This document shows, one piece after another, positions 1 to 64,000 of a DNA stretch of 64,000 nucleotides. The notes beneath the pieces were generated by a model. That model searched no databases, was not told the DNA's origin, and worked only from the letters and a program-made list of their open reading frames with translations. The first letter of the stretch is position 1. Each line of letters starts with the position of its first letter. The position numbers and the translations under genes are program-made. The stretch is from positions 4,092,001 through 4,156,000 of the forward strand of contig NZ_CP134706.1 of the NCBI RefSeq assembly GCF_038246755.1, read 5' to 3'. The DNA comes from Micromonospora sp. FIMYZ51 (lineage in GTDB: Bacteria; Actinomycetota; Actinomycetes; Mycobacteriales; Micromonosporaceae).

Positions 1-20
1 TAGCCGCATTTTGTTCCCTC

Positions 21-1805
21 CTACTGTGCACAGTTGGGTGCGGTGACAACATGGGTGGTCCAGGGGGTGGCGGTCGGGGTGAGCCACAGCTCGGCGGTTC
101 CGCTCTCCGTCGGACCGGTCAGCAGGGACAGCTCCAGGCTTCGGGAGCCACCGGGACCGAGTTCGACGTTGACCGTGGCCACCTGCCGCCGCCGCTCCGT
201 GCCGGTGGCGACCGGCGTACTGACACCGTCCAGGCGGGCGTCGAGTACCGCCCCGCCGGTCGGGCCGTAGACCGAGACCAGCGTCCGGAGGGTGTACGGA
301 TCCCCCGCCATCGCCAGGCCCAGCACGGACTTGCTGAGCCCGGAGGCCGGCGCGACGGACCGGAGGGTCAGCCGGAGCCGCAGTTCGCGACGGCCGTCGC
401 TCTGGCAGTCGCCCACCACCAACTCGGCGCTCTGCCGTAGGTAGTAGCCGAGCTTCGCGCCGCTGCCGTCGTTGAGGAAGACGCCGACCGTCGGCACGGT
501 GTCCTGTTCCGGGAGCGTCCCGGCCATCCGGCTGTCGCCGAACGTCCGCTGTTCCTCCGGTCGGGCACTCCAGAACAATATCCGGCGCTCCTGCATGGAC
601 TGGTCAAAAGCGGCCAAAAACCCCCGTAGGTGTGTTTTTCGGGTGAAAAGGACGTCGAAGACGGTGGCCGCGGCGGTCGCGAAGAAGGCATCCTGCTCGG
701 CCGGGGCGACCCGCTGGTAGGTGTCGCCGAGCAGGGTCCCCACCGCGTTCTCGGCATTCAGCGACACCCCGTCGGCGACCCGCACCGGCCCGGTTGCCTT
801 CAGCAGGTGCGACAGCACGACCGGATCGACGGCGAGCACCCCGTCGACGGTCTCGCCGCTGCGCCGCTGGTACATCTCCCGGAACAGCGCCGCCGCCGTC
901 GGGAAGTGCGGGCTGAGGTTGACGTCCGCGGGATAGATGCCGGGCAGTTCGCCCCAGAGGGCCCGCACCTCGGCCGGGATCTTCAACGGTTCGGTGAACA
1001 TGCCGACGCCCGCGCCGCTGCCCTGGGCACCCATCCTGACCCGACCCCGGTTCGCCTCGATCACGGCGTACGCGCCGAAGATGCCGCCGGTGGCCCGCAA
1101 CTCCGCGGAGTTCTGCGACACCAGCAGGTACCGTCGCGGACCGTCCGCGCCGAGCAACGGCGGCAGTAGCCGGCCGGCACGTTCGGCCGCCGAGGTCATC
1201 GCGGCCAGCCGATCGAGCTCGCCGCGCAGCGTCTCCAGCGCCAGCCGAACCTGCTTGACCAGCCGCTCGCCGTCGACCGTGGCGAGGTCCGCCCGGGTCC
1301 GCTGCACCGCCGCGTCCACCCTGGCCAGTTCGGCGCTGAGGCCGCCCAGCCCGGCCAGATCGAGTCGACCGTCGCGGGGCACCAGGCCACCGAGGTCGAC
1401 CCGCACCAGCGCCGGAAACGCCTGGTGGGCCAGATCGTCGATCGCGATGGCGATCTGCCGCACCGCGGCGAGGTTGGCTCCCGCGTACGGCAGGTGCCGA
1501 CCCACCCGCCAGGCGGGATCACCGGTGGCCCGGCGGGCCGCCGCGGACTGTTCCTGCAACGTGGCGAGCACGCGCTGCGCCTGGTCCGCGTCGCCGCTGA
1601 TCAGGTGGGTGCTCAGCACACCGGCGAGGCCGGCGGCGTTGGCCAGGTGGGCGCGGGCCTGCCAACCCCGGAAGCCGACCCAGCCGGCGAGGGTGAGCAG
1701 CAGCGAGCCGACCACCAGGGCACTGAGCAGAGTACGCCGCAGTCGAGCGCGCCGACGTCGTCGTCGGCGGCTTCGCCCGCGGCGCAGGCTCTCGCTTTCC
1801 GTCAC
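21..1805 (-). CDS. DUF4012 domain membrane-anchored protein
   Basis: About 594 residues. A very basic cytoplasmic start (a run of arginines at about residues 12-22) leads into one membrane helix (LLSALVVGSLLLTLAGWVGF), and the rest is predicted to be extracytoplasmic. The central part (for example the RYLLVSQNSAELRATGGI stretch) matches my memory of DUF4012 proteins, which occur in actinobacterial cell-surface polysaccharide clusters and have no established reaction. I chose the GTG at 1805 because GGAG lies six bases before it; a GTG four codons upstream has no well-placed ribosome site. It follows the glycosyltransferase on the same strand after 80 bp, so a role in envelope glycan assembly is plausible but inferred. 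The family call is fairly firm; function is unknown. Confidence 0.8.
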   Translation of the reverse strand: MTESESLRRGRSRRRRRRRARLRRTLLSALVVGSLLLTLAGWVGFRGWQARAHLANAAGLAGVLSTHLISGDADQAQRVLATLQEQSAAARRATGDPAWRVGRHLPYAGANLAAVRQIAIAIDDLAHQAFPALVRVDLGGLVPRDGRLDLAGLGGLSAELARVDAAVQRTRADLATVDGERLVKQVRLALETLRGELDRLAAMTSAAERAGRLLPPLLGADGPRRYLLVSQNSAELRATGGIFGAYAVIEANRGRVRMGAQGSGAGVGMFTEPLKIPAEVRALWGELPGIYPADVNLSPHFPTAAALFREMYQRRSGETVDGVLAVDPVVLSHLLKATGPVRVADGVSLNAENAVGTLLGDTYQRVAPAEQDAFFATAAATVFDVLFTRKTHLRGFLAAFDQSMQERRILFWSARPEEQRTFGDSRMAGTLPEQDTVPTVGVFLNDGSGAKLGYYLRQSAELVVGDCQSDGRRELRLRLTLRSVAPASGLSKSVLGLAMAGDPYTLRTLVSVYGPTGGAVLDARLDGVSTPVATGTERRRQVATVNVELGPGGSRSLELSLLTGPTESGTAELWLTPTATPWTTHVVTAPNCAQ

Positions 1806-1885
1806 TCCGCACTCCACTCCTGGAAACGGACAGAAGCCCTCATAGTTCTAACATCTGTCGGGGTTTTTGTGGGTCAAAAAGCGCT

Positions 1886-3133
1886 TTAAGACGCTATGAG
1901 AGTTTCATTCGCGGTCTGGGTCGGTCGGACGGCCGCCATCGACTCCCGCAGCAGCTGCTCGATCCGGTCCACGCCGGCCGGCAGCGACATCTCCCGCAGG
2001 TACGCCTCCCGGCCGCGCCGGCCCATCTCGATCCGGGTCGGCGGCGGAATGTGGGCGGCCAGCCAGAACCGGTCGGCCAGGCTCGCCCAGTCCTCCGGCG
2101 GGCAGGACAGCCCGGCCCGCGCCCGTTCCACCAGGGCAGCGGTGTCCCCACCGGCCGAGGCCACCACCGGCACGCCGCAGGACAGCACCGCCGGCAGCTT
2201 GGCCGGTACGCTGCTGCGCAACTCGGGCAGGTCACGCAGCATCACCAGCTGGTAGTCGGCGGCCGCGTACAGCTCGGGCATGTCCAGCGGCGAGCGCCGT
2301 TCCACGAATCGCACGTTGTCGGCCCGCAGCTCGGCGGCGAGGCCACGTACCCGCTCCTCGTCCGCGCCCGAGCCGACCAGGACCAGGTCCACGGTGTCGG
2401 AGAGGGCAGCCGCCGCCCGGACCGCCGTCGCCAACCCCTGCCGGGCACCGATCGTGCCGGCGTGCATCACCACACACCGCTCGTCGCGGCGGACCAGCTG
2501 GCGAGCGGCGGTGCTGGGCGCGGTGGGCTGGAAGATCCGCTCTTCGGTCCAGTTGAGCACCACCCGGACCCGGTCCGGGTCGACGCCGACCGCGACGACG
2601 GCATCGCGCAACGACGGCGCGGTGACCGCGACGAGTGTCGCCGAGCGGTAGGTACGGATCATCGCCGCCCGGACCCGCGCCGCCCACCGCTGGTCGGACT
2701 CGTCCACCGCCTCCTCCGGCCACACGTCCGGGACGTGCAGGAGCACCGGCACGCGGCCCAGCAGGCGCAGCAACGCCGCGGTGGCGAACGCCGCGGCCGG
2801 CGGCTGGTACACGTACAGTGCGTCGACGTCGGCGAGGAAGCGGCGCCCGACCAGTGCGGCGCTGCCGGCGAAGGAGAGCCAGCAGGCCATCCGACCGCGT
2901 ACGCCGCCATCACCGGTGCTGTAGCGCAGCACCCGCCGCACGATCAGCCCTCGATCGCGGGTCTCGTGGCGCCACCGCTGGCGCCACCCCGGATAGACGT
3001 GCCCGCCCGGGTAGTCGGGGAAGCCGGTGAGCACCCGCACCTCGTGCCCCCGGGCGGCCAACTCCTCGGCCAGGCTGCCGGGAATGAACGCCGGCTCCGG
3101 CGGAAAGTGGTACGTCAGGATCCCGATCCGCAC
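1886..3133 (-). CDS. GT4-family glycosyltransferase (WbuB-like)
   Basis: About 415 residues. It opens with a Rossmann-type strand (RIGILTYHFPPEP) typical of WbuB/WcaI-like glycosyltransferases with the GT-B fold. The C-terminal donor-binding half carries PAKLPAVLSCGVPVVAS, the usual GT4 nucleotide-sugar region. Such enzymes transfer a sugar from a nucleotide donor to a lipid-linked or growing glycan at the inner membrane face. I set the start at GTG 3133, where the family normally begins; the same frame stays open further upstream, but that part is antisense to the phosphatase gene and has no family resemblance. Neighbours (DUF4012 protein, tyrosine kinase, phosphatase) support exopolysaccharide or capsule synthesis. 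Donor and acceptor cannot be told. Confidence 0.85.
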   Translation of the reverse strand: MRIGILTYHFPPEPAFIPGSLAEELAARGHEVRVLTGFPDYPGGHVYPGWRQRWRHETRDRGLIVRRVLRYSTGDGGVRGRMACWLSFAGSAALVGRRFLADVDALYVYQPPAAAFATAALLRLLGRVPVLLHVPDVWPEEAVDESDQRWAARVRAAMIRTYRSATLVAVTAPSLRDAVVAVGVDPDRVRVVLNWTEERIFQPTAPSTAARQLVRRDERCVVMHAGTIGARQGLATAVRAAAALSDTVDLVLVGSGADEERVRGLAAELRADNVRFVERRSPLDMPELYAAADYQLVMLRDLPELRSSVPAKLPAVLSCGVPVVASAGGDTAALVERARAGLSCPPEDWASLADRFWLAAHIPPPTRIEMGRRGREAYLREMSLPAGVDRIEQLLRESMAAVRPTQTANETLIAS

Positions 3134-3265
3134 CGGGACACCCCCATCCCAGCCGGCCGCATCGGCGCGGCACCCGACCTTGTCGGCACCGGGACTGCGT
3201 ACGATGCCGGCAACCCCTCCCGGATCGCGGCGCCGCCGACCGCGACCACGTCGAAGGGGTGCCAC

Positions 3266-3820
3266 ATGACCAACGGGGTCTTGTTCGTCTGCCACGCCAA
3301 CCTGTGCCGGTCGCCGATGGCCGAGTACGCCGCGCGGCGGCTGCTCGCCGACTGGTCGATCACCGTGGCCAGCGCCGGCACCGACGCCGTGCCAGGTCTG
3401 GCCATGCACCCGTACGCGGCCAAGATCGCTGCCGAGACGGGCGAGGACCCCGCCAGCTTCCGCAGCCGGCGGCTCGCGCCGGAGCACCTCGTCGACTCGG
3501 TGCTGGTGCTTACCGCGACCCGCCGCCAGCGCTCCGTCTGCACGGTGCTGGCACCCGCGGTGCTGCACCGTACCTTCACGCTGCGGCAGTTCGGCCGGCT
3601 CGCCGCGATGATCGAGTCACCGATGGACCGGCACGGTGATCCGCTGCGGGCCGTGGTGGCGGCTGCGGCGCTGGCCCGAGGGCGGCTGCAACCCGCCCTC
3701 GGGGACGCCGACGACCTGCGGGACCCGGTCGCCGGCACCGCCGAGGATTTCCGGCGCTGCGCGCAGGAGATCGAACGGTGCCTGCGACCGCTGGCGACGC
3801 TCATCGGGACAGCCGGGTAA
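3266..3820 (+). CDS. Low-molecular-weight protein tyrosine phosphatase
   Basis: 184 residues, starting at ATG after a GAAGGGG ribosome site. The P-loop CX5R(S) is complete (Cys9, Arg15, Ser16, within VCHANLCRSP), and a DLRDP near residue 150 can supply the general acid Asp. This is the Wzb/PtpA class, which removes phosphate from the tyrosine-rich tail of bacterial tyrosine kinases. The kinase gene lies tail-to-tail with it and their 3' ends overlap by 20 bp, so a kinase-phosphatase pair controlling polysaccharide polymerisation is the natural reading. It is the only plus-strand gene in this cluster and sits between two minus-strand cluster genes. Confidence 0.9.
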   Translation: MTNGVLFVCHANLCRSPMAEYAARRLLADWSITVASAGTDAVPGLAMHPYAAKIAAETGEDPASFRSRRLAPEHLVDSVLVLTATRRQRSVCTVLAPAVLHRTFTLRQFGRLAAMIESPMDRHGDPLRAVVAAAALARGRLQPALGDADDLRDPVAGTAEDFRRCAQEIERCLRPLATLIGTAG

Positions 3821-5258
3821 GTTCCTCGACGGGCTCGACCGTGTCGTCCGCGCCGGCACGCTCGGCATGCCGGCCGGACCAGACCCGATCGGCCGGCACC
3901 GACGGCTCGGTTGACGCCAGCCGGTAGGCCTCGTACTGGTACACCTCGGCTTTGGGCAGCCGCGCCATGTTCAGCACGCAGCCCAGCAGTCGGACGGACA
4001 CCGCGTTGAGCGCGCGGGCCGCCGCCGCCACCTGCGTCCGCGCGGTACGCCCCTGCTGGCTGATCAACAGGGCACCGTCGGCCTGCACGGCGACCACCAC
4101 GCCGTCGGTGACCGCGAGCAGCGGCGCGGTGTCGATGATGACGATGTCGGCGGACTCGCGCAGGGCCAGCAGCAGGTCGGCCATCGCCTTCGAGCCGAGC
4201 AGCTCGCTCGGGTTGGGCGGGAGCGACCCGCTGGGCAGCACGAGCAGCGACTTGTCGCCCCAGCGCTGCACCACGTCGCCGACGTTGACGTCACCGACAA
4301 GCACATCGGTCAGCCCGACCGCGTCGTCGATACCCAGGTACTCGCCGACCTTGGAACGCCGCAGGTCGGCGTCGACAAGCAGCACTCGCCAGCCCGCCTC
4401 GGCAAGCGTGATCGCCAGGTTGCAGGAGAGCGTCGTCTTCCCCTCCCCCTGTAGCGCACTGGTCACGGCGATGACCCGGGCCGGCTCGTCGGCGTCGACG
4501 AAGCGCAGGTTGGTGCGCAGCTTGCGGATCGCCTCGGCCCGCGACGAGGTCGCGGCGGCGCCGACGATAAGCGGGGCGGTGCGGGCGGCCGGGTCGAGCG
4601 GGATCTCGCCGAGCAGCGGACTACCGGTCAACCGGCGCAGGGCGGTGGCGTCGCGCAGCCGAATGTCGACCATGCCGCGCAGGACCGCCAGACCCACCCC
4701 GGCCAGCAGGCCGACCAGGGTGCCGATGAGGAAGTTGCGTACCGGCTGCGGCGAGATCGGGCTCGGCGTGACCCGCGGCCCGCCGATGACCTCGATCTTG
4801 ATCTGACCGGCGCTGCCGTCCGGCCTGGTCTCGACGTTCTTGACGAGTTCGACGAAACTCGCCGTGACGGCCTCGGTGACCCGCAACGCACGGGTCTGGT
4901 CGGTGTCGATCACCGACGCCCGGAGCAGGACCGTGCCGGTCTCCGTGGACGTGGAGATCTTGTTGCGGAGCTGCTCGGCGGTGAGCCCGAACTGGTTGTT
5001 TGCCACCACGCTCTGCGCCAGCCGGTCACTCGTCAACAACTGCTCGTAGGACTTGACCCGCTGCTGGAGGAAGAGCCCGCCCTGGTAGGCGTCGGTGACC
5101 CCCTGCGCGGGCGTGGTGACGAAGAAGGTGACCGTGGCGAGGTAACGGGGTTGAGCCCGGACGGTGATCAGCGCGGTGACGCCGAGCGCCACCATGAGTG
5201 TGACCAAGACAATCCACCAGTTCCGGCGGACCAGGCGCAATTGGCGGAACAGGTCCAT
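3801..5258 (-). CDS. Polysaccharide co-polymerase / bacterial tyrosine autokinase
   Basis: 485 residues, single-chain BY-kinase. The Wzz domain starts with a membrane helix (about 14-32) and ends with a second (about 176-193). The cytoplasmic kinase follows: Walker A SALQGEGKTT (267-276), Walker A' VLLVDADLR (292-300) and Walker B ADIVIIDTAPLL. Near the C terminus is a short tyrosine cluster (Tyr440, 442, 445), the likely autophosphorylation sites, followed by an acidic 40-residue tail. These proteins set polysaccharide chain length through cyclic phosphorylation. A GGAGG site precedes the ATG. The gene converges on the tyrosine phosphatase gene with a 20-bp overlap, so transcripts of the pair are antisense at their 3' ends. 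Confidence 0.9.
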   Translation of the reverse strand: MDLFRQLRLVRRNWWIVLVTLMVALGVTALITVRAQPRYLATVTFFVTTPAQGVTDAYQGGLFLQQRVKSYEQLLTSDRLAQSVVANNQFGLTAEQLRNKISTSTETGTVLLRASVIDTDQTRALRVTEAVTASFVELVKNVETRPDGSAGQIKIEVIGGPRVTPSPISPQPVRNFLIGTLVGLLAGVGLAVLRGMVDIRLRDATALRRLTGSPLLGEIPLDPAARTAPLIVGAAATSSRAEAIRKLRTNLRFVDADEPARVIAVTSALQGEGKTTLSCNLAITLAEAGWRVLLVDADLRRSKVGEYLGIDDAVGLTDVLVGDVNVGDVVQRWGDKSLLVLPSGSLPPNPSELLGSKAMADLLLALRESADIVIIDTAPLLAVTDGVVVAVQADGALLISQQGRTARTQVAAAARALNAVSVRLLGCVLNMARLPKAEVYQYEAYRLASTEPSVPADRVWSGRHAERAGADDTVEPVEELTRLSR

Positions 5259-5311
5259 CAGGCATGCCTCCGGACCGGGCCGGCAACGCCAAAGAACTTC
5301 ACAAGAACCCC

Positions 5312-5325
5312 CAAGGTCGACCTTG
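5312..5325. promoter_or_regulatory. 14-bp perfect palindrome upstream of the tyrosine kinase
   Basis: CAAGGTCGACCTTG is perfectly self-complementary and lies about 55 bp before the kinase start, in the 356-bp divergent gap to nhaA (5259-5614). Position and symmetry suggest a dimeric regulator site. The rest of the gap shows no reading frame of substance; it is somewhat AT-richer around 5330-5390 and probably holds both promoters, but no confident -10/-35 pair was found. Confidence 0.4.
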
Positions 5326-5614
5326 TCGCGTGAAACCTATTAAAGCGGTCCTTTGGGGCTTATGTCCTCAATTGCCAATTTCCTCGATGCGGATGCCCGG
5401 TGGTACAACCGGACCAGCCAGCCGTCGGAATCGCCTCCGAGGCGAGAAAGTGCGGATTCTCCGCCGACGAAGTGAGGGCCCACACCGGGCGGGAAGTCTC
5501 CTCGTCGCCGCACTCGCCGCAGCCAGCAGGGCTGGATAAGATCGTCGCCGGTGTGCCGGGAAGCCTGGTCGGCGCTGACCTCTGCCATTCCTATCGACGA
5601 GGTGGACCGCCCAG

Positions 5615-6940
5615 ATGACCAACGAGCACCCACGCCCTGAGCGGCGCGGCGTACGTCGCCTATTCGCCCGTACCTCCTGGCCGGAGGCCCGTTTCCTGGC
5701 TGACGTGCTGCGTACCGAGACCGTCGGCGGCGCGCTTCTGCTGTTCGGCGCGGTGATCGCGCTGGTCTGGGCGAACTCGCCCTGGGGCGATTCGTACGCC
5801 GAACTGGGCCGGTGGGTGCCCTGGTCCGGCGGCGCCGCCCTGCACCTCGATCTCGACCTGACCACCTGGGCCGCCGACGGCCTGCTTGCCATCTTCTTCT
5901 TCGTGGTCGGCCTGGAGCTGAAGCGGGAGTTCGTCGCCGGAGAACTGCGCGATCCGCGCCGGGCGGCGCTGCCGGTGGTGGCGGCGATCGGCGGCATGGC
6001 GATGCCGGCGCTGATCTACGTGGCGGTGAACCTGGCTGCCGGCGGCGACGGGCTGCGCGGCTGGGCCATCCCGACCGCCACCGACATCGCCTTCGCGCTG
6101 GCCGTGCTGGCCGTGATCGGGGCCTATCTGCCGCAGGGCCTGCGCGCCTTCCTGCTCACCCTGGCCGTGGTCGACGACCTGCTCGCGATCACCATCATCG
6201 CGATCTTCTACACCGACGACTTCCACCTGCTCCCCCTGCTCGGCGCCGTGGTACCGATCGCGCTGTTCGGGCTGCTGGTGCAGCGTCGCCGCACCTGGTG
6301 GTGGGCGCTCATCCCGCTCGCGGTGGTGGCCTGGACGCTTGTGCACTCCTCCGGCGTGCACGCCACCGTCGCCGGTGTGCTGCTCGGTTTCACCGTGCCG
6401 GTGCTCGCCGGCAAGAGCCGCGGCGGCCGGCCCTCGCCCGGTCTCGCCGAGCACCTGGAACACCGGTGGCGGCCGATCTCGGCCGGGTTCGCCGTACCGG
6501 TCTTCGCGTTCTTCGCCGCCGGGGTGTCGCTGCGCGGCGCCGACCTGGGCGCGGTGGTCACCGACCCGATCGTGCTCGGCATCGTGCTCGGTCTGGTGGT
6601 CGGCAAGTGCGTCGGCATCGTCGGCTCGACCTACCTGCTGGCCCGGTTCACCCGGGCCCGGCTGGACGAGGACATCGCCTGGTCCGATCTGCTCGGCGTA
6701 TCGCTGCTGGCCGGTATCGGCTTCACCGTCTCCCTGCTGATCGGCGAACTCGCCTTCGGTTCGGTCGATGCGGGAGGCAACGTCAAGGCCGCCGTGCTGG
6801 CCGGCTCGCTGATCTCGGCGTTGCTCGCCACCGTGGTGCTGTCGCGGCGCAACCGGGCCTACCGGGCGATCGCGCTGAAGGAGCAGGTCGACCTCGACCA
6901 GGACGGCGTGCCGGACGTCTACCAGCGGCCCAACGGCTGA
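5615..6940 (+). CDS. nhaA: Na+/H+ antiporter NhaA
   Basis: 441 residues, twelve or so membrane segments. The NhaA signature is clear: the paired aspartates in VVDDLLAI (Asp187-Asp188, equivalent to Escherichia coli Asp163-Asp164, the ion-binding pair) and the TATDIAFAL segment (Asp157, equivalent to Asp133). It exchanges internal Na+ for external protons and supports pH and sodium homeostasis. It is somewhat longer than the roughly 390-residue E. coli protein because of extended ends; the C-terminal tail ([12 protein letters not shown]) resembles a calcium-binding loop, which may be chance. It appears monocistronic, with a GAGGTGG site before the ATG. Confidence 0.95.
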
Positions 6941-6964
6941 CCGACAGCGCGACGCCGGCCACGG

Positions 6965-7264
6965 TCAGGGATCGACGCCGGGACGCCCGCCGACACGTTC
7001 GGCCGGGCGTCCCGGCTCCGCCGTGCGCCACCAGCGGTAGTTGCCGAGCAGCGCACTGCGCAGCAGCATCCGCAGCGCCACGATCGCCGCGACCCCGGCG
7101 AGTTCCCGCAGGTTCTGCCCGCCGGCCAAGTTGACCACGCCGGCCGCGACGAACATGTCGAGCAGCACCGCGAGAGCAGTCGGCCAGGACCGGGTGGTGA
7201 CCAGCGCCACCGTCGCACCGAGCACGCCGAGCGCGGTGATGACGGTGGCGAGGGTGGCCGTCAC
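6965..7264 (-). CDS. Small membrane protein, unknown function
   Basis: 99 residues with three hydrophobic segments (about 5-25, 28-50 and 55-72) and a polar basic C terminus. Its start overlaps the stop of the DUF1622 gene in an ATGA arrangement, implying translational coupling and a shared complex or pathway. I do not recognise the family; the DUF1622 protein is also a small membrane protein, so the two may be subunits of one membrane assembly. No catalytic motif is visible. Confidence 0.65.
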   Translation of the reverse strand: MTATLATVITALGVLGATVALVTTRSWPTALAVLLDMFVAAGVVNLAGGQNLRELAGVAAIVALRMLLRSALLGNYRWWRTAEPGRPAERVGGRPGVDP

Positions 7265-7623
7265 CGGGACGTCTCCGGTTCATCGATCTGCCGCTGCTCC
7301 TGCTCGATCTCCCGGCGCAGGACGTAGTTCAGTACCGTCCGGATCGCGGCGATGGCGGCGAGCTGACCGATCTGGGCGAAGGTCGGCGACAGCGCCGTAC
7401 GCAGGATGTCGGCCGCGAGCTGGAACTCCAGCCCGAGGGTGAGGAACCGGCCCAGGGTCAGCCGGATCCGGGTGAACACGGCGGCGTCGCGGTAGCGCAG
7501 CCCGTCGACCACGAACCGCAACGCCGCCCAGGCCACCCCGGCGGTGATCACCACCACCCCGACGAGCTCCACGGCGGTCACCACGATGTGATGACCGCCG
7601 CGCAGGACCGCCTCGACGTCCAC
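7261..7623 (-). CDS. DUF1622 family membrane protein
   Basis: 120 residues. A membrane helix at about 15-38 (AVELVGVVVITAGVAWAAL) is followed by the DUF1622 core (TRIRLTLGRFLTLGLEFQLAADIL), a second membrane helix ending in AAIRTVLNYVL, and a charged Glu/Gln/Arg tail. DUF1622 proteins are small integral membrane proteins of unknown function. It is the first gene of a two-gene unit coupled by a 4-bp overlap to the downstream small membrane protein. The family assignment rests on the LGRFL-LEFQLAADIL pattern. Confidence 0.8.
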   Translation of the reverse strand: MDVEAVLRGGHHIVVTAVELVGVVVITAGVAWAALRFVVDGLRYRDAAVFTRIRLTLGRFLTLGLEFQLAADILRTALSPTFAQIGQLAAIAAIRTVLNYVLRREIEQEQRQIDEPETSR

Positions 7624-7694
7624 CCCGGCGCCTTACCCGACCGCACCACGGCTAGTCCGCGCCGGGCCGGGCCAGCTCGGACCGGGCGCGGTGC

Positions 7695-8282
7695 TCAGGT
7701 CAGCTGCGCCACCGCCTCCACGATCAGCCAGATGCCGCTGGCGGCGAAGAGCGCGGCGGCGCCGTACTTGATGGTCCGTTCCGGCAGCTTCCGGCCGAGC
7801 AGCCGGCCGACGACGATGGCGAGCGCGTCGGCGGCGACCATGCCGATCGTCGAGCCGACCCAGGTGCCGAACCAGCCGTACTGGGTGGCCAGCGTGATCG
7901 TCGCCAGCATCGTCTTGTCGCCGAGCTCGGCCAGGAAGAACGCGACACCAACGGCCAGCACCGCCGACTTGCCACCCTTGGCGGCTTTGTTCTTCTCCTC
8001 CTCGGTAAGCGTGTCGCCGCGCAGGGTCCACAGGCCGAAGCCGATGAAGGCCAGCCCTGCCAGCAGCGAGATCCAGCCGGTGGGCAGGGTGGCGCCGAGG
8101 CCGTGACCGATTGCCACCGAGGCCAGGTGCACCACGGCGGTGGCCACGGTGATGCCGATCAGGATCGGCACGGTGCGATATCTGGTGGCAAAGGCCAGGG
8201 CCATGAGCTGGGACTTGTCTCCCAACTCGGCAACGAAGATCACACCGAAGCTGACCGCCAGTGCGACGAGGAACCCCTCCAT
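7695..8282 (-). CDS. TMEM165/GDT1 family cation transporter
   Basis: 195 residues, about six membrane helices in two repeats. Each repeat carries the family motif E-x-G-D-(K/R)-(T/S): AELGDKSQ near residue 18 and AELGDKTM near residue 118. Members (UPF0016; MneA, Gdt1, TMEM165) exchange Mn2+ or Ca2+ for protons. A basic loop (EEEKNKAAKGGKS) separates the repeats. The gene lies directly behind a yybP-ykoY manganese riboswitch, so Mn2+ efflux is the most likely role. GGAAGGA precedes the ATG. No cotranscribed partner is evident. Confidence 0.92.
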   Translation of the reverse strand: MEGFLVALAVSFGVIFVAELGDKSQLMALAFATRYRTVPILIGITVATAVVHLASVAIGHGLGATLPTGWISLLAGLAFIGFGLWTLRGDTLTEEEKNKAAKGGKSAVLAVGVAFFLAELGDKTMLATITLATQYGWFGTWVGSTIGMVAADALAIVVGRLLGRKLPERTIKYGAAALFAASGIWLIVEAVAQLT

Positions 8283-8325
8283 GACGTCCTTCCGGATCGG
8301 GCCGGGAGGAGGAACGGGGGTGCCC

Positions 8326-8353
8326 TCGACCCGGCTGCTACAGCCTGGGTCGA
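8326..8353 (-). terminator. Hairpin in the expression platform of the manganese riboswitch
   Basis: On the minus strand TCGACCC and GGGTCGA pair, with an inner GGCTG/CAGCC stem. The 5' arm overlaps the 3' strand of riboswitch helix P1 (8347-8356), so the two helices compete for the same bases. It lacks a U-tract, so it could stop transcription as a U-less actinobacterial terminator or alter access to the start 44 bp downstream. Confidence 0.5.
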
Positions 8354-8450
8354 AGGTCTCGCCCGCCTCGATGATTCGAGGCCGCGTGGCCGGATGCGGA
8401 ACGCATCAGTATGTCGACCACGGCGTTGCGGGCTACTCCCCTTCGCTGCC
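8347..8450 (-). promoter_or_regulatory. yybP-ykoY manganese riboswitch
   Basis: The minus strand reads GCGAAGGGGAGTAGCCC, then TCGACATACTGA, then GCGAGACCTTCGACCC. GGGGAGUAGC and the ACAUACUGA loop are the two conserved metal-binding loops of this riboswitch class, and CGAAGG/CCUUCG closes helix P1. The class senses Mn2+ and usually turns on exporters when Mn2+ is high. It ends about 65 bp before a TMEM165/GDT1 transporter, a known target class. The identification rests on conserved primary sequence plus the pairing ends. Confidence 0.9.
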
Positions 8451-8476
8451 CGCCAGCCTAGCCGACCACCGGACGG

Positions 8477-9442
8477 TCACTCCGCTCGGGCCAGGGTGAC
8501 CCCGAACCGGCCCTGCGGGTCGGTCCAGAACCGTTCGGCGCGCAACCCCGCCCCGGCCAGTTCGGCGGCGATCCCCTCGGGGCGGAACTTCGCCGACACC
8601 TCGGTGCGCAGCTCTTCCCCGGCGGCGAAGTCGACCTCCAGATCGAGCACCCGCACCCGCATCGGCCGCTCGGCGCGCAGCCGCATCTCGATCCACTCCC
8701 GGTCCGGGTCCCAGCGCGCGACGTGCGCGAACGCCGCCGGATCGAAATCGGCACCGAGTTCCCGGTTGAGCACCCGCAGCACGTTGCGGTTGAACTCGGC
8801 GGTCACCCCCGCCGCGTCGTCGTACGCCGGCACCAGCACCGCCGGATCCTTGACCAGGTCGGTGCCGACCAGCAGCCAGTCCCCCGCTTCCAGCGCGGCC
8901 CGCATCCGGGCGAGGAACCCGGCCCGCTCGTCGGGCAGCAGGTTGCCGATGGTGCCGCCGAGGAATGCCACCAGCCGCCGACCGCCGGTGGGCAGCCGGT
9001 CGAGGTCGCGGGTGAAGTCCCCGACGATGCCCCGCACCCGCAGCCCCGGATAGTCGACGGCGAGGGCTTCGGTGGAGGCGCGCAGGGCACTTATCGACAC
9101 GTCCAGCGGCACGAACGTGCCCAGGCCACCGCGCCGGGTGAGCGCGTCCAGCAGCAGCCGGGTCTTCTCCGAGGAGCCGGACCCGAGCTCGATGAGCGTC
9201 TTCGCGCCGGTCAGTTCGGCGATCTCGGCCGAGCGTTCGGCCAGCACCGCGCGCTCGGCGCGGGTCGGGTAGTACTCCGGCAGCCGGGTGATCTCGTCGA
9301 ACAACTCGCTGCCCCGCGCGTCGTAGAACCACTTCGGGGGCAGCCACTTCGGCTCGGCGGTGAGCCCGACCCGTACGTCGTGCCGCAGGCTGCGCGCGAT
9401 GTCCTGGTCGTCCAGGTGGATCTCGAGCGGCTCCGTGCCCAT
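8477..9442 (-). CDS. egtD: Histidine N-alpha-methyltransferase EgtD
   Basis: 321 residues. The EgtD/DUF2260 fold is recognisable: substrate region [24 protein letters not shown] (32-residue-scale N-terminal block), then the SAM-binding [13 protein letters not shown]. EgtD trimethylates histidine to hercynine, the first step of ergothioneine synthesis, using three SAM. It is the last gene of egtABCD, 43 bp behind egtC, with its own strong GGAGAAGGGAG ribosome site. Length fits the family. Confidence 0.95.
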
Positions 9443-9485
9443 CTGTTCTCCCTTCTCCGTTGGATGTCGGCCCGAACGGCCGGGC

Positions 9486-10232
9486 TCACCGCGTCGCGAT
9501 CGGCTGCTGATGCAGCTGCGTCGCGGTGGCCTGCACGAGCTGACCGTCCGGCACCGGTCGCCAGCCCGGCTCGTCGTCGTGCGGTTCCGAGGCCAGCAGC
9601 ACCGAGGTCGGCGTGGTACGCACCGACAACGCGTGCCCGGCCGTACTGGCGATCACCGTGCGACCGTCGGTGAGCAGCAGGTTCAGCCGGGACCCGGGGG
9701 CGGCCACCGCGACCGAGGTGACCGTCTCGGTGACCGCGCGGGCCGGCGGCACGCCCGCCCGCAGCCGGGCGCGCACCAGCGCCCAGAGCAGCGCCGAGTC
9801 GGTGGCCGCGTCGAGGGTGAGCAGGTCACGCACGGGTAGCTTCGCGGCGAGTGGGACCACCGAGTCCGGCCAGCCGCAGACCACGCCGTTGTGGCTGAAC
9901 AGCCACCGCCCCTCGGCGAAGGGCGCGGCGGCCGGCTCCACGACCGCCATGCCGACGGTGGCCGAGCGCACCGCGGCCAGCACCGCGCCGCTCGCGGTGA
10001 CCGCAGCGAGTTCGGCGATCGTCGGATCGCTCCAGATCGGCTGGGCGCGCCGGTACCGCACCGGCGGGCCGTCGCCGGGGTACCAGCCGACGCCGAACCC
10101 GTCGGCGTTCACGGTCCCGCCGCCGCGCATGTCCCGCGGTGCCCAGGACTGGCGCAGCAGCGAGTGCGGCGGATCGAAGAGCAGCTCGCGCAGGCTCAAC
10201 GGTGGCCCGAGATAGGCCAGGTGGCGGCACAT
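9486..10232 (-). CDS. egtC: Gamma-glutamyl-hercynylcysteine sulfoxide hydrolase EgtC
   Basis: 248 residues, class II glutamine-amidotransferase fold. Translation begins MCRHLAYLG, so Cys2 becomes the N-terminal nucleophile after Met removal; [10 protein letters not shown] and the SHNGVV loop are also typical. It removes the gamma-glutamyl group from the sulfoxide intermediate made by EgtB. I set the start at the Met directly before the Cys; the frame continues upstream into egtB without family similarity. It begins 22 bp after the egtB stop. Confidence 0.93.
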
Positions 10233-10254
10233 CAGGCGACCGGCTCGACGACCG

Positions 10255-11592
10255 TCACGAGTGCGTCTCGTCGGGGTGGGCGGCACGGGCGCAGCGGAAG
10301 CCGCTGAAGATCTGCCGCCGAATGGGATAGTCCCAGTTGCGGAACGTGCCCCGGCAGGCGGACCGGTCGGTGCCGAACGAGCCGCCGCGCAGCACCTGGT
10401 AGTCGGCACCGAAGAAGACCTCGGAGTATTCCCGGTACGGGAAGGCGGCGAAGCCCGGATAGCCCCGGAACGGGGTGCTGGTCCACTCCCAGACGTCGCC
10501 GATGAGCTGGTGCACGCCCAGCGGCGAGACCCCGGCCGGGTAGCCGCCGACCGGTGCCGGCCAAAGGTGCCGCTGCCCCAGGTTGGCGTGCGCCGAGGTG
10601 GGCTCCTCGTCGCCCCAGGGGTAGCGGCGGGAGCGGCCGGTGGCCGGGTCCCAGCGGGCCGCCTTCTCCCACTCCGCCTCGGTCGGCAGCCGCTTGCCCG
10701 CCCAGGCGGCGTACGCCTGGGCCTCGTAGAAGCAGACGTGCACCACCGGTTCGTCGTCGCGAACCCGGTCCCACCGGCCGAAGCGCCGGTACGCCCAGCC
10801 GTCGCCGTCGCGCTGCCAGTGCATCGGGGCGCTCAGCTCGGCCGCCTGGCGGTGGCGCCAGCCGGGCGCGCTCCACCAGCGCGGATCGTCGTACCCGCCG
10901 TCGGCGATGAACTCGCGGTACGCCCCGTTGGTCACCGGCGCGGCGTCGATCACGTACGCGGGCAGCTCCACCCGGTGAGCGGGCCGTTCGTTGTCCAGCG
11001 CCCACGGGTCGGTGTCGGTGCCCATCACGAACGGGCCGGCGGGCACCAGCACCTCGCCGGTCACCGGCGTGACCGGCTCGGGTGGCGGCGGCGCGTGCAG
11101 CACGGCCGGGCCGGCGCGCAGCTGGTGGGTGGCGAGCATGGTCTCGTCGTGCTGCTGCTCGTGCTGCACGATCATGCCGAAGGCGAACCCGTCGGCGACC
11201 AGCCGGCGGCTGTCGAAGGAAACCCGGTCCAGCAGGTCGTGCACCTTCTCCCGCACGGTCGCCAGGTACGCCCGCGCCTCGGCCGGCGGCAACAGCGGCA
11301 GCGACGGGCGGTCCCGCCGGGGCTGTTTGAAGGCGTCGTAGAGGTCATCGATGTCGCACCGGACCGGTTCCCGGCCGCCGACGTCCCGGACCAGCCAGAG
11401 TTCCTCCTGGTTGCCCACATGGGCCAGGTCCCACACCAACGGCGACATCAGCGGCGAGTGCTGACGCACCAGGTCGGCATCGTCGACCGCCTCGGTCAGC
11501 AGGGCGGTACGGGCCCGGGTACGCGCCAGTTCCGCCGCGATCCGGCCGCGCAGCTGCTCCGCGTCCTCCCGGCCGGTCAAGGTGTCGGTCAC
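10255..11592 (-). CDS. egtB: Ergothioneine sulfoxide synthase EgtB
   Basis: 445 residues. The N-terminal DinB-like four-helix domain carries the iron ligands His58 (LAHVGNQ) and His144/His148 (QHEQQHDETM). The C-terminal formylglycine-generating-enzyme/sulfatase-modifying domain runs from about residue 180 (PAGPFVMGTD) to the end, with GDVWEWT and RGGSFGTD motifs. EgtB is a non-haem Fe(II) enzyme that uses O2 to join gamma-glutamylcysteine to hercynine. The GTG start has a GAGGAGG site, and its GTGA overlaps the egtA stop, so it is translationally coupled. The use of gamma-glutamylcysteine is consistent with egtA and egtC being present. Confidence 0.95.
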   Translation of the reverse strand: MTDTLTGREDAEQLRGRIAAELARTRARTALLTEAVDDADLVRQHSPLMSPLVWDLAHVGNQEELWLVRDVGGREPVRCDIDDLYDAFKQPRRDRPSLPLLPPAEARAYLATVREKVHDLLDRVSFDSRRLVADGFAFGMIVQHEQQHDETMLATHQLRAGPAVLHAPPPPEPVTPVTGEVLVPAGPFVMGTDTDPWALDNERPAHRVELPAYVIDAAPVTNGAYREFIADGGYDDPRWWSAPGWRHRQAAELSAPMHWQRDGDGWAYRRFGRWDRVRDDEPVVHVCFYEAQAYAAWAGKRLPTEAEWEKAARWDPATGRSRRYPWGDEEPTSAHANLGQRHLWPAPVGGYPAGVSPLGVHQLIGDVWEWTSTPFRGYPGFAAFPYREYSEVFFGADYQVLRGGSFGTDRSACRGTFRNWDYPIRRQIFSGFRCARAAHPDETHS

Positions 11593-12818
11593 CGTTGCCT
11601 CCTCATCGCGGCCTGCCGCCGTCGTACACCCTTGTCGATCTCGTCGTGCAGGGCCGCCGGCAGGTCGAGCCGGGGCAGCGCCGCCACGGCCAGGTCGAGC
11701 AGTCCGGCGGCGGCCGCGGCCAGGCCGGGGTTTGCCAGGCCCTGCCGGGCGGCGATGGTCCAGTCCTCGGCCACCGGCATGGCCACCGCGGTCGCCGCGC
11801 CGATCGTCTCGGCGTCGGCGAACAGGGCGGCGACCACCGCCAGCGGCACCACCCAGCCCCTGCCCGGCTGCGCGTCGAGGTAGCGCAGTTCGAGGTAGCC
11901 GCGCGGCCGGACCGGCGGGAAGAGGGTGCTCACGTGGTATTCCAGGTCGTCGGTGGTGGGCGGCCGGGGCAGCGCTCCGTCGAGCCAGTCGGCGAACGTC
12001 ACGTCCGGTGGTGGGGTCCAGTCGCCGTCGTCCCGAACGCAGAGCAGCGGGGCGGCGAGCACGTACGCCGTCCACGCGGCGACCGGGTCCGCCTCGACCG
12101 GTCCCGGCGTCCAGACCGGGGCGGTGCGGGCCGGGTCGATGCGCCACCACGTCACCATCCGCGTCGATGCCCAGCCGGTGTCCCGGCCGGCGTGCCGCCC
12201 GGCGGTGGCGAACGCGGCGAGCAGCGGTGGCCCGATCGCGTGGGCCAGCACCCAGCGGGCGCCGAGTTGCTCGGGCTCGCCCGCGTCCAGGCAGACCTGT
12301 AGGCCGGCGCTGCTGTACATCATGGCCTGCCCGGCCGGGCCGTGCCGGTCGAAGACCCGGCGCATGGCCCGGTAGCGCGGTGTGTCGATCATCGGCTGCG
12401 GCGGCCGGTACGGGTCCATTCCGGCCTGACCGAGCCGCAGGCCAGCGGCTTCCAGCAGGCCGGTCAGCTGGGTGATGTCGCAGTGGGTGGCCTCGACCAG
12501 GGCGGCGACGCAGGCGTGCGGCGGGGTGGAGATCTCCAGTTGGCCGCCGGGCTCCACGGTCACCGAGCCGCCCCGGAGCAGTCGCCGGGCGGGGCTGGTC
12601 GGATCCAGTGTGGTGGGGCTGTACGGGCCCAGGGCCGCGGTCAGTCGCGCGGCCTCGACGGGGCGGGCAGGGTCGACGGCGTCGTGCACCGTCCATTCGA
12701 GCTCGACACCGGTGTAGGTCGGTGGGCCGGTCTTGAAGCAGATCCGGGCGAGGTGCCGAGCGGCGGCGGCACGGTCGCGCAGCACCACGACGCGGTCCAG
12801 CTCGGGCGACATCACCAT
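11589..12818 (-). CDS. egtA: Glutamate-cysteine ligase EgtA
   Basis: 409 residues of the GCS2-type glutamate-cysteine ligase family. VELEWTVHD near residue 43 is the ATP/Glu-binding start of the fold, and FYHVS-type regions and RPRGYLELRYLDAQP (substrate-binding Arg and Glu) follow. It makes gamma-glutamylcysteine, the sulfur donor for EgtB. I chose the ATG at 12818, preceded by GGGAAGGGAG; the frame extends 27 codons upstream without family resemblance. It is first in egtABCD. No egtE (the PLP C-S lyase for the last step) is present. Confidence 0.92.
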   Translation of the reverse strand: MVMSPELDRVVVLRDRAAAARHLARICFKTGPPTYTGVELEWTVHDAVDPARPVEAARLTAALGPYSPTTLDPTSPARRLLRGGSVTVEPGGQLEISTPPHACVAALVEATHCDITQLTGLLEAAGLRLGQAGMDPYRPPQPMIDTPRYRAMRRVFDRHGPAGQAMMYSSAGLQVCLDAGEPEQLGARWVLAHAIGPPLLAAFATAGRHAGRDTGWASTRMVTWWRIDPARTAPVWTPGPVEADPVAAWTAYVLAAPLLCVRDDGDWTPPPDVTFADWLDGALPRPPTTDDLEYHVSTLFPPVRPRGYLELRYLDAQPGRGWVVPLAVVAALFADAETIGAATAVAMPVAEDWTIAARQGLANPGLAAAAAGLLDLAVAALPRLDLPAALHDEIDKGVRRRQAAMRRQR

Positions 12819-12901
12819 GTGCTCGCTCCCTTCCCGGCGCCGGTGCGGCGCTGGCACCGTACCCTCACCGAGTGACATCACCGGGTCGCCGACGGCCACC
12901 C

Positions 12902-12918
12902 CTCCTGTCTATCAGGAG
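12902..12918. promoter_or_regulatory. Short inverted repeat upstream of egtA
   Basis: CTCCTG and CAGGAG flank TCTAT, about 85 bp before egtA in the 201-bp gap behind the sigma-operon gene. It could be an operator or part of the egt promoter. Evidence is only symmetry and position. Confidence 0.25.
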
Positions 12919-13019
12919 CCGGCCGCGTACCGAGGGTGATTCACCTTGGGTGTGTTCGCAACCGGAGCGGGCCGCCGGGCACACCGAGCCCTCGGGCCCG
13001 GTGTCCCGCCCGCGCGAGG

Positions 13020-13805
13020 TCAGGAATCGTCGCCGTCGGTGCCGGCGTCCGCCGAGGAGCCGTGCTTGGCCAACCACTTCGGATCGGTCTCGGCAAGCAG
13101 CTGCCGACAACGGGTCGGTACCTGCTCGGCGCCGCCGGCCGCCACCACGAGATCGTGGAAGGCGGGCGAACGCAGTGCCTTGTCCCGTTGACGCTCGGAC
13201 TTGGACAGGTACGCCTTGCAGTGGCCGGCGTGCTCGGGCCCGAAGTACGCCGTCGGGTCGACGGGCGACGGGTCCGGCACGGGCTCCGCCCGGGTCGACG
13301 CCGACGGGTCGTCGGTCGGCACGTCGGTCGGCACGTCGGTCAGCGGGTCGGCGGGGGCGCTGGCGGTCGGGCCTTCGGTGGTCGTACGGGCACCGCCGGT
13401 GGGTCCGGGTGCCACCGTCTCCTGCGCCGGCGGTGCCGCCGCCGGCTCCGCCGAGTGGTCGAGGCCGGCCGCAGCCAGCGCGGCGCCTGCGGTGGCGGTG
13501 GCGGTGAGGCCGGCGAGCCAGAGCACCGCGCTGGCGGTGAACCGGCGTCGTCGCGGTCGTTTCGCGGGCTCCCTGGTGGCGGTCTGGCGGGCCGCGCGGA
13601 ACGCGGCGAGGGCCGCCTGCTCACCGGCGAGTTCCTGCGGACGGGGCGCTGCGGCGGCGGCCCGCAGCAGTTCGGCCAGCGGGTCCGGCGGCCCGGACGG
13701 GCCGGCCGCAGGTCGTGGCCCGCGGGCGGCGTCGAGCAGACGATCCTGCTCGATTCGGTTTCCGGACCGCGCCAGCCGGCGCAGGATCATACGAATTTTT
13801 CCCAT
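13020..13805 (-). CDS. Sigma-operon single-pass membrane protein (putative anti-sigma)
   Basis: 261 residues. A roughly 95-residue cytoplasmic part precedes one membrane helix (SAVLWLAGLTATATAGAALAAAG); then comes a Pro/Thr/Ala/Asp-rich linker with repeats of the DVPTD type, and a small extracytoplasmic domain with two cysteines (AGHCKAYL and PTRCRQLL). It starts one base after the ECF sigma gene stop, so the two are tightly cotranscribed. Topology and position fit an anti-sigma factor, but the zinc-binding HxxxCxxC motif of ZAS anti-sigmas is absent, and I do not recognise the family. Confidence 0.7.
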   Translation of the reverse strand: MGKIRMILRRLARSGNRIEQDRLLDAARGPRPAAGPSGPPDPLAELLRAAAAAPRPQELAGEQAALAAFRAARQTATREPAKRPRRRRFTASAVLWLAGLTATATAGAALAAAGLDHSAEPAAAPPAQETVAPGPTGGARTTTEGPTASAPADPLTDVPTDVPTDDPSASTRAEPVPDPSPVDPTAYFGPEHAGHCKAYLSKSERQRDKALRSPAFHDLVVAAGGAEQVPTRCRQLLAETDPKWLAKHGSSADAGTDGDDS

Positions 13806-13806
13806 G

Positions 13807-14439
13807 TCAGCCGTCCACCGCCTCGGTGTGCGGCAGCTGCGGCGACGGGCCGCTGCGCGGCCTCGGCACATCCCGGCCGGCCGATCCGGCGGCGTCGGCG
13901 GGGTCGGTTGCCCGGTCGAGCAGCAGCGCCAACCGCCGCAGTCCGCGGTGGGCCGCGGTGCGCACCGCACCGGCCCGGCGTCCGAGCACCCGCCCGGCGG
14001 TCTCGGCGTCGAGGCCGACGACCGCCCGCAGTAGGACCGCCTCGGCCTCCCGGGGTGGCAGACTCGCGATCATGGCCAGCGCCGCCTCGGTGCCGATGCG
14101 CTCGCCGGCACGTTCGGCGGTGTCGGCGTCCCCGGCCAGGTCGGTGAGTTCCTGGACCGGCACCGGCAGCACCGGACGACGACGTTGCCGGCGCAGATGG
14201 TCCATCGCCCGGTTCCGCCCGATGGTGACGACCCAGGCCCGGAACTCGCCACCGGTGAAGGTGGGCAGGTCGCGCGCCACCTGAAGCCACGTTTCCGACG
14301 CGACGTCCTCGGCGTCCGCGCCGACCAGGGCGGTCAGGTAACGCAGCAACCCGGGCTGAAGGCCGCGGTAGAGAAGCCGAAAGGCCTCCTCGTCACCGGC
14401 CTGGGCCGCCTCGACGGCCTGACTCAGCTCACCGGTCAT
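13807..14439 (-). CDS. ECF-family RNA polymerase sigma factor
   Basis: 210 residues. Region 2 (about residues 10-75) includes DAEDVASETWLQVARDLPTF and the -10 recognition helix (FRAWVVTIGRNRAMDHLRRQ). Region 4 (about 115-165) has LPPREAEAVLLRAVVGLDAETAGRVLG followed by an HTH (AGAVRTAAHRGLRRL). No extra N- or C-terminal domain apart from a polar tail. It is the first gene of a two-gene operon with the membrane protein that starts one base after its stop. The ATG at 14439 was chosen because the upstream open frame has no sigma similarity. Confidence 0.92.
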   Translation of the reverse strand: MTGELSQAVEAAQAGDEEAFRLLYRGLQPGLLRYLTALVGADAEDVASETWLQVARDLPTFTGGEFRAWVVTIGRNRAMDHLRRQRRRPVLPVPVQELTDLAGDADTAERAGERIGTEAALAMIASLPPREAEAVLLRAVVGLDAETAGRVLGRRAGAVRTAAHRGLRRLALLLDRATDPADAAGSAGRDVPRPRSGPSPQLPHTEAVDG

Positions 14440-14830
14440 GGCCCTGCCGCTTCCGTTCCACCAGCCCTCTCGCGGGGACGTCCGCCGGGCCGGCGCACAC
14501 GGCGCGGGCCCGGGCCTGGCGGGCAGAGCCCGCTTCCCGGCCCACCCGTCGAGCTGTTCACCGTCAACCTGTTCATCAGCTGACGGACAGGTCAGCACCG
14601 CCAACCGGACGAGCAGACACCAAGCGGCCCGGACGGCGAATCGACGGTACACGACCCCCCAGGACGCCGCCGGAACCGGGCACCGGCCGAGACCGACGGA
14701 TCCCACCGGACACCCGCCGTGACCCGAGGTGCCGACGGGGTCACGTACGGGCGCGAGCAGGCATTCCGGGCCACTGGGAGCGCGGACCCGCGAACGCGCC
14801 GTTGATGACCACTGTGGGTACGGTGGAGCC
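14440..14830. other. Divergent intergenic region, sigma gene / Ser-Thr kinase
   Basis: 391 bp separating two divergent genes. The direct repeat TGAACAG occurs twice within 22 bp around 14558-14580 (minus strand), the only structure that stood out. No convincing promoter hexamers, RNA or reading frame was found. Confidence 0.4.
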
Positions 14831-16201
14831 GTGTTGTCTTCGGAGGTCGTACTCAGCGGTCGTTACCGCCTGGACGAGCGTGTCGCGACCGGCGGCATGG
14901 GAGATGTCTGGCGCGGCACCGACCTGATCCTGGGCCGGCAGGTCGCGGTCAAGGTGCTGCTGCCCTCGCTGGTCTCCGACCCCGACTTCATCGCCCGGTT
15001 CCGCGCCGAGGCCCGGATCATGGCCGCGCTGCGCCATCCCGGAATCGTCCAGGTCTTCGACTGCGGCGAGGACGACCTGCCCGACGGAGGCCGGGCCGAC
15101 TACCTGGTCATGGAGTTCGTCACCGGCGTGCCGCTGTCCAAGCGGATCGAGGCCGAGGGCCGGCTGGACGTCAGCGAGACCATGTCCGTGGTGGCGCAGG
15201 CGGCGCAGGCGCTGCACGCCGCGCATCTCGGCGGCATCGTGCACCGCGACGTCAAGCCGAGCAATCTGCTGGTCCAGGAGGACGGTTCGGTCGTTCTCGT
15301 CGACTTCGGCGTCGCCCGCTCGACCAATGTGACCAGCATCACCAGCACCAACGCGGTCCCCGGCACCGCCCTGTACATGGCGCCGGAGCAGGCGGCCGGG
15401 CGACCGGTCTCGGGAGCGACCGACCTCTACGCGCTCGGCGCGGTCGCGTACTGCTGCCTGACCGGCAGCCCACCGTTCACCGGCGACAACCCGCTCCAGG
15501 TCGCGGTCCGGCATCTCGACGATCCGCCGCCGGAACTGCCGCACGACATTCCGGAGGCGGTCCGGATCCTGGTCGCCCAGGCCCTGGCCAAGGATCCGGC
15601 CGACCGGTTCAGCAGCGGCGCGGCGATGGCGGAGGCCGCCCGGTCGGCGGTGTCGGACAGCTCCCTGCCGACCGCGATGGTCCCGGCCGCCGCGACGCTG
15701 CGCCACGCCGGTCCGCAGACCCGCACGGAACTCACGGCGGCGGACACCCCGCCGGCCGGCCGGCGGGGACGTCGCGGCACCCTGATCGGTGCGCTCACCG
15801 CCGTCACGGTCGGGCTGGTCGCGCTCGGTGCCGCCCTCGGTGCCACCCAGGAAGCCCGTGCCCCGGCGGTGACGGTGCCGACCTCCTCGCCGAGCGCCGA
15901 GACCACGACCGACGCGGAGCCGTTGCCGAGCGCGGACCAGAGCGTGCCCGCCGAAGCGCCCTCGTACCGTCCGCCGGACTCGGCGGGCACCCCGACCGGG
16001 TCGCGTTCACCGGCGCCGACCACCACGCAGCCCAGCGAGTCGCCCACCCCCGACGCGCCCGACCCGACGCCGTCGAGCAGCGGCCCGACCGACGGCCCGA
16101 CCACTCCCACCACGGAGCCCGGCACGTCGGCACCGAACTCGCCATCGCCGACCACCGCCGCACCTCCCGGGGGCGGAGATGGTGACGGGGGTGCCGGCTA
16201 G
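14831..16201 (+). CDS. Membrane Ser/Thr protein kinase (PknB-type catalytic domain)
   Basis: 456 residues. The kinase domain spans about 10-270: glycine loop ATGGMGDVW, catalytic Lys41 (AVKVL), HRDVKPSN with Asp140, DFG with Asp158, and APE in the activation segment. A single membrane helix follows (about 318-340), then an extracytoplasmic tail of about 110 residues rich in Pro, Thr and Ser and ending in Gly/Asp. There are no PASTA repeats, so the usual peptidoglycan-binding sensor is missing. GTG start with GGTGGAG upstream. Substrates and stimulus unknown. Confidence 0.92.
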   Translation: MLSSEVVLSGRYRLDERVATGGMGDVWRGTDLILGRQVAVKVLLPSLVSDPDFIARFRAEARIMAALRHPGIVQVFDCGEDDLPDGGRADYLVMEFVTGVPLSKRIEAEGRLDVSETMSVVAQAAQALHAAHLGGIVHRDVKPSNLLVQEDGSVVLVDFGVARSTNVTSITSTNAVPGTALYMAPEQAAGRPVSGATDLYALGAVAYCCLTGSPPFTGDNPLQVAVRHLDDPPPELPHDIPEAVRILVAQALAKDPADRFSSGAAMAEAARSAVSDSSLPTAMVPAAATLRHAGPQTRTELTAADTPPAGRRGRRGTLIGALTAVTVGLVALGAALGATQEARAPAVTVPTSSPSAETTTDAEPLPSADQSVPAEAPSYRPPDSAGTPTGSRSPAPTTTQPSESPTPDAPDPTPSSSGPTDGPTTPTTEPGTSAPNSPSPTTAAPPGGGDGDGGAG

Positions 16202-16265
16202 GCCCCGTCGCTCGCCACACCCCGCCGAAATCACCGAAACGGACATCGGGCATCACCGCACGCTC

Positions 16266-16271
16266 TAGGCT
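16266..16271 (+). promoter_or_regulatory. Putative -10 element (TAGGCT) before the nucleotide-sugar dehydrogenase
   Basis: TAGGCT is followed by six bases and then a GTG at 16278, the spacing expected for transcription starting there. Initiation at 16278 would give either a leaderless GTG start or a 33-base leader to the GTG at 16311, which has a GGGAG ribosome site. Confidence 0.4.
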
Positions 16272-16310
16272 CCTCACGTGCAGTTATCGCCGACTTGTTC
16301 GGGAGTCCCG

Positions 16311-17573
16311 GTGAGTGTGGAGAAGTTGGTCGTCATCGGCCAGGGTTACGTCGGCCTGCCGCTCGCGGTACGGGCCGCCGAAGCCGGCCTGGACGTGGTC
16401 GGCCTCGACGTCGACACCAACCGGGTCAAGCGGCTCGCCTCGGGTGAGTCGTTCGTGGCGGACATTCCGGCCGATCGGCTCGGCCGGGCGCTGGGCAGTG
16501 GCCGCTACCGCCCGAGCAGCGAGTACGCCGACGCCGAGGGCTTCGACATCTGCGTGATCACCGTGCCCACGCCGCTGCGCGACGGCACGCCGGACCTGAG
16601 CTTCGTCGAGCAGGCGGGGGCCGGCATCGGGCCGTACCTGCGGCCGGGCTGCACGGTGATCCTGGAGTCGACCACCTACCCGGGCACCACGGAGGAGTTG
16701 CTGCGTCCGCTGCTGGAGTCGGCAAGTGGGCTGCGCAGCCCCGGCGACTTCCACCTCGGCTACAGTCCGGAGCGGATCGACCCCGGCAACCGGACCTGGC
16801 GGCTGGAGAACACCCCGAAGGTGGTCTCCGGCGTGGACGCCGCCGCCCTGGCCCGGGTCGACGGCTTCTACCGCCGGCTGGTGGAGCAGACGGTACCGGT
16901 GGACTCCACCCGGGTGGCCGAGCTGACCAAGCTGATCGAGAACACCTTCCGCCAGGTCAACATCGCCCTGGTCAACGAGTTGACCATGCTCTCGCACCAG
17001 CTGGGCATCGATGTGTGGCAGGCGATCGACGCGGCGGAGACCAAGCCGTTCGGCTTCATGCCGTTCCGGCCCGGCCCGGGGGTCGGTGGCCACTGCCTGC
17101 CGATCGACCCCTGCTACCTGTCCTGGCAGGTGAAACGCCGCCTGGGCCGGCAGTTCCGGTTCATCGAGCTGGCCAACGACGTCAATCACGAAATGCCCGA
17201 GCATGTGGCGCAGCGGGTGATGGCGGGGCTGAACCGGTCCGGCCGGTCGGTCAGCGGCGCCCGGCTGTTGCTGCTCGGCCTGACCTACAAGCGCAACACC
17301 GCCGACATGCGCGACTCGCCCGCCGTCGAGGTGGCCCGCCGGCTGCGGGAGCTGGGCGGCGAGGTCCGGGCGGTCGAGCCGTACGCCGAGCCGCACCACC
17401 TGCCCGACGGGGTGTTGACGGTCGACCTGACCGAGCACGAGGTACGCGCGGCAGACGCCGTGGTGGTGGTGACCGACCACGACGCCTTCGACTACGACCT
17501 GGTGGGCCGGCACGCCCGCTACGTCCTCGACACCCGCAACCGCTGCACCGGCCCCACCGTCGAACGTCTCTAG
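16311..17573 (+). CDS. Nucleotide-sugar dehydrogenase (UDP-glucose/UDP-ManNAc dehydrogenase family)
   Basis: 420 residues from the GTG at 16311. The N-terminal NAD-binding fold starts at once (VVIGQGYVGLPLA). The hinge and catalytic region shows KLIENTFRQVNIALVNEL (conserved Lys and Asn) and PGPGVGGHCLPIDPCYL, where Cys is the thiohemiacetal nucleophile. LTYKRNTADMRDSPAVEV marks the C-terminal UDP-binding domain. These enzymes oxidise a nucleotide sugar twice, giving a uronic acid for surface glycans. The sequence is nearer the WecC/WbpA-type branch than classical Ugd, so UDP-HexNAc is possible. An in-frame GTG at 16278 is an alternative start. The stop shares a CTAG with the converging ABC permease gene. 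Confidence 0.9.
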   Translation: MSVEKLVVIGQGYVGLPLAVRAAEAGLDVVGLDVDTNRVKRLASGESFVADIPADRLGRALGSGRYRPSSEYADAEGFDICVITVPTPLRDGTPDLSFVEQAGAGIGPYLRPGCTVILESTTYPGTTEELLRPLLESASGLRSPGDFHLGYSPERIDPGNRTWRLENTPKVVSGVDAAALARVDGFYRRLVEQTVPVDSTRVAELTKLIENTFRQVNIALVNELTMLSHQLGIDVWQAIDAAETKPFGFMPFRPGPGVGGHCLPIDPCYLSWQVKRRLGRQFRFIELANDVNHEMPEHVAQRVMAGLNRSGRSVSGARLLLLGLTYKRNTADMRDSPAVEVARRLRELGGEVRAVEPYAEPHHLPDGVLTVDLTEHEVRAADAVVVVTDHDAFDYDLVGRHARYVLDTRNRCTGPTVERL

Positions 17574-20041
17574 TCCGCGAGCGCCGCCACCACCGGCACG
17601 GCCAGCGCCCGCCGGGCCGGCAGCACCGACGCGGCCAGGGCCGCCAGCACCGCCACGGCGAGGATGCCACCGAGCTGCCCCCAGGGCACCACCAGGACGA
17701 ACTGCCCACCCAGGCGGGCCAGCAGCGCCATCGCCCCGGCGGCGACAGCGGTGCCCAGGGCGACCCCGAGCACCGCACCGACAAGCGCGGTGAGCACCGC
17801 CTCGGTGGCGAGCATGGCGCGCAGCCGTCCCGCGGTCAGCCCGACCGCCCGCAGCACCGCGTTCTCCCTGGTCCGTTCCACCACCGACAGGCTCAGCGTG
17901 TTCGCCACGCCGACCAGCGCGATCACCACGGCCAGACCGAGCAGCGCGACCACGAAGGCCAGCAGCATGTCCACCGTGCCGGTGAGCATCCGCTTGTACG
18001 CCCCCTGGTCCAGCAGGTTGACCGTCGGGTAGTCGACCAGGACCTCCTCGATCGCGGCCCGAGCCGAGTCGGCCGACACCCCGGCGGCCGGATCGATCTC
18101 CGCCAGGTAGCCCCGCACCTGCGGGAAGAGCCGGCTGAAGTCGGCGGCGACCAGGTCGACCAGGTGCCCGGTCGGTGCCGAATAGATCTCTCCTTCCGCG
18201 CCGGTCACCACCGCCGCCACCTCGAACCGCTCACCGCGCAGCACGATGCGGTCCCCGACCGACAAACCGCGCCGCGCCGCCAGTTCCCGGTGCACAAGTA
18301 CCCGGCCCGGCCCGAGCCGGTCGGTACGGCCGGCCAGTACGCCGTCGAGCCGCCGGTCCACCAGGGCCGGGTCGGCGGCGCGGAACACCACCTCGTCGAC
18401 GGTCTGCGTACGGGTCTCGTGCACCACGCCCAGTTCGGGTCGGGTGGCCAGCGCGTCGACCACGCCAGCGGGCAGGTCGACGCCGATCCCGGTGACCAGG
18501 AAGTCCACGCCCACCTGGGCGTCCACGCTGCGCTCGATGGCCGTCTTGGTGCTCTGCGCGCCCACCACGAAGGAGGCGACCAGGCCGATGCCGATCACCA
18601 GGGCGGTGGCGGTGGCGGCCACCCGCCGTGGATTGCGCACCGCGTTGGCCACGGCGAGGGTGGCGGTCACCCCGAAGATCCGACGGGCGGGCGCGCCGAA
18701 CACCCGGACCAGCGCCGGCACCAGGACCGGCCCGAACAGGACGATGCCGAGGAAGGTCAGGATCCCGCCGAGGGCGACCAGCGGGATCTGCCCGGCCCGG
18801 GCCGCGCCGGCCAGGGCCGCGACACCGGCCGCCAGGAGCACCGCGCCGAAGGCCAGGCGCACCCGGCCGGCGGGCCGGGTGACCTGCACGGCCGCGTCGG
18901 TAAGCGCCGCCACCGGAGCGACCCGGGTGCCGTGCCAGGCCGGTACGAGGGCCGCGCCGACGGTGAGCACCGTGCCGGCGACGAGACAGCCAAGCACCGT
19001 GCCGGCGGTGATCGTCAGCTCGCCGTTCAGCGGGACGGCCAGCCACGCCATCAGCGCCGTCAGGCCGGCCGCCAGCCCGGCGCCGAGCACCACGCCGAGC
19101 CCGGAGGCGACCAGGCCGACCAGTCCCGCCTCCAGCACGGTGGCCCGGAACACCTGTCCCCGGGTGGCGCCGACCAGGCGCAGCAGCGCGGTCCGGCGGG
19201 AACGCTGGGCGAGCACGATGGTGAACGTGTTCGCGATGACGAACCCGGCCACCACCACCGCCACCCCGGCGAAGGTGAGCAGGACCAGGTTGAACTGGTC
19301 GACGTCGCGCACCGCGTCGGTGACGGCCTCGTCCAGGATCGCCTGCCGGGTCCGTACCGTCGGACCAGTCCCGACGGCCGCGGTGATCCGCTCGGCGAGC
19401 GCCTGGTCGGAGACCCCCGGTTCGGCCGCCACCATGATCCGGCCGTAGCCCTCCTCGCCGCTGACGGCGAGCGCGTCGGTGCCGACCAGGCCGATGAACG
19501 GTCCGCCGATGTCCCGCGTGGTGTTTGCCACGTCGACCGTGCCGACCAGGGTGTACGGCCGGGCCGCACCGCTGGCGCCGCCGATCCGGACCGGTGTGCC
19601 GAGGTCGAAGCCCTGCTCGGCGACTGTCTGTTCGTCGAGCACCACCTCGCCGGACCTGGCCGGCAGCCGCCCGGTCACCAGGTCGTACGACTGGAGGGCC
19701 GGATCGGTGGGCACCGCGGCGAGGAACCCGAAGCCGAGCACCGGCCGGCCGTCCGAGCCCACCACCCCGGCGGTGCCGGTCAGCTCGCCCTCGGCGGCGC
19801 GTACCCCGTCGACCGTGCGCACCCGGTCGATAAGTGCCCCCGGTAGCGGTTCCTGGTCGGCGTAGACGCCGACGTCGGTGTGCCGGTCGAAGGTGGCCGC
19901 CCGGTCGTAGGTGCCGGCCCGCATCCCGTCGACGAAGATCAGTGTGCCGGCGATGAAGGCCACCCCGAGCACGACGGCGAGGGCGGACATCAGCATGCGC
20001 AGCGCCTCGGCGCGCACCGAACGCAGGGTCACCCGGAGCAT
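17570..20041 (-). CDS. ABC transporter permease (FtsX/MacB type, two FtsX domains)
   Basis: 823 residues. Two FtsX-like cores, each with a leading helix, an extracytoplasmic domain and three further helices: first copy about 1-400 (SALAVVLGVAFIAGTLIF, then LTFAGVAVVVAGFVIANTF), second about 430-823 (ATLAVANAVRNPRR, then LLGLAVVIALVGVANTLSL). This double layout is common in actinobacterial exporters. The ATPase gene ends two bases before it. Such systems move lipids or peptides or work mechanically on the envelope rather than importing nutrients. Substrate unknown; a two-component pair lies just upstream on the same strand. Confidence 0.92.
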   Translation of the reverse strand: MLRVTLRSVRAEALRMLMSALAVVLGVAFIAGTLIFVDGMRAGTYDRAATFDRHTDVGVYADQEPLPGALIDRVRTVDGVRAAEGELTGTAGVVGSDGRPVLGFGFLAAVPTDPALQSYDLVTGRLPARSGEVVLDEQTVAEQGFDLGTPVRIGGASGAARPYTLVGTVDVANTTRDIGGPFIGLVGTDALAVSGEEGYGRIMVAAEPGVSDQALAERITAAVGTGPTVRTRQAILDEAVTDAVRDVDQFNLVLLTFAGVAVVVAGFVIANTFTIVLAQRSRRTALLRLVGATRGQVFRATVLEAGLVGLVASGLGVVLGAGLAAGLTALMAWLAVPLNGELTITAGTVLGCLVAGTVLTVGAALVPAWHGTRVAPVAALTDAAVQVTRPAGRVRLAFGAVLLAAGVAALAGAARAGQIPLVALGGILTFLGIVLFGPVLVPALVRVFGAPARRIFGVTATLAVANAVRNPRRVAATATALVIGIGLVASFVVGAQSTKTAIERSVDAQVGVDFLVTGIGVDLPAGVVDALATRPELGVVHETRTQTVDEVVFRAADPALVDRRLDGVLAGRTDRLGPGRVLVHRELAARRGLSVGDRIVLRGERFEVAAVVTGAEGEIYSAPTGHLVDLVAADFSRLFPQVRGYLAEIDPAAGVSADSARAAIEEVLVDYPTVNLLDQGAYKRMLTGTVDMLLAFVVALLGLAVVIALVGVANTLSLSVVERTRENAVLRAVGLTAGRLRAMLATEAVLTALVGAVLGVALGTAVAAGAMALLARLGGQFVLVVPWGQLGGILAVAVLAALAASVLPARRALAVPVVAALAD

Positions 20042-20043
20042 GC

Positions 20044-20841
20044 TCACCGCCCCCTTGCCGGCGCGGCGACCGGACCGGCCGCCGCAGTGGAGTCCAGCTG
20101 GCCGAGCACGTCGAGGATCCGCTCGGCGGTCGGCTCGCTCAGGTCCCGGACCAGCCGGCCGTCGGCGAGGAAGACCGCCCGGTCGGCGTAGGCGGCGGCG
20201 ACCGGGTCGTGGGTCACCATCACCACGGTCTGCCCGAGGGTGTCGACCGCCTCGCGCAGCAGCCCGAGCAGGGCGGCCCCGGAGCGGGAGTCCAGGTTGC
20301 CGGTCGGCTCGTCGGCGAAGATCACCCACGGCTTGGTGATCAGGGCCCGGGCCACCGCGACCCGCTGTTGCTGACCGCCGGAGAGTTCGGCCGGGCGGTG
20401 CCGCAACCGGTCACCGAGCCCGACCGCGGCGACCACCTGGCGCAGCCAGGCCGGCTCGGGCCGCCGGCCGGCGATGGCCAGCGGCAGCACGATGTTCTCC
20501 TCGGCACTGAGCGCGGGAAGCAAATTGAATTTCTGGAACACGAAGCCGATCCGGTCCCGGCGCAACAGGGTGAGCCGCCGGTCGTCGAGGCGGCCCAACT
20601 CGGTGTCGCCGACCCGGACCGTGCCGGCGGTGGGCCGGTCCAGACCGGCCAGGCAGTGCATCAGCGTCGACTTGCCGGAGCCGGAGGGGCCCATGATGGC
20701 GGTGAACCGGCCGGCGGCGAAGTCGACATCGACGCCGTCGAGGGCGACGACGCCGGCCGGACCGACGCCGTACTGCTTGCGCAGTCCCCGGGTGGTGACG
20801 GCGACGCTGGCGGTGACGTGGGCGGGTGGTGCGTGGGACAC
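20044..20841 (-). CDS. ABC transporter ATP-binding protein (MacB/LolD type)
   Basis: 265 residues. Walker [11 protein letters not shown]-loop FQKFNLLP, signature LSGGQQQR, Walker [14 protein letters not shown] and the switch His in VTHDP are all intact; NLDSR after Walker B is characteristic of the MacB/LolD/FtsE group. GTG start with GGGAG six bases before. It forms a unit with the downstream FtsX-type permease (two-base gap). An active exporter ATPase is expected. Confidence 0.93.
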
Positions 20842-20883
20842 GTGCTGCTCCCGTACGGAAAGTGCTTCGCGGACCCTTCCGAC

Positions 20884-20914
20884 GCTATGGAGAGCAGCGG
20901 TCCATCGAGATCAA
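20884..20914 (-). promoter_or_regulatory. Putative promoter for the ABC exporter operon
   Basis: On the minus strand TTGATC and CATAGC are spaced by 19 bp and end about 43 bp before the ATPase start, in the 131-bp gap after the response regulator. The spacing is one or two bases long, so this is tentative. Confidence 0.3.
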
Positions 20915-20972
20915 CCCACCCGCTCGAGGGCTGTCCACCCCAGGTAGTCCCGACCGGGTGCGCTCGTCCGCC

Positions 20973-21653
20973 TCAGGTCGTACGCCGATCCTGGACGCCC
21001 GGGGTGACCAGGCCCGTCTCGTACGCCAGCACCACCGCCTGCACCCGGTCGCGCAGATTCAGTTTGGCCAGGATCCGGCCGACGTGCGTCTTCACCGTCG
21101 CCTCGGCGACGTGCACCCGGCCGGCGATCTCGGTGTTCGACAGGCCCTCGGCGACCAGCAGCAGGATCTCCCGTTCCCGTTCGGTGAGCTGGGCCAGCCG
21201 GGGATCCTCGGCGGGGCCGGCGCCGAGCTGACCGGCGAACCGGTCGAGCAGCCGTCGGGTGATCGACGGGGCCACCACCGAGTCGCCCCGCGCGACGACC
21301 CGGATCGCGGCCAGCAGTTCCTCCGGTGGCACGTTCTTGAGCAGGAAACCGCTCGCCCCGGCGCGCAGCGCGGCGAACGCGTCGGCCTCGGTGTCGAAGG
21401 TGGTCAGCACCAGCACCCGCGGCGGCCCGGCCGGCCGGTCGGCGCAGAGCCGCCGGGTGGCCTCCACGCCATCCATTGTCGGCATCCGGATGTCCATCAC
21501 CACCACGTCGGCCTCGACCCGGTCCAGCACCCGCAGCGCGTCCGCGCCGTCGATCGCCTCGCCGACCACCTCCAGGTCGGGCTGGGAGTCAAGCACCATC
21601 CGGAACCCGGCGCGGATCAGCGCCTGGTCGTCCACGATCACCACCCGCGTCAT
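20973..21653 (-). CDS. LuxR/NarL-family response regulator
   Basis: 226 residues. Receiver domain 1-120 with acidic pocket DDQ, phosphoacceptor Asp in VVMDIRMP and the Lys in FLLKN. A C-terminal LuxR HTH follows (LTEREREILLLVAEGLSNTEIAGRVHVAEATVKTHVGRIL, given here only as its ends for orientation: LTERERE to TVKTHV). Its ATG overlaps the kinase stop (ATGA), so the pair is translationally coupled. Located just upstream of an ABC exporter on the same strand, which is a plausible target. Confidence 0.93.
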   Translation of the reverse strand: MTRVVIVDDQALIRAGFRMVLDSQPDLEVVGEAIDGADALRVLDRVEADVVVMDIRMPTMDGVEATRRLCADRPAGPPRVLVLTTFDTEADAFAALRAGASGFLLKNVPPEELLAAIRVVARGDSVVAPSITRRLLDRFAGQLGAGPAEDPRLAQLTEREREILLLVAEGLSNTEIAGRVHVAEATVKTHVGRILAKLNLRDRVQAVVLAYETGLVTPGVQDRRTT

Positions 21654-22978
21654 GCCGCGATCACCTCCGTTGCGGAGGACGAGGGTAGCGGCAGCCGCGC
21701 CTGCACCTGCCAGCCGCCGGCCAGCCGGGGACCGGCGGCGAGGCTGCCGCCGTACATCGAGACCCGCTCGCGCATGCCGATCAGACCGTGGCCGCCGGGC
21801 GGTGCCGGGGCCACCGGCCCGCTGCCGCCGCCGTCGTCGACCACCCGCAACTCGACGGCGTCGGCACCGTGCACCAGGGTCACCGCCACGTCGGCACCGA
21901 CCCCGGCGTGCTTGAGCGCGTTGGTCAGCGCCTCCTGGACCAGCCGGTACACGGTCAGGTCCAGCGCGGTGGGCAGCGGGGTCGGCGCGCCGGTCACCGT
22001 GTACCCGACCCGCAGCCCGGCAGCGCGGAACCGGTCCAGCAGGGCGGGCAGTTCGGCCACCGCGGGACGCCGATGACCGGGCTCGCCCGGCGGCGCCCCA
22101 TCCGCCGGGTCCAGCTGCGCCCCATCCGCCGGGTCCAGCTGCGCCCCATCCGCCGGGTCCAGCTGCGCCCCTTCCGCCGGGCCCGCCGTGGCGCGGGCCG
22201 GCGCCGGCCCAGGCCACCGGTCGGCGGCCGGATCCGGCGGGCTCGGATCCCGCAGTACGCCCACCAGCCGACGCATGTCCTCCAGGGCCTGCCGGCCGGT
22301 GTCCGCCACCACCTTCACCGCGTTGCGGGCCGTCTCCGGACTCTGGTCGATCATGTAGCGGGCCCCGTCCGCCTGAACGATCATGACGGCCATGCTGTGT
22401 GCCACCACGTCGTGCAGTTCCCGGGCGATCCGGGTGCGCTCCTCGGCCACCGCCGCCCGCGCCTCGGCCTCCCGCTCCCGTTCCAGGGTCGCGGCCCGCT
22501 CCTCCAGGCTGAGCACGTACAGCCGGCGGGTGCGCACGTTCAACGCCACCAACCAGACCGCCCCGGTCACCAGGCCGAAGTAGATGGCAGTGAAGTACCA
22601 GGCGACCTGTGACGGGGTCTGCACCGCGGCGAAGACCACTCCGATCATGGCGACGATCCCGGCCAGCACCCCGTCGCGCAGCCGGTCGGCGTACTTGACC
22701 ACGCTGTAGAGGGCGATGAGCACCGCCACGTCGTACGGCATCGGCGCCCAGCCCAGAGCGACCTGGACGAAGGCGAGCACGGCCACCGCGACGGTCACCG
22801 CCACCGGCCGGACCCGCCGGAACAGCAGGGCCACCGCCATCGCCACGCCGATCGCGGCGGACCACCAGCCGCCCGGCTGGATGGCCGCCGGCGCCACCCC
22901 GAGCAGTATCACCACGCCGGCGACCGCGACGTCGAAGACGACGGTGGGTAGCGACCGGCGGAAAATCCGAGCATTCAT
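21650..22978 (-). CDS. Sensor histidine kinase, HisKA_3/NarL type
   Basis: 442 residues. About five membrane helices fill residues 10-165, with no large sensory loop. A coiled stretch (LEEREA-rich) leads to the HisKA_3 dimerisation helix ERTIARELHDVVAHSMAV with the phosphoacceptor His. The HATPase_c domain shows EALTNALKHA (N box), VVDDGGG (G1) and GGHGLIGMRERV (G2). Between them sits a low-complexity insert with three copies of AQLDPADG. The ATG at 22978 has GGGTG before it; a GTG two codons earlier is possible. Pairs with the overlapping response regulator. Confidence 0.92.
   Translation of the reverse strand: MNARIFRRSLPTVVFDVAVAGVVILLGVAPAAIQPGGWWSAAIGVAMAVALLFRRVRPVAVTVAVAVLAFVQVALGWAPMPYDVAVLIALYSVVKYADRLRDGVLAGIVAMIGVVFAAVQTPSQVAWYFTAIYFGLVTGAVWLVALNVRTRRLYVLSLEERAATLEREREAEARAAVAEERTRIARELHDVVAHSMAVMIVQADGARYMIDQSPETARNAVKVVADTGRQALEDMRRLVGVLRDPSPPDPAADRWPGPAPARATAGPAEGAQLDPADGAQLDPADGAQLDPADGAPPGEPGHRRPAVAELPALLDRFRAAGLRVGYTVTGAPTPLPTALDLTVYRLVQEALTNALKHAGVGADVAVTLVHGADAVELRVVDDGGGSGPVAPAPPGGHGLIGMRERVSMYGGSLAAGPRLAGGWQVQARLPLPSSSATEVIAA
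22094..22181. repeat. 24-bp in-frame tandem repeat inside the histidine kinase gene
   Basis: The unit encodes AQLDPADG on the minus strand and is present three times perfectly, with degenerate flanking copies, in the linker between the dimerisation and ATPase domains. Twenty-four bases keep the frame, so copy-number change would alter linker length only. Confidence 0.9.
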
Positions 22979-22996
22979 CGTCACCCAGCGTAGGTG

Positions 22997-23050
22997 TAAG
23001 GAAGGGCCCCCTGTTAACGCCTGCGGTATAGCAGGGGGCCCCGCTTAACA
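22997..23050. repeat. Dispersed GGGCCCC/TTAAC palindromic repeat, copy 1
   Basis: TAAGGAAGGGCCCCCTGTTA is followed by a GCCTGCGGTATAG centre and then GGGGGCCCCGCTTAACA. It begins 19 bp before the histidine kinase start. Three further copies of the same pattern lie at 34444-34493, 34560-34617 and 54522-54581. All are intergenic. The alternating GGGCCCC and TTAAC blocks allow hairpins on either strand. Confidence 0.85.
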
Positions 23051-23246
23051 TTCGACAGCGGCCGAGCGGCTCGTCGTCGGCGGCGGCTCCTGGTCGGCCC
23101 ACCACTACCACGGGCACAGCTACTCCTCGGACATCCAGAAGGAACTCGACGTGCTCGAACTCAACGACTGGCCGGGCTGGACGGCCAAGCTGGTCCAGTA
23201 CCGCGAGTTGAACGTGCAGACCCAGCCCAGCTACCTGAACTGGTAG
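23049..23246 (+). pseudogene. 3' remnant of an unidentified gene, cut off by the repeat
   Basis: Read on the plus strand the frame gives about 65 residues rich in aromatic and His residues (for example WSAHHYHGHSYSSD, ELNDWPGWTAKLVQY and QTQPSYLNW) before a TAG. It looks like the C terminus of a folded, possibly extracellular protein: composition and codon use are protein-like, and third positions are strongly G/C. There is no start codon, and a TAA in the adjoining repeat closes the frame just upstream. I do not recognise the parent family. The simplest reading is a deletion or repeat-mediated rearrangement that removed the 5' part. Confidence 0.6.
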
Positions 23247-23278
23247 CCGTCCCCCGCACGGCACCGCCGCCCGATCGA

Positions 23279-23303
23279 GTTTCGTCGCTGCCAACCGGGG
23301 TAC
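23279..23303 (+). promoter_or_regulatory. Putative sigma-B-type stress promoter
   Basis: GTTT, 15 bases, then GGGTAC matches the Streptomyces sigma-B-family consensus (GNNT-N14-16-GGGTAC/T). It ends 28 bp before the DUF2188 start, a normal leader length, suggesting osmotic or general-stress induction. Confidence 0.55.
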
Positions 23304-23331
23304 CTCCCCCGCCGACGAGAAAGGGGTGACG

Positions 23332-23553
23332 ATGACGCGCAACGAGTACCACGTGGTGCCGGACGGTGGCGGCTGGAAGGTCGAACAGGGCAGCACCGTC
23401 GTCGGCACGTACGACACCAAGCAGCGCGCGGTCGAGGTCGGCCGCGAGGTGGCGCACGGCAACGAGCCCAGCCAGCTCGTGGTGCACACCGCCGACGGGC
23501 GGATCGAGACCGAGTACACCTACCGGGACGATCCGTACCCGCCGGCCGGCTAG
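23332..23553 (+). CDS. DUF2188 domain small protein
   Basis: 73 residues covering one DUF2188 domain: YHVVPDGGGWKVEQG, then TKQRAVEVGREVA and SQLVVHTADGRI. DUF2188 proteins are small soluble proteins of unknown role, often linked to stress regulons in actinobacteria. The ATG follows GAAAGGGG by five bases; a GTG two codons earlier is the alternative. A stress-type promoter precedes it and a strong hairpin follows, so it looks monocistronic. Confidence 0.85.
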   Translation: MTRNEYHVVPDGGGWKVEQGSTVVGTYDTKQRAVEVGREVAHGNEPSQLVVHTADGRIETEYTYRDDPYPPAG

Positions 23554-23564
23554 TCGGCCGCACC

Positions 23565-23617
23565 GGCGACGGCCTGTCGGCACCATCCCCCTCAGGTGCT
23601 GCCGGCAGGCCGTCGCC
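23565..23617 (+). terminator. Strong hairpin terminator after the DUF2188 gene
   Basis: GGCGACGGCCTG pairs perfectly with CAGGCCGTCGCC, and an inner GGCACC/GGTGC stem extends the helix. It starts 11 bp after the stop codon. There is no U-tract, as is usual in this GC range. Confidence 0.75.
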
Positions 23618-23737
23618 ATGCCCACCCCACACCGGCCCCATCGGCGCCGACGGGCCCTTCCCGGTGACCGTGCCGGCCGTCACCCCTGGTGACGGCGGAA
23701 CCCGTGCCGTACGCCCGGCATGTCAGGATGACCGGCC

Positions 23738-24961
23738 GTGACCTGCACCGGGGATGCCCCGCCCGCCCCGAACCGACCGGCCTGGCGCCGGTTCCACCCA
23801 CTCGACGCGATCGCCGTCGCGCTCGCGGTGGCCGGGATCGGCTGCGTCGCCACCGGAGCACTGCCCCGACCCGACGCCGCCGCCACCCTCGGGCGGATCC
23901 TGCCGCTGCTGCTCTTCCTCGGCACCGTGGTGGTGCTCGCCGAACTGGCCGCCGCAGCCGGCCTCTTCGACGTGCTCGCCACCCGGATGGCCGTCGTGGC
24001 CCGGGGTAGCTGGCCCGCCCTCTTCGCACTCTGCGTCGGCCTCGCCGCCCTCACCACGATCGCGCTCAACCTGGACACCACTGCGGTGCTGCTCACCCCG
24101 GTGCTGCTCGCGCTGGCGGTCACCCTGCGCACCGCCGTCGCGCCGCTGGCGGTCACCACCGTCTGGCTGGCGAACACGGCGAGCCTGCTGCTGCCGGTCT
24201 CCAACCTGACCAACCTGCTGGCCGCCGACCGCATCGGGCTCGACCCGCTGGCGTACGCGGAAATCATGTGGCTGCCCCAGCTGGCCGTCCTCGCGGTCAC
24301 CACCGTGCTGCTCTGGTGCTGCTGGTGGCGCCGCGACCGGCCGGCCGGTGGCCGGTTCCCGGCACCGCAGGTGCACCGGCCGGCCGACCCGGTGCTGTAC
24401 CGGACCGCGCTCGGTGGCTGCCTGCTCTTCGTCGGCGCGATCCTGACCGGCGTACCGGTCGGCCTCGCCTCGGCGGTCGCGGCCGGTCTGCTGGTGGCCG
24501 GCTTCGCGATCCGCTCCCCCGGTACGCTGCGCCCGGCGCTGCTGCCCTGGCGGCTGCTGCTCTTCGTCACCGGACTGTTCCTGGTCGTCCAGACGATCGG
24601 CCAACACGGGCTCAACGAGCTGGTGGCCTGGCTCGCCGGACCCGACGGCGGGGTGCTTGGCGCGCTACGCGCGGGCGGTACCGGCGCGCTGCTGGCCAAT
24701 CTGGTGAACAACCTGCCCGCCTATCTGGCCGGCGAGGCGGCGCTGCCACCCGGCGACCGGCAACGGCTGCTCGCCCTGCTGGTCGGCACCAACGTCGGGC
24801 CGCTCGCGCTGCCCTGGGCGTCATTGGCGACGCTGTTGTGGCTGGAGCGGTGCCGGGCCGCCCGGGTCAAGGTGCCGATGCTCCGGTTCCTCGTCACCAG
24901 CGCCGCCGTGGCGGTGCTCGGCACCCTCGCCGCCGCCGGTGCCCTGCTGCTCACCCGCTGA
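23738..24961 (+). CDS. ArsB/SLC13-type membrane permease
   Basis: 407 residues with about ten to eleven membrane helices. The pattern of the ion-transporter superfamily is visible: a mid-protein reentrant loop with NTASLLLPVSNLTNLL near residue 145-160, and its C-terminal counterpart LLANLVNNLPAYLAGE near 305-320 plus LVGTNVGPL. These NTAS/SNLTN and NNLPA/GTN pairs are typical of ArsB and related SLC13 permeases. Substrate could be arsenite, another oxyanion or a dicarboxylate; no arsenic genes (arsC, ArsR) flank it, so I leave it open. GTG start; the ribosome site is weak. Confidence 0.8.
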   Translation: MTCTGDAPPAPNRPAWRRFHPLDAIAVALAVAGIGCVATGALPRPDAAATLGRILPLLLFLGTVVVLAELAAAAGLFDVLATRMAVVARGSWPALFALCVGLAALTTIALNLDTTAVLLTPVLLALAVTLRTAVAPLAVTTVWLANTASLLLPVSNLTNLLAADRIGLDPLAYAEIMWLPQLAVLAVTTVLLWCCWWRRDRPAGGRFPAPQVHRPADPVLYRTALGGCLLFVGAILTGVPVGLASAVAAGLLVAGFAIRSPGTLRPALLPWRLLLFVTGLFLVVQTIGQHGLNELVAWLAGPDGGVLGALRAGGTGALLANLVNNLPAYLAGEAALPPGDRQRLLALLVGTNVGPLALPWASLATLLWLERCRAARVKVPMLRFLVTSAAVAVLGTLAAAGALLLTR

Positions 24962-25023
24962 GCCGACGCCGACCGGCACCAGCACCGGCCGCGCCGGCTC
25001 CGCCTGACCGCATCGACACCCGA

Positions 25024-25074
25024 CCGCCCGGCACCGGCACCACCACCACCGGCCGCCCGCCCCGTGCCGGGCGG
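25024..25074. terminator. Hairpin between convergent permease and MerR genes
   Basis: CCGCCCGGCAC and GTGCCGGGCGG form a perfect 11-bp stem around a 29-base loop. It lies in the 122-bp gap between convergent genes and could serve both strands; the large loop lowers confidence. Confidence 0.45.
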
Positions 25075-25083
25075 CCAGCGGCG

Positions 25084-25902
25084 TCAGGCCCGACGCACCG
25101 GCAGTTGCAGCTCGGTGACGCCCTTGTCGGGCTGGTCCGCGCAGTACTCCAGGTAGAACTCGCGGGCAAAGCCGTCCGCCCGCCAGCCGTTCTCCTCGAT
25201 CCACCGGGCCAGCACCTGCAAACTCTGGTCGGCCGTGACCATCGAGCCGTGATGGATCGTCGTCGCCGCGGTGATCGCCGGCAGTTCCACAACTGTCACC
25301 TCGTGGCCCGGCGGGTCGACGTCGATCCCCACCGCGGCGTGCACCACCACAGCCTCACCGTCGTCGGCCGGGTCGTACCAGGCAAGTGCCGGCCCGGCGG
25401 GGCGGATGTCAGCGTCCGCCAGCCGACGGAACAGCTCCGGGTAGAGCGGGGTCAACGCGGGCGCGATGTCCGCCCCGTCGTAGCTGGCCGCGACCGCGGA
25501 CAGCGCCGCGACCCGGATCGGGGAGATTTCCTTGATGACGACATCCTGGCTGGTCATCCGACCCTCCGTCTCGATCATGTGGAGCCTCGCCTCGACGCCG
25601 GCCAGGCGGGCGGTGTCCGCCGCCATCTGCGCCTCCAACTGTGCTCTGCGCAGCCGCAGCATGCCGCGCAACTCGGTGCTGTCGACCGCCTCGTCGAGGA
25701 TCGCCCGCACCTGGCTGAGGGTCAGCCCCAGCTCCTTGAGAGCGATCACCCGATTCAGCCGACCCAGTTGGGCAGCCGTGTAGTAGCGGTAGCCGCTGTG
25801 CGGGTCGACGGCGGCCGGGCGGAGCAGCCCGAGGCTGTCGTAGTGCCGCAGCATCCGTACCGACACCCGGCCCAGGTTGGCGAAGTCTCCGATAGTGAAC
25901 AT
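25084..25902 (-). CDS. MerR-family regulator with GyrI-like ligand domain
   Basis: 272 residues. The MerR HTH and wing occupy 1-70 (MFTIGDFANLGRVSVRMLRHYDSLGLL, beginning as usual at residue 1; key part SVRMLRHYD), then a coiled dimerisation helix. The C-terminal half from about 120 is a GyrI/BmrR-type small-molecule domain ending VTELQLPVR. It therefore resembles BmrR-class multidrug sensors. There are no metal-binding cysteines. A GGAGGGG site precedes the ATG, and a palindrome abutting a TTGACT -35 lies 20-40 bp upstream. Likely autoregulated; the other target is unclear. Confidence 0.9.
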   Translation of the reverse strand: MFTIGDFANLGRVSVRMLRHYDSLGLLRPAAVDPHSGYRYYTAAQLGRLNRVIALKELGLTLSQVRAILDEAVDSTELRGMLRLRRAQLEAQMAADTARLAGVEARLHMIETEGRMTSQDVVIKEISPIRVAALSAVAASYDGADIAPALTPLYPELFRRLADADIRPAGPALAWYDPADDGEAVVVHAAVGIDVDPPGHEVTVVELPAITAATTIHHGSMVTADQSLQVLARWIEENGWRADGFAREFYLEYCADQPDKGVTELQLPVRRA

Positions 25903-25921
25903 GGCCCCTCCACGGTCGACG

Positions 25922-25942
25922 CTGACACGGTGTCAGAGTCAA
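25922..25942 (-). promoter_or_regulatory. MerR-type operator overlapping its own promoter
   Basis: On the minus strand TTGACT (-35 like) is followed directly by CTGACAC-C-GTGTCAG, a perfect 7-bp inverted repeat with a one-base centre. MerR proteins bind palindromes placed between -35 and -10, which fits. It lies 20 bp before the MerR start. Confidence 0.6.
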
Positions 25943-25955
25943 CCCCGGGCCACCG

Positions 25956-27566
25956 TCAGCCGGGCAGGGGTGCCTCGTCACCTCGGTTGCGGCGCGGGGA
26001 GACGAGCCGACGCACCATCGGGGCGGCGTTCCACCGGGCCGCGCCGACCAGGTCACGGGCGTGCTCCAGCACCGTGTAGTCCGGACGGGCCCGACCGGCG
26101 GCGATCGCCGCGTCCAGGTCGTTGTCGCAGCGCATCAGCACGCTGTCGAAGTCGCGGCGCACCGGCTCCAACAGGTGGTATCCGAACGAGCGGTGTAGCC
26201 GGGCGAAGAGCGGCTTGTAGAGCCGGGCCCGCTCGTGCAGACCCGAGGAGTACGACATCGGGTTCTTCGGCCGCCGCCGGATGTAGTCGGGCAGCAGGTC
26301 GGCGAAGGCGCGGCGGACGATCCACTTCTCCTGGCCGTCACGCATCTTCATGTCGATCGGCAGCCGCATCGCCAGCTCGACCAGCGCCAGGTCGAGGAAG
26401 GGCACCCGGGTCTCCACGCCGAAGCCCATGCTGGTCCGGTCGACCCGCTGCAACTCCGTACGACCGAGGTTGCGGATCCTGTGCAGGAAGAGCCGCCGGG
26501 ACGCCTCCGGCCCGACCTCGTGGTACATCGGGTAACCGCCGAACAGCTCGTCCGAGCCGTCACCGGTGAGCGCCACCTTGACGCCCAGCTCGGCCAGCCG
26601 GCGGAAGATCGGCACCGACACCACCGCGTTGATGATGTCGCCGTACTCGGTCAACTCGGAGATCCGGATCGCCTCCCGGATCTCGGGCAGCCGGATGTCG
26701 CGCGGACGCAGCTCGATCACCTCGTGCGGCACGCCGAGTTCCCGGGCCAGCCGCCGGGCGTACGCCACGTCGGGGCTTTCCGGCACCCCGACCGTGACCG
26801 CGACGCAGTCCGGATGCAACTGGGCCGCGTGCAGCAGCGCCAGCGAGCTGTCCAGCCCGCCGGAGAGCACCACGCCCACGGTGAGGTCGGTGTCCAACCG
26901 GATCCGGATGCTGTCGGTCAGGGTGGTGCGGACGAGTCGGGCGGCCTCGTCCGGATCGGTCACCAGCGGCGCGTTCGCGCCGAGGGAGAGCAGATCGACG
27001 TACGGGCGCAGCTGGACCTGCCGATCGGCGTCGACCCAGCCATGGTGTCCCGGCGGCACCTCGACCACCGGCGCACCGAGGCGGACCAGCGCCTTGACCT
27101 CGCTGGCGAGGTGCAGGCACCCCGGGGTCCGCGACCAGTACAGCGGCTTGACCCCGAGCGGATCCCGCACCAGGTACGCCCGCCCGGTGGCCCGTTCCAC
27201 CACGGCGAAGGCGTACTCGCCACGCAGCCGGCCCACCATCTGCTCGCCCCACTGCTCGAAGGCGGCGAGCACCACCTCGGTGTCGCTGGCGCTGCGGAAC
27301 CGGTGGCCGAGCCCGCTCAGTTCGGCGCGCAACTCGTGGTGGTTGAAGACCTCGCCGTTGTAGCAGAGCAGTAAGCGCTCGTCGGCCGAGACCCAGGGCT
27401 GCACCGCCCGGTCCCGGTCCACCACCCGCAGCCGCCGGGTGCCGGCGAGCAGGCCGGTCTCGTACCGCGTCTCGGTGACCTCGCCGCGCGGGGCGAGGGT
27501 GCCGAGCATCCGCCGGAAGATCGCCGGGTCGGCCTCCGGGCCGAGGGTGAGCACGATGCCGCACAT
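25956..27566 (-). CDS. asnB: Asparagine synthetase (glutamine-hydrolysing) AsnB-like
   Basis: 536 residues. N-terminal class II glutaminase domain with Cys2 as nucleophile (MCGIV), RLRVVD, CYNGEVFN and SASDTEV; the usual RGPD motif is replaced by RGEV near residue 27-30. The synthetase domain has the PP-loop SGGLDSS (235-241) and LTGDGSDELFGGY. It would form Asn from Asp, Gln and ATP, though divergent members amidate other carboxylates. It starts two bases after the stop of the DUF5715 gene, with GGGGAG before its ATG, so the pair is an operon. The altered RGPD and its partner leave the physiological substrate open. Confidence 0.85.
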   Translation of the reverse strand: MCGIVLTLGPEADPAIFRRMLGTLAPRGEVTETRYETGLLAGTRRLRVVDRDRAVQPWVSADERLLLCYNGEVFNHHELRAELSGLGHRFRSASDTEVVLAAFEQWGEQMVGRLRGEYAFAVVERATGRAYLVRDPLGVKPLYWSRTPGCLHLASEVKALVRLGAPVVEVPPGHHGWVDADRQVQLRPYVDLLSLGANAPLVTDPDEAARLVRTTLTDSIRIRLDTDLTVGVVLSGGLDSSLALLHAAQLHPDCVAVTVGVPESPDVAYARRLARELGVPHEVIELRPRDIRLPEIREAIRISELTEYGDIINAVVSVPIFRRLAELGVKVALTGDGSDELFGGYPMYHEVGPEASRRLFLHRIRNLGRTELQRVDRTSMGFGVETRVPFLDLALVELAMRLPIDMKMRDGQEKWIVRRAFADLLPDYIRRRPKNPMSYSSGLHERARLYKPLFARLHRSFGYHLLEPVRRDFDSVLMRCDNDLDAAIAAGRARPDYTVLEHARDLVGAARWNAAPMVRRLVSPRRNRGDEAPLPG

Positions 27567-27568
27567 GC

Positions 27569-28537
27569 TCAGCTCCCCATCTCGGCTTCGTACGCCCGGC
27601 GCAGCCGCAGGGTGGCGGCCGGGGCGAGGCAGATGTGCCAGGCCTGGCCCTCGTCGACCACGTTGAGTTCACCGGCCCGCTGTCGGTCGAGCAGCAACTC
27701 GGCCAGGGCGTCCCGGGCACCGAAGCGGCGGTACCAGGCCATCTCCACGTCCACCGCCCAGCCCAGGCAGTGCCCGCTGGGCACCATCGCGGCGTACCCG
27801 AGGCGCCGCAGCCGGTGCTGGTGCTCGGCGCTGCGGACCAGGCTTGTCACCCAGAGCGGTGGGGTGCCCGCCGGTGCGACGGCGGCGAACTCGCGGCCGA
27901 CGTCGTTGAGCAGGGCGATCACCTCGCGGCGGGCGCGGCGCAAGAGCAGACCGGCGGTACGCGGCGTGGCGTCCGGCAGCACCCGACGCCGCAGCGCCCG
28001 TACGCCCCGACCGACGATCGTGCGGGGCTGCTCGGTGTAGCGGAAGCGCAGCAGGCCCCGGCGTCGCAACCACTCCAGGTCGACCAGTTCGGGGCTGTGC
28101 TGCACGTCGACGTCGGTGAGGAAGGTCGCCGCGTCCCGCCACCACATGACGTCGATGCGGGACAGCAGGTAGATGCGGACCAGCGCGGTGAGGTCGCCGG
28201 CCGAACTACGCGCGTTCGGCTGGTACCGGGCCATCTCCAGCAGCAGGGTCTCCCGGGCACCGACCAACCCCTGCGCGGTGGCGTCGAGCACCGCGGCGAT
28301 CGCCGGTTCCCGCAGTCGCTGGTCGATCAGCACCTGACGGGCCTTGGTACTGCCCGCCCCGGCCAGCGCGTTCACTTCGACAAGCAGGTCGGCCACGGCA
28401 TCGCGGTACGCGTCCAGGTCCGGCACGACGGTGGCGGTCGGCTGTGGCCGTCCGGCCTGCGCACGGCGGCGGACCGGTGCCGCGTACGGGACCGGTGGGC
28501 CCGGCTGCTGTCTGGGGCTACGGCTGGGCACACGCAT
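27569..28537 (-). CDS. DUF5715-like protein with LAS/VanY metallopeptidase motif
   Basis: 322 residues, no signal peptide visible; the N terminus is Pro/Arg-rich and disordered-looking. The C-terminal third contains SxHxxGxAxD (Ser254, His256, Gly259, Ala261, Asp263, in SGHCLGWAVDVE) and a later AWH (His301), the zinc ligands of LAS-type D,D-peptidases such as VanY and VanX. The position three residues before the last His, normally the catalytic Glu, is Gln298, although Glu296 is close. It may bind rather than cut peptidoglycan. First gene of an operon with AsnB. The DUF5715 name is from memory of the family pattern. Confidence 0.65.
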   Translation of the reverse strand: MRVPSRSPRQQPGPPVPYAAPVRRRAQAGRPQPTATVVPDLDAYRDAVADLLVEVNALAGAGSTKARQVLIDQRLREPAIAAVLDATAQGLVGARETLLLEMARYQPNARSSAGDLTALVRIYLLSRIDVMWWRDAATFLTDVDVQHSPELVDLEWLRRRGLLRFRYTEQPRTIVGRGVRALRRRVLPDATPRTAGLLLRRARREVIALLNDVGREFAAVAPAGTPPLWVTSLVRSAEHQHRLRRLGYAAMVPSGHCLGWAVDVEMAWYRRFGARDALAELLLDRQRAGELNVVDEGQAWHICLAPAATLRLRRAYEAEMGS

Positions 28538-28822
28538 GGTCGGGTCCTCTCTCCGGTCGCGACATCACGGCGTATGTCACCCTTTGCGACACCGTAATCA
28601 CGCGCAGCGGGAGAAGTCCGAACAATCCTCCCGTATTCCCCGGAAGAGGTCAGGACCCGCCTGGACCCCTCGAACGACCGTCATCCGGACGCGAAGCCCC
28701 CGACCGGTCTGTACCCGCCTGCCGCCCGACCCGTCGAGCCGCCGAGGCGCGGTACGCGGGGGGCCACGGATGTCACATCGATGCCATAGAGTTCGATCAC
28801 GATCACTCGGGATGGGGGACGA

Positions 28823-29773
28823 ATGATACGGATGCGTCGCATCGCCACGCTCACCTGCGTCGCGATCGGGCTTGCCCTGACCTGGGCCGCGCCCGCCAGG
28901 GCCGATGCCGACTGCGCCTGGACCAACCTGCCGCTGCCCACCGGCGCACGCTGGGCCAAGGTGCAGGCCTCCGACGGGCAGGGCAGCTACGTCGGCACGG
29001 ACGATGTCGGCAACGCGATCCGCTGGCAGGGCTCCACCGTCGAGGTGCTCGGCGCCGGAATCACGCCCCGCGACGTGCACGGGGACGTCGTCGTCGGCGA
29101 CAAGGCGACCGGTCTGTTCACCCGCGGCCCGGGTCGTTGGGTCGCCGGCACCTGGGAACCGCTGCCGGTGCCGGCCGGCACGTCCGGCACGGCCACCGAC
29201 GTCTCCGCCAACGGAGACATCCTGGGCACCCTGAACTACGGCCGGCTGATCCGCTGGCCAGCCGCCGCACCCGGGACCTACGAGCTGCTCACCGGCCCGT
29301 TCGCCGGGTACGCGGAGCCGACCGGGATCGCCGCCGACGGCACCATCATCGCGTGGGCGGTGATCGATTCGACCCGTCCCCGGGCCGGCCTGGTCCGACA
29401 CCCGGACGGCACCTGGACCACGCTGGCCAGCCCATCCCCCACCGCCGACGTGTTCCCGCTCGCCATCAGCGGCGACACGATCGTCGGTAGCAGCGGCCCG
29501 GACCTGCTCGAATGGAACGCCACCGACGGTCACCTGGTGCGCGTCATTGCCGACGCGGCGGCCGTCGACGTCAACTCGGCCGGGCAGGTGCTCGGCACCG
29601 GCACCGGCACGACCGTCTGGCAGGACGGCGCGATGCTCGCCGTACTGCCCACGGTTTCCGGCCTGACCGTCGAGCCCATCGCGATCGACGAGGACGGCAC
29701 GGTGGTCGGCCAGCTGCCCTGGGGCGACGGCTTCGATGACCTGACCAGGCCGATGATCGCCCACTGCGACTGA
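28823..29773 (+). CDS. Secreted beta-propeller-like repeat protein
   Basis: 316 residues. Signal peptide at 1-27 (basic start, then TCVAIGLALTWAAPARA with an ARA cleavage site). The mature part has repeated units of about 40-45 residues ending in patterns such as DVSANGDILGTLNYG, GIAADGTIIAWAV, AISGDTIVGSS, DVNSAGQVLGTG and AIDEDGTVVGQL, as in the extracellular HAF-type repeat family. No enzyme motif was seen. GGGGGA precedes the ATG. Divergent from the DUF5715-asnB operon, with 285 bp between them in which I found no clear promoter or other feature. Confidence 0.8.
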   Translation: MIRMRRIATLTCVAIGLALTWAAPARADADCAWTNLPLPTGARWAKVQASDGQGSYVGTDDVGNAIRWQGSTVEVLGAGITPRDVHGDVVVGDKATGLFTRGPGRWVAGTWEPLPVPAGTSGTATDVSANGDILGTLNYGRLIRWPAAAPGTYELLTGPFAGYAEPTGIAADGTIIAWAVIDSTRPRAGLVRHPDGTWTTLASPSPTADVFPLAISGDTIVGSSGPDLLEWNATDGHLVRVIADAAAVDVNSAGQVLGTGTGTTVWQDGAMLAVLPTVSGLTVEPIAIDEDGTVVGQLPWGDGFDDLTRPMIAHCD

Positions 29774-29818
29774 GGCCGACCGGGCCGGGCGCGCCGAGCC
29801 GGGTCCCGCCCGCCCGCT

Positions 29819-30424
29819 TCACAGCCAGCCGTTCTCCCGCGCGACGCGGACCGCCTCGGCGCGATTGTCGACGCCCAGCTTCTGCACGGCGATGGCCAGA
29901 TAGTTGCGGACCGTGCCGGCGGACAGGTGAGCCCGGCGGGCGATCACGGCGACCGGTGACCCGTCCTCGGCCGCTCGCAGCGTCTCCAGCTCACGGGGGG
30001 TCAGCGGGCACGGCGGGATGGTAAGGGCGTCCGCCGCGAGCGCCGGGTCGACGTACCGGCCGCCGGCGTGCACCCGGCGGATGACGTCGGCAAGCGCGCC
30101 GCCCGGCGCACCCTTGGGCAGGAAACCCCGGGCGCCGGCGGTCAACGCGCGGGCCAGGTGCGGCGGACGCCCCTGACCGGTGAGGATGACCACCGCGCAG
30201 GCCGGCAGCGCCCGGGCGAGTTCGGCGGCGACCTGAAACCCGTCCCGCCGGGGCATGGCCAGGTCGACCACTGCCACGTCCGGCCGGTACGCCAGGGCGG
30301 CGGTGACCGCCGCCTCGCCGTCGGCCGCCTGCGCGACGACCGTCAGGTCGTCCTCCAGATCGAGCAGGGCCGCCAGGGCGGTGCGGATCAGCTCCTCGTC
30401 GTCGGCGAGCAGGACCCGGATCAT
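29819..30424 (-). CDS. LuxR/NarL-family response regulator (DesR-like)
   Basis: 201 residues. Receiver 1-118 with acidic DDEE, phosphoacceptor Asp in VAVVDLAMP and Lys in FLPKG. The C-terminal HTH (LTPRELETLRA to SAGTVRNYLA) has an unusual SPVAVIARRAHLS turn typical of DesR-type regulators. Its ATG overlaps the sensor kinase stop (ATGA). The partner kinase is upstream; a divergent membrane-protein gene beyond it is the nearest candidate target. The last codon is 45 bp from the convergent secreted-protein gene. Confidence 0.92.
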   Translation of the reverse strand: MIRVLLADDEELIRTALAALLDLEDDLTVVAQAADGEAAVTAALAYRPDVAVVDLAMPRRDGFQVAAELARALPACAVVILTGQGRPPHLARALTAGARGFLPKGAPGGALADVIRRVHAGGRYVDPALAADALTIPPCPLTPRELETLRAAEDGSPVAVIARRAHLSAGTVRNYLAIAVQKLGVDNRAEAVRVARENGWL

Positions 30425-31578
30425 GCGGCGGTCGGTACGGTCGCCTCAAGGGTGAAAACACCGTCGACGCAACGGGTCCGCAGCCGCCCGCCGGTCGAGG
30501 CGAGACGATCCGCCAACCCGCGCAGGCCGTGGCTGTGCCGATCCGGTTCCGCCGGGGCGGTCACCCCGTCGTTGGTCACGGTCATCCGGGCCACGTCGTC
30601 CTCCTGAGCGATCTCGATTCGGCACCAGCCGGCCCGGCTGTGCCGCAACACGTTCGTGCCCGCCTCGCGCAGCACCGCCGCGAGCTGGGTCGCCGCCTCC
30701 GCCGGCAGGTCCGCCGCCGGCGCCACGACCGTGCACCGTACGCCGGAGGAACGCAGCACCTCCCGCATGGCGGTGAGCTGCTCGGCGAGGTCGACCCGGC
30801 GGTAGCCGTGCACCGCCCGACGTAACTCGGTCAACGCGGTGGCCGCCAGCCGCTGCGCCTCACCAGCCTCCCGGCCAGCGCGGGCCGGGTCGTCGGGAGC
30901 CAACCGGGCCGCCAGTTCGGCCTTCAGGGCGATCACGGTCAGATGGTGCCCGAGCAGGTCGTGCACGTCCCCGGCGAAACGCAGCCGCTCCTGCGCGGCG
31001 ACCAGCCGGGCCTGGGCCGCCCGGCCCTGCTCCGCCTGCACGAGCAGCCGCCAGAACCACACCTGGAAGCCGTTGATCGCGGCGACGCCCGGACCGACCA
31101 CGCCGGTGACCAGCAACGACCGGCCGATCGACGCTCCGGTGACGGCGGCCACCGCGCCGGACACCGCCACCGTGACCAGCGCCACCGGCAGCACCAGGCG
31201 AAACGGGCCCAGCAGCGGAACGCCGCCGATCACGGCCACGCCCAGCCAGGCCCAGGTGGGCCAGGTACCCGCCGCGACCGGTGCGAGCAGCGGCACGCTG
31301 AGCAGCGCCACGGCGGCATACCCGAACCGCAGCCGACGACGCAGCCGCTCGGCCGGCCCGGCGCTGACCGCGGTGCTCAGCGCGACCGCGAGCACCAGCG
31401 AGAACGCGGCGAGCCCGAGCGCGCCAGCCGCCACCCGCCAGGCGACCGGTTCCCGGGCCAGCCCGATGCCCGGCAGCAGCAGGGTGGCGGCCATCCCGGA
31501 GGCGAGCGAGACCAGCGTCGCCGTCCGGGCGCGCAACAGCGTCCGCCCGCCCACCGGCGGTACCGCGTCCGGCGCCAT
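30421..31578 (-). CDS. Sensor histidine kinase (HisKA_3, DesK-like)
   Basis: 385 residues from the ATG at 31578. Five or so membrane helices occupy 12-190, then a cytoplasmic helix (LLVQAEQGRAAQARLVAAQ). The dimerisation box FAGDVHDLLGHHLTVIALK holds the phosphoacceptor His. HATPase_c features are REAGTNVLRHS (N box) and HGLRGLADRL (G2); the G1 region (MTVTNDG) is weak. It is coupled to the response regulator by a 4-bp overlap. The ribosome site (ACGAG) is weak, and the same frame stays open far upstream, so the start is less certain. Confidence 0.85.
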   Translation of the reverse strand: MAPDAVPPVGGRTLLRARTATLVSLASGMAATLLLPGIGLAREPVAWRVAAGALGLAAFSLVLAVALSTAVSAGPAERLRRRLRFGYAAVALLSVPLLAPVAAGTWPTWAWLGVAVIGGVPLLGPFRLVLPVALVTVAVSGAVAAVTGASIGRSLLVTGVVGPGVAAINGFQVWFWRLLVQAEQGRAAQARLVAAQERLRFAGDVHDLLGHHLTVIALKAELAARLAPDDPARAGREAGEAQRLAATALTELRRAVHGYRRVDLAEQLTAMREVLRSSGVRCTVVAPAADLPAEAATQLAAVLREAGTNVLRHSRAGWCRIEIAQEDDVARMTVTNDGVTAPAEPDRHSHGLRGLADRLASTGGRLRTRCVDGVFTLEATVPTAA

Positions 31579-31741
31579 GCTCGTCGGGGTAGCGCGGGCC
31601 AGCAGCACGCTCGCCAGGGTAGGGCGGGCCGCCGCACCGACGGAAGCAGCGGATCGCCCGGTCCGGCCGGGCATCGCGCCCGGAGCACCGGTGACACCCG
31701 ACGGCTGGTTCCCACACCGGTACGCCACGACGCTCGATGGC

Positions 31742-32608
31742 ATGACAGAGCTGACCTCCTGTGCCCCGACGATTCCCGGGCACCGCTCCGGGCTGACGCG
31801 ACGCCTCCGGCCCCGGCCACTGCTACGGCACCTGCTGGAGATGGTGCTGGCCATGGTGGCCGGCATGCTGCTGCTCGGTCCGGCGCGGGCCGCCCTGGGC
31901 GCGGCGCTCGGGCTGGCCCCGGCCGCACCCGGCGTCGGTGCGCTGCTGATGGCCACCGACATGAGCGTCGGCATGACGCTCTGGATGGCGTACCGGGGGC
32001 ACTCCGCCGCCGCGATCGGCGAGATGGTGCTGGCCATGTACGCGCCGGTCGGGCTGCTGCTCGTCGCGTACCGGATCGGGCTGCTCGACGCGGGCACCCT
32101 GCTGGCCGGCACACACCTGCTGATGGTGCCGGCGATGGCGGCGGCGCTGCTGCGCCGACGCGCCGAGTACGCCCACCACCCGACCGCCCGCCCGGCCCCG
32201 CGACACCCGCTGGCGCGGGCGCTGGTGCAGCGCTGGCCAGCCGGACTGGCGCTGCTGATGACCGCCGACAACTGGACCTCAGCGGCCCCGCTCGGCGCGT
32301 ACACGCTGCTGATCCTGCCGGCCGGCTACCTGGTCATCGGCACCGTACGCCGGCAGTGGCACGAGGCCGGCAACCTGCGGCTCCAGCTCGCCGGTCTGGC
32401 CGGATGGGGAACCCTGGCCCTGCTCGCCGCACTGCTCGGTGGCGCCGTGGGACAGTGGCTGGTGGCTCTCGGCTGGCTGGCCCACGCCGGCTGGGACTGG
32501 TTGCACCACCGCACCAACCGGGTGGTGCCGCGCGCCTACAGCGAGTGGTGCGGAGTCATCGACGCCGTACTGGGGATCACCATCATCCTGGCGTTGCTCG
32601 CCACCTGA
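31742..32608 (+). CDS. Multi-pass membrane protein, unknown function
   Basis: 288 residues with about eight hydrophobic segments, for example HLLEMVLAMVAGMLLLGPA, ALLMATDMSVGMTLWMAY, YAPVGLLLVAYRIGLL and VIDAVLGITIILALLA. A conserved-looking charged stretch is GWDWLHHRTNRVVPRAYSEWC, which may be a cytoplasmic or substrate loop. I do not recognise the family. Divergent from the two-component operon with 163 bp between, so it may be its target. The start codon was chosen by position; no good ribosome site is visible. Confidence 0.6.
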   Translation: MTELTSCAPTIPGHRSGLTRRLRPRPLLRHLLEMVLAMVAGMLLLGPARAALGAALGLAPAAPGVGALLMATDMSVGMTLWMAYRGHSAAAIGEMVLAMYAPVGLLLVAYRIGLLDAGTLLAGTHLLMVPAMAAALLRRRAEYAHHPTARPAPRHPLARALVQRWPAGLALLMTADNWTSAAPLGAYTLLILPAGYLVIGTVRRQWHEAGNLRLQLAGLAGWGTLALLAALLGGAVGQWLVALGWLAHAGWDWLHHRTNRVVPRAYSEWCGVIDAVLGITIILALLAT

Positions 32609-32612
32609 CCCG

Positions 32613-32646
32613 GACCGGCCGGGACCGTCAATGACGGTCCCGCCGG
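32613..32646 (+). terminator. Hairpin after the membrane-protein gene
   Basis: GGGACCGTC and GACGGTCCC form a perfect 9-bp stem with an AAT loop, extended by CCGGC/GCCGG. It begins 5 bp after the stop and separates the gene from deaD. Confidence 0.75.
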
Positions 32647-32737
32647 GCCACCGGCCACCGGCCGCCGGTGGCGGTCTCGCCCACACGTTCCGGTGGTCGC
32701 CGCAGCGCACTCGTGGGCGTGATGAAAGGCTTGACCC

Positions 32738-34435
32738 ATGAGTTCCACGCCCGTACCCCCGGACCCCAACACCGACCCGTCCCTCTTCGCGGACCTCGGC
32801 CTGCGGCCCGAGCTGCTCGCCGCGCTCGCCGCGCTCGGCTACGAGGAGCCGACGCCGATCCAGCGGGAAGCCATCCCGCCACTGCTGGCCGGCCGGGACC
32901 TGCTCGGGCAGGCGGCGACGGGCACGGGCAAAACGGCCGCGTTCGCGCTGCCGGTGCTGCAACGGATGCCGGAGGATCGGCCGGACGGCAACCCCATCGC
33001 GCTGGTGCTGGTGCCGACGCGCGAGCTGGCGGTGCAGGTCTCCGAGGCGTTCCACCGCTACGGCAAGGACCTGGGCACCCGGGTACTGCCGATCTACGGC
33101 GGGCAGCCGATCGGCCGGCAGCTGCGCGCCCTGGACGCCGGGGTCGACGTGGTGATCGCCACCCCGGGCCGGGCACTCGACCACATCGCCCGGGGCACGC
33201 TGCGTCTGGGCGCCGTCGGCACGGTGGTGCTGGACGAGGCCGACGAGATGCTCGACATGGGCTTCGCCGAGGACATCGAGGCGATCCTGGAACACGCCCC
33301 GCAACAGCGGCAGACGGTGCTCTTCTCGGCGACCATGCCGGCCCGCATCGACGGGATGGCCCGGGCGCACCTGACCGACCCGGTACGCATCCTGATCGCC
33401 CGCGAGCAACCCGTGGCCGGCGAGGCTCCCCGGGTGCGGCAGAGCGCGTACCTGGTGGCCCGGGCGCACAAGCCGGCCGCGCTGGGCCGGGTGTTGGACG
33501 TGGAGTCGCCGACCGCGGCGATCGTGTTCTGCCGCAGCCGGGAGGAGGTCGACCGGCTCACCGAGACGATGAACGGGCGCGGCTACCGGGCCGAGGCGCT
33601 GCACGGCGGGATGAGTCAGGAGCAGCGGGACCGGGTGATGGGCCGGCTGCGCGCCGGCACCGCCGACCTGCTGGTCGCCACCGACGTCGCCGCTCGTGGA
33701 CTGGACGTCGAGCAGCTCAGCCACGTGGTCAACTACGACGTGCCGTCCGCCCCGGAGTCGTACGTGCACCGCATCGGCCGGGTGGGCCGGGCTGGCCGGG
33801 AGGGGGTGGCGATCACCCTGGCCGAGCCCCGGGAGCACCGGATGCTCAAGACCATCGAACGGGTCACCGGGCAACGGATCACGATCGACAAGATCCCCAC
33901 CGTGGCCGATCTGCGTACCCGCCGACTGGAACTGACCCAGGCCGCGCTGCGGGAGAGCCTGCTCGAGGACGACCTGGAGCCGTTCCGGGTGATCGTCGAG
34001 ACGCTCAGCGACGAGTTCGACCTGATGGAGGTGGCGCTGGCCGCGGTGAAGCTGGCGCACGAGGCGAGCCTGCCCGGCTCCGACGATGCCGAAGAGGAGA
34101 TCCCGCAGGTCGCGGTCCGCCCGTCCCGGCCGGTCCGCCCCGAGTACGAGGGACGGGGCGAACGTCGGAGCGGACGCCCCCGCGCCGGAGGCATGACGCA
34201 GGTCTTCGTGGGGCTGGGCCGGCGCGCCGGTGTCCGGCCGCAGGATCTGGTCGGTGCCATCACCGGAGAGACCAATGTGAGCGGGCGCGAGATCGGCTCG
34301 ATCGAGATCGCCGACCGCTTCTCGCTGGTGGAGGTGCCCAACGCGCTCGCCGAAGAGGTGATCGCTGGGCTGCGCGGCAGCACCATCAAGGGCCGGCGCG
34401 CCACCGTCCGCCGCGACCGCGACACCCGCACCTGA
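32738..34435 (+). CDS. deaD: DEAD-box ATP-dependent RNA helicase
   Basis: 565 residues. Motifs in order: Q motif PTPIQREAIP, ATGTGKT (I), PTRELA (Ia), DEAD in LDEADEML (II), SAT (III), VFCRSREEVDRL (IV), ATDVAARGLD (V) and HRIGRVGRAG (VI). A charged linker is followed by a DbpA-type RNA-binding domain from about 485 (TQVFVGLGRRAGVRPQDLVG to the end). This architecture is CsdA/DeaD-like, active in ribosome assembly and RNA decay in the cold. AAAGG precedes the ATG. It converges on lon across a repeat-filled gap. Confidence 0.94.
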   Translation: MSSTPVPPDPNTDPSLFADLGLRPELLAALAALGYEEPTPIQREAIPPLLAGRDLLGQAATGTGKTAAFALPVLQRMPEDRPDGNPIALVLVPTRELAVQVSEAFHRYGKDLGTRVLPIYGGQPIGRQLRALDAGVDVVIATPGRALDHIARGTLRLGAVGTVVLDEADEMLDMGFAEDIEAILEHAPQQRQTVLFSATMPARIDGMARAHLTDPVRILIAREQPVAGEAPRVRQSAYLVARAHKPAALGRVLDVESPTAAIVFCRSREEVDRLTETMNGRGYRAEALHGGMSQEQRDRVMGRLRAGTADLLVATDVAARGLDVEQLSHVVNYDVPSAPESYVHRIGRVGRAGREGVAITLAEPREHRMLKTIERVTGQRITIDKIPTVADLRTRRLELTQAALRESLLEDDLEPFRVIVETLSDEFDLMEVALAAVKLAHEASLPGSDDAEEEIPQVAVRPSRPVRPEYEGRGERRSGRPRAGGMTQVFVGLGRRAGVRPQDLVGAITGETNVSGREIGSIEIADRFSLVEVPNALAEEVIAGLRGSTIKGRRATVRRDRDTRT

Positions 34436-34443
34436 CCCCGGTG

Positions 34444-34493
34444 CAAGGAAGGGCCCCTTATTAACGCCTCAGGTATAGAAGGGAACCCTTCTC
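34444..34493. repeat. Dispersed GGGCCCC/TTAAC repeat, copy 2
   Basis: AAGGAAGGGCCCCTTATTAA is followed by CGCCTCAGGTATAGAAGG. It lies just after the deaD stop and has the same blocks as copy 1, though its second half is degenerate. Confidence 0.85.
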
Positions 34494-34516
34494 ACCCCCA
34501 CTCCGGGCGAGGTGCG

Positions 34517-34553
34517 GCGAACCGGTGCCGCCTGAACGGTGGCACCGGTTCGC
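34517..34553. terminator. Bidirectional hairpin between deaD and lon
   Basis: GCGAACCGGTGCC and GGCACCGGTTCGC form a perfect 13-bp stem with an 11-base loop, placed between two opposed dispersed repeats and between convergent genes. Confidence 0.8.
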
Positions 34554-34559
34554 ACGGTT

Positions 34560-34617
34560 CTTGTTAATAGGGGGCCCCTGCTATGCGTAATGCGTTAACA
34601 AGGGCCCCTTCCTTACA
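34560..34617. repeat. Dispersed GGGCCCC/TTAAC repeat, copy 3 (inverted)
   Basis: CTTGTTAATAGGGGGCCCCTGCTA then GCGTTAACAAGGGCCCCTTC; this copy lies in the opposite orientation to copy 2 and ends three bases before the lon stop. Only the block pattern is given here because each block repeats. Confidence 0.85.
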
Positions 34618-34619
34618 TC

Positions 34620-36956
34620 TCAGGCGGCGGTGAGGTGTTCGCCGCCAAGCGCCGCCGGGTCGAGCTCGGCCGGGCGGAGCGCCAGGGCGAGTACGTCGGC
34701 GACATCGGCCAGGGTGTGCACGGTCAGCGCCTCGCGTACCTCGGTGGGCAGGTCGTCGAGGTCCGGCTCGTTACGGGCCGGGATGACCACCTCGGTCAGG
34801 CCGGCCCGGTGCGCGGCGAGCAGCTTCTGCTTCACCCCGCCGATGGGCAGCACCCGGCCGGAGAGCGTCACCTCGCCGGTCATCCCGAATTCGGGGCGTA
34901 CCGGGCGACCGCTGGCCAGCGAGGCCAGGGCGGTGACCATGGTGATGCCGGCGCTGGGACCGTCCTTGGGCACCGCACCGGCCGGCACGTGCAGGTGGAT
35001 CCGCCGCCCGGCCAGGGCGTTCGGGTCCAGACCGAGCCGACGGCCGTTGGCCCGCAGGTAGGAGAGGGCGATGTGCGCCGACTCCTTCATCACGTCGCCG
35101 AGCTGACCGGTGAGGGTCAGCCCCGGCTCGCCCGCCATGCTGGTCGCCTCGATGAACAGCACGTCGCCGCCGGCACCGGTGACCGCCAGGCCGGTGGCCA
35201 CGCCCGGCACCGCGGTACGCTCCGCCGATTCCGGCGTGTGCTTCGGCCGGCCGAGGTAACGGACCAGGTCGTCGGCGCCGACCCGGACCGGCGTCGGATC
35301 GTCGGTGAGCGCCACCGCGACCTTCCGCATGATCTTCGCGAGGGCGCGTTCCAGCTGCCGTACGCCGGCCTCCCGGGTGTACTCCCCCGCGATCCGGCCG
35401 AGGGCCGACTCGTCCACCTCGACCTCGTCGGCGGTCAACCCGCCGCGTGCCCGCTGCCGGGGCAGCAGGTGGTCGCGGGCGATGGCGACCTTCTCGTCCT
35501 CGGTGTAGCCGTCCAGGGTGACCAGTTCCATCCGGTCCAGCAGCGGGCCGGGGATGGTCTCCACCACGTTGGCGGTGGCCAGGAAGAGCACGTCGGAGAG
35601 GTCGAGGTCGACCTCCAGGTAGTGGTCGCGGAAGGTGTGGTTCTGCGCCGGGTCGAGCACCTCCAGCAGCGCGGCGGCGGGGTCGCCCGCGTACCCGACG
35701 GAGAGCTTGTCGACCTCGTCGAGCAGCACGACCGGGTTCATCGAGCCGGCCTCGCGCAGCGCCCGGACGATCCGGCCGGGCAGCGCGCCCACGTAGGTGC
35801 GGCGGTGACCCCGGATCTCGGCCTCGTCCCGGATGCCGCCGAGGGAGAGCCGGACGAACTTGCGGCCGAGTGCCCGGGCGACGGACTCGCCGAGGCTGGT
35901 CTTGCCCACCCCGGGCGGGCCGGCCAGGGCGAGCACCGCTCCGGAGCCGCGACCGCCGACCACGCCGAGGTCACGCGCGGCCCGCCGGTTGCGCACCGCG
36001 AGGTACTCCAGGATGCGGTCCTTCACATCGGACAGTCCGGCGTGGTCGGCGTCGAGCACGGCCCGCGCCGCGGCCAGGTCGGTGTTGTCCTCGGTACGCG
36101 TGCTCCACGGCATTTCCAGCACCGTGTCCAGCCAGGTACGGATCCAGCCCGCCTCCGGCGAGGCGTCGCTGGCCCGTTCCAGCTTGCCGACCTCGCGCAG
36201 GGCCGCCTCGCGTACCTTCTCGGGCAGGTCGGCGGCCTCGACCCGGGTGCGGTAGTCGGCGGAGCCGTCCGGGGCGTCCTCGCCGAGTTCCTTACGGATC
36301 GCGGCGAGCTGCTGACGCAGCAGGAACTCCCGCTGCGACTTCTCCAGCCCCTCGCGTACGTCGGAGTTGATCTGTTCGGTGACCTCCTGCTCGGCCAGGT
36401 GGTCCTTGACCCAGCCGACGAGCAGTTCCAGCCGGGTCGTGACGTCCGGCGCGGCCAGCAGTTCGGTCTTCTGCGCCAGGCTGAGCCAGGGCGCGTAGCC
36501 GGCCGAGTCGGCCAGCTCGGAAAGGTCGGTCATCCGCTCCACCGCGTCGATGACCTGCCACGCGCCCCGCTGCTGGAGGACGGAGGTCACCAGGGCGCGG
36601 TATTCGCGGCCGAGTTCCCGGGCCTTGCCGGCCGGGGCGGGTTCGTCGAGCTCGGTCGCCTCGACCCAGAGGGCCGCGCCGGGGCCGGGCACGCCGGTGC
36701 CGATCCGGGCGCGGGCCAGGCCGCGGATCACCGCCGCCGGCTCACCGCTTGGCAGCCGGCCGACCTTCTCGATGGTGGCGATCGCGCCGACGGAGCCGTA
36801 CTCGCCGTCGAGGCGGGGCACGGCGAGCAGCTTGTGGTCGCCGGTGGCGCGGGCCGCGTCGACCGCGGCCTGGGTGGTCGGGTCGAGGGTCACCGGGATG
36901 ACCATGCCGGGCAGCAGCACGGCGTCGGTCAGTGGAAGTACCGGAAGGGTTGCCAT
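34620..36956 (-). CDS. lon: ATP-dependent protease Lon
   Basis: 778 residues. The N-terminal substrate-binding domain starts LPVLPLTDAVLLPGM; a helical region (QREFLLRQQL) follows; the AAA+ module has Walker A GPPGVGKTS (346-354) and VLLDEVDKL (Walker B). The protease domain contains the Ser-Lys dyad, Ser668 in KDGPSAGI and Lys711, 43 residues later as in E. coli Lon (679/722). The start at 36956 has TAGGTG upstream; the open frame beyond it is not Lon-like. Lon degrades misfolded and regulatory proteins. A HAIR-like repeat 20 bp upstream points to HspR repression. Confidence 0.97.
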   Translation of the reverse strand: MATLPVLPLTDAVLLPGMVIPVTLDPTTQAAVDAARATGDHKLLAVPRLDGEYGSVGAIATIEKVGRLPSGEPAAVIRGLARARIGTGVPGPGAALWVEATELDEPAPAGKARELGREYRALVTSVLQQRGAWQVIDAVERMTDLSELADSAGYAPWLSLAQKTELLAAPDVTTRLELLVGWVKDHLAEQEVTEQINSDVREGLEKSQREFLLRQQLAAIRKELGEDAPDGSADYRTRVEAADLPEKVREAALREVGKLERASDASPEAGWIRTWLDTVLEMPWSTRTEDNTDLAAARAVLDADHAGLSDVKDRILEYLAVRNRRAARDLGVVGGRGSGAVLALAGPPGVGKTSLGESVARALGRKFVRLSLGGIRDEAEIRGHRRTYVGALPGRIVRALREAGSMNPVVLLDEVDKLSVGYAGDPAAALLEVLDPAQNHTFRDHYLEVDLDLSDVLFLATANVVETIPGPLLDRMELVTLDGYTEDEKVAIARDHLLPRQRARGGLTADEVEVDESALGRIAGEYTREAGVRQLERALAKIMRKVAVALTDDPTPVRVGADDLVRYLGRPKHTPESAERTAVPGVATGLAVTGAGGDVLFIEATSMAGEPGLTLTGQLGDVMKESAHIALSYLRANGRRLGLDPNALAGRRIHLHVPAGAVPKDGPSAGITMVTALASLASGRPVRPEFGMTGEVTLSGRVLPIGGVKQKLLAAHRAGLTEVVIPARNEPDLDDLPTEVREALTVHTLADVADVLALALRPAELDPAALGGEHLTAA

Positions 36957-36976
36957 CGAACACCTACTATCGCATT

Positions 36977-37001
36977 GAGTTGAGCGTGTATGGCTCAAGT
37001 C
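36977..37001 (-). promoter_or_regulatory. HAIR-type HspR operator upstream of lon
   Basis: GAGTTGAGC and GCTCAAGTC are inverted arms (8 of 9 matching) separated by exactly 7 bases. The HAIR consensus is CTTGAGT-N7-ACTCAAG, so arms and spacing both fit. HspR represses lon through HAIR sites in Streptomyces, so this is probably the lon heat-shock operator. Confidence 0.75.
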
Positions 37002-37221
37002 GCGACGAGGCACCGATGTTCCTCGTTGTGACCCAGGACACCACGTGGCTCCGCGCCGCACACCCCGGGCCCGACATCAGCACCCCGGCCGACCACGACC
37101 GGGAATCGGGATTTCGATGTCACGCAAAACGCAGGCGGCAACACATAGCTTTTCTTGCGCAATTGCCGGGCGATGAGTCAAAATTTGATCCACACCCCCC
37201 GAACACAAGGAGTAATCGGCG

Positions 37222-37569
37222 ATGGCGCGAAAAGTAATCACGGTGCTTACCGACGACCTCGACGGCGGAAAGGCCGACCGCACGGTCGAGTTCAGCCTGG
37301 ACGGCGTGGCGTACACCATTGACGTCTCCGACGAGAACGCGGGCGTCCTGCGTAAGTCGCTGGATCCGTTTATCAATGCCGGACGCCGGCTCGGCCGTGG
37401 CGGTGTCGACACCGCCCGTAACCCTCGCCGCACCACGGGTCCGGCCACGCCGGGAATGAACCGCGAGCAGAACCGCGCCATCCGGGAATGGGCGGTCAGC
37501 AACGGCTACAAGATTTCCGAGCGGGGTCGCATCCCGGTCGAGGTGGTCGAGGCGTACAAGAACCGCTGA
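37222..37569 (+). CDS. lsr2: Lsr2-family nucleoid-associated protein
   Basis: 115 residues. The N-terminal dimerisation domain (about 1-60) starts ARKVITVLTDDLDGG and has the VEFSLDGVAYTIDVS strand pair. The linker is basic. The C-terminal DNA-binding domain (about 75-115) ends EVVEAYKNR with the core REWAVSNGYKISERGRIP; the AT-hook-like R-G-R is present in the form ERGRIP. Lsr2 is the actinobacterial functional analogue of H-NS and silences AT-rich DNA. AAGGAG lies a standard distance before the ATG, and the upstream region is unusually AT-rich. Confidence 0.95.
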   Translation: MARKVITVLTDDLDGGKADRTVEFSLDGVAYTIDVSDENAGVLRKSLDPFINAGRRLGRGGVDTARNPRRTTGPATPGMNREQNRAIREWAVSNGYKISERGRIPVEVVEAYKNR

Positions 37570-37630
37570 ACACACCGCCTGCGGCCGGCATCGCCGGGGG
37601 CCGGCGAACAGTGCTCGGCAAACATGCAGT

Positions 37631-37662
37631 GGGGCCGTCCGGAGTAGATTCCGGACGGCCCC
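37631..37662. terminator. Strong bidirectional terminator between lsr2 and a secreted-protein gene
   Basis: GGGGCCGTCCGGA and TCCGGACGGCCCC form a perfect 13-bp stem with a 6-base loop. It lies between convergent genes, about 60 bp after lsr2 and 32 bp after the opposing stop. Confidence 0.85.
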
Positions 37663-37693
37663 AAGGCTTCTCGCGTCAGTTCAGTTCACCGCG

Positions 37694-38962
37694 TCAGTTG
37701 ACGTTGATCCGCACCGCGTCGAAGGCGGGGGTCTGGTTGGCCCGCTCCGACATCGGGATGCGGTGCGAACCGTCACCGGCCCAGACCGCGCACTGTGCGG
37801 TACCCGACTCCGGCAGCCCCGGGATCTGGATGACCACGCTGTCCGGCTGGCTGCCACCACCACCGTCCTCGGTGGCGACGAAGAAGGCCGGCACCGGCTC
37901 CGGCGCGGGCGCCTCGTTCGTGTTGTTCAGCATCCGGCAGGCGGTGTGGAAGTGACCGCGGGTCAACCCCTCATCGGTGAGCAGCGAGCTCTCCAGGTAG
38001 TAGCCACCCTGACCGGCCGGCAGGAACCGGTCCCGGATCAGGTTGCGGGTGCTCACCCGGAGGGTGAAGCCCTCGTTGCGGTTGACCTGCTCCGGGAACT
38101 CGGTGATCAGCAGCGAGGGGTTGTTGGGCGCGGCGCCGACCTCGCCGAAGGCGGTGCTGATGCAACGGTTACCGTTCTGGAAGCCGTCGTGCGGCTGAAG
38201 CCGGCTGTTCTCGCAGTTGTTGGCGAGCACATCAAGGCCGTTGTTGCCGTTGTTGGGGTTCTCCCCGCCACCGTTGTTGTTGCCGCCGCCGTTGTTGCCG
38301 CCGTTGTTGCCGCCGTTGTTGCCGCCGTTGTTGTTGTTGACCGGCTGAACCTGGCAGGCGGCGAGGTTGGCCAGGCCGCGCGGGCGCGGACCGAACCGGT
38401 CGATGGCGATGGTGATCCGGTCCAGGGTCGCCCGACGCTTGCTGGCCAGCGGGCCGAGGATGGTGTTGTTGATGAACGCCTGGCCCTTGTTGCCCTCGGC
38501 GGCGAGGCGCTGGTCAGCCTCGGTGATCTGAGTCTGTAGCTGGCCCAGGTTGCGGTCCACTTCGGCGCGGGCCCGGTCCGGCACCTGCGGCAGCCGGCTC
38601 ACCACGTCCGGGCAGGCCACGGCCACGGCGCCGGTGGTCGCACCCCCGGTGCCGTTGCGGGTCTCCTGACACTCTTCGATGGTCTGCTGCCCGTCACCCC
38701 AGTGGTTGGTCACCCAACGACCGTTCTGGAAGGTACGGGTGGTGGTGGCACCACGAGCGGTCGGCGCGGTGGCACCCGGGCTCGGCGCCACACATTCGGC
38801 CGAAACCGGCCGGGTCTGCTTGTTCGGCCGTCGGTCACCGGCCGACGAGATCTGGGTCACGGCGACCACGCCGCCGAAAACGGCAAGCGTGGCACCGACT
38901 GCCAGAAGTCGTTTGGTCCGCGCGTTACCGGATGGCCGGCGCGACCGGGGGGACCTGCGCAT
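37694..38962 (-). CDS. Secreted protein with Asn/Gly-rich linker, unknown function
   Basis: 422 residues. A basic N terminus and hydrophobic segment (RLLAVGATLAVFGGVVAV) form an uncleaved or late-cleaved signal. A first domain (about 45-215) holds one disulfide-like cysteine set and a helical region (RAEVDRNLGQLQTQITEADQRLAAEGNKG). An Asn/Gly-rich stretch of about 34 residues links it to a C-terminal beta-rich domain with LLITEFPEQVNRNEGFTLRVS, ending in VRINVN. Four or more paired cysteines suggest an extracellular fold. AAGGAGAG precedes the ATG. I do not recognise a named family; similar proteins may be common in relatives. Confidence 0.7.
   Translation of the reverse strand: MRRSPRSRRPSGNARTKRLLAVGATLAVFGGVVAVTQISSAGDRRPNKQTRPVSAECVAPSPGATAPTARGATTTRTFQNGRWVTNHWGDGQQTIEECQETRNGTGGATTGAVAVACPDVVSRLPQVPDRARAEVDRNLGQLQTQITEADQRLAAEGNKGQAFINNTILGPLASKRRATLDRITIAIDRFGPRPRGLANLAACQVQPVNNNNGGNNGGNNGGNNGGGNNNGGGENPNNGNNGLDVLANNCENSRLQPHDGFQNGNRCISTAFGEVGAAPNNPSLLITEFPEQVNRNEGFTLRVSTRNLIRDRFLPAGQGGYYLESSLLTDEGLTRGHFHTACRMLNNTNEAPAPEPVPAFFVATEDGGGGSQPDSVVIQIPGLPESGTAQCAVWAGDGSHRIPMSERANQTPAFDAVRINVN
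38216..38340. repeat. Asn/Gly low-complexity coding tract
   Basis: Alternating gtt and gcc triplets (minus strand: AAC and GGC) encode the Asn/Gly linker of the secreted protein. The 12-bp pattern AACAACGGCGGC is repeated several times. Slippage here would change linker length by whole codons. Confidence 0.85.
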
Positions 38963-39236
38963 CGAATTGCTCTCCTTCTCGATCCGGTACCTGATTCGTG
39001 ACTCGACGGACCGAACGGAATCGTGGTGGCACGCTCGGCGGACATCCGAGCGGACCGGTGGCACGTCGACTTCCGACGATGCCCTTTCCGCACCGTCTCC
39101 CGCGCCTGCCGGTGCGGGTTGGCGAGATCCTGTCCATTCGCGGTGAGGTACGGAGCGCGTGCGGCGGGGGTTCAAGGGAACGTGACTTTTTTTTCGGCCC
39201 GGCCGGGTGCGGCACGCGAAACCCGGCGGCCGAGGG

Positions 39237-40097
39237 TCAGTCCTGACAGAGGTGGTCGTACGCGAAACCGTCCGCCAGTTCGTCGCGGCGGTCGCGCAGC
39301 CGTCGGATGTCGTCGCGGAGTTCCTCGCGACCAACCAGCGGCGAGCCGCCGAGATCCGACCGCCGGATCCGGTCGCCGACCGCGAGGGCGGCGAGGTCCT
39401 CGGCGAGCCGGTCCGCTTCGATGCCGCAGGCGAGCCGGTGGGTGTGCACCGAAACCCGTTCCACCAGGCACTCGCCGGGACGTACCTCCACCCAACTCCA
39501 GCCCTCTGCCGGACCGTCCAGCCACCGGACGTGCAGCCCACGCAGGATCGGGTCCGCCAGCCGCCGCGCCACGTACGCCTCGACCGCCTCGGTCCGGGCG
39601 AGCGCGCCGAGATCGTTGACCGCGCCGGTCCGCCCGTCGGGCAGCCGACCCACGATGTCGCGGAACCCGACCGCCGGGACATCCGACCCGGTCGCGCCGT
39701 CGGCGTACCGGCGGGCGTCGAGCACGTACGAGACGATGGCCGGCCCGTGCTCGGCGGCGCGCAGCGTGGGCGAGACGATCCGGAGCACCGGCAGGCCGAC
39801 GGCGGCGGCGACCGCCGCCATGACCCGCTCGGCTCGGCGGGCGGCCGGGTCGGCGGGCGGGGGCCGGAACTCGACGGCGAACTCCGGATGGCCGGTCTCC
39901 TCGGCGCAGATCACGAAATCGAGCACACTGCGACTGGCCAGGTTCCACTGATGTCCGGTGAGCCCGGTCGGGCGGCGCCGGACCAGGTCGGCCAGGCGTA
40001 GCCCGCCGAGCACTCGTCGTCCCCCACGGGTCAACGCCGTACCACGGCCGGCCCCGACCGGAACCATCGACAGCCAGGAATCGTCACCACTGGTCAT
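39237..40097 (-). CDS. DUF2726-like protein, unknown function
   Basis: 286 residues. Residues about 60-120 read VLDFVICAEETGHPEFAVEF, then AERVMAAVAAAVGLPVLRIV. This resembles DUF2726, a restriction-endonuclease-like fold with the pattern (D)FV(I/L)C...(A)(V/I)E...GLP(L/V)LR(I/V). The usual Asp/Lys-type catalytic residues are only partly present (Glu after A-V, no clear ExK), so activity is uncertain. I chose the ATG at 40097 (GGGTGG site); earlier ATGs exist. No cognate methylase is nearby. Confidence 0.55.
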   Translation of the reverse strand: MTSGDDSWLSMVPVGAGRGTALTRGGRRVLGGLRLADLVRRRPTGLTGHQWNLASRSVLDFVICAEETGHPEFAVEFRPPPADPAARRAERVMAAVAAAVGLPVLRIVSPTLRAAEHGPAIVSYVLDARRYADGATGSDVPAVGFRDIVGRLPDGRTGAVNDLGALARTEAVEAYVARRLADPILRGLHVRWLDGPAEGWSWVEVRPGECLVERVSVHTHRLACGIEADRLAEDLAALAVGDRIRRSDLGGSPLVGREELRDDIRRLRDRRDELADGFAYDHLCQD

Positions 40098-40242
40098 CGT
40101 CGTTTCCACCCAATCCTGCCGCCGACCGTCCGAGTCTAGGATGACGATCATGTCTGCCGGCTCGCGCGGTGGCCGCCGGATCACCACCTGACCGCAGCGG
40201 CCCCGCCCAACCGGTGATCACGGCTCGCGCGGGCCGCGTGGG

Positions 40243-40260
40243 GCGACGTGGCCACGTCGC
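40243..40260. promoter_or_regulatory. 18-bp perfect palindrome in the DoxX upstream region
   Basis: GCGACGTGGCCACGTCGC is fully self-complementary. It lies in the 321-bp gap (40098-40418) between divergent genes, 160 bp before the DoxX start. A dimeric repressor or activator site is likely. The rest of the gap has no reading frame or clear promoter. Confidence 0.5.
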
Positions 40261-40418
40261 AGGTCGACCGGATCACCGACCGGAGGGTCCCGGACCAGAG
40301 GGGTCGAAGGTCCCGCCCGGTCCCGGCCCGGTCGGCCCTGCCGGCACCCGCCCCGGGGGGCGTCAAATAGAGATGCCACCGGGACAGCGGTGCGAAGCAG
40401 CGAAGGGACGTGGAGACC

Positions 40419-40982
40419 ATGACCGCGATGATGGAGCGGAACACCGCCGCCACCAACACCCGGGCGGCCGAGACCATCCGAGAGCGGGCCGCCGGGACGC
40501 GGGCCGCCCGCTACCTGCTCGGCGGGCTACGCCTGGCGCTCGGGTGGATCTTCCTCTGGGCCTTCCTGGACAAGCTCTTCGGCCTGGGGTTCGCCACCGA
40601 GGCGAAGAACGCCTGGATCAACGGGGGCAGCCCGACCAAGGGTTTCCTGACCTTCGGCACGGCCGGCCCGTTCCAGGGCTTCTACAACGGCATCGCCGGC
40701 GCCGCCTGGGCCGACTGGCTGTTCATGATCGGTCTGGCGGCCATCGGTACCGCGCTGATGCTCGGCATCGGGGTGCGCGTCGCCGCCGCAGCCGGTGGCC
40801 TGATGCTGGTGCTGATGTGGACGGCCGTCCTACCGCCCGCGAACAACCCCTTCATGGACGACCACCTGGTGTACGCCGCAGTGCTCGCCCTGATCGCGGT
40901 GACCAACGCGGGCGACACCTGGGGCCTTGGCCGCACCTGGGCGCGGCTGCCGATCGTCAAGCGCTTCGGCTGGCTCCGCTGA
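40419..40982 (+). CDS. DoxX/TQO small-subunit family membrane protein
   Basis: 187 residues with four membrane helices: LLGGLRLALGWIFLWAFLDKLFG (about 30-55), ADWLFMIGLAAIGTALMLGIG, AAGGLMLVLMWTAVL and HLVYAAVLALIAVT. The pattern R.ALGWIFLWAFLDK is typical of DoxX/DoxD-like proteins, related to the small subunit of thiosulfate:quinone oxidoreductase, but no DoxA partner is near, so it is probably a member of the general DoxX group of unclear function. The ATG at 40419 was chosen with AAGGGA upstream. A strong terminator follows. Confidence 0.85.
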   Translation: MTAMMERNTAATNTRAAETIRERAAGTRAARYLLGGLRLALGWIFLWAFLDKLFGLGFATEAKNAWINGGSPTKGFLTFGTAGPFQGFYNGIAGAAWADWLFMIGLAAIGTALMLGIGVRVAAAAGGLMLVLMWTAVLPPANNPFMDDHLVYAAVLALIAVTNAGDTWGLGRTWARLPIVKRFGWLR

Positions 40983-41000
40983 CCCGAACACCCTCCCCGC

Positions 41001-41033
41001 GCGGCGGGCGTCACCACAGGTGACGCCCGCCGC
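41001..41033 (+). terminator. Perfect hairpin terminator after the DoxX gene
   Basis: GCGGCGGGCGTCACC and GGTGACGCCCGCCGC form a 15-bp perfect stem with an ACA loop, 18 bp after the stop. No gene lies between it and the converging HTH protein gene. Confidence 0.85.
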
Positions 41034-41135
41034 TTCATGCGTACCCCCGCCCCACCCCGCACGTCCGGTCGGCGACATGGGCGTACGCCCGGAGCGCCGC
41101 GACCGGACGGCAAGATCGGCGGCTCGTGGGGTGGG

Positions 41136-41609
41136 TCAGGGCTTTCTGGAAGGGCTGCTGAAGCGTTCGTGGGCGGACTGTTTGCTGACGCCGAGCGCGG
41201 CGCCGATCTCGGCCCACGACCGACCCGCCGTCCTCGCCTCGGCGACCGCCTGCCCGAGGAGGGCCTGCTGCCAGCGCTCGACGTGGGCGAGTACGCCAAG
41301 CGCCTGCAACGGCCAGGTGGTGGCGAGTTCGGCGACGCTGTCGCGCAGCCCGTCGGAGCGCTGCACCAGCCAGGCGGGCGGCGCGGCGGCCCAGTAGGGC
41401 TTCATGTGGGCGACCCAGTCCGAGGTCGCCGACATCCGGCCCGTCTCGCCGGGCGGATGCTCACCGGACCCGTTCCAGCCGCACGAACACCGCGCCCGTA
41501 CGGCGACCGCCACGCCGGCACTGTCCTCCGCCGCCACCAGCGAGCCGTCCGGCAGCCGAACGACCACCGAGCCGGCGTGCCCCGGCAGTTCGTCGAACTG
41601 GATCTCCAT
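41136..41609 (-). CDS. HTH-domain protein, unknown regulator
   Basis: 157 residues. The N-terminal half has strands and CSCGW, a cysteine pair that could bind metal or form a disulfide. The C terminus is an HTH (AEARTAGRSWAEIGAALGVSKQSAHERFS; recognition helix SKQSAHERF) seen in many small actinobacterial regulators. The start ATG at 41609 is inferred from domain length; the ribosome site is weak. Divergent from the serine-hydrolase gene (142 bp gap), which may be its target. Confidence 0.6.
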   Translation of the reverse strand: MEIQFDELPGHAGSVVVRLPDGSLVAAEDSAGVAVAVRARCSCGWNGSGEHPPGETGRMSATSDWVAHMKPYWAAAPPAWLVQRSDGLRDSVAELATTWPLQALGVLAHVERWQQALLGQAVAEARTAGRSWAEIGAALGVSKQSAHERFSSPSRKP

Positions 41610-41751
41610 GCCGAGCAGGATAGCTCCGTCAGGACATCCTGACAAAATACATCCAGGTTGCCTGACGGAATCGGTCCGGCTAGCCTGCCGATCATCCGAC
41701 GAGACGCAGGCACGGCAGTGCCGCAGGCACGCAGTGACGGAGGTGTGGCAA

Positions 41752-42936
41752 GTGACGGAGATCCACGGCATGGTGGCACCCGGATACGAGGTCGTACGGG
41801 AGGCGTTCGCACAGAACTTCGTCACGCACGGGGAGGTGGGCGCGGCGGTCTGCGTGTACCGCCACGGGCGACCGGTGCTCGACCTCTGGGCCGGATCGGC
41901 GGACCCCAGAACCGGCCGCCCGTGGCAGCAGGACACCCTCCAGGTGGTCTACTCGACCACGAAGGGTGCCACCGCCGCCTGCGCCCATCTGCTGGCCCAG
42001 CGCGGACAACTCGACCTCGACGCGCCGGTCGCCGCCTACTGGCCGGAGTTCGCCGCGGCGGGCAAGGAGCGGATTCCGGTGCGCTGGTTGCTCTCGCACC
42101 AGGCGGGCCTGCCCGCCCTCGACGCACCCGTGACGCTCGCCGACATCCGGTCGTGGGAACCGGTGGTGACCACGCTTGCCGGCCAGGCGCCGATCTGGAC
42201 GCCGGGCAGCGCGCACGGCTATCACGCCTTCACCTACGGCTGGCTGGTGGGCGAGGTCGTCCGCCGGGTGTCCGGGCGCAGCCTCGGCGACTACTTCGCC
42301 GAGGAGATCGCCGCTCCGCTGGGTCTGGACTTCTGGATCGGGCTGCCGGAATCCGAACTGCACCGGGTGAGCCGGATCGTCGAACCGCCCCCGGCCGCGC
42401 CGCCGACCGCCGCCGAACTCGACGCGATGCCCCCGGAACTGCGGGACACCCTGGCCCTTTACCACGACCCGGCCGCGCTGCCCGTACGCGCGCTCTCCCC
42501 CGCCACCGAACCGGTCGACCTCAACCGCGCCGACCTACAGACCGCCCAGATACCGGCGGTCAACGGCAGTTGCACGGCGCACGCACTCGCCCGCTTCTAC
42601 GCCGCACTCGTCGGGACCGTCGACGGCCACCGGATCCTCGACCCGGCGACGCTCGCCGTCGCCACCGCCGAGCAGGCCGACGGCCTCGACCGCGTGCTGC
42701 ACCTGCCGACCCGACCCGCCCTCGGTTTCGGCCTCCCGCCGGCCGGCGTGCCCTGGTGGAGCCCGACCGCCTTCGGTCACGGTGGACACGGCGGCTCGCT
42801 CGGCTACGCCGATCCGGACAGCGCAATCGCCTTCGGCTACGTGATGAACCGGCTGCACGTCAGCCCGGAACCGGACCGGCGGGCCGCCGAACTCATCCAG
42901 GCCCTCCGGGCCTGCGTCGCCAGTTCCGTGCCGTAG
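41752..42936 (+). CDS. Beta-lactamase-family serine hydrolase (EstB-like)
   Basis: 394 residues, no signal peptide. SxxK is STTKGA (Ser near residue 67, Lys three later), followed by the Tyr motif in GYHAFTYGW. The later HGGHGGSLGYADP region replaces the KTG box of true beta-lactamases, as in class C-like esterases. Typical activity is hydrolysis of short esters; PBP-like activity is possible. GTG start with an ACGGAGG site eight bases upstream. Divergent from the HTH gene. Confidence 0.85.
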   Translation: MTEIHGMVAPGYEVVREAFAQNFVTHGEVGAAVCVYRHGRPVLDLWAGSADPRTGRPWQQDTLQVVYSTTKGATAACAHLLAQRGQLDLDAPVAAYWPEFAAAGKERIPVRWLLSHQAGLPALDAPVTLADIRSWEPVVTTLAGQAPIWTPGSAHGYHAFTYGWLVGEVVRRVSGRSLGDYFAEEIAAPLGLDFWIGLPESELHRVSRIVEPPPAAPPTAAELDAMPPELRDTLALYHDPAALPVRALSPATEPVDLNRADLQTAQIPAVNGSCTAHALARFYAALVGTVDGHRILDPATLAVATAEQADGLDRVLHLPTRPALGFGLPPAGVPWWSPTAFGHGGHGGSLGYADPDSAIAFGYVMNRLHVSPEPDRRAAELIQALRACVASSVP

Positions 42937-43085
42937 CGCGCTGCCCGCCGCTGGACGGGGGCCGCCGCGCACGAAGCGACCGGTCTGGCGAGGCCGTTGC
43001 CAGGTGACGGGCGGGCGGCGACGGTTCCTGCCGTAGCATCCGGCAGGATTGCGCTGACCGGGTAACGACGTACAGGAGAATCCAC

Positions 43086-43463
43086 ATGAACCAGGCGAGC
43101 AAGCCCGAGATCGGTCCGATCGAGGGCGCCCCGCCGGCGGACCTCGTGATCGAGGACATCACCGTGGGTGAGGGAGCCGAGGCCCGGCCCGGCCAGGTGG
43201 CCCGCGTGCACTACGTCGGGGTCTCGCACTCCACCGGTGCGGAGTTCGACGCCTCCTGGAACCGCGGCCAGGCGTTCGAGTTTCCGCTCGGCGGCGGGCG
43301 GGTCATCGCCGGCTGGGACCAGGGCGTGGTGGGGATGCGCATCGGCGGCCGGCGCAAGCTGACCATCCCGCCGCACCTCGGCTACGGCAGCCAGGGCGCC
43401 GGCGGCCTGATCAAGCCGAACGAGACCCTGGTCTTCGTGGTCGACCTGCTCGACCTGCGCTGA
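43086..43463 (+). CDS. FKBP-type peptidyl-prolyl cis-trans isomerase
   Basis: 125 residues, one FKBP domain with no signal peptide. Core elements are visible: VARVHYVGV, GAEFDASWNRGQAFEFPLGGGRVIAGWDQG (with the active-site Phe, Ile and Trp), RKLTIPPHLGYG and LVFVVDLLDL. Cytoplasmic foldase of the small Fkp type. A CAGGAG site precedes the ATG. It converges on the STAS-domain gene across a shared terminator. Confidence 0.93.
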   Translation: MNQASKPEIGPIEGAPPADLVIEDITVGEGAEARPGQVARVHYVGVSHSTGAEFDASWNRGQAFEFPLGGGRVIAGWDQGVVGMRIGGRRKLTIPPHLGYGSQGAGGLIKPNETLVFVVDLLDLR

Positions 43464-43471
43464 GCCGCGGT

Positions 43472-43504
43472 GTCCGGCGCCGGCCCCCGTGCCCGGCGCC
43501 GGAC
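43472..43504. terminator. Hairpin between FKBP and STAS genes
   Basis: GTCCGGCGCCGG and CCGGCGCCGGAC form a perfect 12-bp stem with a 9-base loop, between convergent genes; bidirectional function is likely. Confidence 0.8.
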
Positions 43505-43518
43505 TGGTCGGCCACGGC

Positions 43519-43872
43519 TCACACCGCGGCGAGCAGACGCTCCGGTGCCGCCTGGGCGACCACCGGGATGACCCGACGCAGGCCGGTGGCGCGCAGCACC
43601 CGCTCCACCATCGGCGACGGGTTCACCAGCACCAGTTCGCCCCCCTGGGCCCGCACGCGCAGCCGCGCGGCGACCAATGCGCGCACCCCGGCAGCGGAGA
43701 GCATGAGCAGGTCGGACAGATCCACCCGCAGCTCCGGTCGGGCCGGCGCCGCCCAGAGCGCGCCACGGAACGCGGCGACGGTGGCCACGTCGACGACGCC
43801 TACCGCCCGGATGCACACCGCCTCGTCGAAGACTGTGGTCTCGACGTGGAACCGCTCCTCGCGCTCTCGCAT
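43519..43872 (-). CDS. STAS-domain anti-sigma-antagonist-like protein
   Basis: 117 residues, one STAS domain. VVDVATVAAFRGAL and LRVDLSDLLMLSAAGVRAL are the family core. In SpoIIAA/RsbV the segment is D-S-S-G, with the second Ser phosphorylated by the anti-sigma kinase; here it reads S-A-A-G (Ser59, Ala60, Ala61, Gly62), so the phosphoacceptor is lost. The protein may therefore be always active or have another partner. No kinase or sigma-B gene is adjacent. Confidence 0.8.
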   Translation of the reverse strand: MREREERFHVETTVFDEAVCIRAVGVVDVATVAAFRGALWAAPARPELRVDLSDLLMLSAAGVRALVAARLRVRAQGGELVLVNPSPMVERVLRATGLRRVIPVVAQAAPERLLAAV

Positions 43873-44055
43873 GAACCGAACCTATCGTCCGGCACCGACA
43901 CTCTGCCCCTGTCCAGCGGCGGTTCCGGGGTAATCCCAGGGCAGGACCCGGGCGACCTGGGTGTCCACCCTAGGGCGGATCCCCAAGGGGCTCCGGGCGC
44001 AGCGTACGGCCGGGCGGGTCCACAGCGGACCGGCCCGGCGCGCGTACGCCTCCGG

Positions 44056-45312
44056 TCAGCCGCCGCTCGCGGAGGGCGTCGGCTCCGGCGAACCACCGGC
44101 CACCGCCCCCGGGTCGGGGGCCTGGGTCGGGGTGGGCCGCAGCCCCGGCGGCACCGGCAGGGCGCTGCCCTTGGCGAACTCGTCCCAGCTGACGTTCCAG
44201 GCCGTCCAGCCGTTGCCCGCGTCCAGCGTCACCTCGGTGCCCTTGACGGTGACCAGGTCGCCGACCTGGGTGACGCCCATCAACCAGTCGGCGTTGGCCG
44301 CGGAGAGGTTGGTGCAGCCGTGCGACACGTTCGTGTAGCCCTGGTCCCCCTCCGACCAGGGGGCCCCGTGGATGAACTCGCCACCCCAGGTGAGCCGCTG
44401 GGCGTCCTCGACGTCGACGACGTAGGGATCGGCCGAGCCCCGGGTGTCGAAGGTGGTGAACTCGTGCTTCTCCATGATCACCATCTTGCCGCTGGAGGTC
44501 GGCGTACTCGGTTTACCGAGGCTGACCGGCAGCTTGCGCAGCAGCTTGCCGTCGCGCAGCACCGACATCTGCTTGGTCGCGTTGTCGATCTCCAACTCGA
44601 CCTGCCGGCCGATCTTCGAGGTGGCGCGCCGGTCGGCGTCACCGACGTTCTCCTTGCCGATCGGCAGGCCCTCCAGGGCCGCCCGGACGTTTATCGTCGT
44701 GCCGGGTCGCCAGAAATCGGGTGCCCGGTAGTAGACCTGGCTACCGTCGGACACCCAGGACCAGGCACCCGGCTGGGGCGGGTCCGTCTTCACAAACAAA
44801 CGGCGCTGCACATCCGCCCTGGCCTCTTTCGGAATTGGCGGGTCGAAGGCGACGGTTACCGGCATCGCCGTACCGTACGTCCGGTTGCCGGCAAAATAAA
44901 GAGTGCTGGTGATGGCCGGTTTTGACGATTTCGGCTGGGTGGTGAAGGTTGTCTTTCGGGTGACCGTCTTTCCGGAGTCACCGGTCGCGGTCACCTCTGC
45001 GGTGTAGGTCCGCTTCGGCTGAAGGACCTTGTTCGGCACCCAGCCCGAGCCATCCTCGCGCGGCTCCCCCGCGACCGTGCCGCCCTTGTCGTCGGTGATC
45101 CGCACGTCGGTGATCCGACCGTGCTTGACCAGGGTGCCGATCTCACCGCTGAGCGGCACGTCCCGGGTGCCCTCGGCCGGCGTCACGGTCAACTCAGGTG
45201 CCGCCGCCCGCCCCTCGTTGCCCTGCCTACGATCGCTGGTGCAGGCACCCAGCGCCAGCGGTGCCGCCGCGACGGTCACCGCCAGCAGCGTCAATCGCCC
45301 CCTCAACCTCAT
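44056..45312 (-). CDS. L,D-transpeptidase lipoprotein
   Basis: 418 residues. Lipobox LALGAC puts a lipid-modified Cys at 24. A bacterial Ig-like region (about 45-150; two related domains) precedes the YkuD catalytic domain, with HGAPWSEGDQGYTNVSHGC and catalytic Cys333. This architecture matches actinobacterial Ldt proteins that make 3-3 peptidoglycan cross-links. A Pro-rich tail ends in PTPSASGG. The start at 45312 has GGGGGGA before it; a longer frame upstream lacks a signal. Adjacent genes do not suggest an operon. Confidence 0.92.
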   Translation of the reverse strand: MRLRGRLTLLAVTVAAAPLALGACTSDRRQGNEGRAAAPELTVTPAEGTRDVPLSGEIGTLVKHGRITDVRITDDKGGTVAGEPREDGSGWVPNKVLQPKRTYTAEVTATGDSGKTVTRKTTFTTQPKSSKPAITSTLYFAGNRTYGTAMPVTVAFDPPIPKEARADVQRRLFVKTDPPQPGAWSWVSDGSQVYYRAPDFWRPGTTINVRAALEGLPIGKENVGDADRRATSKIGRQVELEIDNATKQMSVLRDGKLLRKLPVSLGKPSTPTSSGKMVIMEKHEFTTFDTRGSADPYVVDVEDAQRLTWGGEFIHGAPWSEGDQGYTNVSHGCTNLSAANADWLMGVTQVGDLVTVKGTEVTLDAGNGWTAWNVSWDEFAKGSALPVPPGLRPTPTQAPDPGAVAGGSPEPTPSASGG

Positions 45313-45543
45313 GATTGTGTCCCCCCGTTTGCTGCTCCGTCCTCCGCACATTCTCACCGCCAACACGGTGCCGGCTTCGCATTTCCCCAAACCGCGCGAT
45401 TATTACCCGTGGACGATTTCAGAAATCGCACCGCCAGGGGCGACGAATACCTCGACGCACCGGCTCGGTAGGTTGCTCGACGAATTGGCGGCAGGTGTCC
45501 GCAGGCGCGCCGTTCACGGCCCTTGTCACGCCCGTACGCCGAC

Positions 45544-45576
45544 GTGCCCGGCGTCCGGTGCGGAGACGCCGGGCAC
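45544..45576 (-). terminator. Terminator after the bkd operon
   Basis: GTGCCCGGCGTC and GACGCCGGGCAC form a perfect 12-bp stem with a 9-base loop, 13 bp after the E2 stop on the minus strand. The rest of the 276-bp gap to the transpeptidase start has no gene; it is AT-richer around 45380-45440. Confidence 0.8.
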
Positions 45577-45588
45577 GAGCGGAACCGG

Positions 45589-47058
45589 TCAGACGGCGTT
45601 GATCAGCAGCGCCGGCTGTTCCACGCAGTCGGCGACGTGCCGCAGGAAGCCGCCGGCCACCCCGCCGTCGCAGACCCGATGGTCGAAGGTGAGGCTGAGC
45701 TGCGTCACCTTACGCACCGCGAGCTGGCCGTCGACCACCCACGGCTTGTCCACGATGCGCCCGACCCCGAGCAACGCCGCCTCCGGGTGGTTGATGATCG
45801 GCGTGGAGCCGTCGACCCCGAAGATCCCGTAGTTGTTGAGCGTGAAGCTGCCCCCGGTCAACCGGGCCGGCGGCAACTCACCGGCGCGCGCCGCCGCGGT
45901 GGTGGCGGCGAGTTCGGCGGCCAGTTCCGCGGTGGTGAGCCGGTCGGCGTCGCGCAGCACCGGGACGACCAGACCACGCTCGGTCTGCGCGGCGATGCCC
46001 AGGTGCACACCGGCGGACTGGATGATCCGCTGTCCCTCGGTGTCGACCCGGGAGTTGAGCTGCGGGTACCGACGCAGCCCGGACAGGCAGATCCGGGCGA
46101 GCAGGGCCAGGATGCTCACCGGGCGGTCGGCACGCGCGGCGTTGATCGCGGCCCGGGTCTCCAGCAGCGCGGTGGCGTCGGCGTCGACCCAGATGGTCAC
46201 CTCGGGGATCTCCCGCCGGCTACGGGAGAGCTTGTCGGCGATCGCCCGGCGGATGCCGGTCAACGGGATGACCACGTCCGACGCGCCGGGCGGGGCGAGC
46301 CCGACGTGCGGCGCCGGCAGGTCGGGAACGACGGTGAGCCGGCCCGCGCCATTCGCCGGGCTGGTCCCCGCGCCGAGCGATGCCACCGCATCGGCGCCCG
46401 TGGGCCGGGCCACCATCGCCGCGTCGGCCGCCGCCTCCACGTCGGCGCGGCGGACCACCCCGCCGGGACCGCTGCCGCGCAGGGTGGTCAGGTCCACCCC
46501 ACGCTCGCGGGCCAGCCGCCGCACGATCGGCGAGATGACAAGTGCCGGCGACCGGTCCGGCAGGACGGCCGAGAGCGCCGGGGCGCTGGCGGGCGATTCG
46601 GATACCGGGGCGGGTTGCGGCTGGGCGGACGCCGACGGGCCGGCCGGCGCGGCGGCGTGCACCCGGGGACGGCGGCGCCGTCGCGCGCTGCCGGGACCGG
46701 TGCCGTACCCGATCAGCACGTTGCCGGAGCCGGCCCGCTCCTCCTCGCGGTAGACCGCGTGCCCGACCGGCTCGTCCGGCGCCGAAGGGGCAGCGGCCGG
46801 CGCGGCGCCGTCGGCCGCGGGCGCGGCCACGGTGATCAGTGGCTGGCCGACCGGACGCACCTCGCCCTCCGCGCCGTGCAGGGCGACGACCCGGCCGGCG
46901 TACGGACAGGGCACGTCCACGACCGCCTTGGCGGTCTCCACCTCGACCACGCTCTGGTCGACGGTGACGAGGTCGCCGACCGCGACCCGCCACTGCACGA
47001 TCTCCGCCTCGGTGAGCCCTTCCCCGAGATCGGGCAGAAGGAAAACCTGCTCACTCAT
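45589..47058 (-). CDS. bkdC: Branched-chain 2-oxoacid dehydrogenase E2 (dihydrolipoyl acyltransferase)
   Basis: 489 residues. Lipoyl domain 1-80 with the modified Lys44 (VETAKAVVDV), a Pro/Ala-rich linker, an E3/E1-binding domain (SPIVRRLARERGVDLTTLRGSG) near 185-220, and the catalytic acyltransferase domain ending with FDHRVCDGG (His near residue 460; the usual DHRVVDG has Cys for Val). It transfers the acyl group to CoA. It is the third gene of the operon, but separated from E1beta by an 80-bp tandem repeat. Confidence 0.94.
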   Translation of the reverse strand: MSEQVFLLPDLGEGLTEAEIVQWRVAVGDLVTVDQSVVEVETAKAVVDVPCPYAGRVVALHGAEGEVRPVGQPLITVAAPAADGAAPAAAPSAPDEPVGHAVYREEERAGSGNVLIGYGTGPGSARRRRRPRVHAAAPAGPSASAQPQPAPVSESPASAPALSAVLPDRSPALVISPIVRRLARERGVDLTTLRGSGPGGVVRRADVEAAADAAMVARPTGADAVASLGAGTSPANGAGRLTVVPDLPAPHVGLAPPGASDVVIPLTGIRRAIADKLSRSRREIPEVTIWVDADATALLETRAAINAARADRPVSILALLARICLSGLRRYPQLNSRVDTEGQRIIQSAGVHLGIAAQTERGLVVPVLRDADRLTTAELAAELAATTAAARAGELPPARLTGGSFTLNNYGIFGVDGSTPIINHPEAALLGVGRIVDKPWVVDGQLAVRKVTQLSLTFDHRVCDGGVAGGFLRHVADCVEQPALLINAV

Positions 47059-47222
47059 GCCGGCACTCCGCTTCGCTCCGTGCCACCACGAGGCACCATC
47101 GCCCTGCATTGATGATTCGCTCGCTGACACTCACTCATGCCGGCACTCCGCTTCGCTCCGTGCCACCACGAGGCACCATCGCCCTGCATTGATGATTCGC
47201 TCGCTGACACTCACTCATGCCG
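47051..47222 (-). repeat. 80-bp tandem duplication creating coupled tiny frames in the bkd operon
   Basis: Two perfect 80-bp units (47051-47130 and 47131-47210) and a 12-base start of a third. Each unit carries GCGGAG (ribosome-site like) and an ATG. On the minus strand the E1beta stop overlaps an ATG (ATGA), which opens a 27-residue frame (start MSECQRANHQ, end SGVPA). That ends in ATGA, opening an identical second frame ending in another ATGA, which is the E2 start. So ribosomes could pass from E1beta to E2 by three coupled restarts. Coding value of the peptides is doubtful. Confidence 0.9.
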
Positions 47223-48231
47223 CGCTGCCTTCGGTCAGCCAGCGCGGGTCGGGCTGGTCGTCCCACTGCAACCGGGCCACGGTGTCGAGCACCCGGTCGA
47301 CCGAGGGCAGGTGGGTGTGCTCCAGCATCGGCGCCGGATAGGGAATGTCCAACCCGGACACCCGCAGCACCGGGGCGTGCAGGGCGTGGAAGCAGCGTTC
47401 CTGCACCCGGGCGGCGATCTCCGCGCCGACGCCCGCGAAGCCCTGTGCCTCCTGCACCACCACGCAGCGGCCGGTGCGGCGTACCGAGTCGGTCACTGTG
47501 GCGTCGTCGAACGGCACGATTGTGCGTACGTCGACCACCTCCAGGTCCCAGCCCTCCGCACGGGCGGCCTCGGCGGCCTCAACCGCGACCGGCACCGCCG
47601 GCCCGTACGCGACCAGGGTGGCGTCGCGGCCGGGCCGCCGGACGACCGCCCGGCCGAACGGCTCGGTACGCGCCGGCAGCTCCGCCTCGGCGCTGGCGAA
47701 GTAGAGCTTCTTCGGCTCCATGAACACCACCGGGTCCGGGTCGTCGATCGCCTCGCGCAGCAGCGAGTACGCGTCGGCGACGGTCGCCGGGGTGACCACC
47801 TTCAGGCCCGGGGTGTGCGCGTAGTACGCCTCGGACGAGTCGCAGTGGTGCTCCACGCCGCCGATGCCACCGGCGTACGGCACCCGGATCACCATCGGCA
47901 CGCTCAGCGCGCCCCGGGTCCGGTTGCGCAGCTTCGCCACGTGCGAGGCGATCTGTTCGAACGCCGGATACGCGAACGCGTCGAACTGCATCTCGACCAC
48001 CGGGCGTAGCCCGGACATGGCCAGCCCGACGGCGAAGCCGACGATCCCGGCCTCGGCGAGCGGGGTGTCGAAGCAGCGCTTGTCGCCGAAGCGGGCCTGC
48101 AACCCGTCGGTGATCCGGAAGACCCCGCCGAGTTGGCCGACGTCCTCGCCGAAGACGACGACCCGCTCGTCGTCGAGCATCGCGTCGGCAAGTGCGGCGT
48201 TGAGCGCCTTCGCCATGGTCACGGTGGCCAT
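47215..48231 (-). CDS. bkdB: Branched-chain 2-oxoacid dehydrogenase E1 beta subunit
   Basis: 338 residues, transketolase-like fold. Features include MAKALNAALADAMLDD at the start, FGEDVGQLGGVFRITDGLQ, and PLAEAGIVGFAVGLAMSGLRPVVE (E1beta pyrimidine-domain signature). It binds the pyrimidine of thiamine diphosphate, supplying the conserved Glu in the AEAGI region. Its start overlaps the E1alpha stop (TGATG), and its stop overlaps the first small frame before E2. Confidence 0.95.
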   Translation of the reverse strand: MATVTMAKALNAALADAMLDDERVVVFGEDVGQLGGVFRITDGLQARFGDKRCFDTPLAEAGIVGFAVGLAMSGLRPVVEMQFDAFAYPAFEQIASHVAKLRNRTRGALSVPMVIRVPYAGGIGGVEHHCDSSEAYYAHTPGLKVVTPATVADAYSLLREAIDDPDPVVFMEPKKLYFASAEAELPARTEPFGRAVVRRPGRDATLVAYGPAVPVAVEAAEAARAEGWDLEVVDVRTIVPFDDATVTDSVRRTGRCVVVQEAQGFAGVGAEIAARVQERCFHALHAPVLRVSGLDIPYPAPMLEHTHLPSVDRVLDTVARLQWDDQPDPRWLTEGSAA

Positions 48232-49397
48232 CAGGCGTCCTCCTCCTGCGCCGCCGCCAGTTCGGCGCGGACCTGCTCCCGCTGCTCCACCAGTTGCGGG
48301 GTGGGCTGGGCGTAGACGTGCTCGAAGAGGCTGAGCGGGTCGACCGTGGGCTGGGCGTTCATCCGTTCGCGCAGTTGCGCGGCGGACGCCTCGGCCTGCT
48401 CGGCGATCTCGGCGACGGCGGCGTCGTCGAGCACGTCGCGGGCGCGCAGGTAGCTCTCCAGCCGGGCGACCGGGTCACGGTCGCGCCACGCCTCGACCTC
48501 GTCGGCGTCCCGGTAGCGGGTGGCGTCGTCGGCGTTCGTGTGCGGCTCCATCCGGTAGGTGTGCGCCTCCACCAGGAAGGGACCCTTGCCGGCGCGGGCG
48601 TGCGCGACGGCCCGGTTCAGCACGGCCAGCACGGCGACCGGGTCGTTGCCGTCGACCTGCTCGCTGGGTACGCCGTAGCCGACGCCCTTGTGGGCCAGCG
48701 TGGGGGCGGCGGTCTGCCGGGACAGCGGCACGCTGATCGCGTACCTGTTGTTCTGGACGAAGTAGACCACCGGCGCCTTGAACACCGCGGCGAAGTTGAC
48801 GCCCTCGTGGAAGTCGCCCTCGCTGGTGGCGCCGTCACCGATGTAGACAAGTGCCACGGTGTCGCGCCCCTGGTACGACTCGCCGTACGCCAGACCGGCG
48901 GCGTGCACGCACTGCGTCGCGAGCGGGGTGCACTGCGGTGCGGTGTGCCGGGCAGCCGGGTCGTAACCGCAGTGCCAGTCGCCGCGCAGCAGGGTGAGCA
49001 CCTCGACCGGGTCGATGCCGCGGGCGGTAAGCGCCATCGACTCCCGGTAGGTGGGGAAGACCCAGTCGTCGTCGCGCAGCGCCAGCACGCCGCCGACCTG
49101 GCACGCCTCCTGGCCTCGGGAGGACGGGTAGACGGCCAGCCGACCCTGCTTGGTCAGCGCGGTGGCCTGGGCGTCGAAGCGGCGGCCGATCACCATCCGC
49201 CGGTACATCTCGCGCAGCGCCTCGATCGGCGGCTCGGGATAGTCGGCGCGGGCCGGCAGCGGGCTGCCGTCCGGGTTCAGCAGCCGGACCGGCTCGGCCT
49301 GCGGCAGCAGGGCCGCCGTCGGGTCAGGCGCGGCCGGGGTGGCCGGTCGGCGCTTCCGCGGAGTTGATCTGCGGACCGCCTGGGGGGTGGTCGTCAC
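48231..49397 (-). CDS. bkdA: Branched-chain 2-oxoacid dehydrogenase E1 alpha subunit
   Basis: 388 residues. After an Ala/Pro-rich N terminus of about 60 residues, the ThDP domain has YIGDGATSEGDFHEGVNFA (GDG...N motif for Mg-ThDP) and the phosphorylation-loop-like HTYRMEPHTNADD. E1alpha/E1beta decarboxylate the 2-oxoacids of Val, Leu and Ile, giving branched primers for fatty acids. The two-subunit E1 and divergent Lrp regulator favour BCDH over pyruvate dehydrogenase. GTG start with AGGAGG; no E3 is in the window. Confidence 0.92.
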   Translation of the reverse strand: MTTTPQAVRRSTPRKRRPATPAAPDPTAALLPQAEPVRLLNPDGSPLPARADYPEPPIEALREMYRRMVIGRRFDAQATALTKQGRLAVYPSSRGQEACQVGGVLALRDDDWVFPTYRESMALTARGIDPVEVLTLLRGDWHCGYDPAARHTAPQCTPLATQCVHAAGLAYGESYQGRDTVALVYIGDGATSEGDFHEGVNFAAVFKAPVVYFVQNNRYAISVPLSRQTAAPTLAHKGVGYGVPSEQVDGNDPVAVLAVLNRAVAHARAGKGPFLVEAHTYRMEPHTNADDATRYRDADEVEAWRDRDPVARLESYLRARDVLDDAAVAEIAEQAEASAAQLRERMNAQPTVDPLSLFEHVYAQPTPQLVEQREQVRAELAAAQEEDA

Positions 49398-49501
49398 GGC
49401 GGGACCTCCTGGACGTGTGGTGGCCCTATGCTCCATGCGTCGGATGATTGACTCAAGGTGCCCGGAGAACGCGGGACGGATGGCACGGCCAGGGGGAAAC
49501 G

Positions 49502-50008
49502 ATGGGGCAGGATGCCAATCCGATGCCGGACTCGGCGGCCGGAACGGGACGATCGGCCGCCGGGCTGGACGAGGTCGACCGGCGCATCCTCGACGAACTG
49601 GTCCGCGACGGCCGGATCTCCATCCGTACGCTTGCCGAACGGGTGCATGTCTCCCGCACCAACGCGTACGCCCGGGTGGAACGGCTGCTCCGCGACGGTG
49701 TGCTCACCGGGTTCGGTGCGCGGATCGCGCCCGAGGCGGCTGGGCTGGGCACCTCGGCGTACATCGCGCTCACCATTCAGCAGAACACCTGGCGCGAGGT
49801 GTCCGCGGAGCTGGCCCAGGTGCGCTACGTCGAACACGTGGCGCTGCTCAGCGGCGAGCACGACGTGCTCGCCCTGGTCCGGGCGCCGGACAACGCCACC
49901 CTGCGGGACGTGGTGCTGGACCGGGTGCAGGGCATCGCCGGGGTGCTCGCCACCCGCACCTGGCTGGTCTTCGACGAGTTCGACGGCGAACGCGGCCCCT
50001 GGGGATGA
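49502..50008 (+). CDS. Lrp/AsnC-family regulator, probable BkdR
   Basis: 168 residues. Winged HTH from about 20-80 (LDEVDRRILDELVRDGRISIRTLAERVHVSRTNAYARVE; core ISIRTLAERVHVS) and an RAM/AsnC ligand domain from 90 (YIALTIQQNTWREVSAEL). It is divergent from the bkd operon with 104 bp between, as BkdR is in other bacteria, where it responds to branched-chain amino acids. GGGGG precedes the ATG at 49502. The shared gap probably holds its operators. Confidence 0.9.
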   Translation: MGQDANPMPDSAAGTGRSAAGLDEVDRRILDELVRDGRISIRTLAERVHVSRTNAYARVERLLRDGVLTGFGARIAPEAAGLGTSAYIALTIQQNTWREVSAELAQVRYVEHVALLSGEHDVLALVRAPDNATLRDVVLDRVQGIAGVLATRTWLVFDEFDGERGPWG

Positions 50009-50023
50009 CCGACGCCGGGCGGC

Positions 50024-50995
50024 TCAGCGCTCCGGCGGGGCCGCCAGGCCCTCCCGGTCGGCCAGATCCAGCAGCGGTTCGAGGGAGAAGCGGCGCTCGT
50101 CGAGGCCGGCGTGCGGGTCGCCGTGCTCGGCGAAACGGGCGGGCATGGTGGTGACGTCGAAGTCCTCCGGCCGGGCGTCGTCCAGCTCGGTCCAGTGCAG
50201 CGGCGCGGAGACCAGCGCCGCCGGACTGGGTCGGATCGAGTACGCCGAGGTCATCGTGTGGTCGCGGGCCATCTGGTTGTAGTCGACGAAGACGGGACGA
50301 TCGCGCTGCTCGCGCCACCAGGTGGTGGTGACCAGGTCGGGGCGGCGGCGCTGCATCTCGCGCCCGAGCGCCAGCACGGCCCGCCGGCAGTCACCGAAAC
50401 TCCACCGTGGCTCGATCGACACGTACACGTGCAGGCCGCGCCCGCCGGTGGTCTTGGGATAGCCGACCAGGCCGAGTTCGTCGAGAAAGGCGCGTACCTC
50501 GTGGGCCACCGGCACCACCTGGTCGAACCCCACTGCGGGCAGCGGGTCCAGGTCGATGCGTAGCTGGTCCGGCCGCTCGACGTCGGCCCTGGTCACCGGC
50601 CACGGATGAAAGCGCAGCGTGCCCAGGTTGACCGCCCAGATCACCACCGCCAGCTCACCCGGCGCGACCTCGTCGGCCGTCCGGCCGCTCGGGAAGGTGA
50701 TGTGCGCCGTGCCGACCCAGTCGGGTGCGCCCGCCGGCACCCGCTTCTGGTAGAACGCATCACCCCGGTTGTCCTGCCGGGTGGCGATGGTCGCCCCTTC
50801 GAACACGCCCCGGGGCCACCGCTCCAGCATGGTCGGCCGGTCCCGCAGCGCACGCAGGATGCCGTCACCGACGGCGAGGAAGTAGCGCACCACGTCAAGC
50901 TTGGTCAGCCCACGTTCCGGGAAATACGGCTTGTCCGGGCTGGAGACGCGCACCGTCCGCCGCCCCACCCGGATCTCCTCGGCCGTGCCTGCCAC
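50024..50995 (-). CDS. LigD-type DNA primase-polymerase (standalone Pol domain)
   Basis: 323 residues, matching only the polymerase domain of DNA ligase D. Catalytic pair in LRIDLDP (Asp-x-Asp), TTGGRGLHVYV (active-site His) and WWREQRDRPVFVDYNQ are present. Such enzymes add ribonucleotides or deoxynucleotides to ends in Ku-dependent end joining. Ligase and nuclease domains are absent and no Ku gene is nearby. The GTG start at 50995 lacks a clear ribosome site. It ends 15 bp after the Lrp gene, with opposite orientation. Confidence 0.9.
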   Translation of the reverse strand: MAGTAEEIRVGRRTVRVSSPDKPYFPERGLTKLDVVRYFLAVGDGILRALRDRPTMLERWPRGVFEGATIATRQDNRGDAFYQKRVPAGAPDWVGTAHITFPSGRTADEVAPGELAVVIWAVNLGTLRFHPWPVTRADVERPDQLRIDLDPLPAVGFDQVVPVAHEVRAFLDELGLVGYPKTTGGRGLHVYVSIEPRWSFGDCRRAVLALGREMQRRRPDLVTTTWWREQRDRPVFVDYNQMARDHTMTSAYSIRPSPAALVSAPLHWTELDDARPEDFDVTTMPARFAEHGDPHAGLDERRFSLEPLLDLADREGLAAPPER

Positions 50996-51346
50996 CTGCT
51001 CACCGTACGTCCCGTGGTGGCCGGATGCGACGTGTCACCACCCAGCCACCCCGGTGTCACCTCAGCGGTAGTCCCGCTGGAGGCAGGGTGTCCTCGACCG
51101 GGCTGGCCGGCTTGCTCACCATCGTGGCCACGGTTCACCTCCTGGTCGCTACCGTCAGGTCCGGCCGCATACCCGCAGCCCTCCGCCGACACCCTCGGCT
51201 GCAGGCTTCCTCGATCAGAAGCCGGCGCACGGTCTCGGCCGACCCGCAACGCTGCGGTGCCTGCCCGGGGCCGAACCGACCACCATCGGTCCGCCCGCCA
51301 CACGGCGGGCGCGACGGTGTGACATCGGCGTACCCGGTAGGATCGT
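50996..51346. other. Intergenic region before the ZTP riboswitch
   Basis: About 350 bp between divergent transcripts. A TAGGAT at 51338-51343, about 7 bases before the riboswitch, could be the glyA -10; no good -35 pairs with it. I saw no reading frame with protein-like codon use and no further RNA motif. Confidence 0.4.
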
Positions 51347-51430
51347 CTCGGGCCGTGACTGGCGCATTGGAGATGGATAACCATCGGGGAGCGGCCCCGT
51401 CACAAGGACGCATGCCGAGCGCCTGGGCCT
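51347..51430 (+). promoter_or_regulatory. ZTP (pfl) riboswitch upstream of glyA
   Basis: The sequence contains CCGTGACTGGCG, later ACCATCGGGGAGCGGCCCC, and ends with GCGCCTGGGC. These are hallmark parts of the pfl RNA, with CGCCTGGGC forming the pseudoknot that binds ZTP/ZMP. It ends 11 bp before the GAGGAGG of glyA, so translational control is possible. ZTP signals 10-formyl-tetrahydrofolate shortage, and glyA makes one-carbon units; this pairing is known in other actinobacteria. Confidence 0.92.
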
Positions 51431-51453
51431 TCCGCACGTCATGAGGAGGTTCC

Positions 51454-52890
51454 ATGCCGCACAACGCCGAGTCCACCGCCTTCCGCAGTGCGCTGGAGGT
51501 CATTCGCGCCGTGGAGCCGCGCGTCGCCGACGCGATCGGCGCGGAGCTGGCCGACCAGCGCGAGTCGCTCAAGCTGATCGCCAGCGAGAACTACGCGTCG
51601 CCGGCCACCCTGCTGGCGATGGGCAACTGGTTCAGCGACAAGTACGCCGAGGGCACCGTCGGTCGCCGGTTCTACGCCGGCTGCCAGAACGTCGACACGG
51701 TCGAGGCGCTCGCCGCCGAGCACGCCCGGGAGCTGTTCGGCGCGACCCACGCGTACGTGCAGCCGCACTCGGGCATCGACGCCAACCTGGTGGCGTTCTG
51801 GGCGATCCTGGCCGACCGGGTGGAGGCCCCCGCGCTGAAGCGGGCGCAGGCCCGGCACGTGAACGACCTGACCGAGGCGGACTGGTTCGCGCTGCGCCGG
51901 GAGTTGGGCGACCAGCGGATGCTCGGCATGTCGCTGGACGCCGGTGGCCACCTGACCCACGGCTTCCGGCCGAACATCTCCGGCAAGATGTTCGACCAGC
52001 GCAGCTACGGCACCGACCCGGCGACCGGCCTGGTCGACTACGACAAGGTCGCCGAGGCCGCCCGCGAGTTCCGGCCGCTGGTGCTGGTCGCCGGCTACTC
52101 GGCGTACCCCCGGAAGGTCAACTTCCGGATCATGCGGGAGATCGCCGATTCCGTCGGCGCCACCTTCATGGTGGACATGGCCCACTTCGCCGGCCTGGTC
52201 GCCGGCAAGGTCTTCACCGGCGACTTCGACCCGGTGCCGCACGCGCACATCGTCACCACCACCACCCACAAGTCGCTGCGCGGCCCGCGCGGCGGCCTGG
52301 TGCTCTGTGGTCCGGAGCTGGCCGACCAGGTGGACCGGGGGTGCCCGATGGTGCTCGGCGGCCCGCTGCCGCACGTGATGGCGGCCAAGGCCGTCGCGCT
52401 GGCCGAGGCTCGCCGTCCCGACTTCGCCGACTACGCCCAGCGCGTGGTGGACAACGCCCAGGCCCTCGCCGAGGGACTGCTGCGCCGGGGCGCCACACTC
52501 GTCACCGGCGGCACCGACAACCACCTGGTGCTCATCGACGTCACCGGCTACGGGCTGACCGGCCGGCAGGCCGAGCAGGCGCTGCTGGACTCCGGCATCG
52601 TCACCAACCGCAACGCGGTGCCGCAGGACCCGAACGGCGCCTGGTACACCTCCGGCATCCGGATCGGCACGCCCGCGCTGACCACCCGCGGGTTGGGCCC
52701 GGCGGAGATGGACGGCACCGCCGAGCTGATCCACACCGTGCTCAGCCAGACCACCGCCGGCACCGGCCCGGACGGCGCGGCCAGCAAGGCCAAGTACGTC
52801 CTCGACCCGGTCCTCGCCGACAAGATCAGCCGCCAGGCCACCGACCTACTCGCCAGCTTCCCCCTCTACCCAAACATCAACCTAACCTGA
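51454..52890 (+). CDS. glyA: Serine hydroxymethyltransferase
   Basis: 478 residues, longer than the usual 415-435. The PLP-dependent fold type I is clear: IASENYAS near 44, [10 protein letters not shown] (contact with folate and PLP), [11 protein letters not shown] with the Schiff-base Lys273, and [10 protein letters not shown] at the end. It converts serine and tetrahydrofolate to glycine and methylene-THF. Extra length comes from an insertion of about 35 residues before the AGGHLTHGF segment. GAGGAGG precedes ATG 51454. Under ZTP-riboswitch control. Confidence 0.93.
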
Positions 52891-52962
52891 CCCACCCCCT
52901 CCTCCCCTCCCCTCCCCCTCCCTCCTCCTCCTCCTCGTCCCCCCACTCCTCCACCCTTCCCC

Positions 52963-53023
52963 GTTGATCATGAGGTTAGCGGCACTGGTCGATCTTCAAA
53001 GTGCCGCCAACCTCATGATCAAC
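52963..53023. repeat. Large palindrome after glyA, GTTGATCATGAGGTT arms
   Basis: GTTGATCATGAGGTT pairs with AACCTCATGATCAAC; after one mismatch, GCGGCAC pairs with GTGCCGC. The stem is 23 bp with one mismatch, and the loop is about 15 bases. A polypyrimidine tract (about 52890-52962) precedes it and a polypurine tract rich in G runs (about 53024-53068) follows. It probably terminates glyA and the small opposed gene, and resembles MITE-like repeats of relatives. Confidence 0.9.
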
Positions 53024-53053
53024 AAGGGAAAGGGTGGGGGTGGGGGGTGGGGG

Positions 53054-53305
53054 TTAGTTGAGGGGGCGTTTTAGGTGGTAGCGGTGCACCTCGGTGCTGC
53101 CCTGGACATTGTTCACGTCCTCGGCCGCCGTCACGAGTTCCCAGCCCTCCCGGCCGACCCGGTTGAGATGCGCGACCGCGGTGTCGCCGTACGCCGTGAC
53201 GTCCTTGCGGGACCCGTCCGGCCCGTACCAGACGAAGGTGACGTGAAAATTCCGGCCCTGTCCCTGGTAACGGCGGACCAGCAGGGCGTACTCCCAGGCA
53301 ATCAT
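53054..53305 (-). CDS. Small DUF4177-like protein
   Basis: 83 residues from the ATG at 53305. The pattern MIAWEYALLVRRYQG at the start and LNRVGREGWELVTAAED in the middle matches small 'YxYxxL...GxxGWELV' proteins (DUF4177). The ribosome site GGGCGG is adjacent; an ATG three codons earlier is possible. Function unknown. It ends in the GA-rich strand beside the large palindrome. Confidence 0.65.
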   Translation of the reverse strand: MIAWEYALLVRRYQGQGRNFHVTFVWYGPDGSRKDVTAYGDTAVAHLNRVGREGWELVTAAEDVNNVQGSTEVHRYHLKRPLN

Positions 53306-53408
53306 GCCGCCCATTATGACCGTCCAACCAGGACGACGGCAGGGTGGCAGTCACAGGTTGCCAACCGGTGAACACGGCGAGTCGATCTGCGGCTCAGCGC
53401 TCCCCAGC

Positions 53409-54512
53409 CTAATCCTGGGCAGGTTCGACGAGCGGCACGGTACGCAGCTCGCGGGCGGCGGCCGGATCCGCACAGCCGGCAAGCGCCAGCGCGTCGCGCA
53501 ACTCCTCGGCGAGCAGAGCCAACCCGGCGTGCGCCCCGGCCGCTCCCCCGGCAGCCAGCGCCCAGAGCATCGGCCGACCGACCAACACCCCGTGCGCCCC
53601 CAGCGCCAAGGCCCGGAGCACGTCGAGGCCGCCCCGGACCCCGCTGTCCAGCAACACCTCGCAGCGGTCGCCCACGGCGGCAACCACCTCGGGCAGCATC
53701 GTGGCGCTGGCCGGCACCCCGTCAAGTTGCCGTCCACCGTGGTTGGACACCACCACCGCACGCGCACCGGCGTCGACCGCCCGCACCGCGTCGGCCGGGT
53801 CGAGGACGCCCTTCACCACCAGCGGCAACTCGCAGTGCTCACCCAGCCAACGAAGGTCCGCCCAGCTCAGGGCCGGCGCGAAGGCCGCGCCGCTGGTCAC
53901 CGGGACCGGCGTGACGCCGGGCGTACCACCATGGGCCAGATCGTCCCGCCCGCCGGGCAGGTTCGCCGCCACCAGCTCCGGCGGCAGCCGGAAGGCGTTG
54001 CGCAGGTCGCGGTACCGCCGCCCGAGCACCGGCACGTCGACGGTGACCACGAGCGCTCGGCAGCCGGCGTCCCGCACCCGGGCCAGCAACTCCGTCACCA
54101 TCCTCCGGTCGCGCAGCCAGTACAGCTGGAACCACACCTCGGCACCGGTCGCGGTGACCTGCTCGATCGGGGTGCTGCCCAGAATGCTGGCCAGATAGGG
54201 CACCTCGGCGGTCCGGGCCGCGCTGGCCAACCCGATCTCGCCGTCGGGATGCACCAACCGTTGGTACGCCATCGGCGCCACTCCGACCGGCATGGCGTAC
54301 TCCCGGCCGAGCAGCCGGGTCCGCAGGCTGGCGGCGGCCACCCCGGTCAGCACCCGGGGCAGCACACCGACCCGGTCGAGGGCCCGCCGGTTCGCGCCAA
54401 GTGTGAGCTCGGTGCCGCTGCCACCGTCCAGGTAGTCCCACACCTCCGGCGGCAACACCGCCTGCGCCCGCTCGGCAAAATCCGCAAGACAAACCGGCAC
54501 CCTGCTCTCCAT
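53409..54512 (-). CDS. FMN-dependent alpha-hydroxy-acid oxidase
   Basis: 367 residues, TIM barrel of the glycolate oxidase/lactate dehydrogenase family. The FMN phosphate and catalytic region VVVSNHGGRQLDG contains the active-site His, and the later DSGVRGGLDVLRALALGA loop and GRPMLWALA match. Further up, WFQLYWLRDRR and VVTVDVPVLGRRYRDLRN hold other FMN contacts. It oxidises a 2-hydroxyacid such as lactate; exact substrate unknown. The start follows AAGGTGG by five bases and overlaps the dispersed repeat's edge. Confidence 0.9.
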   Translation of the reverse strand: MESRVPVCLADFAERAQAVLPPEVWDYLDGGSGTELTLGANRRALDRVGVLPRVLTGVAAASLRTRLLGREYAMPVGVAPMAYQRLVHPDGEIGLASAARTAEVPYLASILGSTPIEQVTATGAEVWFQLYWLRDRRMVTELLARVRDAGCRALVVTVDVPVLGRRYRDLRNAFRLPPELVAANLPGGRDDLAHGGTPGVTPVPVTSGAAFAPALSWADLRWLGEHCELPLVVKGVLDPADAVRAVDAGARAVVVSNHGGRQLDGVPASATMLPEVVAAVGDRCEVLLDSGVRGGLDVLRALALGAHGVLVGRPMLWALAAGGAAGAHAGLALLAEELRDALALAGCADPAAARELRTVPLVEPAQD

Positions 54513-54521
54513 AGGACCACC

Positions 54522-54581
54522 TTAAGGAAGGGCCCCCTATTAACGCCTCGTGCATAGGAAGGGCCCCTTATTAACACGTGC
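54522..54581. repeat. Dispersed GGGCCCC/TTAAC repeat, copy 4 (double)
   Basis: TTAAGGAAGGGCCCCCTATTAA then GCATAGGAAGGGCCCCTTATTAA: two tandem half-units. It lies between the FMN-oxidase start and the YjbR gene and therefore separates two divergent transcripts. Text is shortened; the shared blocks are GGAAGGGCCCC and TATTAACG. Confidence 0.85.
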
Positions 54582-54601
54582 GGCAGCGGTATCGTCGGGC
54601 G

Positions 54602-55006
54602 ATGGCCAGTTGGGAAGACGTACGCCGGATCGCGTTGAGCCTGCCGGAGTCCGGCGAGCGACCCTCGTACGACGGGCTGCCCGCGTGGAAGGTCCGGGAC
54701 AAGTCCTTCGTCTGGGAGCGTCCGCTGCGCCGCTCGGATCTGGAGGCGCTCGGGCCGGCGGCACCGGACGGGCCGATTCTCGGCGTACGGGTGGCTGACC
54801 TCGGGGTCAAGGAGGCGCTGCTCGCCGACGACCCCGCTCTCTTCTTCGCCACGCCACACCTCGACGGCTATCCCATCGTGCTGGTCCGGCTGGACCCGAT
54901 CGAGATCGACGAGCTGACCGAGTTGATCGTGGAGGCGTGGTATGCCCGCGCCCCGAAACGGCTCGCCGCCGCCCACCGAGCCGCGTCGACACCACCCCCG
55001 ACCTGA
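54602..55006 (+). CDS. MmcQ/YjbR-family protein
   Basis: 134 residues. Start MASWEDVRRIALSLPES and middle ERPSYDGLPAWKVRDKSFVWERPL are typical of MmcQ/YjbR, a double-psi-like DNA-binding or phosphopeptide-like small fold of unknown role. The last 20 residues are Ala/Arg/Pro-rich. The ATG at 54602 was chosen over an earlier frame by family alignment. Confidence 0.8.
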   Translation: MASWEDVRRIALSLPESGERPSYDGLPAWKVRDKSFVWERPLRRSDLEALGPAAPDGPILGVRVADLGVKEALLADDPALFFATPHLDGYPIVLVRLDPIEIDELTELIVEAWYARAPKRLAAAHRAASTPPPT

Positions 55007-55033
55007 CCCGAGCCTCGCCGAGACCGCCCTGCA

Positions 55034-55152
55034 CCGCCGGGCGCGTTACGGAGGAGGGCACGGCGACCGAGGACCGCCGGGCGCGTTACGGAGGAGGGCA
55101 CGGCGACCGAGGACCGCCGGGCGCGTTACGGAGGAGGGCACGGCGACCGAGG
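55034..55152. repeat. 40-bp tandem repeat, three copies
   Basis: The unit starts GCGCGTTACGGAGGAGGGCA and ends CCGCCGG. Copies are at 55041-55080, 55081-55120 and a 32-base third, with a 7-base end piece before the first. Period 40 is not a multiple of 3 and no frame runs through, so it is noncoding. It marks the left edge of the NACHT/UMP-kinase insert. Confidence 0.9.
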
Positions 55153-55215
55153 TCTACGCCGGGTCGCCGTCGCACCGGGTCCGGGGTGGACGAGGGCAGC
55201 ACCGCCACCGTGGGG

Positions 55216-55977
55216 CTACTCTCGCATCGGCTGGTCGTTTCCCAGTACCTGTCCGTCGGCGGTCGAGAAACAGATCAGGGTGCCAGCGTCGGTCCTGCCG
55301 AGCAGCGCCTCCGACACGGCGTTCTCGGCCGACACGTCAAAAACGAAGATCGGCATGCTGTTGTCGCGGCACAAGGCAACCGCCGTCGCGTCCATCACCT
55401 GCAAGTTCTGCGACATCACCGAGTCATAGTCGATTGTTTCGAACTTGACCGCATCCGCGAATCGCCGCGGGTCCTTGCTGTAGACGCCGTCGGTGCCGAA
55501 CTTGGCCAGCAGGAGAACCTGGGCTCCGATCTCGGTTGCGCGCAGCGCGGCAGCGGTGTCGGTCGTGAAGAACGGGCTGCCAAGACCGCCGGCAAAGATG
55601 ATCACGCGGTTCTTTGCCAGATGACGCATGGCCCGGCCGTAGATGTACGATTCGGCGACCATAGGCGCCTCCATGCCGCTCATCACCCGGGAGTCAAGGC
55701 CGGCCCTGGTCATTGCGTCCTGGAGCGCGAGAGCATTTATGATCGTGGCGAGCATGCCCATGTGGTCGGCCTTCGTGCGGTTCACCCCAGGCAGCATCTT
55801 GCCGCGGATGATGTTTCCGCCGCCAACCATGACTGCCACTTTCAGGTCAGGCTCCGCCTTGCGGGCTATCGCGATCTGGGCAGTGAAGTAATCCAGCCTC
55901 TCGGCACTTACTATGCTCTCGCCCTCGATGTCCGCAACCGCTTCCCCCGACATCTTGAGCAGGACGATCCGGTCCAC
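55216..55977 (-). CDS. Divergent UMP-kinase (PyrH) paralogue, NACHT-associated
   Basis: 253 residues, amino-acid-kinase fold. Conserved PyrH elements: LLKMSGEAV, VMVGGGNIIRG, ADHMGMLATIINALALQDA (UMP site) and PFFTTDTAAALRATEIGA. Changes are GLGSP where housekeeping PyrH has TGNP, and LLAKFGTDGVYSKDP in place of KATKVDGVY. The basic-active-site residues appear intact, so nucleotide phosphorylation is likely. It is probably not the cell's main pyrH, which normally neighbours tsf and frr. GTG start with TTAGGAG five bases upstream; it begins one base after the NACHT stop. The base composition is lower in GC than surrounding genes. Confidence 0.88.
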   Translation of the reverse strand: MDRIVLLKMSGEAVADIEGESIVSAERLDYFTAQIAIARKAEPDLKVAVMVGGGNIIRGKMLPGVNRTKADHMGMLATIINALALQDAMTRAGLDSRVMSGMEAPMVAESYIYGRAMRHLAKNRVIIFAGGLGSPFFTTDTAAALRATEIGAQVLLLAKFGTDGVYSKDPRRFADAVKFETIDYDSVMSQNLQVMDATAVALCRDNSMPIFVFDVSAENAVSEALLGRTDAGTLICFSTADGQVLGNDQPMRE

Positions 55978-55978
55978 T

Positions 55979-58705
55979 CTAGCTCCTAAGTAGCTTGCGA
56001 ACATCCTCGGTGTACATTTGTTGCACCACGGCGCCTCCGGTCAACGACAGAGCCTTGTCTCCCAGCACGGGACTGAACCGCCGCCAAATGAATGGAAACT
56101 TCCTGACATACACTGCGACAATTGGGCCGTCGCTGCTCCTCGGATCTCCCCACCGCCACCTGCGCAGCCGGGCCCGGTCACCAGACACCATTCGGACGCG
56201 CCGTTCGGCGGCCATCGTGAAATCGGATCCCTCCGGCTGAAGGTTGAGCACCTTACGCGACGGAAGGGACAGGATTCCTGCGATGGCCAGCAGCCGGAAG
56301 CCCAGGAGGAAGAGCACCGCCAGCGGCAACAGCGCAAGCGCCAGCTGCCAGGGATGCAGGCTCGAAAACCAGAGTGGCACGTCCGCCAGCACGACGATGC
56401 TCAGCAACAGCATCCCCACCCGGGGGTCACCGAACATGATCTCGTGACGCAGTCGCCGGACCGGGCGAATGTAGGACAAGACCGTGAGGTGCGGGAACTC
56501 GGCTTGGCTCGCTGCTGCACAACGCCGGACGTACGGCAGCGCGATTGCCAGGGTCCCAGCTAGTCTGGTGCCGCGAATCGGCCATGCGTCCACCCAACGT
56601 TCCGCCGAGTTCGTCAGTGTCGCTCGGCCAAGGAACGACCTGCGGGGCGGCGGCGCCAAACTGTTGGAGAAGAGGGACGAACGTAGTGCCGCCTCGGCGA
56701 CGATGGCGGCGAGGCGCGGGCTTCGGACCACCTCTTCATGGCGTACGCGCTCACCAACCGTCGGCTCGTAAAGGGCCACGATCGCGTCCTCCGGCGAGGT
56801 TGCAAGCAGGATGGAGTGCACGTTGTCGTGGTTGGCGATCTTCATGGCCAGGTCCACATCGAGCTGGGCCACCTGTAGCGCGGTCAGGCCGGTGCTCTCA
56901 AAGAACTCGCCCAGCTCACCGACAACGGTGACCTCTGCCTTTCGCCCTAATGCGGCACATGCCTGCTCGTAATCGACGAGGACCGCCACGAGATCCCGGA
57001 AGAGTACCGGATCCTCCTGATTCTGCTGCCACCAGTTGCAGTAGAAACGGATCCGCTCCGGAAATTGCGGCAGGAAGTACGCCTGCGCCTCAAGCATCGC
57101 CCGGGGGTAGTAGCGGCCGACGAAGGTGCTGTTACTCAGGTCGTGCAGCACGGTCTGCAAGTGAAGCGAGTTGCGGCTCGCCATCAGTCCGCAGGCCAGG
57201 TAGAAACCCTCCAGGTAGCGCAGCGGATCCGATTTCAGTGGGCCGATCAACAGCCGCTGAATCTCTTTCTTCCTGGCGATTGCGGCAAGCGAGCAGGCCA
57301 GGAAGTAGTCGAGAAACGAACGGTGCACGAAACTCCAGGTTTCGTCCCTGTCGTTTCGGACGATGATGCCCGTGTCCTTGGCCAGCTCGTATAGTGCCTG
57401 CTCAGCCGTCTGCCCGTCCTTGACCAACGCGGCGGCATGCCGGAGTATGTTCTTTTCGCTGATGGCGTTGAAGGGCTCGCGGGACCGGATGTGATGGTCG
57501 ACGACAGCGACGAAGAAGTTCGTTCGCGCCTGCCGGAACGGCCGGTTGGGAGATCGCACGCCGACCCGGTCGGACCGGGTCCGGATCATCAGATAGTCGA
57601 CGACGTCGCTGAAGAACGCCGCTCTGGTTTCCGGCTGAGATGACAAGTTGCCCGGCCCAAGATCGCGCAAGCGTTGATCGTGGTTCACGTACAGTGCCAG
57701 CGCCAACGGGTTCGCGCAGGTCTCCACAAGTGTGGAGTTCAGCCGGAGCTGGTTGAAGATGCGCCGCGCCTCGTCGGAACTCTTCTTGCCAGGCGGGTAG
57801 GGCCAGCGCAACAGGAACGAGTAGATGGCGGCCGGCGTGAACGGCTTGAGTTCCACCGGCACCAGGTTTTGGATTCCTCCACCGGTCAGGCGTGGCGCGA
57901 AGTCAAGGGCTTGCCGGCGACTCGCGATGATGAGCAGGTTGCTCCCCCGCGACGACGACAGATATTGATCCAGGTCCAGCAGGAATTGTTCGACAGCGCC
58001 GATGGTCTCTGCGGCGATTTCGTCCAGTCCGTCGAGGAGCACGACCAGCCCATTCTTCTGGCTGGTCGCGAACGTCCGCAGCATTCCACCGGAGTCGAAA
58101 AGCTCCATGGGGCTGATGGTGAGCCGCTCGAAGCATTTCTCAAGCACCGCGAAGGATGCCTCCGGCGAAGCGGCTGTGCCGCTCGCTCCGCTGAGAATCG
58201 GGCCGATGTGCTGCAAGGGCAGGTACACGGGCAGGCGGGCTCGATCCTTGTTCTCCCGCGCTTTCCAGCACAGGTCGCGAATGATTCGGGACAGCAACGC
58301 ACTCTTGCCCGTCCCCGGATCACCCAGGAGCAGGATCGTTCCGGATTTCGAAAGAAGTTGGATGGCCTCCGTCATCTGGCCCGCCCGCAGTTCGAGCGGA
58401 ATGTAGCAGCGGTCGATAGGAAGCTCGACGCGCCCGGGAACCACCAGCCGTTGGTGACGCCGGTAGAGCGACTGGAGATAGATATCCAGGCTATAGCGCA
58501 GTAGGAACTGTCGCCGCAATCCTTTCCCCACGAAGTGGGCGGCTGCTCTCCTGAGCCAGGCGGCGGCCTTCGGCCGCAGTAGGTCTATTTCCCGCGACGC
58601 TTTGCGATCGGGTCGCCTGGCGAAGGCCCACACACTTCGCACGAGCGTGGCGGCGGCCGCGACCGCGGCCGTCACCGCCGCCGCCACAACGGGCTGAGGA
58701 TCCAT
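55979..58705 (-). CDS. Membrane-anchored NACHT-family NTPase
   Basis: 908 residues. An N-terminal membrane helix (about 6-28), a basic linker, then a P-loop module: Walker A LLLGDPGTGKS (128-135 for the core) and Walker B LVVLLDGLDE (220-229), the NACHT D-G-x-D-E form. A SRR(Q)-type sensor region (IIASRRQ) follows, and FVHRSFLDYFLACSLA (about 490) is a winged-helix end. A roughly 250-residue helical C-terminal region precedes two membrane helices (about 775-825) and a short C-terminal domain. No WD, TPR, LRR or nuclease domain is visible. The ATG at 58705 has a GGAA site; frames upstream look random. NACHT proteins include bacterial antiphage sensors; sensor and effector here are unknown. Confidence 0.88.
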   Translation of the reverse strand: MDPQPVVAAAVTAAVAAAATLVRSVWAFARRPDRKASREIDLLRPKAAAWLRRAAAHFVGKGLRRQFLLRYSLDIYLQSLYRRHQRLVVPGRVELPIDRCYIPLELRAGQMTEAIQLLSKSGTILLLGDPGTGKSALLSRIIRDLCWKARENKDRARLPVYLPLQHIGPILSGASGTAASPEASFAVLEKCFERLTISPMELFDSGGMLRTFATSQKNGLVVLLDGLDEIAAETIGAVEQFLLDLDQYLSSSRGSNLLIIASRRQALDFAPRLTGGGIQNLVPVELKPFTPAAIYSFLLRWPYPPGKKSSDEARRIFNQLRLNSTLVETCANPLALALYVNHDQRLRDLGPGNLSSQPETRAAFFSDVVDYLMIRTRSDRVGVRSPNRPFRQARTNFFVAVVDHHIRSREPFNAISEKNILRHAAALVKDGQTAEQALYELAKDTGIIVRNDRDETWSFVHRSFLDYFLACSLAAIARKKEIQRLLIGPLKSDPLRYLEGFYLACGLMASRNSLHLQTVLHDLSNSTFVGRYYPRAMLEAQAYFLPQFPERIRFYCNWWQQNQEDPVLFRDLVAVLVDYEQACAALGRKAEVTVVGELGEFFESTGLTALQVAQLDVDLAMKIANHDNVHSILLATSPEDAIVALYEPTVGERVRHEEVVRSPRLAAIVAEAALRSSLFSNSLAPPPRRSFLGRATLTNSAERWVDAWPIRGTRLAGTLAIALPYVRRCAAASQAEFPHLTVLSYIRPVRRLRHEIMFGDPRVGMLLLSIVVLADVPLWFSSLHPWQLALALLPLAVLFLLGFRLLAIAGILSLPSRKVLNLQPEGSDFTMAAERRVRMVSGDRARLRRWRWGDPRSSDGPIVAVYVRKFPFIWRRFSPVLGDKALSLTGGAVVQQMYTEDVRKLLRS

Positions 58706-59028
58706 CAGTATTCCGATCTTGCGTCGGAAGGAGCCGTGTGCGTCCGGAAACTGCATCCTGCCGCCGTACCGCATTGTCGTGTCGTCGTGCTGGACACCGC
58801 GAGGTGCCATGCGCAGCCCTCGCCGCGACCGGCGGCATGCCATGAGTAGACAACGGGACACTGTGGATGGCAGTCGGGTCAACGGCTCCCGCGACTGGCC
58901 CTTTCGGTCGCCGATTCGCCGACGGGTGGCCGAATACAGCGAACGGTCAGAGTTCCGGTGTCGTCAATGGCCGTCATTGCCGACCGGCCCTGTTGCCGGC
59001 ATTGCCTAGTGGTCGCCTGGTCACGGCG
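58706..59028. other. Intergenic region upstream of the NACHT gene
   Basis: 323 bp. A TTGACC on the minus strand (about 58878) could be a -35 for the NACHT operon, but no well-spaced -10 is present. No palindrome or RNA was recognised. The composition shifts from moderate GC to high GC towards the XRE gene, placing the right edge of the insert here. Confidence 0.4.
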
Positions 59029-59598
59029 TCAATGAGGTCGCCGATGGCGACGGCTGAGGATCACCACGTAGCGGCAGGGGCGGTCGGTGACGTTGCGGTA
59101 GGAGCAGGGGGCCGGTTCGCCGAGCTCCAGGCAGTCACCGGGGTTCAGGTCGTGCTCGACGGCGCCCTCCTGGAAACGCAGGTGGCCCTGCAACACCCAG
59201 ATCTGGTGGTCGGCCAGCGCGTACGCATCGGCCGGATAGGCCACCTCCGCGCCGGGCGGAAGGTCCACCTCGACCAGTTGGACCGCGCCACCGGCGGGTG
59301 ACACCGAGCGACGCCGGTAACCGGTCTGGGGATCGACCCAGAGGTGCTGATCGGCGCTGCGGGACAGCCGAGGGGCCCGCTCCTCGGTGCGGGCGAACAA
59401 CTCGGAGAGGGTGAGGCCGAGGGCCGCGCTGAGCCGGCCGAGGAGGACGGCGGTCGGTTGCGCCGTGCCGCGTTCGACCTTGGCGATCATCGCCCGGGAG
59501 ACGCCGGAGCGCTCGGCCAGGGCATTTACCGACAGGCCCTGAGCGGTGCGGGCGGCCCGGAGGGCGGCGGCAAGATCGGTGGTCAGGCGGTCCGACAT
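59029..59598 (-). CDS. XRE-family regulator with cupin sensor domain
   Basis: 189 residues from the ATG at 59598. HTH at 8-65 (LRAARTAQGLSVNALAERSGVSRAMIAKVERGTAQPT; core SVNALAERSGVS), and a C-terminal cupin from about 105 with LPPGAEVAYPAD, HQIWVLQGHLRF and NPGDCLELGEP. The XRE-cupin class typically senses a small metabolite. Divergent from GNAT across only 38 bp with a symmetric operator, so it is the likely regulator of both. The transcript may be leaderless. Confidence 0.9.
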   Translation of the reverse strand: MSDRLTTDLAAALRAARTAQGLSVNALAERSGVSRAMIAKVERGTAQPTAVLLGRLSAALGLTLSELFARTEERAPRLSRSADQHLWVDPQTGYRRRSVSPAGGAVQLVEVDLPPGAEVAYPADAYALADHQIWVLQGHLRFQEGAVEHDLNPGDCLELGEPAPCSYRNVTDRPCRYVVILSRRHRRPH

Positions 59599-59603
59599 GG
59601 TGA

Positions 59604-59634
59604 CACTATACTCACGACGATCGCTACTATAGTG
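59604..59634. promoter_or_regulatory. Symmetric divergent promoter/operator of the XRE and GNAT genes
   Basis: CACTATA and TATAGTG are inverted arms with 17 bases between them. TACTAT (plus, 59625-59630) and TATAGT (minus, 59610-59605) are -10-like, each six bases from the A of an ATG, so both messages would begin at their start codons without leaders. A regulator binding the arms would cover both promoters. Confidence 0.65.
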
Positions 59635-59636
59635 GC

Positions 59637-60218
59637 ATGCCGCTGACGATCCGCGATGCCGGGCCGGGTGACGCCGTCGCCTGCGCGGCCATCTACCGGC
59701 CGTACGTACTGGACACCACAATCACCTTCGAGACCGAGCCGCCGACCGTCGCCGAGATGGCCGAGCGGATCGAGCAGGCAACCCGGTCGTACGCCTGGCT
59801 GGTGGCCGAGCTCGACGAATGCGTCATCGGCTACGCGTACGCCCGGCCCTTCGCCGCCCGGCCGGCGTACCGATGGTCCTGTGAGGTGAGCGTCTACCTG
59901 GAAACGGGCCGTCGGCGCACCGGCGCGGGCCGCGCGTTGTACCGGATGCTGTTGCCCCGACTGGTCGAACGCGGCTACCGGGTGGCGGTGGCGAAGACGA
60001 CCCTGCCCAACGACGCGAGCCTGGGGCTGCACGCGGCGCTCGGCTTCCAGCCGGTCGGAGTGCATCGGCGCATCGGTTGGAAGCACGGCGCCTGGCACGA
60101 CGTCGCCATCACCCAACTCGCCCTGGTCACCGACGACGGGCCACCAGCACCCTTGGCCACCAGCGACGGACCACCGACGCCTCTGGTCACCGACGACGGG
60201 CCACCAGAGACGAACTGA
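59637..60218 (+). CDS. GNAT acetyltransferase (Pat/bar-like)
   Basis: 193 residues. The GNAT core resembles phosphinothricin/methionine-sulfoximine acetyltransferases: AAIYRPYVLDTTITFETEPPT, VSVYLETGRRRTGAGRALYRMLL (acetyl-CoA loop R-R-T-G-A-G) and LHAALGFQPVGVHRRIGWKHGAWHDV. The last 30 residues repeat LVTDDGPPAP-like units three times. It probably acetylates a small amine or amino-acid analogue, possibly for self-protection. Leaderless start likely; divergent from its probable XRE-cupin regulator. Confidence 0.9.
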   Translation: MPLTIRDAGPGDAVACAAIYRPYVLDTTITFETEPPTVAEMAERIEQATRSYAWLVAELDECVIGYAYARPFAARPAYRWSCEVSVYLETGRRRTGAGRALYRMLLPRLVERGYRVAVAKTTLPNDASLGLHAALGFQPVGVHRRIGWKHGAWHDVAITQLALVTDDGPPAPLATSDGPPTPLVTDDGPPETN

Positions 60219-60251
60219 TTTGGCTACCCTCCCGGTCAGGGAGGCGGCGAC

Positions 60252-60998
60252 ATGTCCAGCACGCAGTTGTACGACACCATCGGAGCCACCTACACGGTGA
60301 CCCGGCGCACCGAGCCGCGGATCGCCGCGCAACTCTGGGCCGCGCTCGGCGATGCGCGGACGGTGTTGAACGTCGGTGCCGGCACCGGCTCCTACGAGCC
60401 CACCGACCGCGCGGTCACGGCGGTCGAACCGTCGGCGCTCATGCGCACGCAGCGCCCCGCAGACGCGGCGCCCTGCGTGGCCGCCGCCGCGGCGCACCTT
60501 CCCTTCGCGGACCACACCTTCGACGCCGCGATGGCCTTCGCTACCATCCACCACTGGCCGGACCCGATCGCGGGCCTGCGCGAGCTGCGGCGGGTCGCGC
60601 GTCGGGTGGTGGTGTTCACCCACGACACCGGTGACCAGGAATGGCGTGATCGGTTCTGGCTCACCCGCGACTACCTGCCCGAAGTCGCAGACCTCCTGGC
60701 CGGTCGGCCCTCGCTTGGCGAGTTGACCGAGGCCATCGGAGCCCGTCAGGAACCGGTGCCCATCCCGTGGGACTGCGTCGACGGCTTCTTCGAGGCCTAC
60801 TGGCGCCGGCCCGAGGCGTACCTGGACGAGCAGGTCCGTCGCGGGATCTCGGTCTGGGCCAAGGTCGGGCCGGAGGCCGAGCAGCGGGCGGTGCGGCACC
60901 TGCGCGCCGACCTCGCCTCCGGTCGATGGGTGGCACGCAACCGCGACCTCGTCGATCTCGACGCGGCAGAGCTCGGCCTGCGCCTGCTAATCGCCTGA
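60252..60998 (+). CDS. Class I SAM-dependent methyltransferase
   Basis: 248 residues. SAM motif I is LNVGAGTGSYEPTDRAVTAVEPS; ADHTFDAAMAFATIHHWPDP is motif II-III of the Methyltransf_11 type. C-terminal part is variable, with DCVDGFFEAYWRRPEAYLDE. Substrate unknown. A CAGGGAGG site precedes the ATG at 60252, 33 bp after GNAT on the same strand, so cotranscription is likely. Its last 12 bases overlap the converging HelR-type gene. Confidence 0.88.
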   Translation: MSSTQLYDTIGATYTVTRRTEPRIAAQLWAALGDARTVLNVGAGTGSYEPTDRAVTAVEPSALMRTQRPADAAPCVAAAAAHLPFADHTFDAAMAFATIHHWPDPIAGLRELRRVARRVVVFTHDTGDQEWRDRFWLTRDYLPEVADLLAGRPSLGELTEAIGARQEPVPIPWDCVDGFFEAYWRRPEAYLDEQVRRGISVWAKVGPEAEQRAVRHLRADLASGRWVARNRDLVDLDAAELGLRLLIA

Positions 60999-63284
60999 CG
61001 CGGCAGCGCCCAGGGCGGCGGGCAGCGGCGCGTGGTGCAGCACGACCAGGGTGTCGACGGCCCGGGTCAGGACGACGTACAGCCGGTTCATCCCGCGCGG
61101 CTCAGCGGCCACGATCTCGGCCGGCTCCACCACGATGACGTGGTCGTACTCCAGTCCCTTGACCAGGCTGGCCGGGACCACCGTGACGGTGGGCGCGGCG
61201 ATCAGACCGACGATCGTCTCGGCCCGGTCGTCGGCGGCGATGACGGCGACAGTGGCGTCCTGCGGTGCCCGCCGGATCTCATGCTGAAGCGCGGCGGGCA
61301 GGTCGTCGACCTGCCGCACGGAGAGCGTGCCGCCGGGCCGGTACGACCGGGTGGGTGCGATCCCCGCAGCGAGGGCCTGTGCCGCGTACTCCGCGATGAC
61401 CTGCGGTACCCGGTATCCGGTGTGCAGCTCCAGGGTGCGGATCTCCCGCTTGCCGATCCGGGCGAGCAACTGCGGCCAGGATTCCGCCGCCAGCGGGTGG
61501 GTGGCCTGCCCCAGGTCACCGACGACGGTCATCGAGGCGTACTCGACGCGCCGGGCGATCATCCGGCATTCCATCGGCGACAGGTCCTGGGCCTCGTCGA
61601 GGATGACGTGCAGGTACGGCTCGTCGGTGACCGGGTCGTCGTCGGGTTCCTCGACGGGCAGCGGTTCGGCCAGCACCGGCACGTAGCCCTCCTCGCCGTG
61701 CGGGTCGAAGCCGTCGGTCCAGCCGACCACCCGGTGCCCCTCCCGGAGGATGACCGCCTCCGCCCAGCGCTGTGCCGCGCCGACCGCGTCGTTGTCGATG
61801 CCGGGCCCGGCCAGCGCGAACGGGGTGGCGAGGTTCGGGGCGTACAGCTCCCAGCCCTGCTGTAGCCCGCAGCTGAGCACGAAGCTCGCCACCGGCCGGG
61901 TGCCAGTGGTCAGCTCGCGCAGCTGCCACTCGGGTTCCGGTGCGCGCGGCGCGGCGGGCGGCGGGCCGAGCAACACGGCCAGTTCGTCCAGGAGCGGCAC
62001 GTCGTCCACGGACCAGTCCGACCGGCTCCGGTACGTCGCGGCAAGCGTCTCCGCGGCCTCGGGGTCCACACCCATCACCCGACTGGCGTCGCCGAGCCAG
62101 CCGAGCACCTCCGTCGGGGTCAGCACCGGCCACCACGCCCGCCGGAAGCCGTGCAGCTCGTTGCGCTCGCCGACCTCCTCGGCGAACAACTCCCGGTCGA
62201 GGTGCCTCCCCTCGACCTGTTGCCACAGCGCCGCCACCAGCACGGTGGCGGCGGTCGGGCCGGCGGCGTTGGGCTTGGTGCCGCTCGCCTCGCAGCGGGT
62301 GCGGACCTGGTGGCGGGCCGCCGCCAGGTCCGCCGCGTCGAGGGTGAGCACCTGGCCGGCGTACACCAGTCGCAGCCGGCGTGGTGCGGTCGGCGGCGGC
62401 TGCCAGATCAGCTCGACCAGCACGTCCCGCATGCGGTCGTCGCCCTTGATCCGGGCCACCTGCGCGCGGTCGCGGCGGGTGGCGGTGACACCCTCGACCA
62501 GTTCACCGAGGGCCCGCAGGTGCACGCTCTCCTCGCCGAGCGAGGGCAGCACCCGGCCGATGTAGCGGGTGAAGACCGTCGAGGGGCCGACCACCAGGAT
62601 GCGGCCGTCGGTGAACCGGCCCCGGTTGGTGTAGAGCAGGTACGCCGCCCGGTGCAGCGCGACCTGGGTCTTGCCGGTGCCCGGTCCGCCGCTGATCAGG
62701 GTGACGCCCCGGGCCGGCGCCCGGATGGCCTCGTCCTGTTCGCGCTGGATGGTGCTGACGATGTCGCGCATGTGCGGTCCACGGGAGCGGCGCAACGCGG
62801 CCAGCAGCGCGCCCTCGCCCAGCACCCGCAGGTCACCGGCCTGGTCCGGGGCGAGCACATCGTCGTCGAGGTCGACGACCTGCGGACCACGGCAGATGAT
62901 GACCCGGCGGCGGACCACGCCGAGCGGCTCGCCCGGCGTCGCCCGGTAGAACGCCGCGGCGGCCGGCGCCCGCCAGTCGACAAGCAGCGGTTCCAGACCG
63001 TCGCGTACGCCCAGCCGGCCGATGTGGAAGCTCTCCCCGTCGTCGAAGTCGAGCCGACCGAAGACGATGCCCTCCGCCTCGACGTCCAGCGCCCGCAGCC
63101 GTACGGCGGCCCGGTGCACCATCGCGTCCCGCTCCACCAAACCGGTGGCCGGGCCGCCGGCCGCCCGCCGGTGGCCCTCACCGGCGAGGTCGTTCGCCCG
63201 TGCCCGCATCCCGTCAAGCAACTCGTAGACCCGGTCCACGACCCGCTGCTCGGCAGCGATCTCCCGGCCCCTGACGTCAGACAC
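60987..63284 (-). CDS. HelD/HelR-type UvrD-like RNA polymerase motor ATPase
   Basis: 765 residues from GTG 63284, with a GGGGGG site five bases before it. An N-terminal helical segment (about 1-65) leads to IGRLGVRDGLEPLLVDWRAP, a HelD family signature. The ATPase has Walker A GGPGTGKTQ (199-206), RILVVGPSTVFTRYI, Walker B ILDEAQDLSP and SLVKGLEYDHVIVVEP near the C terminus. HelD-class proteins remove RNA polymerase from stalled states; HelR forms also displace rifamycins. It fits this group rather than UvrD repair helicases. Confidence 0.85.
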   Translation of the reverse strand: MSDVRGREIAAEQRVVDRVYELLDGMRARANDLAGEGHRRAAGGPATGLVERDAMVHRAAVRLRALDVEAEGIVFGRLDFDDGESFHIGRLGVRDGLEPLLVDWRAPAAAAFYRATPGEPLGVVRRRVIICRGPQVVDLDDDVLAPDQAGDLRVLGEGALLAALRRSRGPHMRDIVSTIQREQDEAIRAPARGVTLISGGPGTGKTQVALHRAAYLLYTNRGRFTDGRILVVGPSTVFTRYIGRVLPSLGEESVHLRALGELVEGVTATRRDRAQVARIKGDDRMRDVLVELIWQPPPTAPRRLRLVYAGQVLTLDAADLAAARHQVRTRCEASGTKPNAAGPTAATVLVAALWQQVEGRHLDRELFAEEVGERNELHGFRRAWWPVLTPTEVLGWLGDASRVMGVDPEAAETLAATYRSRSDWSVDDVPLLDELAVLLGPPPAAPRAPEPEWQLRELTTGTRPVASFVLSCGLQQGWELYAPNLATPFALAGPGIDNDAVGAAQRWAEAVILREGHRVVGWTDGFDPHGEEGYVPVLAEPLPVEEPDDDPVTDEPYLHVILDEAQDLSPMECRMIARRVEYASMTVVGDLGQATHPLAAESWPQLLARIGKREIRTLELHTGYRVPQVIAEYAAQALAAGIAPTRSYRPGGTLSVRQVDDLPAALQHEIRRAPQDATVAVIAADDRAETIVGLIAAPTVTVVPASLVKGLEYDHVIVVEPAEIVAAEPRGMNRLYVVLTRAVDTLVVLHHAPLPAALGAAASGD

Positions 63285-63417
63285 GATGACCCCCCGCGAC
63301 GCATGGCTTGACTGACCGGCGAAGCGTATGACCAGTTCAAGGGGGGATAAATCGTTCTTCGCGACGATCCGAAGGCCCGCTTTCGCCCCTACAATGAAAG
63401 TGGCACCGCGGGGCGGG

Positions 63418-63582
63418 TCACTCCGGGCCGGGGCGCTCCCGCGCCGCGCCGGCCTGCGTCGGTGCCGCAATCATCCGGGCCTCGCCCCGCCCCTTCCGGG
63501 TGTCGGCCGGGGCGGTGGCCGGCGGGATGAGCCGAGGTCCAGCGTCGGTGGGCTCGGTCGGAAAATGCAGCGGGCCGGTCAT
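63418..63582 (-). CDS. Small hypothetical protein
   Basis: 54 residues, start MTGPLHFPTEPTDAG, Pro/Ala/Arg-rich, no motif. GTGGGGGTGG lies before the ATG and codon third positions are GC-rich, but so short a frame can be chance here. The region from 63583 to 63877 has no better gene; it contains TAGGGT (minus, 63649-63644), a possible -10. Confidence 0.4.
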   Translation of the reverse strand: MTGPLHFPTEPTDAGPRLIPPATAPADTRKGRGEARMIAAPTQAGAARERPGPE

Positions 63583-63877
63583 GGAATTGCCACCCCCACG
63601 TCGGTACGCGCGGCACATCACGCGGTTCCTCGATGCGAAAACCCTAGGGCAGCACCGATTGGCGTTGCCAGATGCAAATGGATAACCGAAATGAGCGACT
63701 GGCGGGATTGCCGAGACGGTTCTCGCCGGGCATGATCGGTTCCGTCTACCAGGTGCCGGCGCCGGCGCGGCCCGGTGGCGCGGGTCGTCGTCGGCCCCGG
63801 GTCGCTGATCGACGCCACCGGGTACCGCCACTGCTGCGGCGCTGCCCACCGTCCGGCCCGCCGGCACCCAGCAGGGA

Positions 63878-64000
63878 CTAGTCGGCGGGCAGCCAGCTCT
63901 GCCACACGTCCGGGTTGGCGTCCAGCCACTTTTCGGCCGCCTCGTCGTGGGACAACTTGTCGACCGTGAGATAACGCGCCACCTCGTTCTGGTCGGCGGC
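63878..64000 (-). CDS. Glycine-betaine-type ABC substrate-binding protein, C-terminal end
   Basis: The last 40 codons are in the window and the gene continues beyond its right edge. The residues read NEVARYLTVDKLSHDEAA then EKWLDANPDVWQSWLPAD before a TAG. This is the usual C terminus of OpuAC/ProX-type proteins (E-K-W-(x)-N-P-D-V-(x)-W-L). Compatible-solute uptake is likely but unproved from the fragment. Confidence 0.65.
   Translation of the reverse strand, partial: AADQNEVARYLTVDKLSHDEAAEKWLDANPDVWQSWLPAD

Follow-up and report, generated by a model that had tools for sequence, protein, structure and literature searches.

In this actinobacterium we find a movable two-gene cassette that combines an immune-receptor-like membrane ATPase with a spare UMP kinase. 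Within the window, by which we mean the whole 64,000-nucleotide stretch analysed, both genes lie on the minus strand and the ATPase gene comes before that of the PyrH-like kinase. The former (55979..58705, minus strand) starts with ATG and encodes a NACHT-type STAND ATPase of 908 aa. The latter (55216..55977, minus strand) starts with GTG and encodes a UMP-kinase (PyrH) paralogue of 253 aa, assigned by its TIGR02075 score, its intact catalytic side chains and its position in a clade of its own. The coordinates confirm the shared strand and the one-base gap described in the original prediction, with a single base separating the NACHT stop codon TAG (55979-55981) from the kinase GTG (55977-55975). 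AGGAG at 55983..55987 (minus strand), the likely ribosome-binding site of the kinase, falls within the final codons of the NACHT gene, which suggests translational coupling. Catellatospora (locus L008) likewise shows the arrangement GGAGCTAG-N-GTG.

Recurrence and apparent movement of the cassette

The original prediction called for a search for the pair in other genomes, and the pair does recur. Catellatospora methionotrophica carries both genes with the identical one-base gap at an unrelated locus, and 11 of 24 other NACHT clusters lie on contigs exactly as long as the contig of a subfamily kinase. As controls, none of the 24 matched in contig size any of 79 ordinary-kinase contigs (81 listed clusters minus P0108, which comes without a size, and P0118, of 2146 bases and without a match), and shifting the sizes by 1-10 bases left 0 or 1 of 24 NACHT-kinase matches. 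Distances among the NACHT proteins also correlate with those among the kinases over 13 pairs (Mantel r 0.785, 0/20000 permutations). The NACHT protein and the kinase are one unit, co-inherited in these 13 pairs, and the recurring module that had been proposed is upheld by the Catellatospora pair, the contig matches and the distance correlation. Pairing may not be universal, since 12 of the 24 NACHT clusters (with Catellatospora taken as matched) lack a kinase on a same-size contig, and no NACHT protein could be matched to five subfamily kinases (P0043, P0044, P0050, P0052 and P0064) whose contigs span 9-57 kb. The three protein-database searches were limited to about 8000 scored candidates and may have missed clusters.

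The distribution is sporadic, full-length in 2 of 354 genomes of the family and in 1 of 396 genomes of the phylum, the latter being its own. A scan of genome contigs with two short peptide patterns, possibly not covering the window's own genome, returned one locus. Phage or plasmid carriage was rejected, as plasmid and phage records contained no family member at E 1e-5. With the NACHT query, 7 plasmid records matched at identities of 25% or less, and no phage record did; the kinase query matched 55 records from plasmids and 16 from phages, none of them reaching 60% identity, and among the matches listed (20 plasmid, 10 phage) identity was at most 48.5%, the level of ordinary pyrH. Scanning viral contigs for the NACHT protein gave 17 loci at 22-26% identity. 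Five viral contigs and one genome (G744) with the KFGTDG motif in their DNA were discarded, having no kinase or NACHT match by tblastn.

The GC content of the cassette is 62.9% versus 71.8% for the whole window, and among 606 sliding windows of cassette size only the cassette itself is this low (the lowest elsewhere is 68.8%). The right-hand gap (58706-59028) has a GC content of 65.3%, and on the left, beside the 3' end of the kinase gene, a 40-bp unit is repeated in tandem as three exact copies (55033..55152). Lower GC than the flanking genes, a left-hand repeat and a compositional shift in the right gap had all been noted originally, and the computed values agree. A 34-base core of the repeat had no further copy in the genome with up to 3 mismatches allowed, and no RNA element matched Rfam at gathering scores. 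The segment at 55011..59047 is without homology to the congener G574, which has 538 bp between the same flanks. In Catellatospora the foreign segment consists only of a leader and the NACHT and kinase genes (about 7814-11477 of L008), and the cassette is absent from four congeners with homologous flanks. There are thus empty sites in congeners of both host genomes and two unrelated insertion sites, and the module has apparently moved horizontally.

The NACHT ATPase and its kinase partner

The ATPase scores 29.2 bits against Pfam NACHT (cut-off 26.7), and Pfam identified no nuclease in it. The Walker A motif GDPGTGKS (residues 128-135; 58301..58324, minus strand) has G128, G131, G133 and K134 invariant over 23 rows, as are D225, L227, D228 and E229 of the NACHT-form Walker B motif LLDGLDE (residues 223-229; 58019..58039, minus strand). 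The predicted fold matches NOD2 and NLRP3 and would be of the NLR type. An NLR-like layout of NACHT, winged-helix and helical domains is present, together with an FxHxSFxxYF-type motif that we take to be the histidine motif of NLR-type NACHT proteins. The matches shown from a viral structure library were apparently general AAA-type or ATPase proteins, or nameless.

At the N-terminus, hydropathy marks an Ala-rich, borderline membrane helix (residues 4-22; 58640..58696, minus strand) that exceeds the threshold in 11 of 23 family rows. A C-terminal membrane hairpin (residues 752-810; 56276..56452, minus strand) is predicted from hydropathy and from helices in the models; its stretches 756-774 and 790-808 exceed the threshold in the window protein, and two such stretches occur in 22 of 23 family rows and one in the remaining row. 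The Walker motifs and the membrane helices at both ends had been noted in the original prediction and are recovered here, the helices as predicted features. The hairpin is followed by a C-tail domain of the kinase-coupled NACHT family (residues 811-908; 55982..56275, minus strand), recognised by alignment and predicted structure. Over residues 838-905, 63-68 positions are aligned in 22 of 23 rows and 19 in P0015, which ends early (alignment A1 is without the short P0022 and P0023, and A3 without P0014, P0015, P0022 and P0023). Mean pLDDT in the predicted models is 84-94 from about residue 840 onward. The solo-branch profile match, which spans residues 52-750, does not reach the C-tail; no confident PDB match was found for its fold, and a second structure comparison covered mainly the hairpin.

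The kinase scores 267.8 bits against NCBIfam pyrH_bact (TIGR02075, cut-off 243.9). That it might be the sole pyrH of the genome is ruled out by an ordinary second copy (G000:C1:1589356-1590051) with 46% identity to it. Subfamily kinases form a separate clade on a long stem (38 rows, SH-aLRT 100); P0053 was excluded from the tree and residue counts because its second half resembles ordinary pyrH and its contig has 891 bases, and was retained in alignment A2 and among the 38 kinase contigs compared. Catalytic S10, R58, D71, K159, Y166 and D169 are kept in 36 of 36 subfamily rows, K8 in all 31 rows having a letter there, and T139 in 35 of 36, with Ser in the remaining one. The side chains compared are those listed for the T. 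thermophilus and S. aureus UMP kinases (PMC12404492, PMC12847342), among which the exception is the S. aureus N138 position, Ser134 in the window kinase. Judged by these residues, the paralogue would be a catalytically intact UMP kinase, in keeping with the intact motifs originally noted. The same intact site would also suit a plain enzyme or an effector.

The two loops originally described as changed are both mild signs. KFGTDG does mark the subfamily (Thr162 in 36/36, with donor-site Lys159 retained in 36/36) and is similar to KNGVDG, the loop in the housekeeping PyrH of the genome, whereas GLGSP is not a subfamily rule, with Ser there in 4 of 36 rows and Asn in 28 of 36. GSPYF also occurs in the solved uridylate kinase 1z9d, presumably the S. 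pyogenes enzyme. Other subfamily marks include Met9, Asp16, Ser24, Gly101 and Gly114. The equivalents of S. aureus R101, E113 and R119 are kept in 36 of 36 subfamily rows, those of R122 and K126 in 33 and that of R128 in 35; in place of R118 there is Gly in 33 of 36 rows, and in place of K109 there is Pro in 31 of 36. Such changes at allosteric positions do not prove that the kinase is a new sensor, because the genome's own PyrH departs there too (Ala at 105, Leu at 114). The uracil-contact position 132 is Thr in 24/36 subfamily rows versus 81/81 ordinary kinases, and position 134 is Asn in 28/36 versus 80/81; the genome's own PyrH has Ala and Met there.

Proposed function and rival explanations

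Our tentative proposal, to which we give somewhat less than an even chance, is an NLR-like module in which the kinase is a dedicated trigger enzyme reporting to the membrane NACHT protein. By family and fold, the NACHT protein would be a STAND ATPase anchored in the membrane, closed and ADP-bound at rest; once triggered, it would oligomerise and act via its membrane helices. The co-translated kinase, probably the usual hexamer, would serve as a dedicated sensor or bait, and its signal could be either the state of the pyrimidine or purine nucleotides bound to it, or interference with UMP kinase by the product of a phage or a rival. Its likeliest docking site would be the C-tail found in the kinase-coupled NACHT family. 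Contact between the proteins, the direction of the signal, a defence role and membrane killing are what we infer, and the module is perhaps used against phage. A fuller version, an NLR-like membrane receptor with a pyrimidine-metabolism input in which a kinase hexamer (a reader of UMP, UTP and GTP or an anti-host bait) docked on the C-tail licenses membrane-directed cell death, is possible but doubtful.

The original prediction of a sensor-kinase module at the membrane stands in part: the module recurs, has apparently moved horizontally and is membrane-linked by prediction, but an antiphage role and UTP/CTP depletion are so far unsupported. In PADLOC the best NACHT match (E 0.0047) covered residues 114-146, the P-loop only, and the kinase had no match; NCBIfam EruA gave 18.1 bits against a cut-off of 1000. 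Eight of ten neighbours (seven in the window, three at L008) were without a defence-model match. An XRE-cupin neighbour matched HTH models (best E 1.1e-11) and a UvrD-like neighbour matched GajB models locally (best E 1.3e-9), which we read as general HTH and UvrD-helicase similarity. The depletion reading fails to gain support because the side chains point to a forward UMP kinase, an enzyme that supplies the UTP and CTP pools instead of draining them.

The same chemistry bears on the kinase as an effector, which upon NACHT activation would phosphorylate UMP or a related (perhaps phage or modified) nucleotide, reshaping UDP, UTP and CTP pools or making a toxic nucleotide. The compared catalytic side chains are intact and positions 132 and 134, more variable than in ordinary kinases, leave room for a changed acceptor. 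However, the housekeeping PyrH likewise departs at both positions, a forward UMP kinase raises UDP and would not starve a phage, and extra kinase activity should do little since the host has its own pyrH, so we consider an effector role unlikely. The predicted hairpin found together with an enzyme, the lack of recognised defence genes among ten neighbours at two loci, and the location of three of four solo relatives among ordinary metabolic or transport genes (by eye) would suit a non-defence role in regulating metabolism or the envelope, with a membrane STAND ATPase that monitors pyrimidine nucleotides via the kinase and governs the local supply of UDP/UTP, for example for UDP-sugar and cell-wall synthesis. 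We judge this quite unlikely, as the sporadic, inserted, low-GC distribution is more in keeping with conflict modules than with envelope housekeeping.

Actinomycetes commonly carry spare target genes that give self-resistance, and the kinase subfamily differs at several positions, as might an inhibitor-resistant target protecting against a product that hits UMP kinase, with the NACHT gene as passenger or regulator. This is improbable given that the NACHT gene accompanies the kinase at both insertion sites with correlated distances, and no biosynthetic cluster stood out in the partially annotated ORF list of the window. Finally, one-base spacing alone could be a coincidence that placed an ordinary pyrH duplicate beside a NACHT gene, but recurrence, same-size contigs, correlated distances, a separate clade and empty sites contradict chance pairing and make it scarcely credible. 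If the trigger-enzyme proposal is true, a central pyrimidine enzyme joins the targets watched by NLR-like receptors, and a small separable module makes both the sensor chemistry, for which the hexameric enzyme is well studied and mutants are known, and the receptor switching directly testable. Even if the role is not defence, a STAND ATPase with a UMP kinase as its fixed partner would signal in an unusual way.

Comparison with known systems

As the original prediction had supposed, no description of a NACHT protein paired with a UMP kinase was found in the literature searched. bNACHT25, one of the bacterial NACHT antiphage proteins, is likewise a NACHT STAND ATPase and, according to PMC12169576, senses phage via a partner cell protein, the host's DnaJ. 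It has an N-terminal PD-(D/E)XK nuclease, whereas the cassette protein has none by Pfam and comes with a kinase gene and a hairpin. The trigger enzyme at E. coli carAB is a UMP kinase whose regulatory role is separable from catalysis, with protein contact proposed (PMC6245113). There the housekeeping PyrH acts at a promoter, perhaps with PepA, while in the cassette a second copy lies beside a receptor-like ATPase. In Lactococcus, phage sk1 infection is accompanied by strong repression of UMP-synthesis genes (PMC10986495).

Like ordinary PyrH, the cassette kinase scores above the TIGR02075 cut-off and keeps the catalytic and most allosteric phosphate-binding residues, but it is a second copy in a separate clade, bears subfamily marks and adjoins a NACHT gene. 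Solo membrane NACHT proteins of the same bacterial family (L032-L035) are homologous to the cassette protein over residues 52-750 and have two C-terminal hydrophobic stretches at three loci and one at L033; the four 19-kb stretches around them contained no kinase match. At L034 two genes precede the solo gene, one a VWA gene and the other unmatched in Pfam. The solo proteins share the core and the hairpin, or part of it, and the C-tail of the kinase-coupled family is not aligned in them, so that the kinase seems to have been added to a membrane NACHT core.

The gene pair and its sites of insertion

In the window, the NACHT-type STAND ATPase gene (58705 to 55979, minus strand, ATG start, 908 aa) is followed by the UMP-kinase paralogue gene (55977 to 55216, minus strand, GTG start, 253 aa), so the coordinates bear out the original prediction of two genes on a common strand with one base between them. 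An AGGAG lies within the final codons of the NACHT gene, ahead of the kinase GTG, which together with the one-base gap suggests that translation of the two genes is probably coupled. The low GC ascribed to the pair was also confirmed: the 3.49-kb segment has 62.9% GC, a value matched by 1 of 606 sliding windows of segment size across the 64 kb, and the lowest value outside the segment is 68.8%. The predicted 40-bp repeat is present as three exact tandem copies (55033-55152); even when up to 3 mismatches are allowed, its 34-base core has no other occurrence in the 7.05-Mb genome, and an Rfam comparison matched no family.

The pair recurs, as expected of a module, in Catellatospora methionotrophica (locus L008), where a NACHT gene with its last base at 10718 is followed by a kinase whose GTG begins at 10720, giving the same one-base spacing. 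The kinases of the two genomes share 68% identity and the NACHT proteins 53%, and the genes flanking the pair in Catellatospora are unlike those in the window. In the Micromonospora congener G574, the YjbR and XRE-cupin flanks are as in the window (85-89% DNA identity) and 538 bp replaces 4.04 kb. Among the 30 other genomes searched in this genus only G574 was informative, because 2 of the 30 have the XRE-cupin gene and only one of these has YjbR as its neighbour. The Catellatospora comparison covered four of ten other congeners (G479, G482, G483 and G488), all with homologous flanks on both sides of the pair's site, about 0.7 kb apart in three and 2.0 kb in one. In C. methionotrophica the foreign segment starts about 165 bases ahead of the NACHT start (taken as in protein cluster P0012) and ends at most 6 bases from the kinase stop. 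A tblastn search of both proteins against these five empty loci gave no match. The empty-site comparisons in both genera thus point to two insertions at unrelated sites; over the sequence that was read, the two genes are all that these insertions share.

Elsewhere in the window, two near-identical GGAAGGGCCCC-type repeats (54520-54580), also found in G574, lie upstream of an FMN-dehydrogenase gene, and a LigD-type primase-polymerase gene of 323 aa (PF21686, 281 bits) spans 50024-50995.

Co-occurrence and distribution

The NACHT protein and the kinase are a unit. Among the matches listed in a profile search, the NACHT family is closed, with 25 clusters including the window's at 805 bits or more and the next at 51 bits. 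Of the 24 other clusters, 11 match a kinase cluster exactly in the length of the longest contig, the comparison being with 38 clusters of subfamily or intermediate type (P0027-P0064). Ordinary kinases gave 0/24 such matches against 79 lengths, and shifting the lengths by 1 to 10 bases gave 0 or 1 among the 24. Across 13 pairs (these 11, Catellatospora and the window), NACHT and kinase distances are correlated (Mantel r 0.785, 0/20000 permutations). A common contig does not demonstrate adjacency, which is directly seen in the window and Catellatospora only. Counting against a fixed pairing, 12 of the 24 NACHT clusters and five P0027-P0064-type kinases on contigs >9 kb are without a matched partner among the matches listed, some of which may be explicable by truncated contigs, cluster representatives or clusters outside those matches.

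Among isolates the pair is rare. A genome-contig scan found 1 locus; 1 of 396 phylum genomes was positive, the window's own, as were 6 of 354 family genomes at 1e-40, with full-length members only in the window's genome and the Catellatospora genome. The kinase DNA motif occurs in 1/396 phylum and 3/354 family genomes, the third of the latter (G744) having no kinase match. Phage and plasmid records showed no member of the family.

At E 0.001 the window's genome shows 10 NACHT-like places, and 6 of these exceed the Pfam cut-off. Solo relatives are encoded at three loci (L032, L033 and L035): these membrane NACHT proteins, 906, 915 and 883 aa long, are homologous to the window NACHT over residues 52-750 and have no kinase nearby, and third-position GC is low in 2 of 3. 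The Catellatospora genome G483 has, at L034:7784-12797, a distant NACHT gene without a kinase that comes immediately after a VWA-domain gene and an upstream gene with no Pfam match, GTPase-like by eye; this is possibly a different, three-gene NACHT module.

The kinase subfamily

The kinase is a paralogue, as predicted, and not the only pyrH of its genome, which has its own elsewhere (46% identity). This housekeeping PyrH (G000:C1:1589356-1590051) reads GAGAGMPYF, which puts Ala and Met at two positions that contact uracil; of the 81 ordinary kinases compared, 80 or 81 carry Thr and Asn there. A tree of 120 kinase rows, built by a quick method that gave warnings of long branches, groups the 36 rows of the subfamily with two intermediates in one clade (38 rows, SH-aLRT 100). 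Its stem measures 1.56 changes per column, and support for the 36 alone is 74. Left out was P0053, a metagenomic kinase on an 891-base contig whose first half is subfamily-like and second half ordinary PyrH-like, perhaps an assembly chimera.

Marks of the subfamily against the 81 ordinary kinases include Met9, Asp16, Ser24, Arg27, Phe31, Gly101, Gly114 and Thr162. The side chains listed as touching ADP, UDP or UMP in reports on the T. thermophilus (PMC12404492) and S. aureus (PMC12847342) enzymes are largely retained: S10, R58, D71, K159, Y166 and D169 in 36/36 rows each, T139 in 35/36, and K8 in 31/31 rows having a letter there. In S. aureus, N138 to Ala abolishes activity (PMC12847342). The window kinase has Ser134 at the equivalent position, where 28/36 rows of the subfamily have Asn and the genome's own PyrH has Met; Ser134 therefore does not reliably mark the enzyme as dead or retargeted. 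The same report has S. aureus R118 contacting the allosteric ribose, R101, R119, R122, K126 and R128 binding phosphate, and E113 as essential (PMC12847342). Gly114 (33/36) occupies the place of R118, and as the genome's own PyrH has Leu there, change at 114 is not particular to the subfamily. The equivalents of R101, R119 and E113 are kept in 36/36 rows, of R128 in 35/36, and of R122 and K126 in 33/36. Judged by its residues, the kinase is likely to be an active UMP kinase whose allosteric site has changed somewhat.

Proposed working and known systems

Among the open-licence papers listed in literature searches, none pairs a NACHT protein with a UMP kinase in its title or the start of its abstract, and the pairing has possibly been described elsewhere; UMP kinase, uridylate and PyrH go unmentioned in the main text of PMC7159879, of PMC8195603 and of PMC13092281. 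Our tentative preference is for a putative sensor or bait role of the kinase, with the NACHT protein as putative switch and membrane effector. That the kinase, likely active, would itself be the effector is doubtful, and regulation outside defence is a still weaker candidate. Eight of ten neighbour genes were without match in a defence-model scan; the XRE-cupin and UvrD-like genes gave local matches to HTH and GajB-type helicase models, respectively, which we read as probable general similarity. A kinase serving as a spare target is improbable.

The reading of the kinase as sensor or bait is favoured by several known behaviors taken together. STAND ATPases, as established for NLRs, are monomers while bound to ADP and oligomerise on switching, and UMP kinase is a hexamer under nucleotide regulation. 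E. coli PyrH has a part in carAB control separable from catalysis, for which protein contact is proposed but validation is lacking (PMC6245113). In two further reports, UMP-synthesis genes are repressed 2- to 36-fold in Lactococcus during sk1 phage infection (PMC10986495), and bNACHT25 detects phage via DnaJ (PMC12169576).
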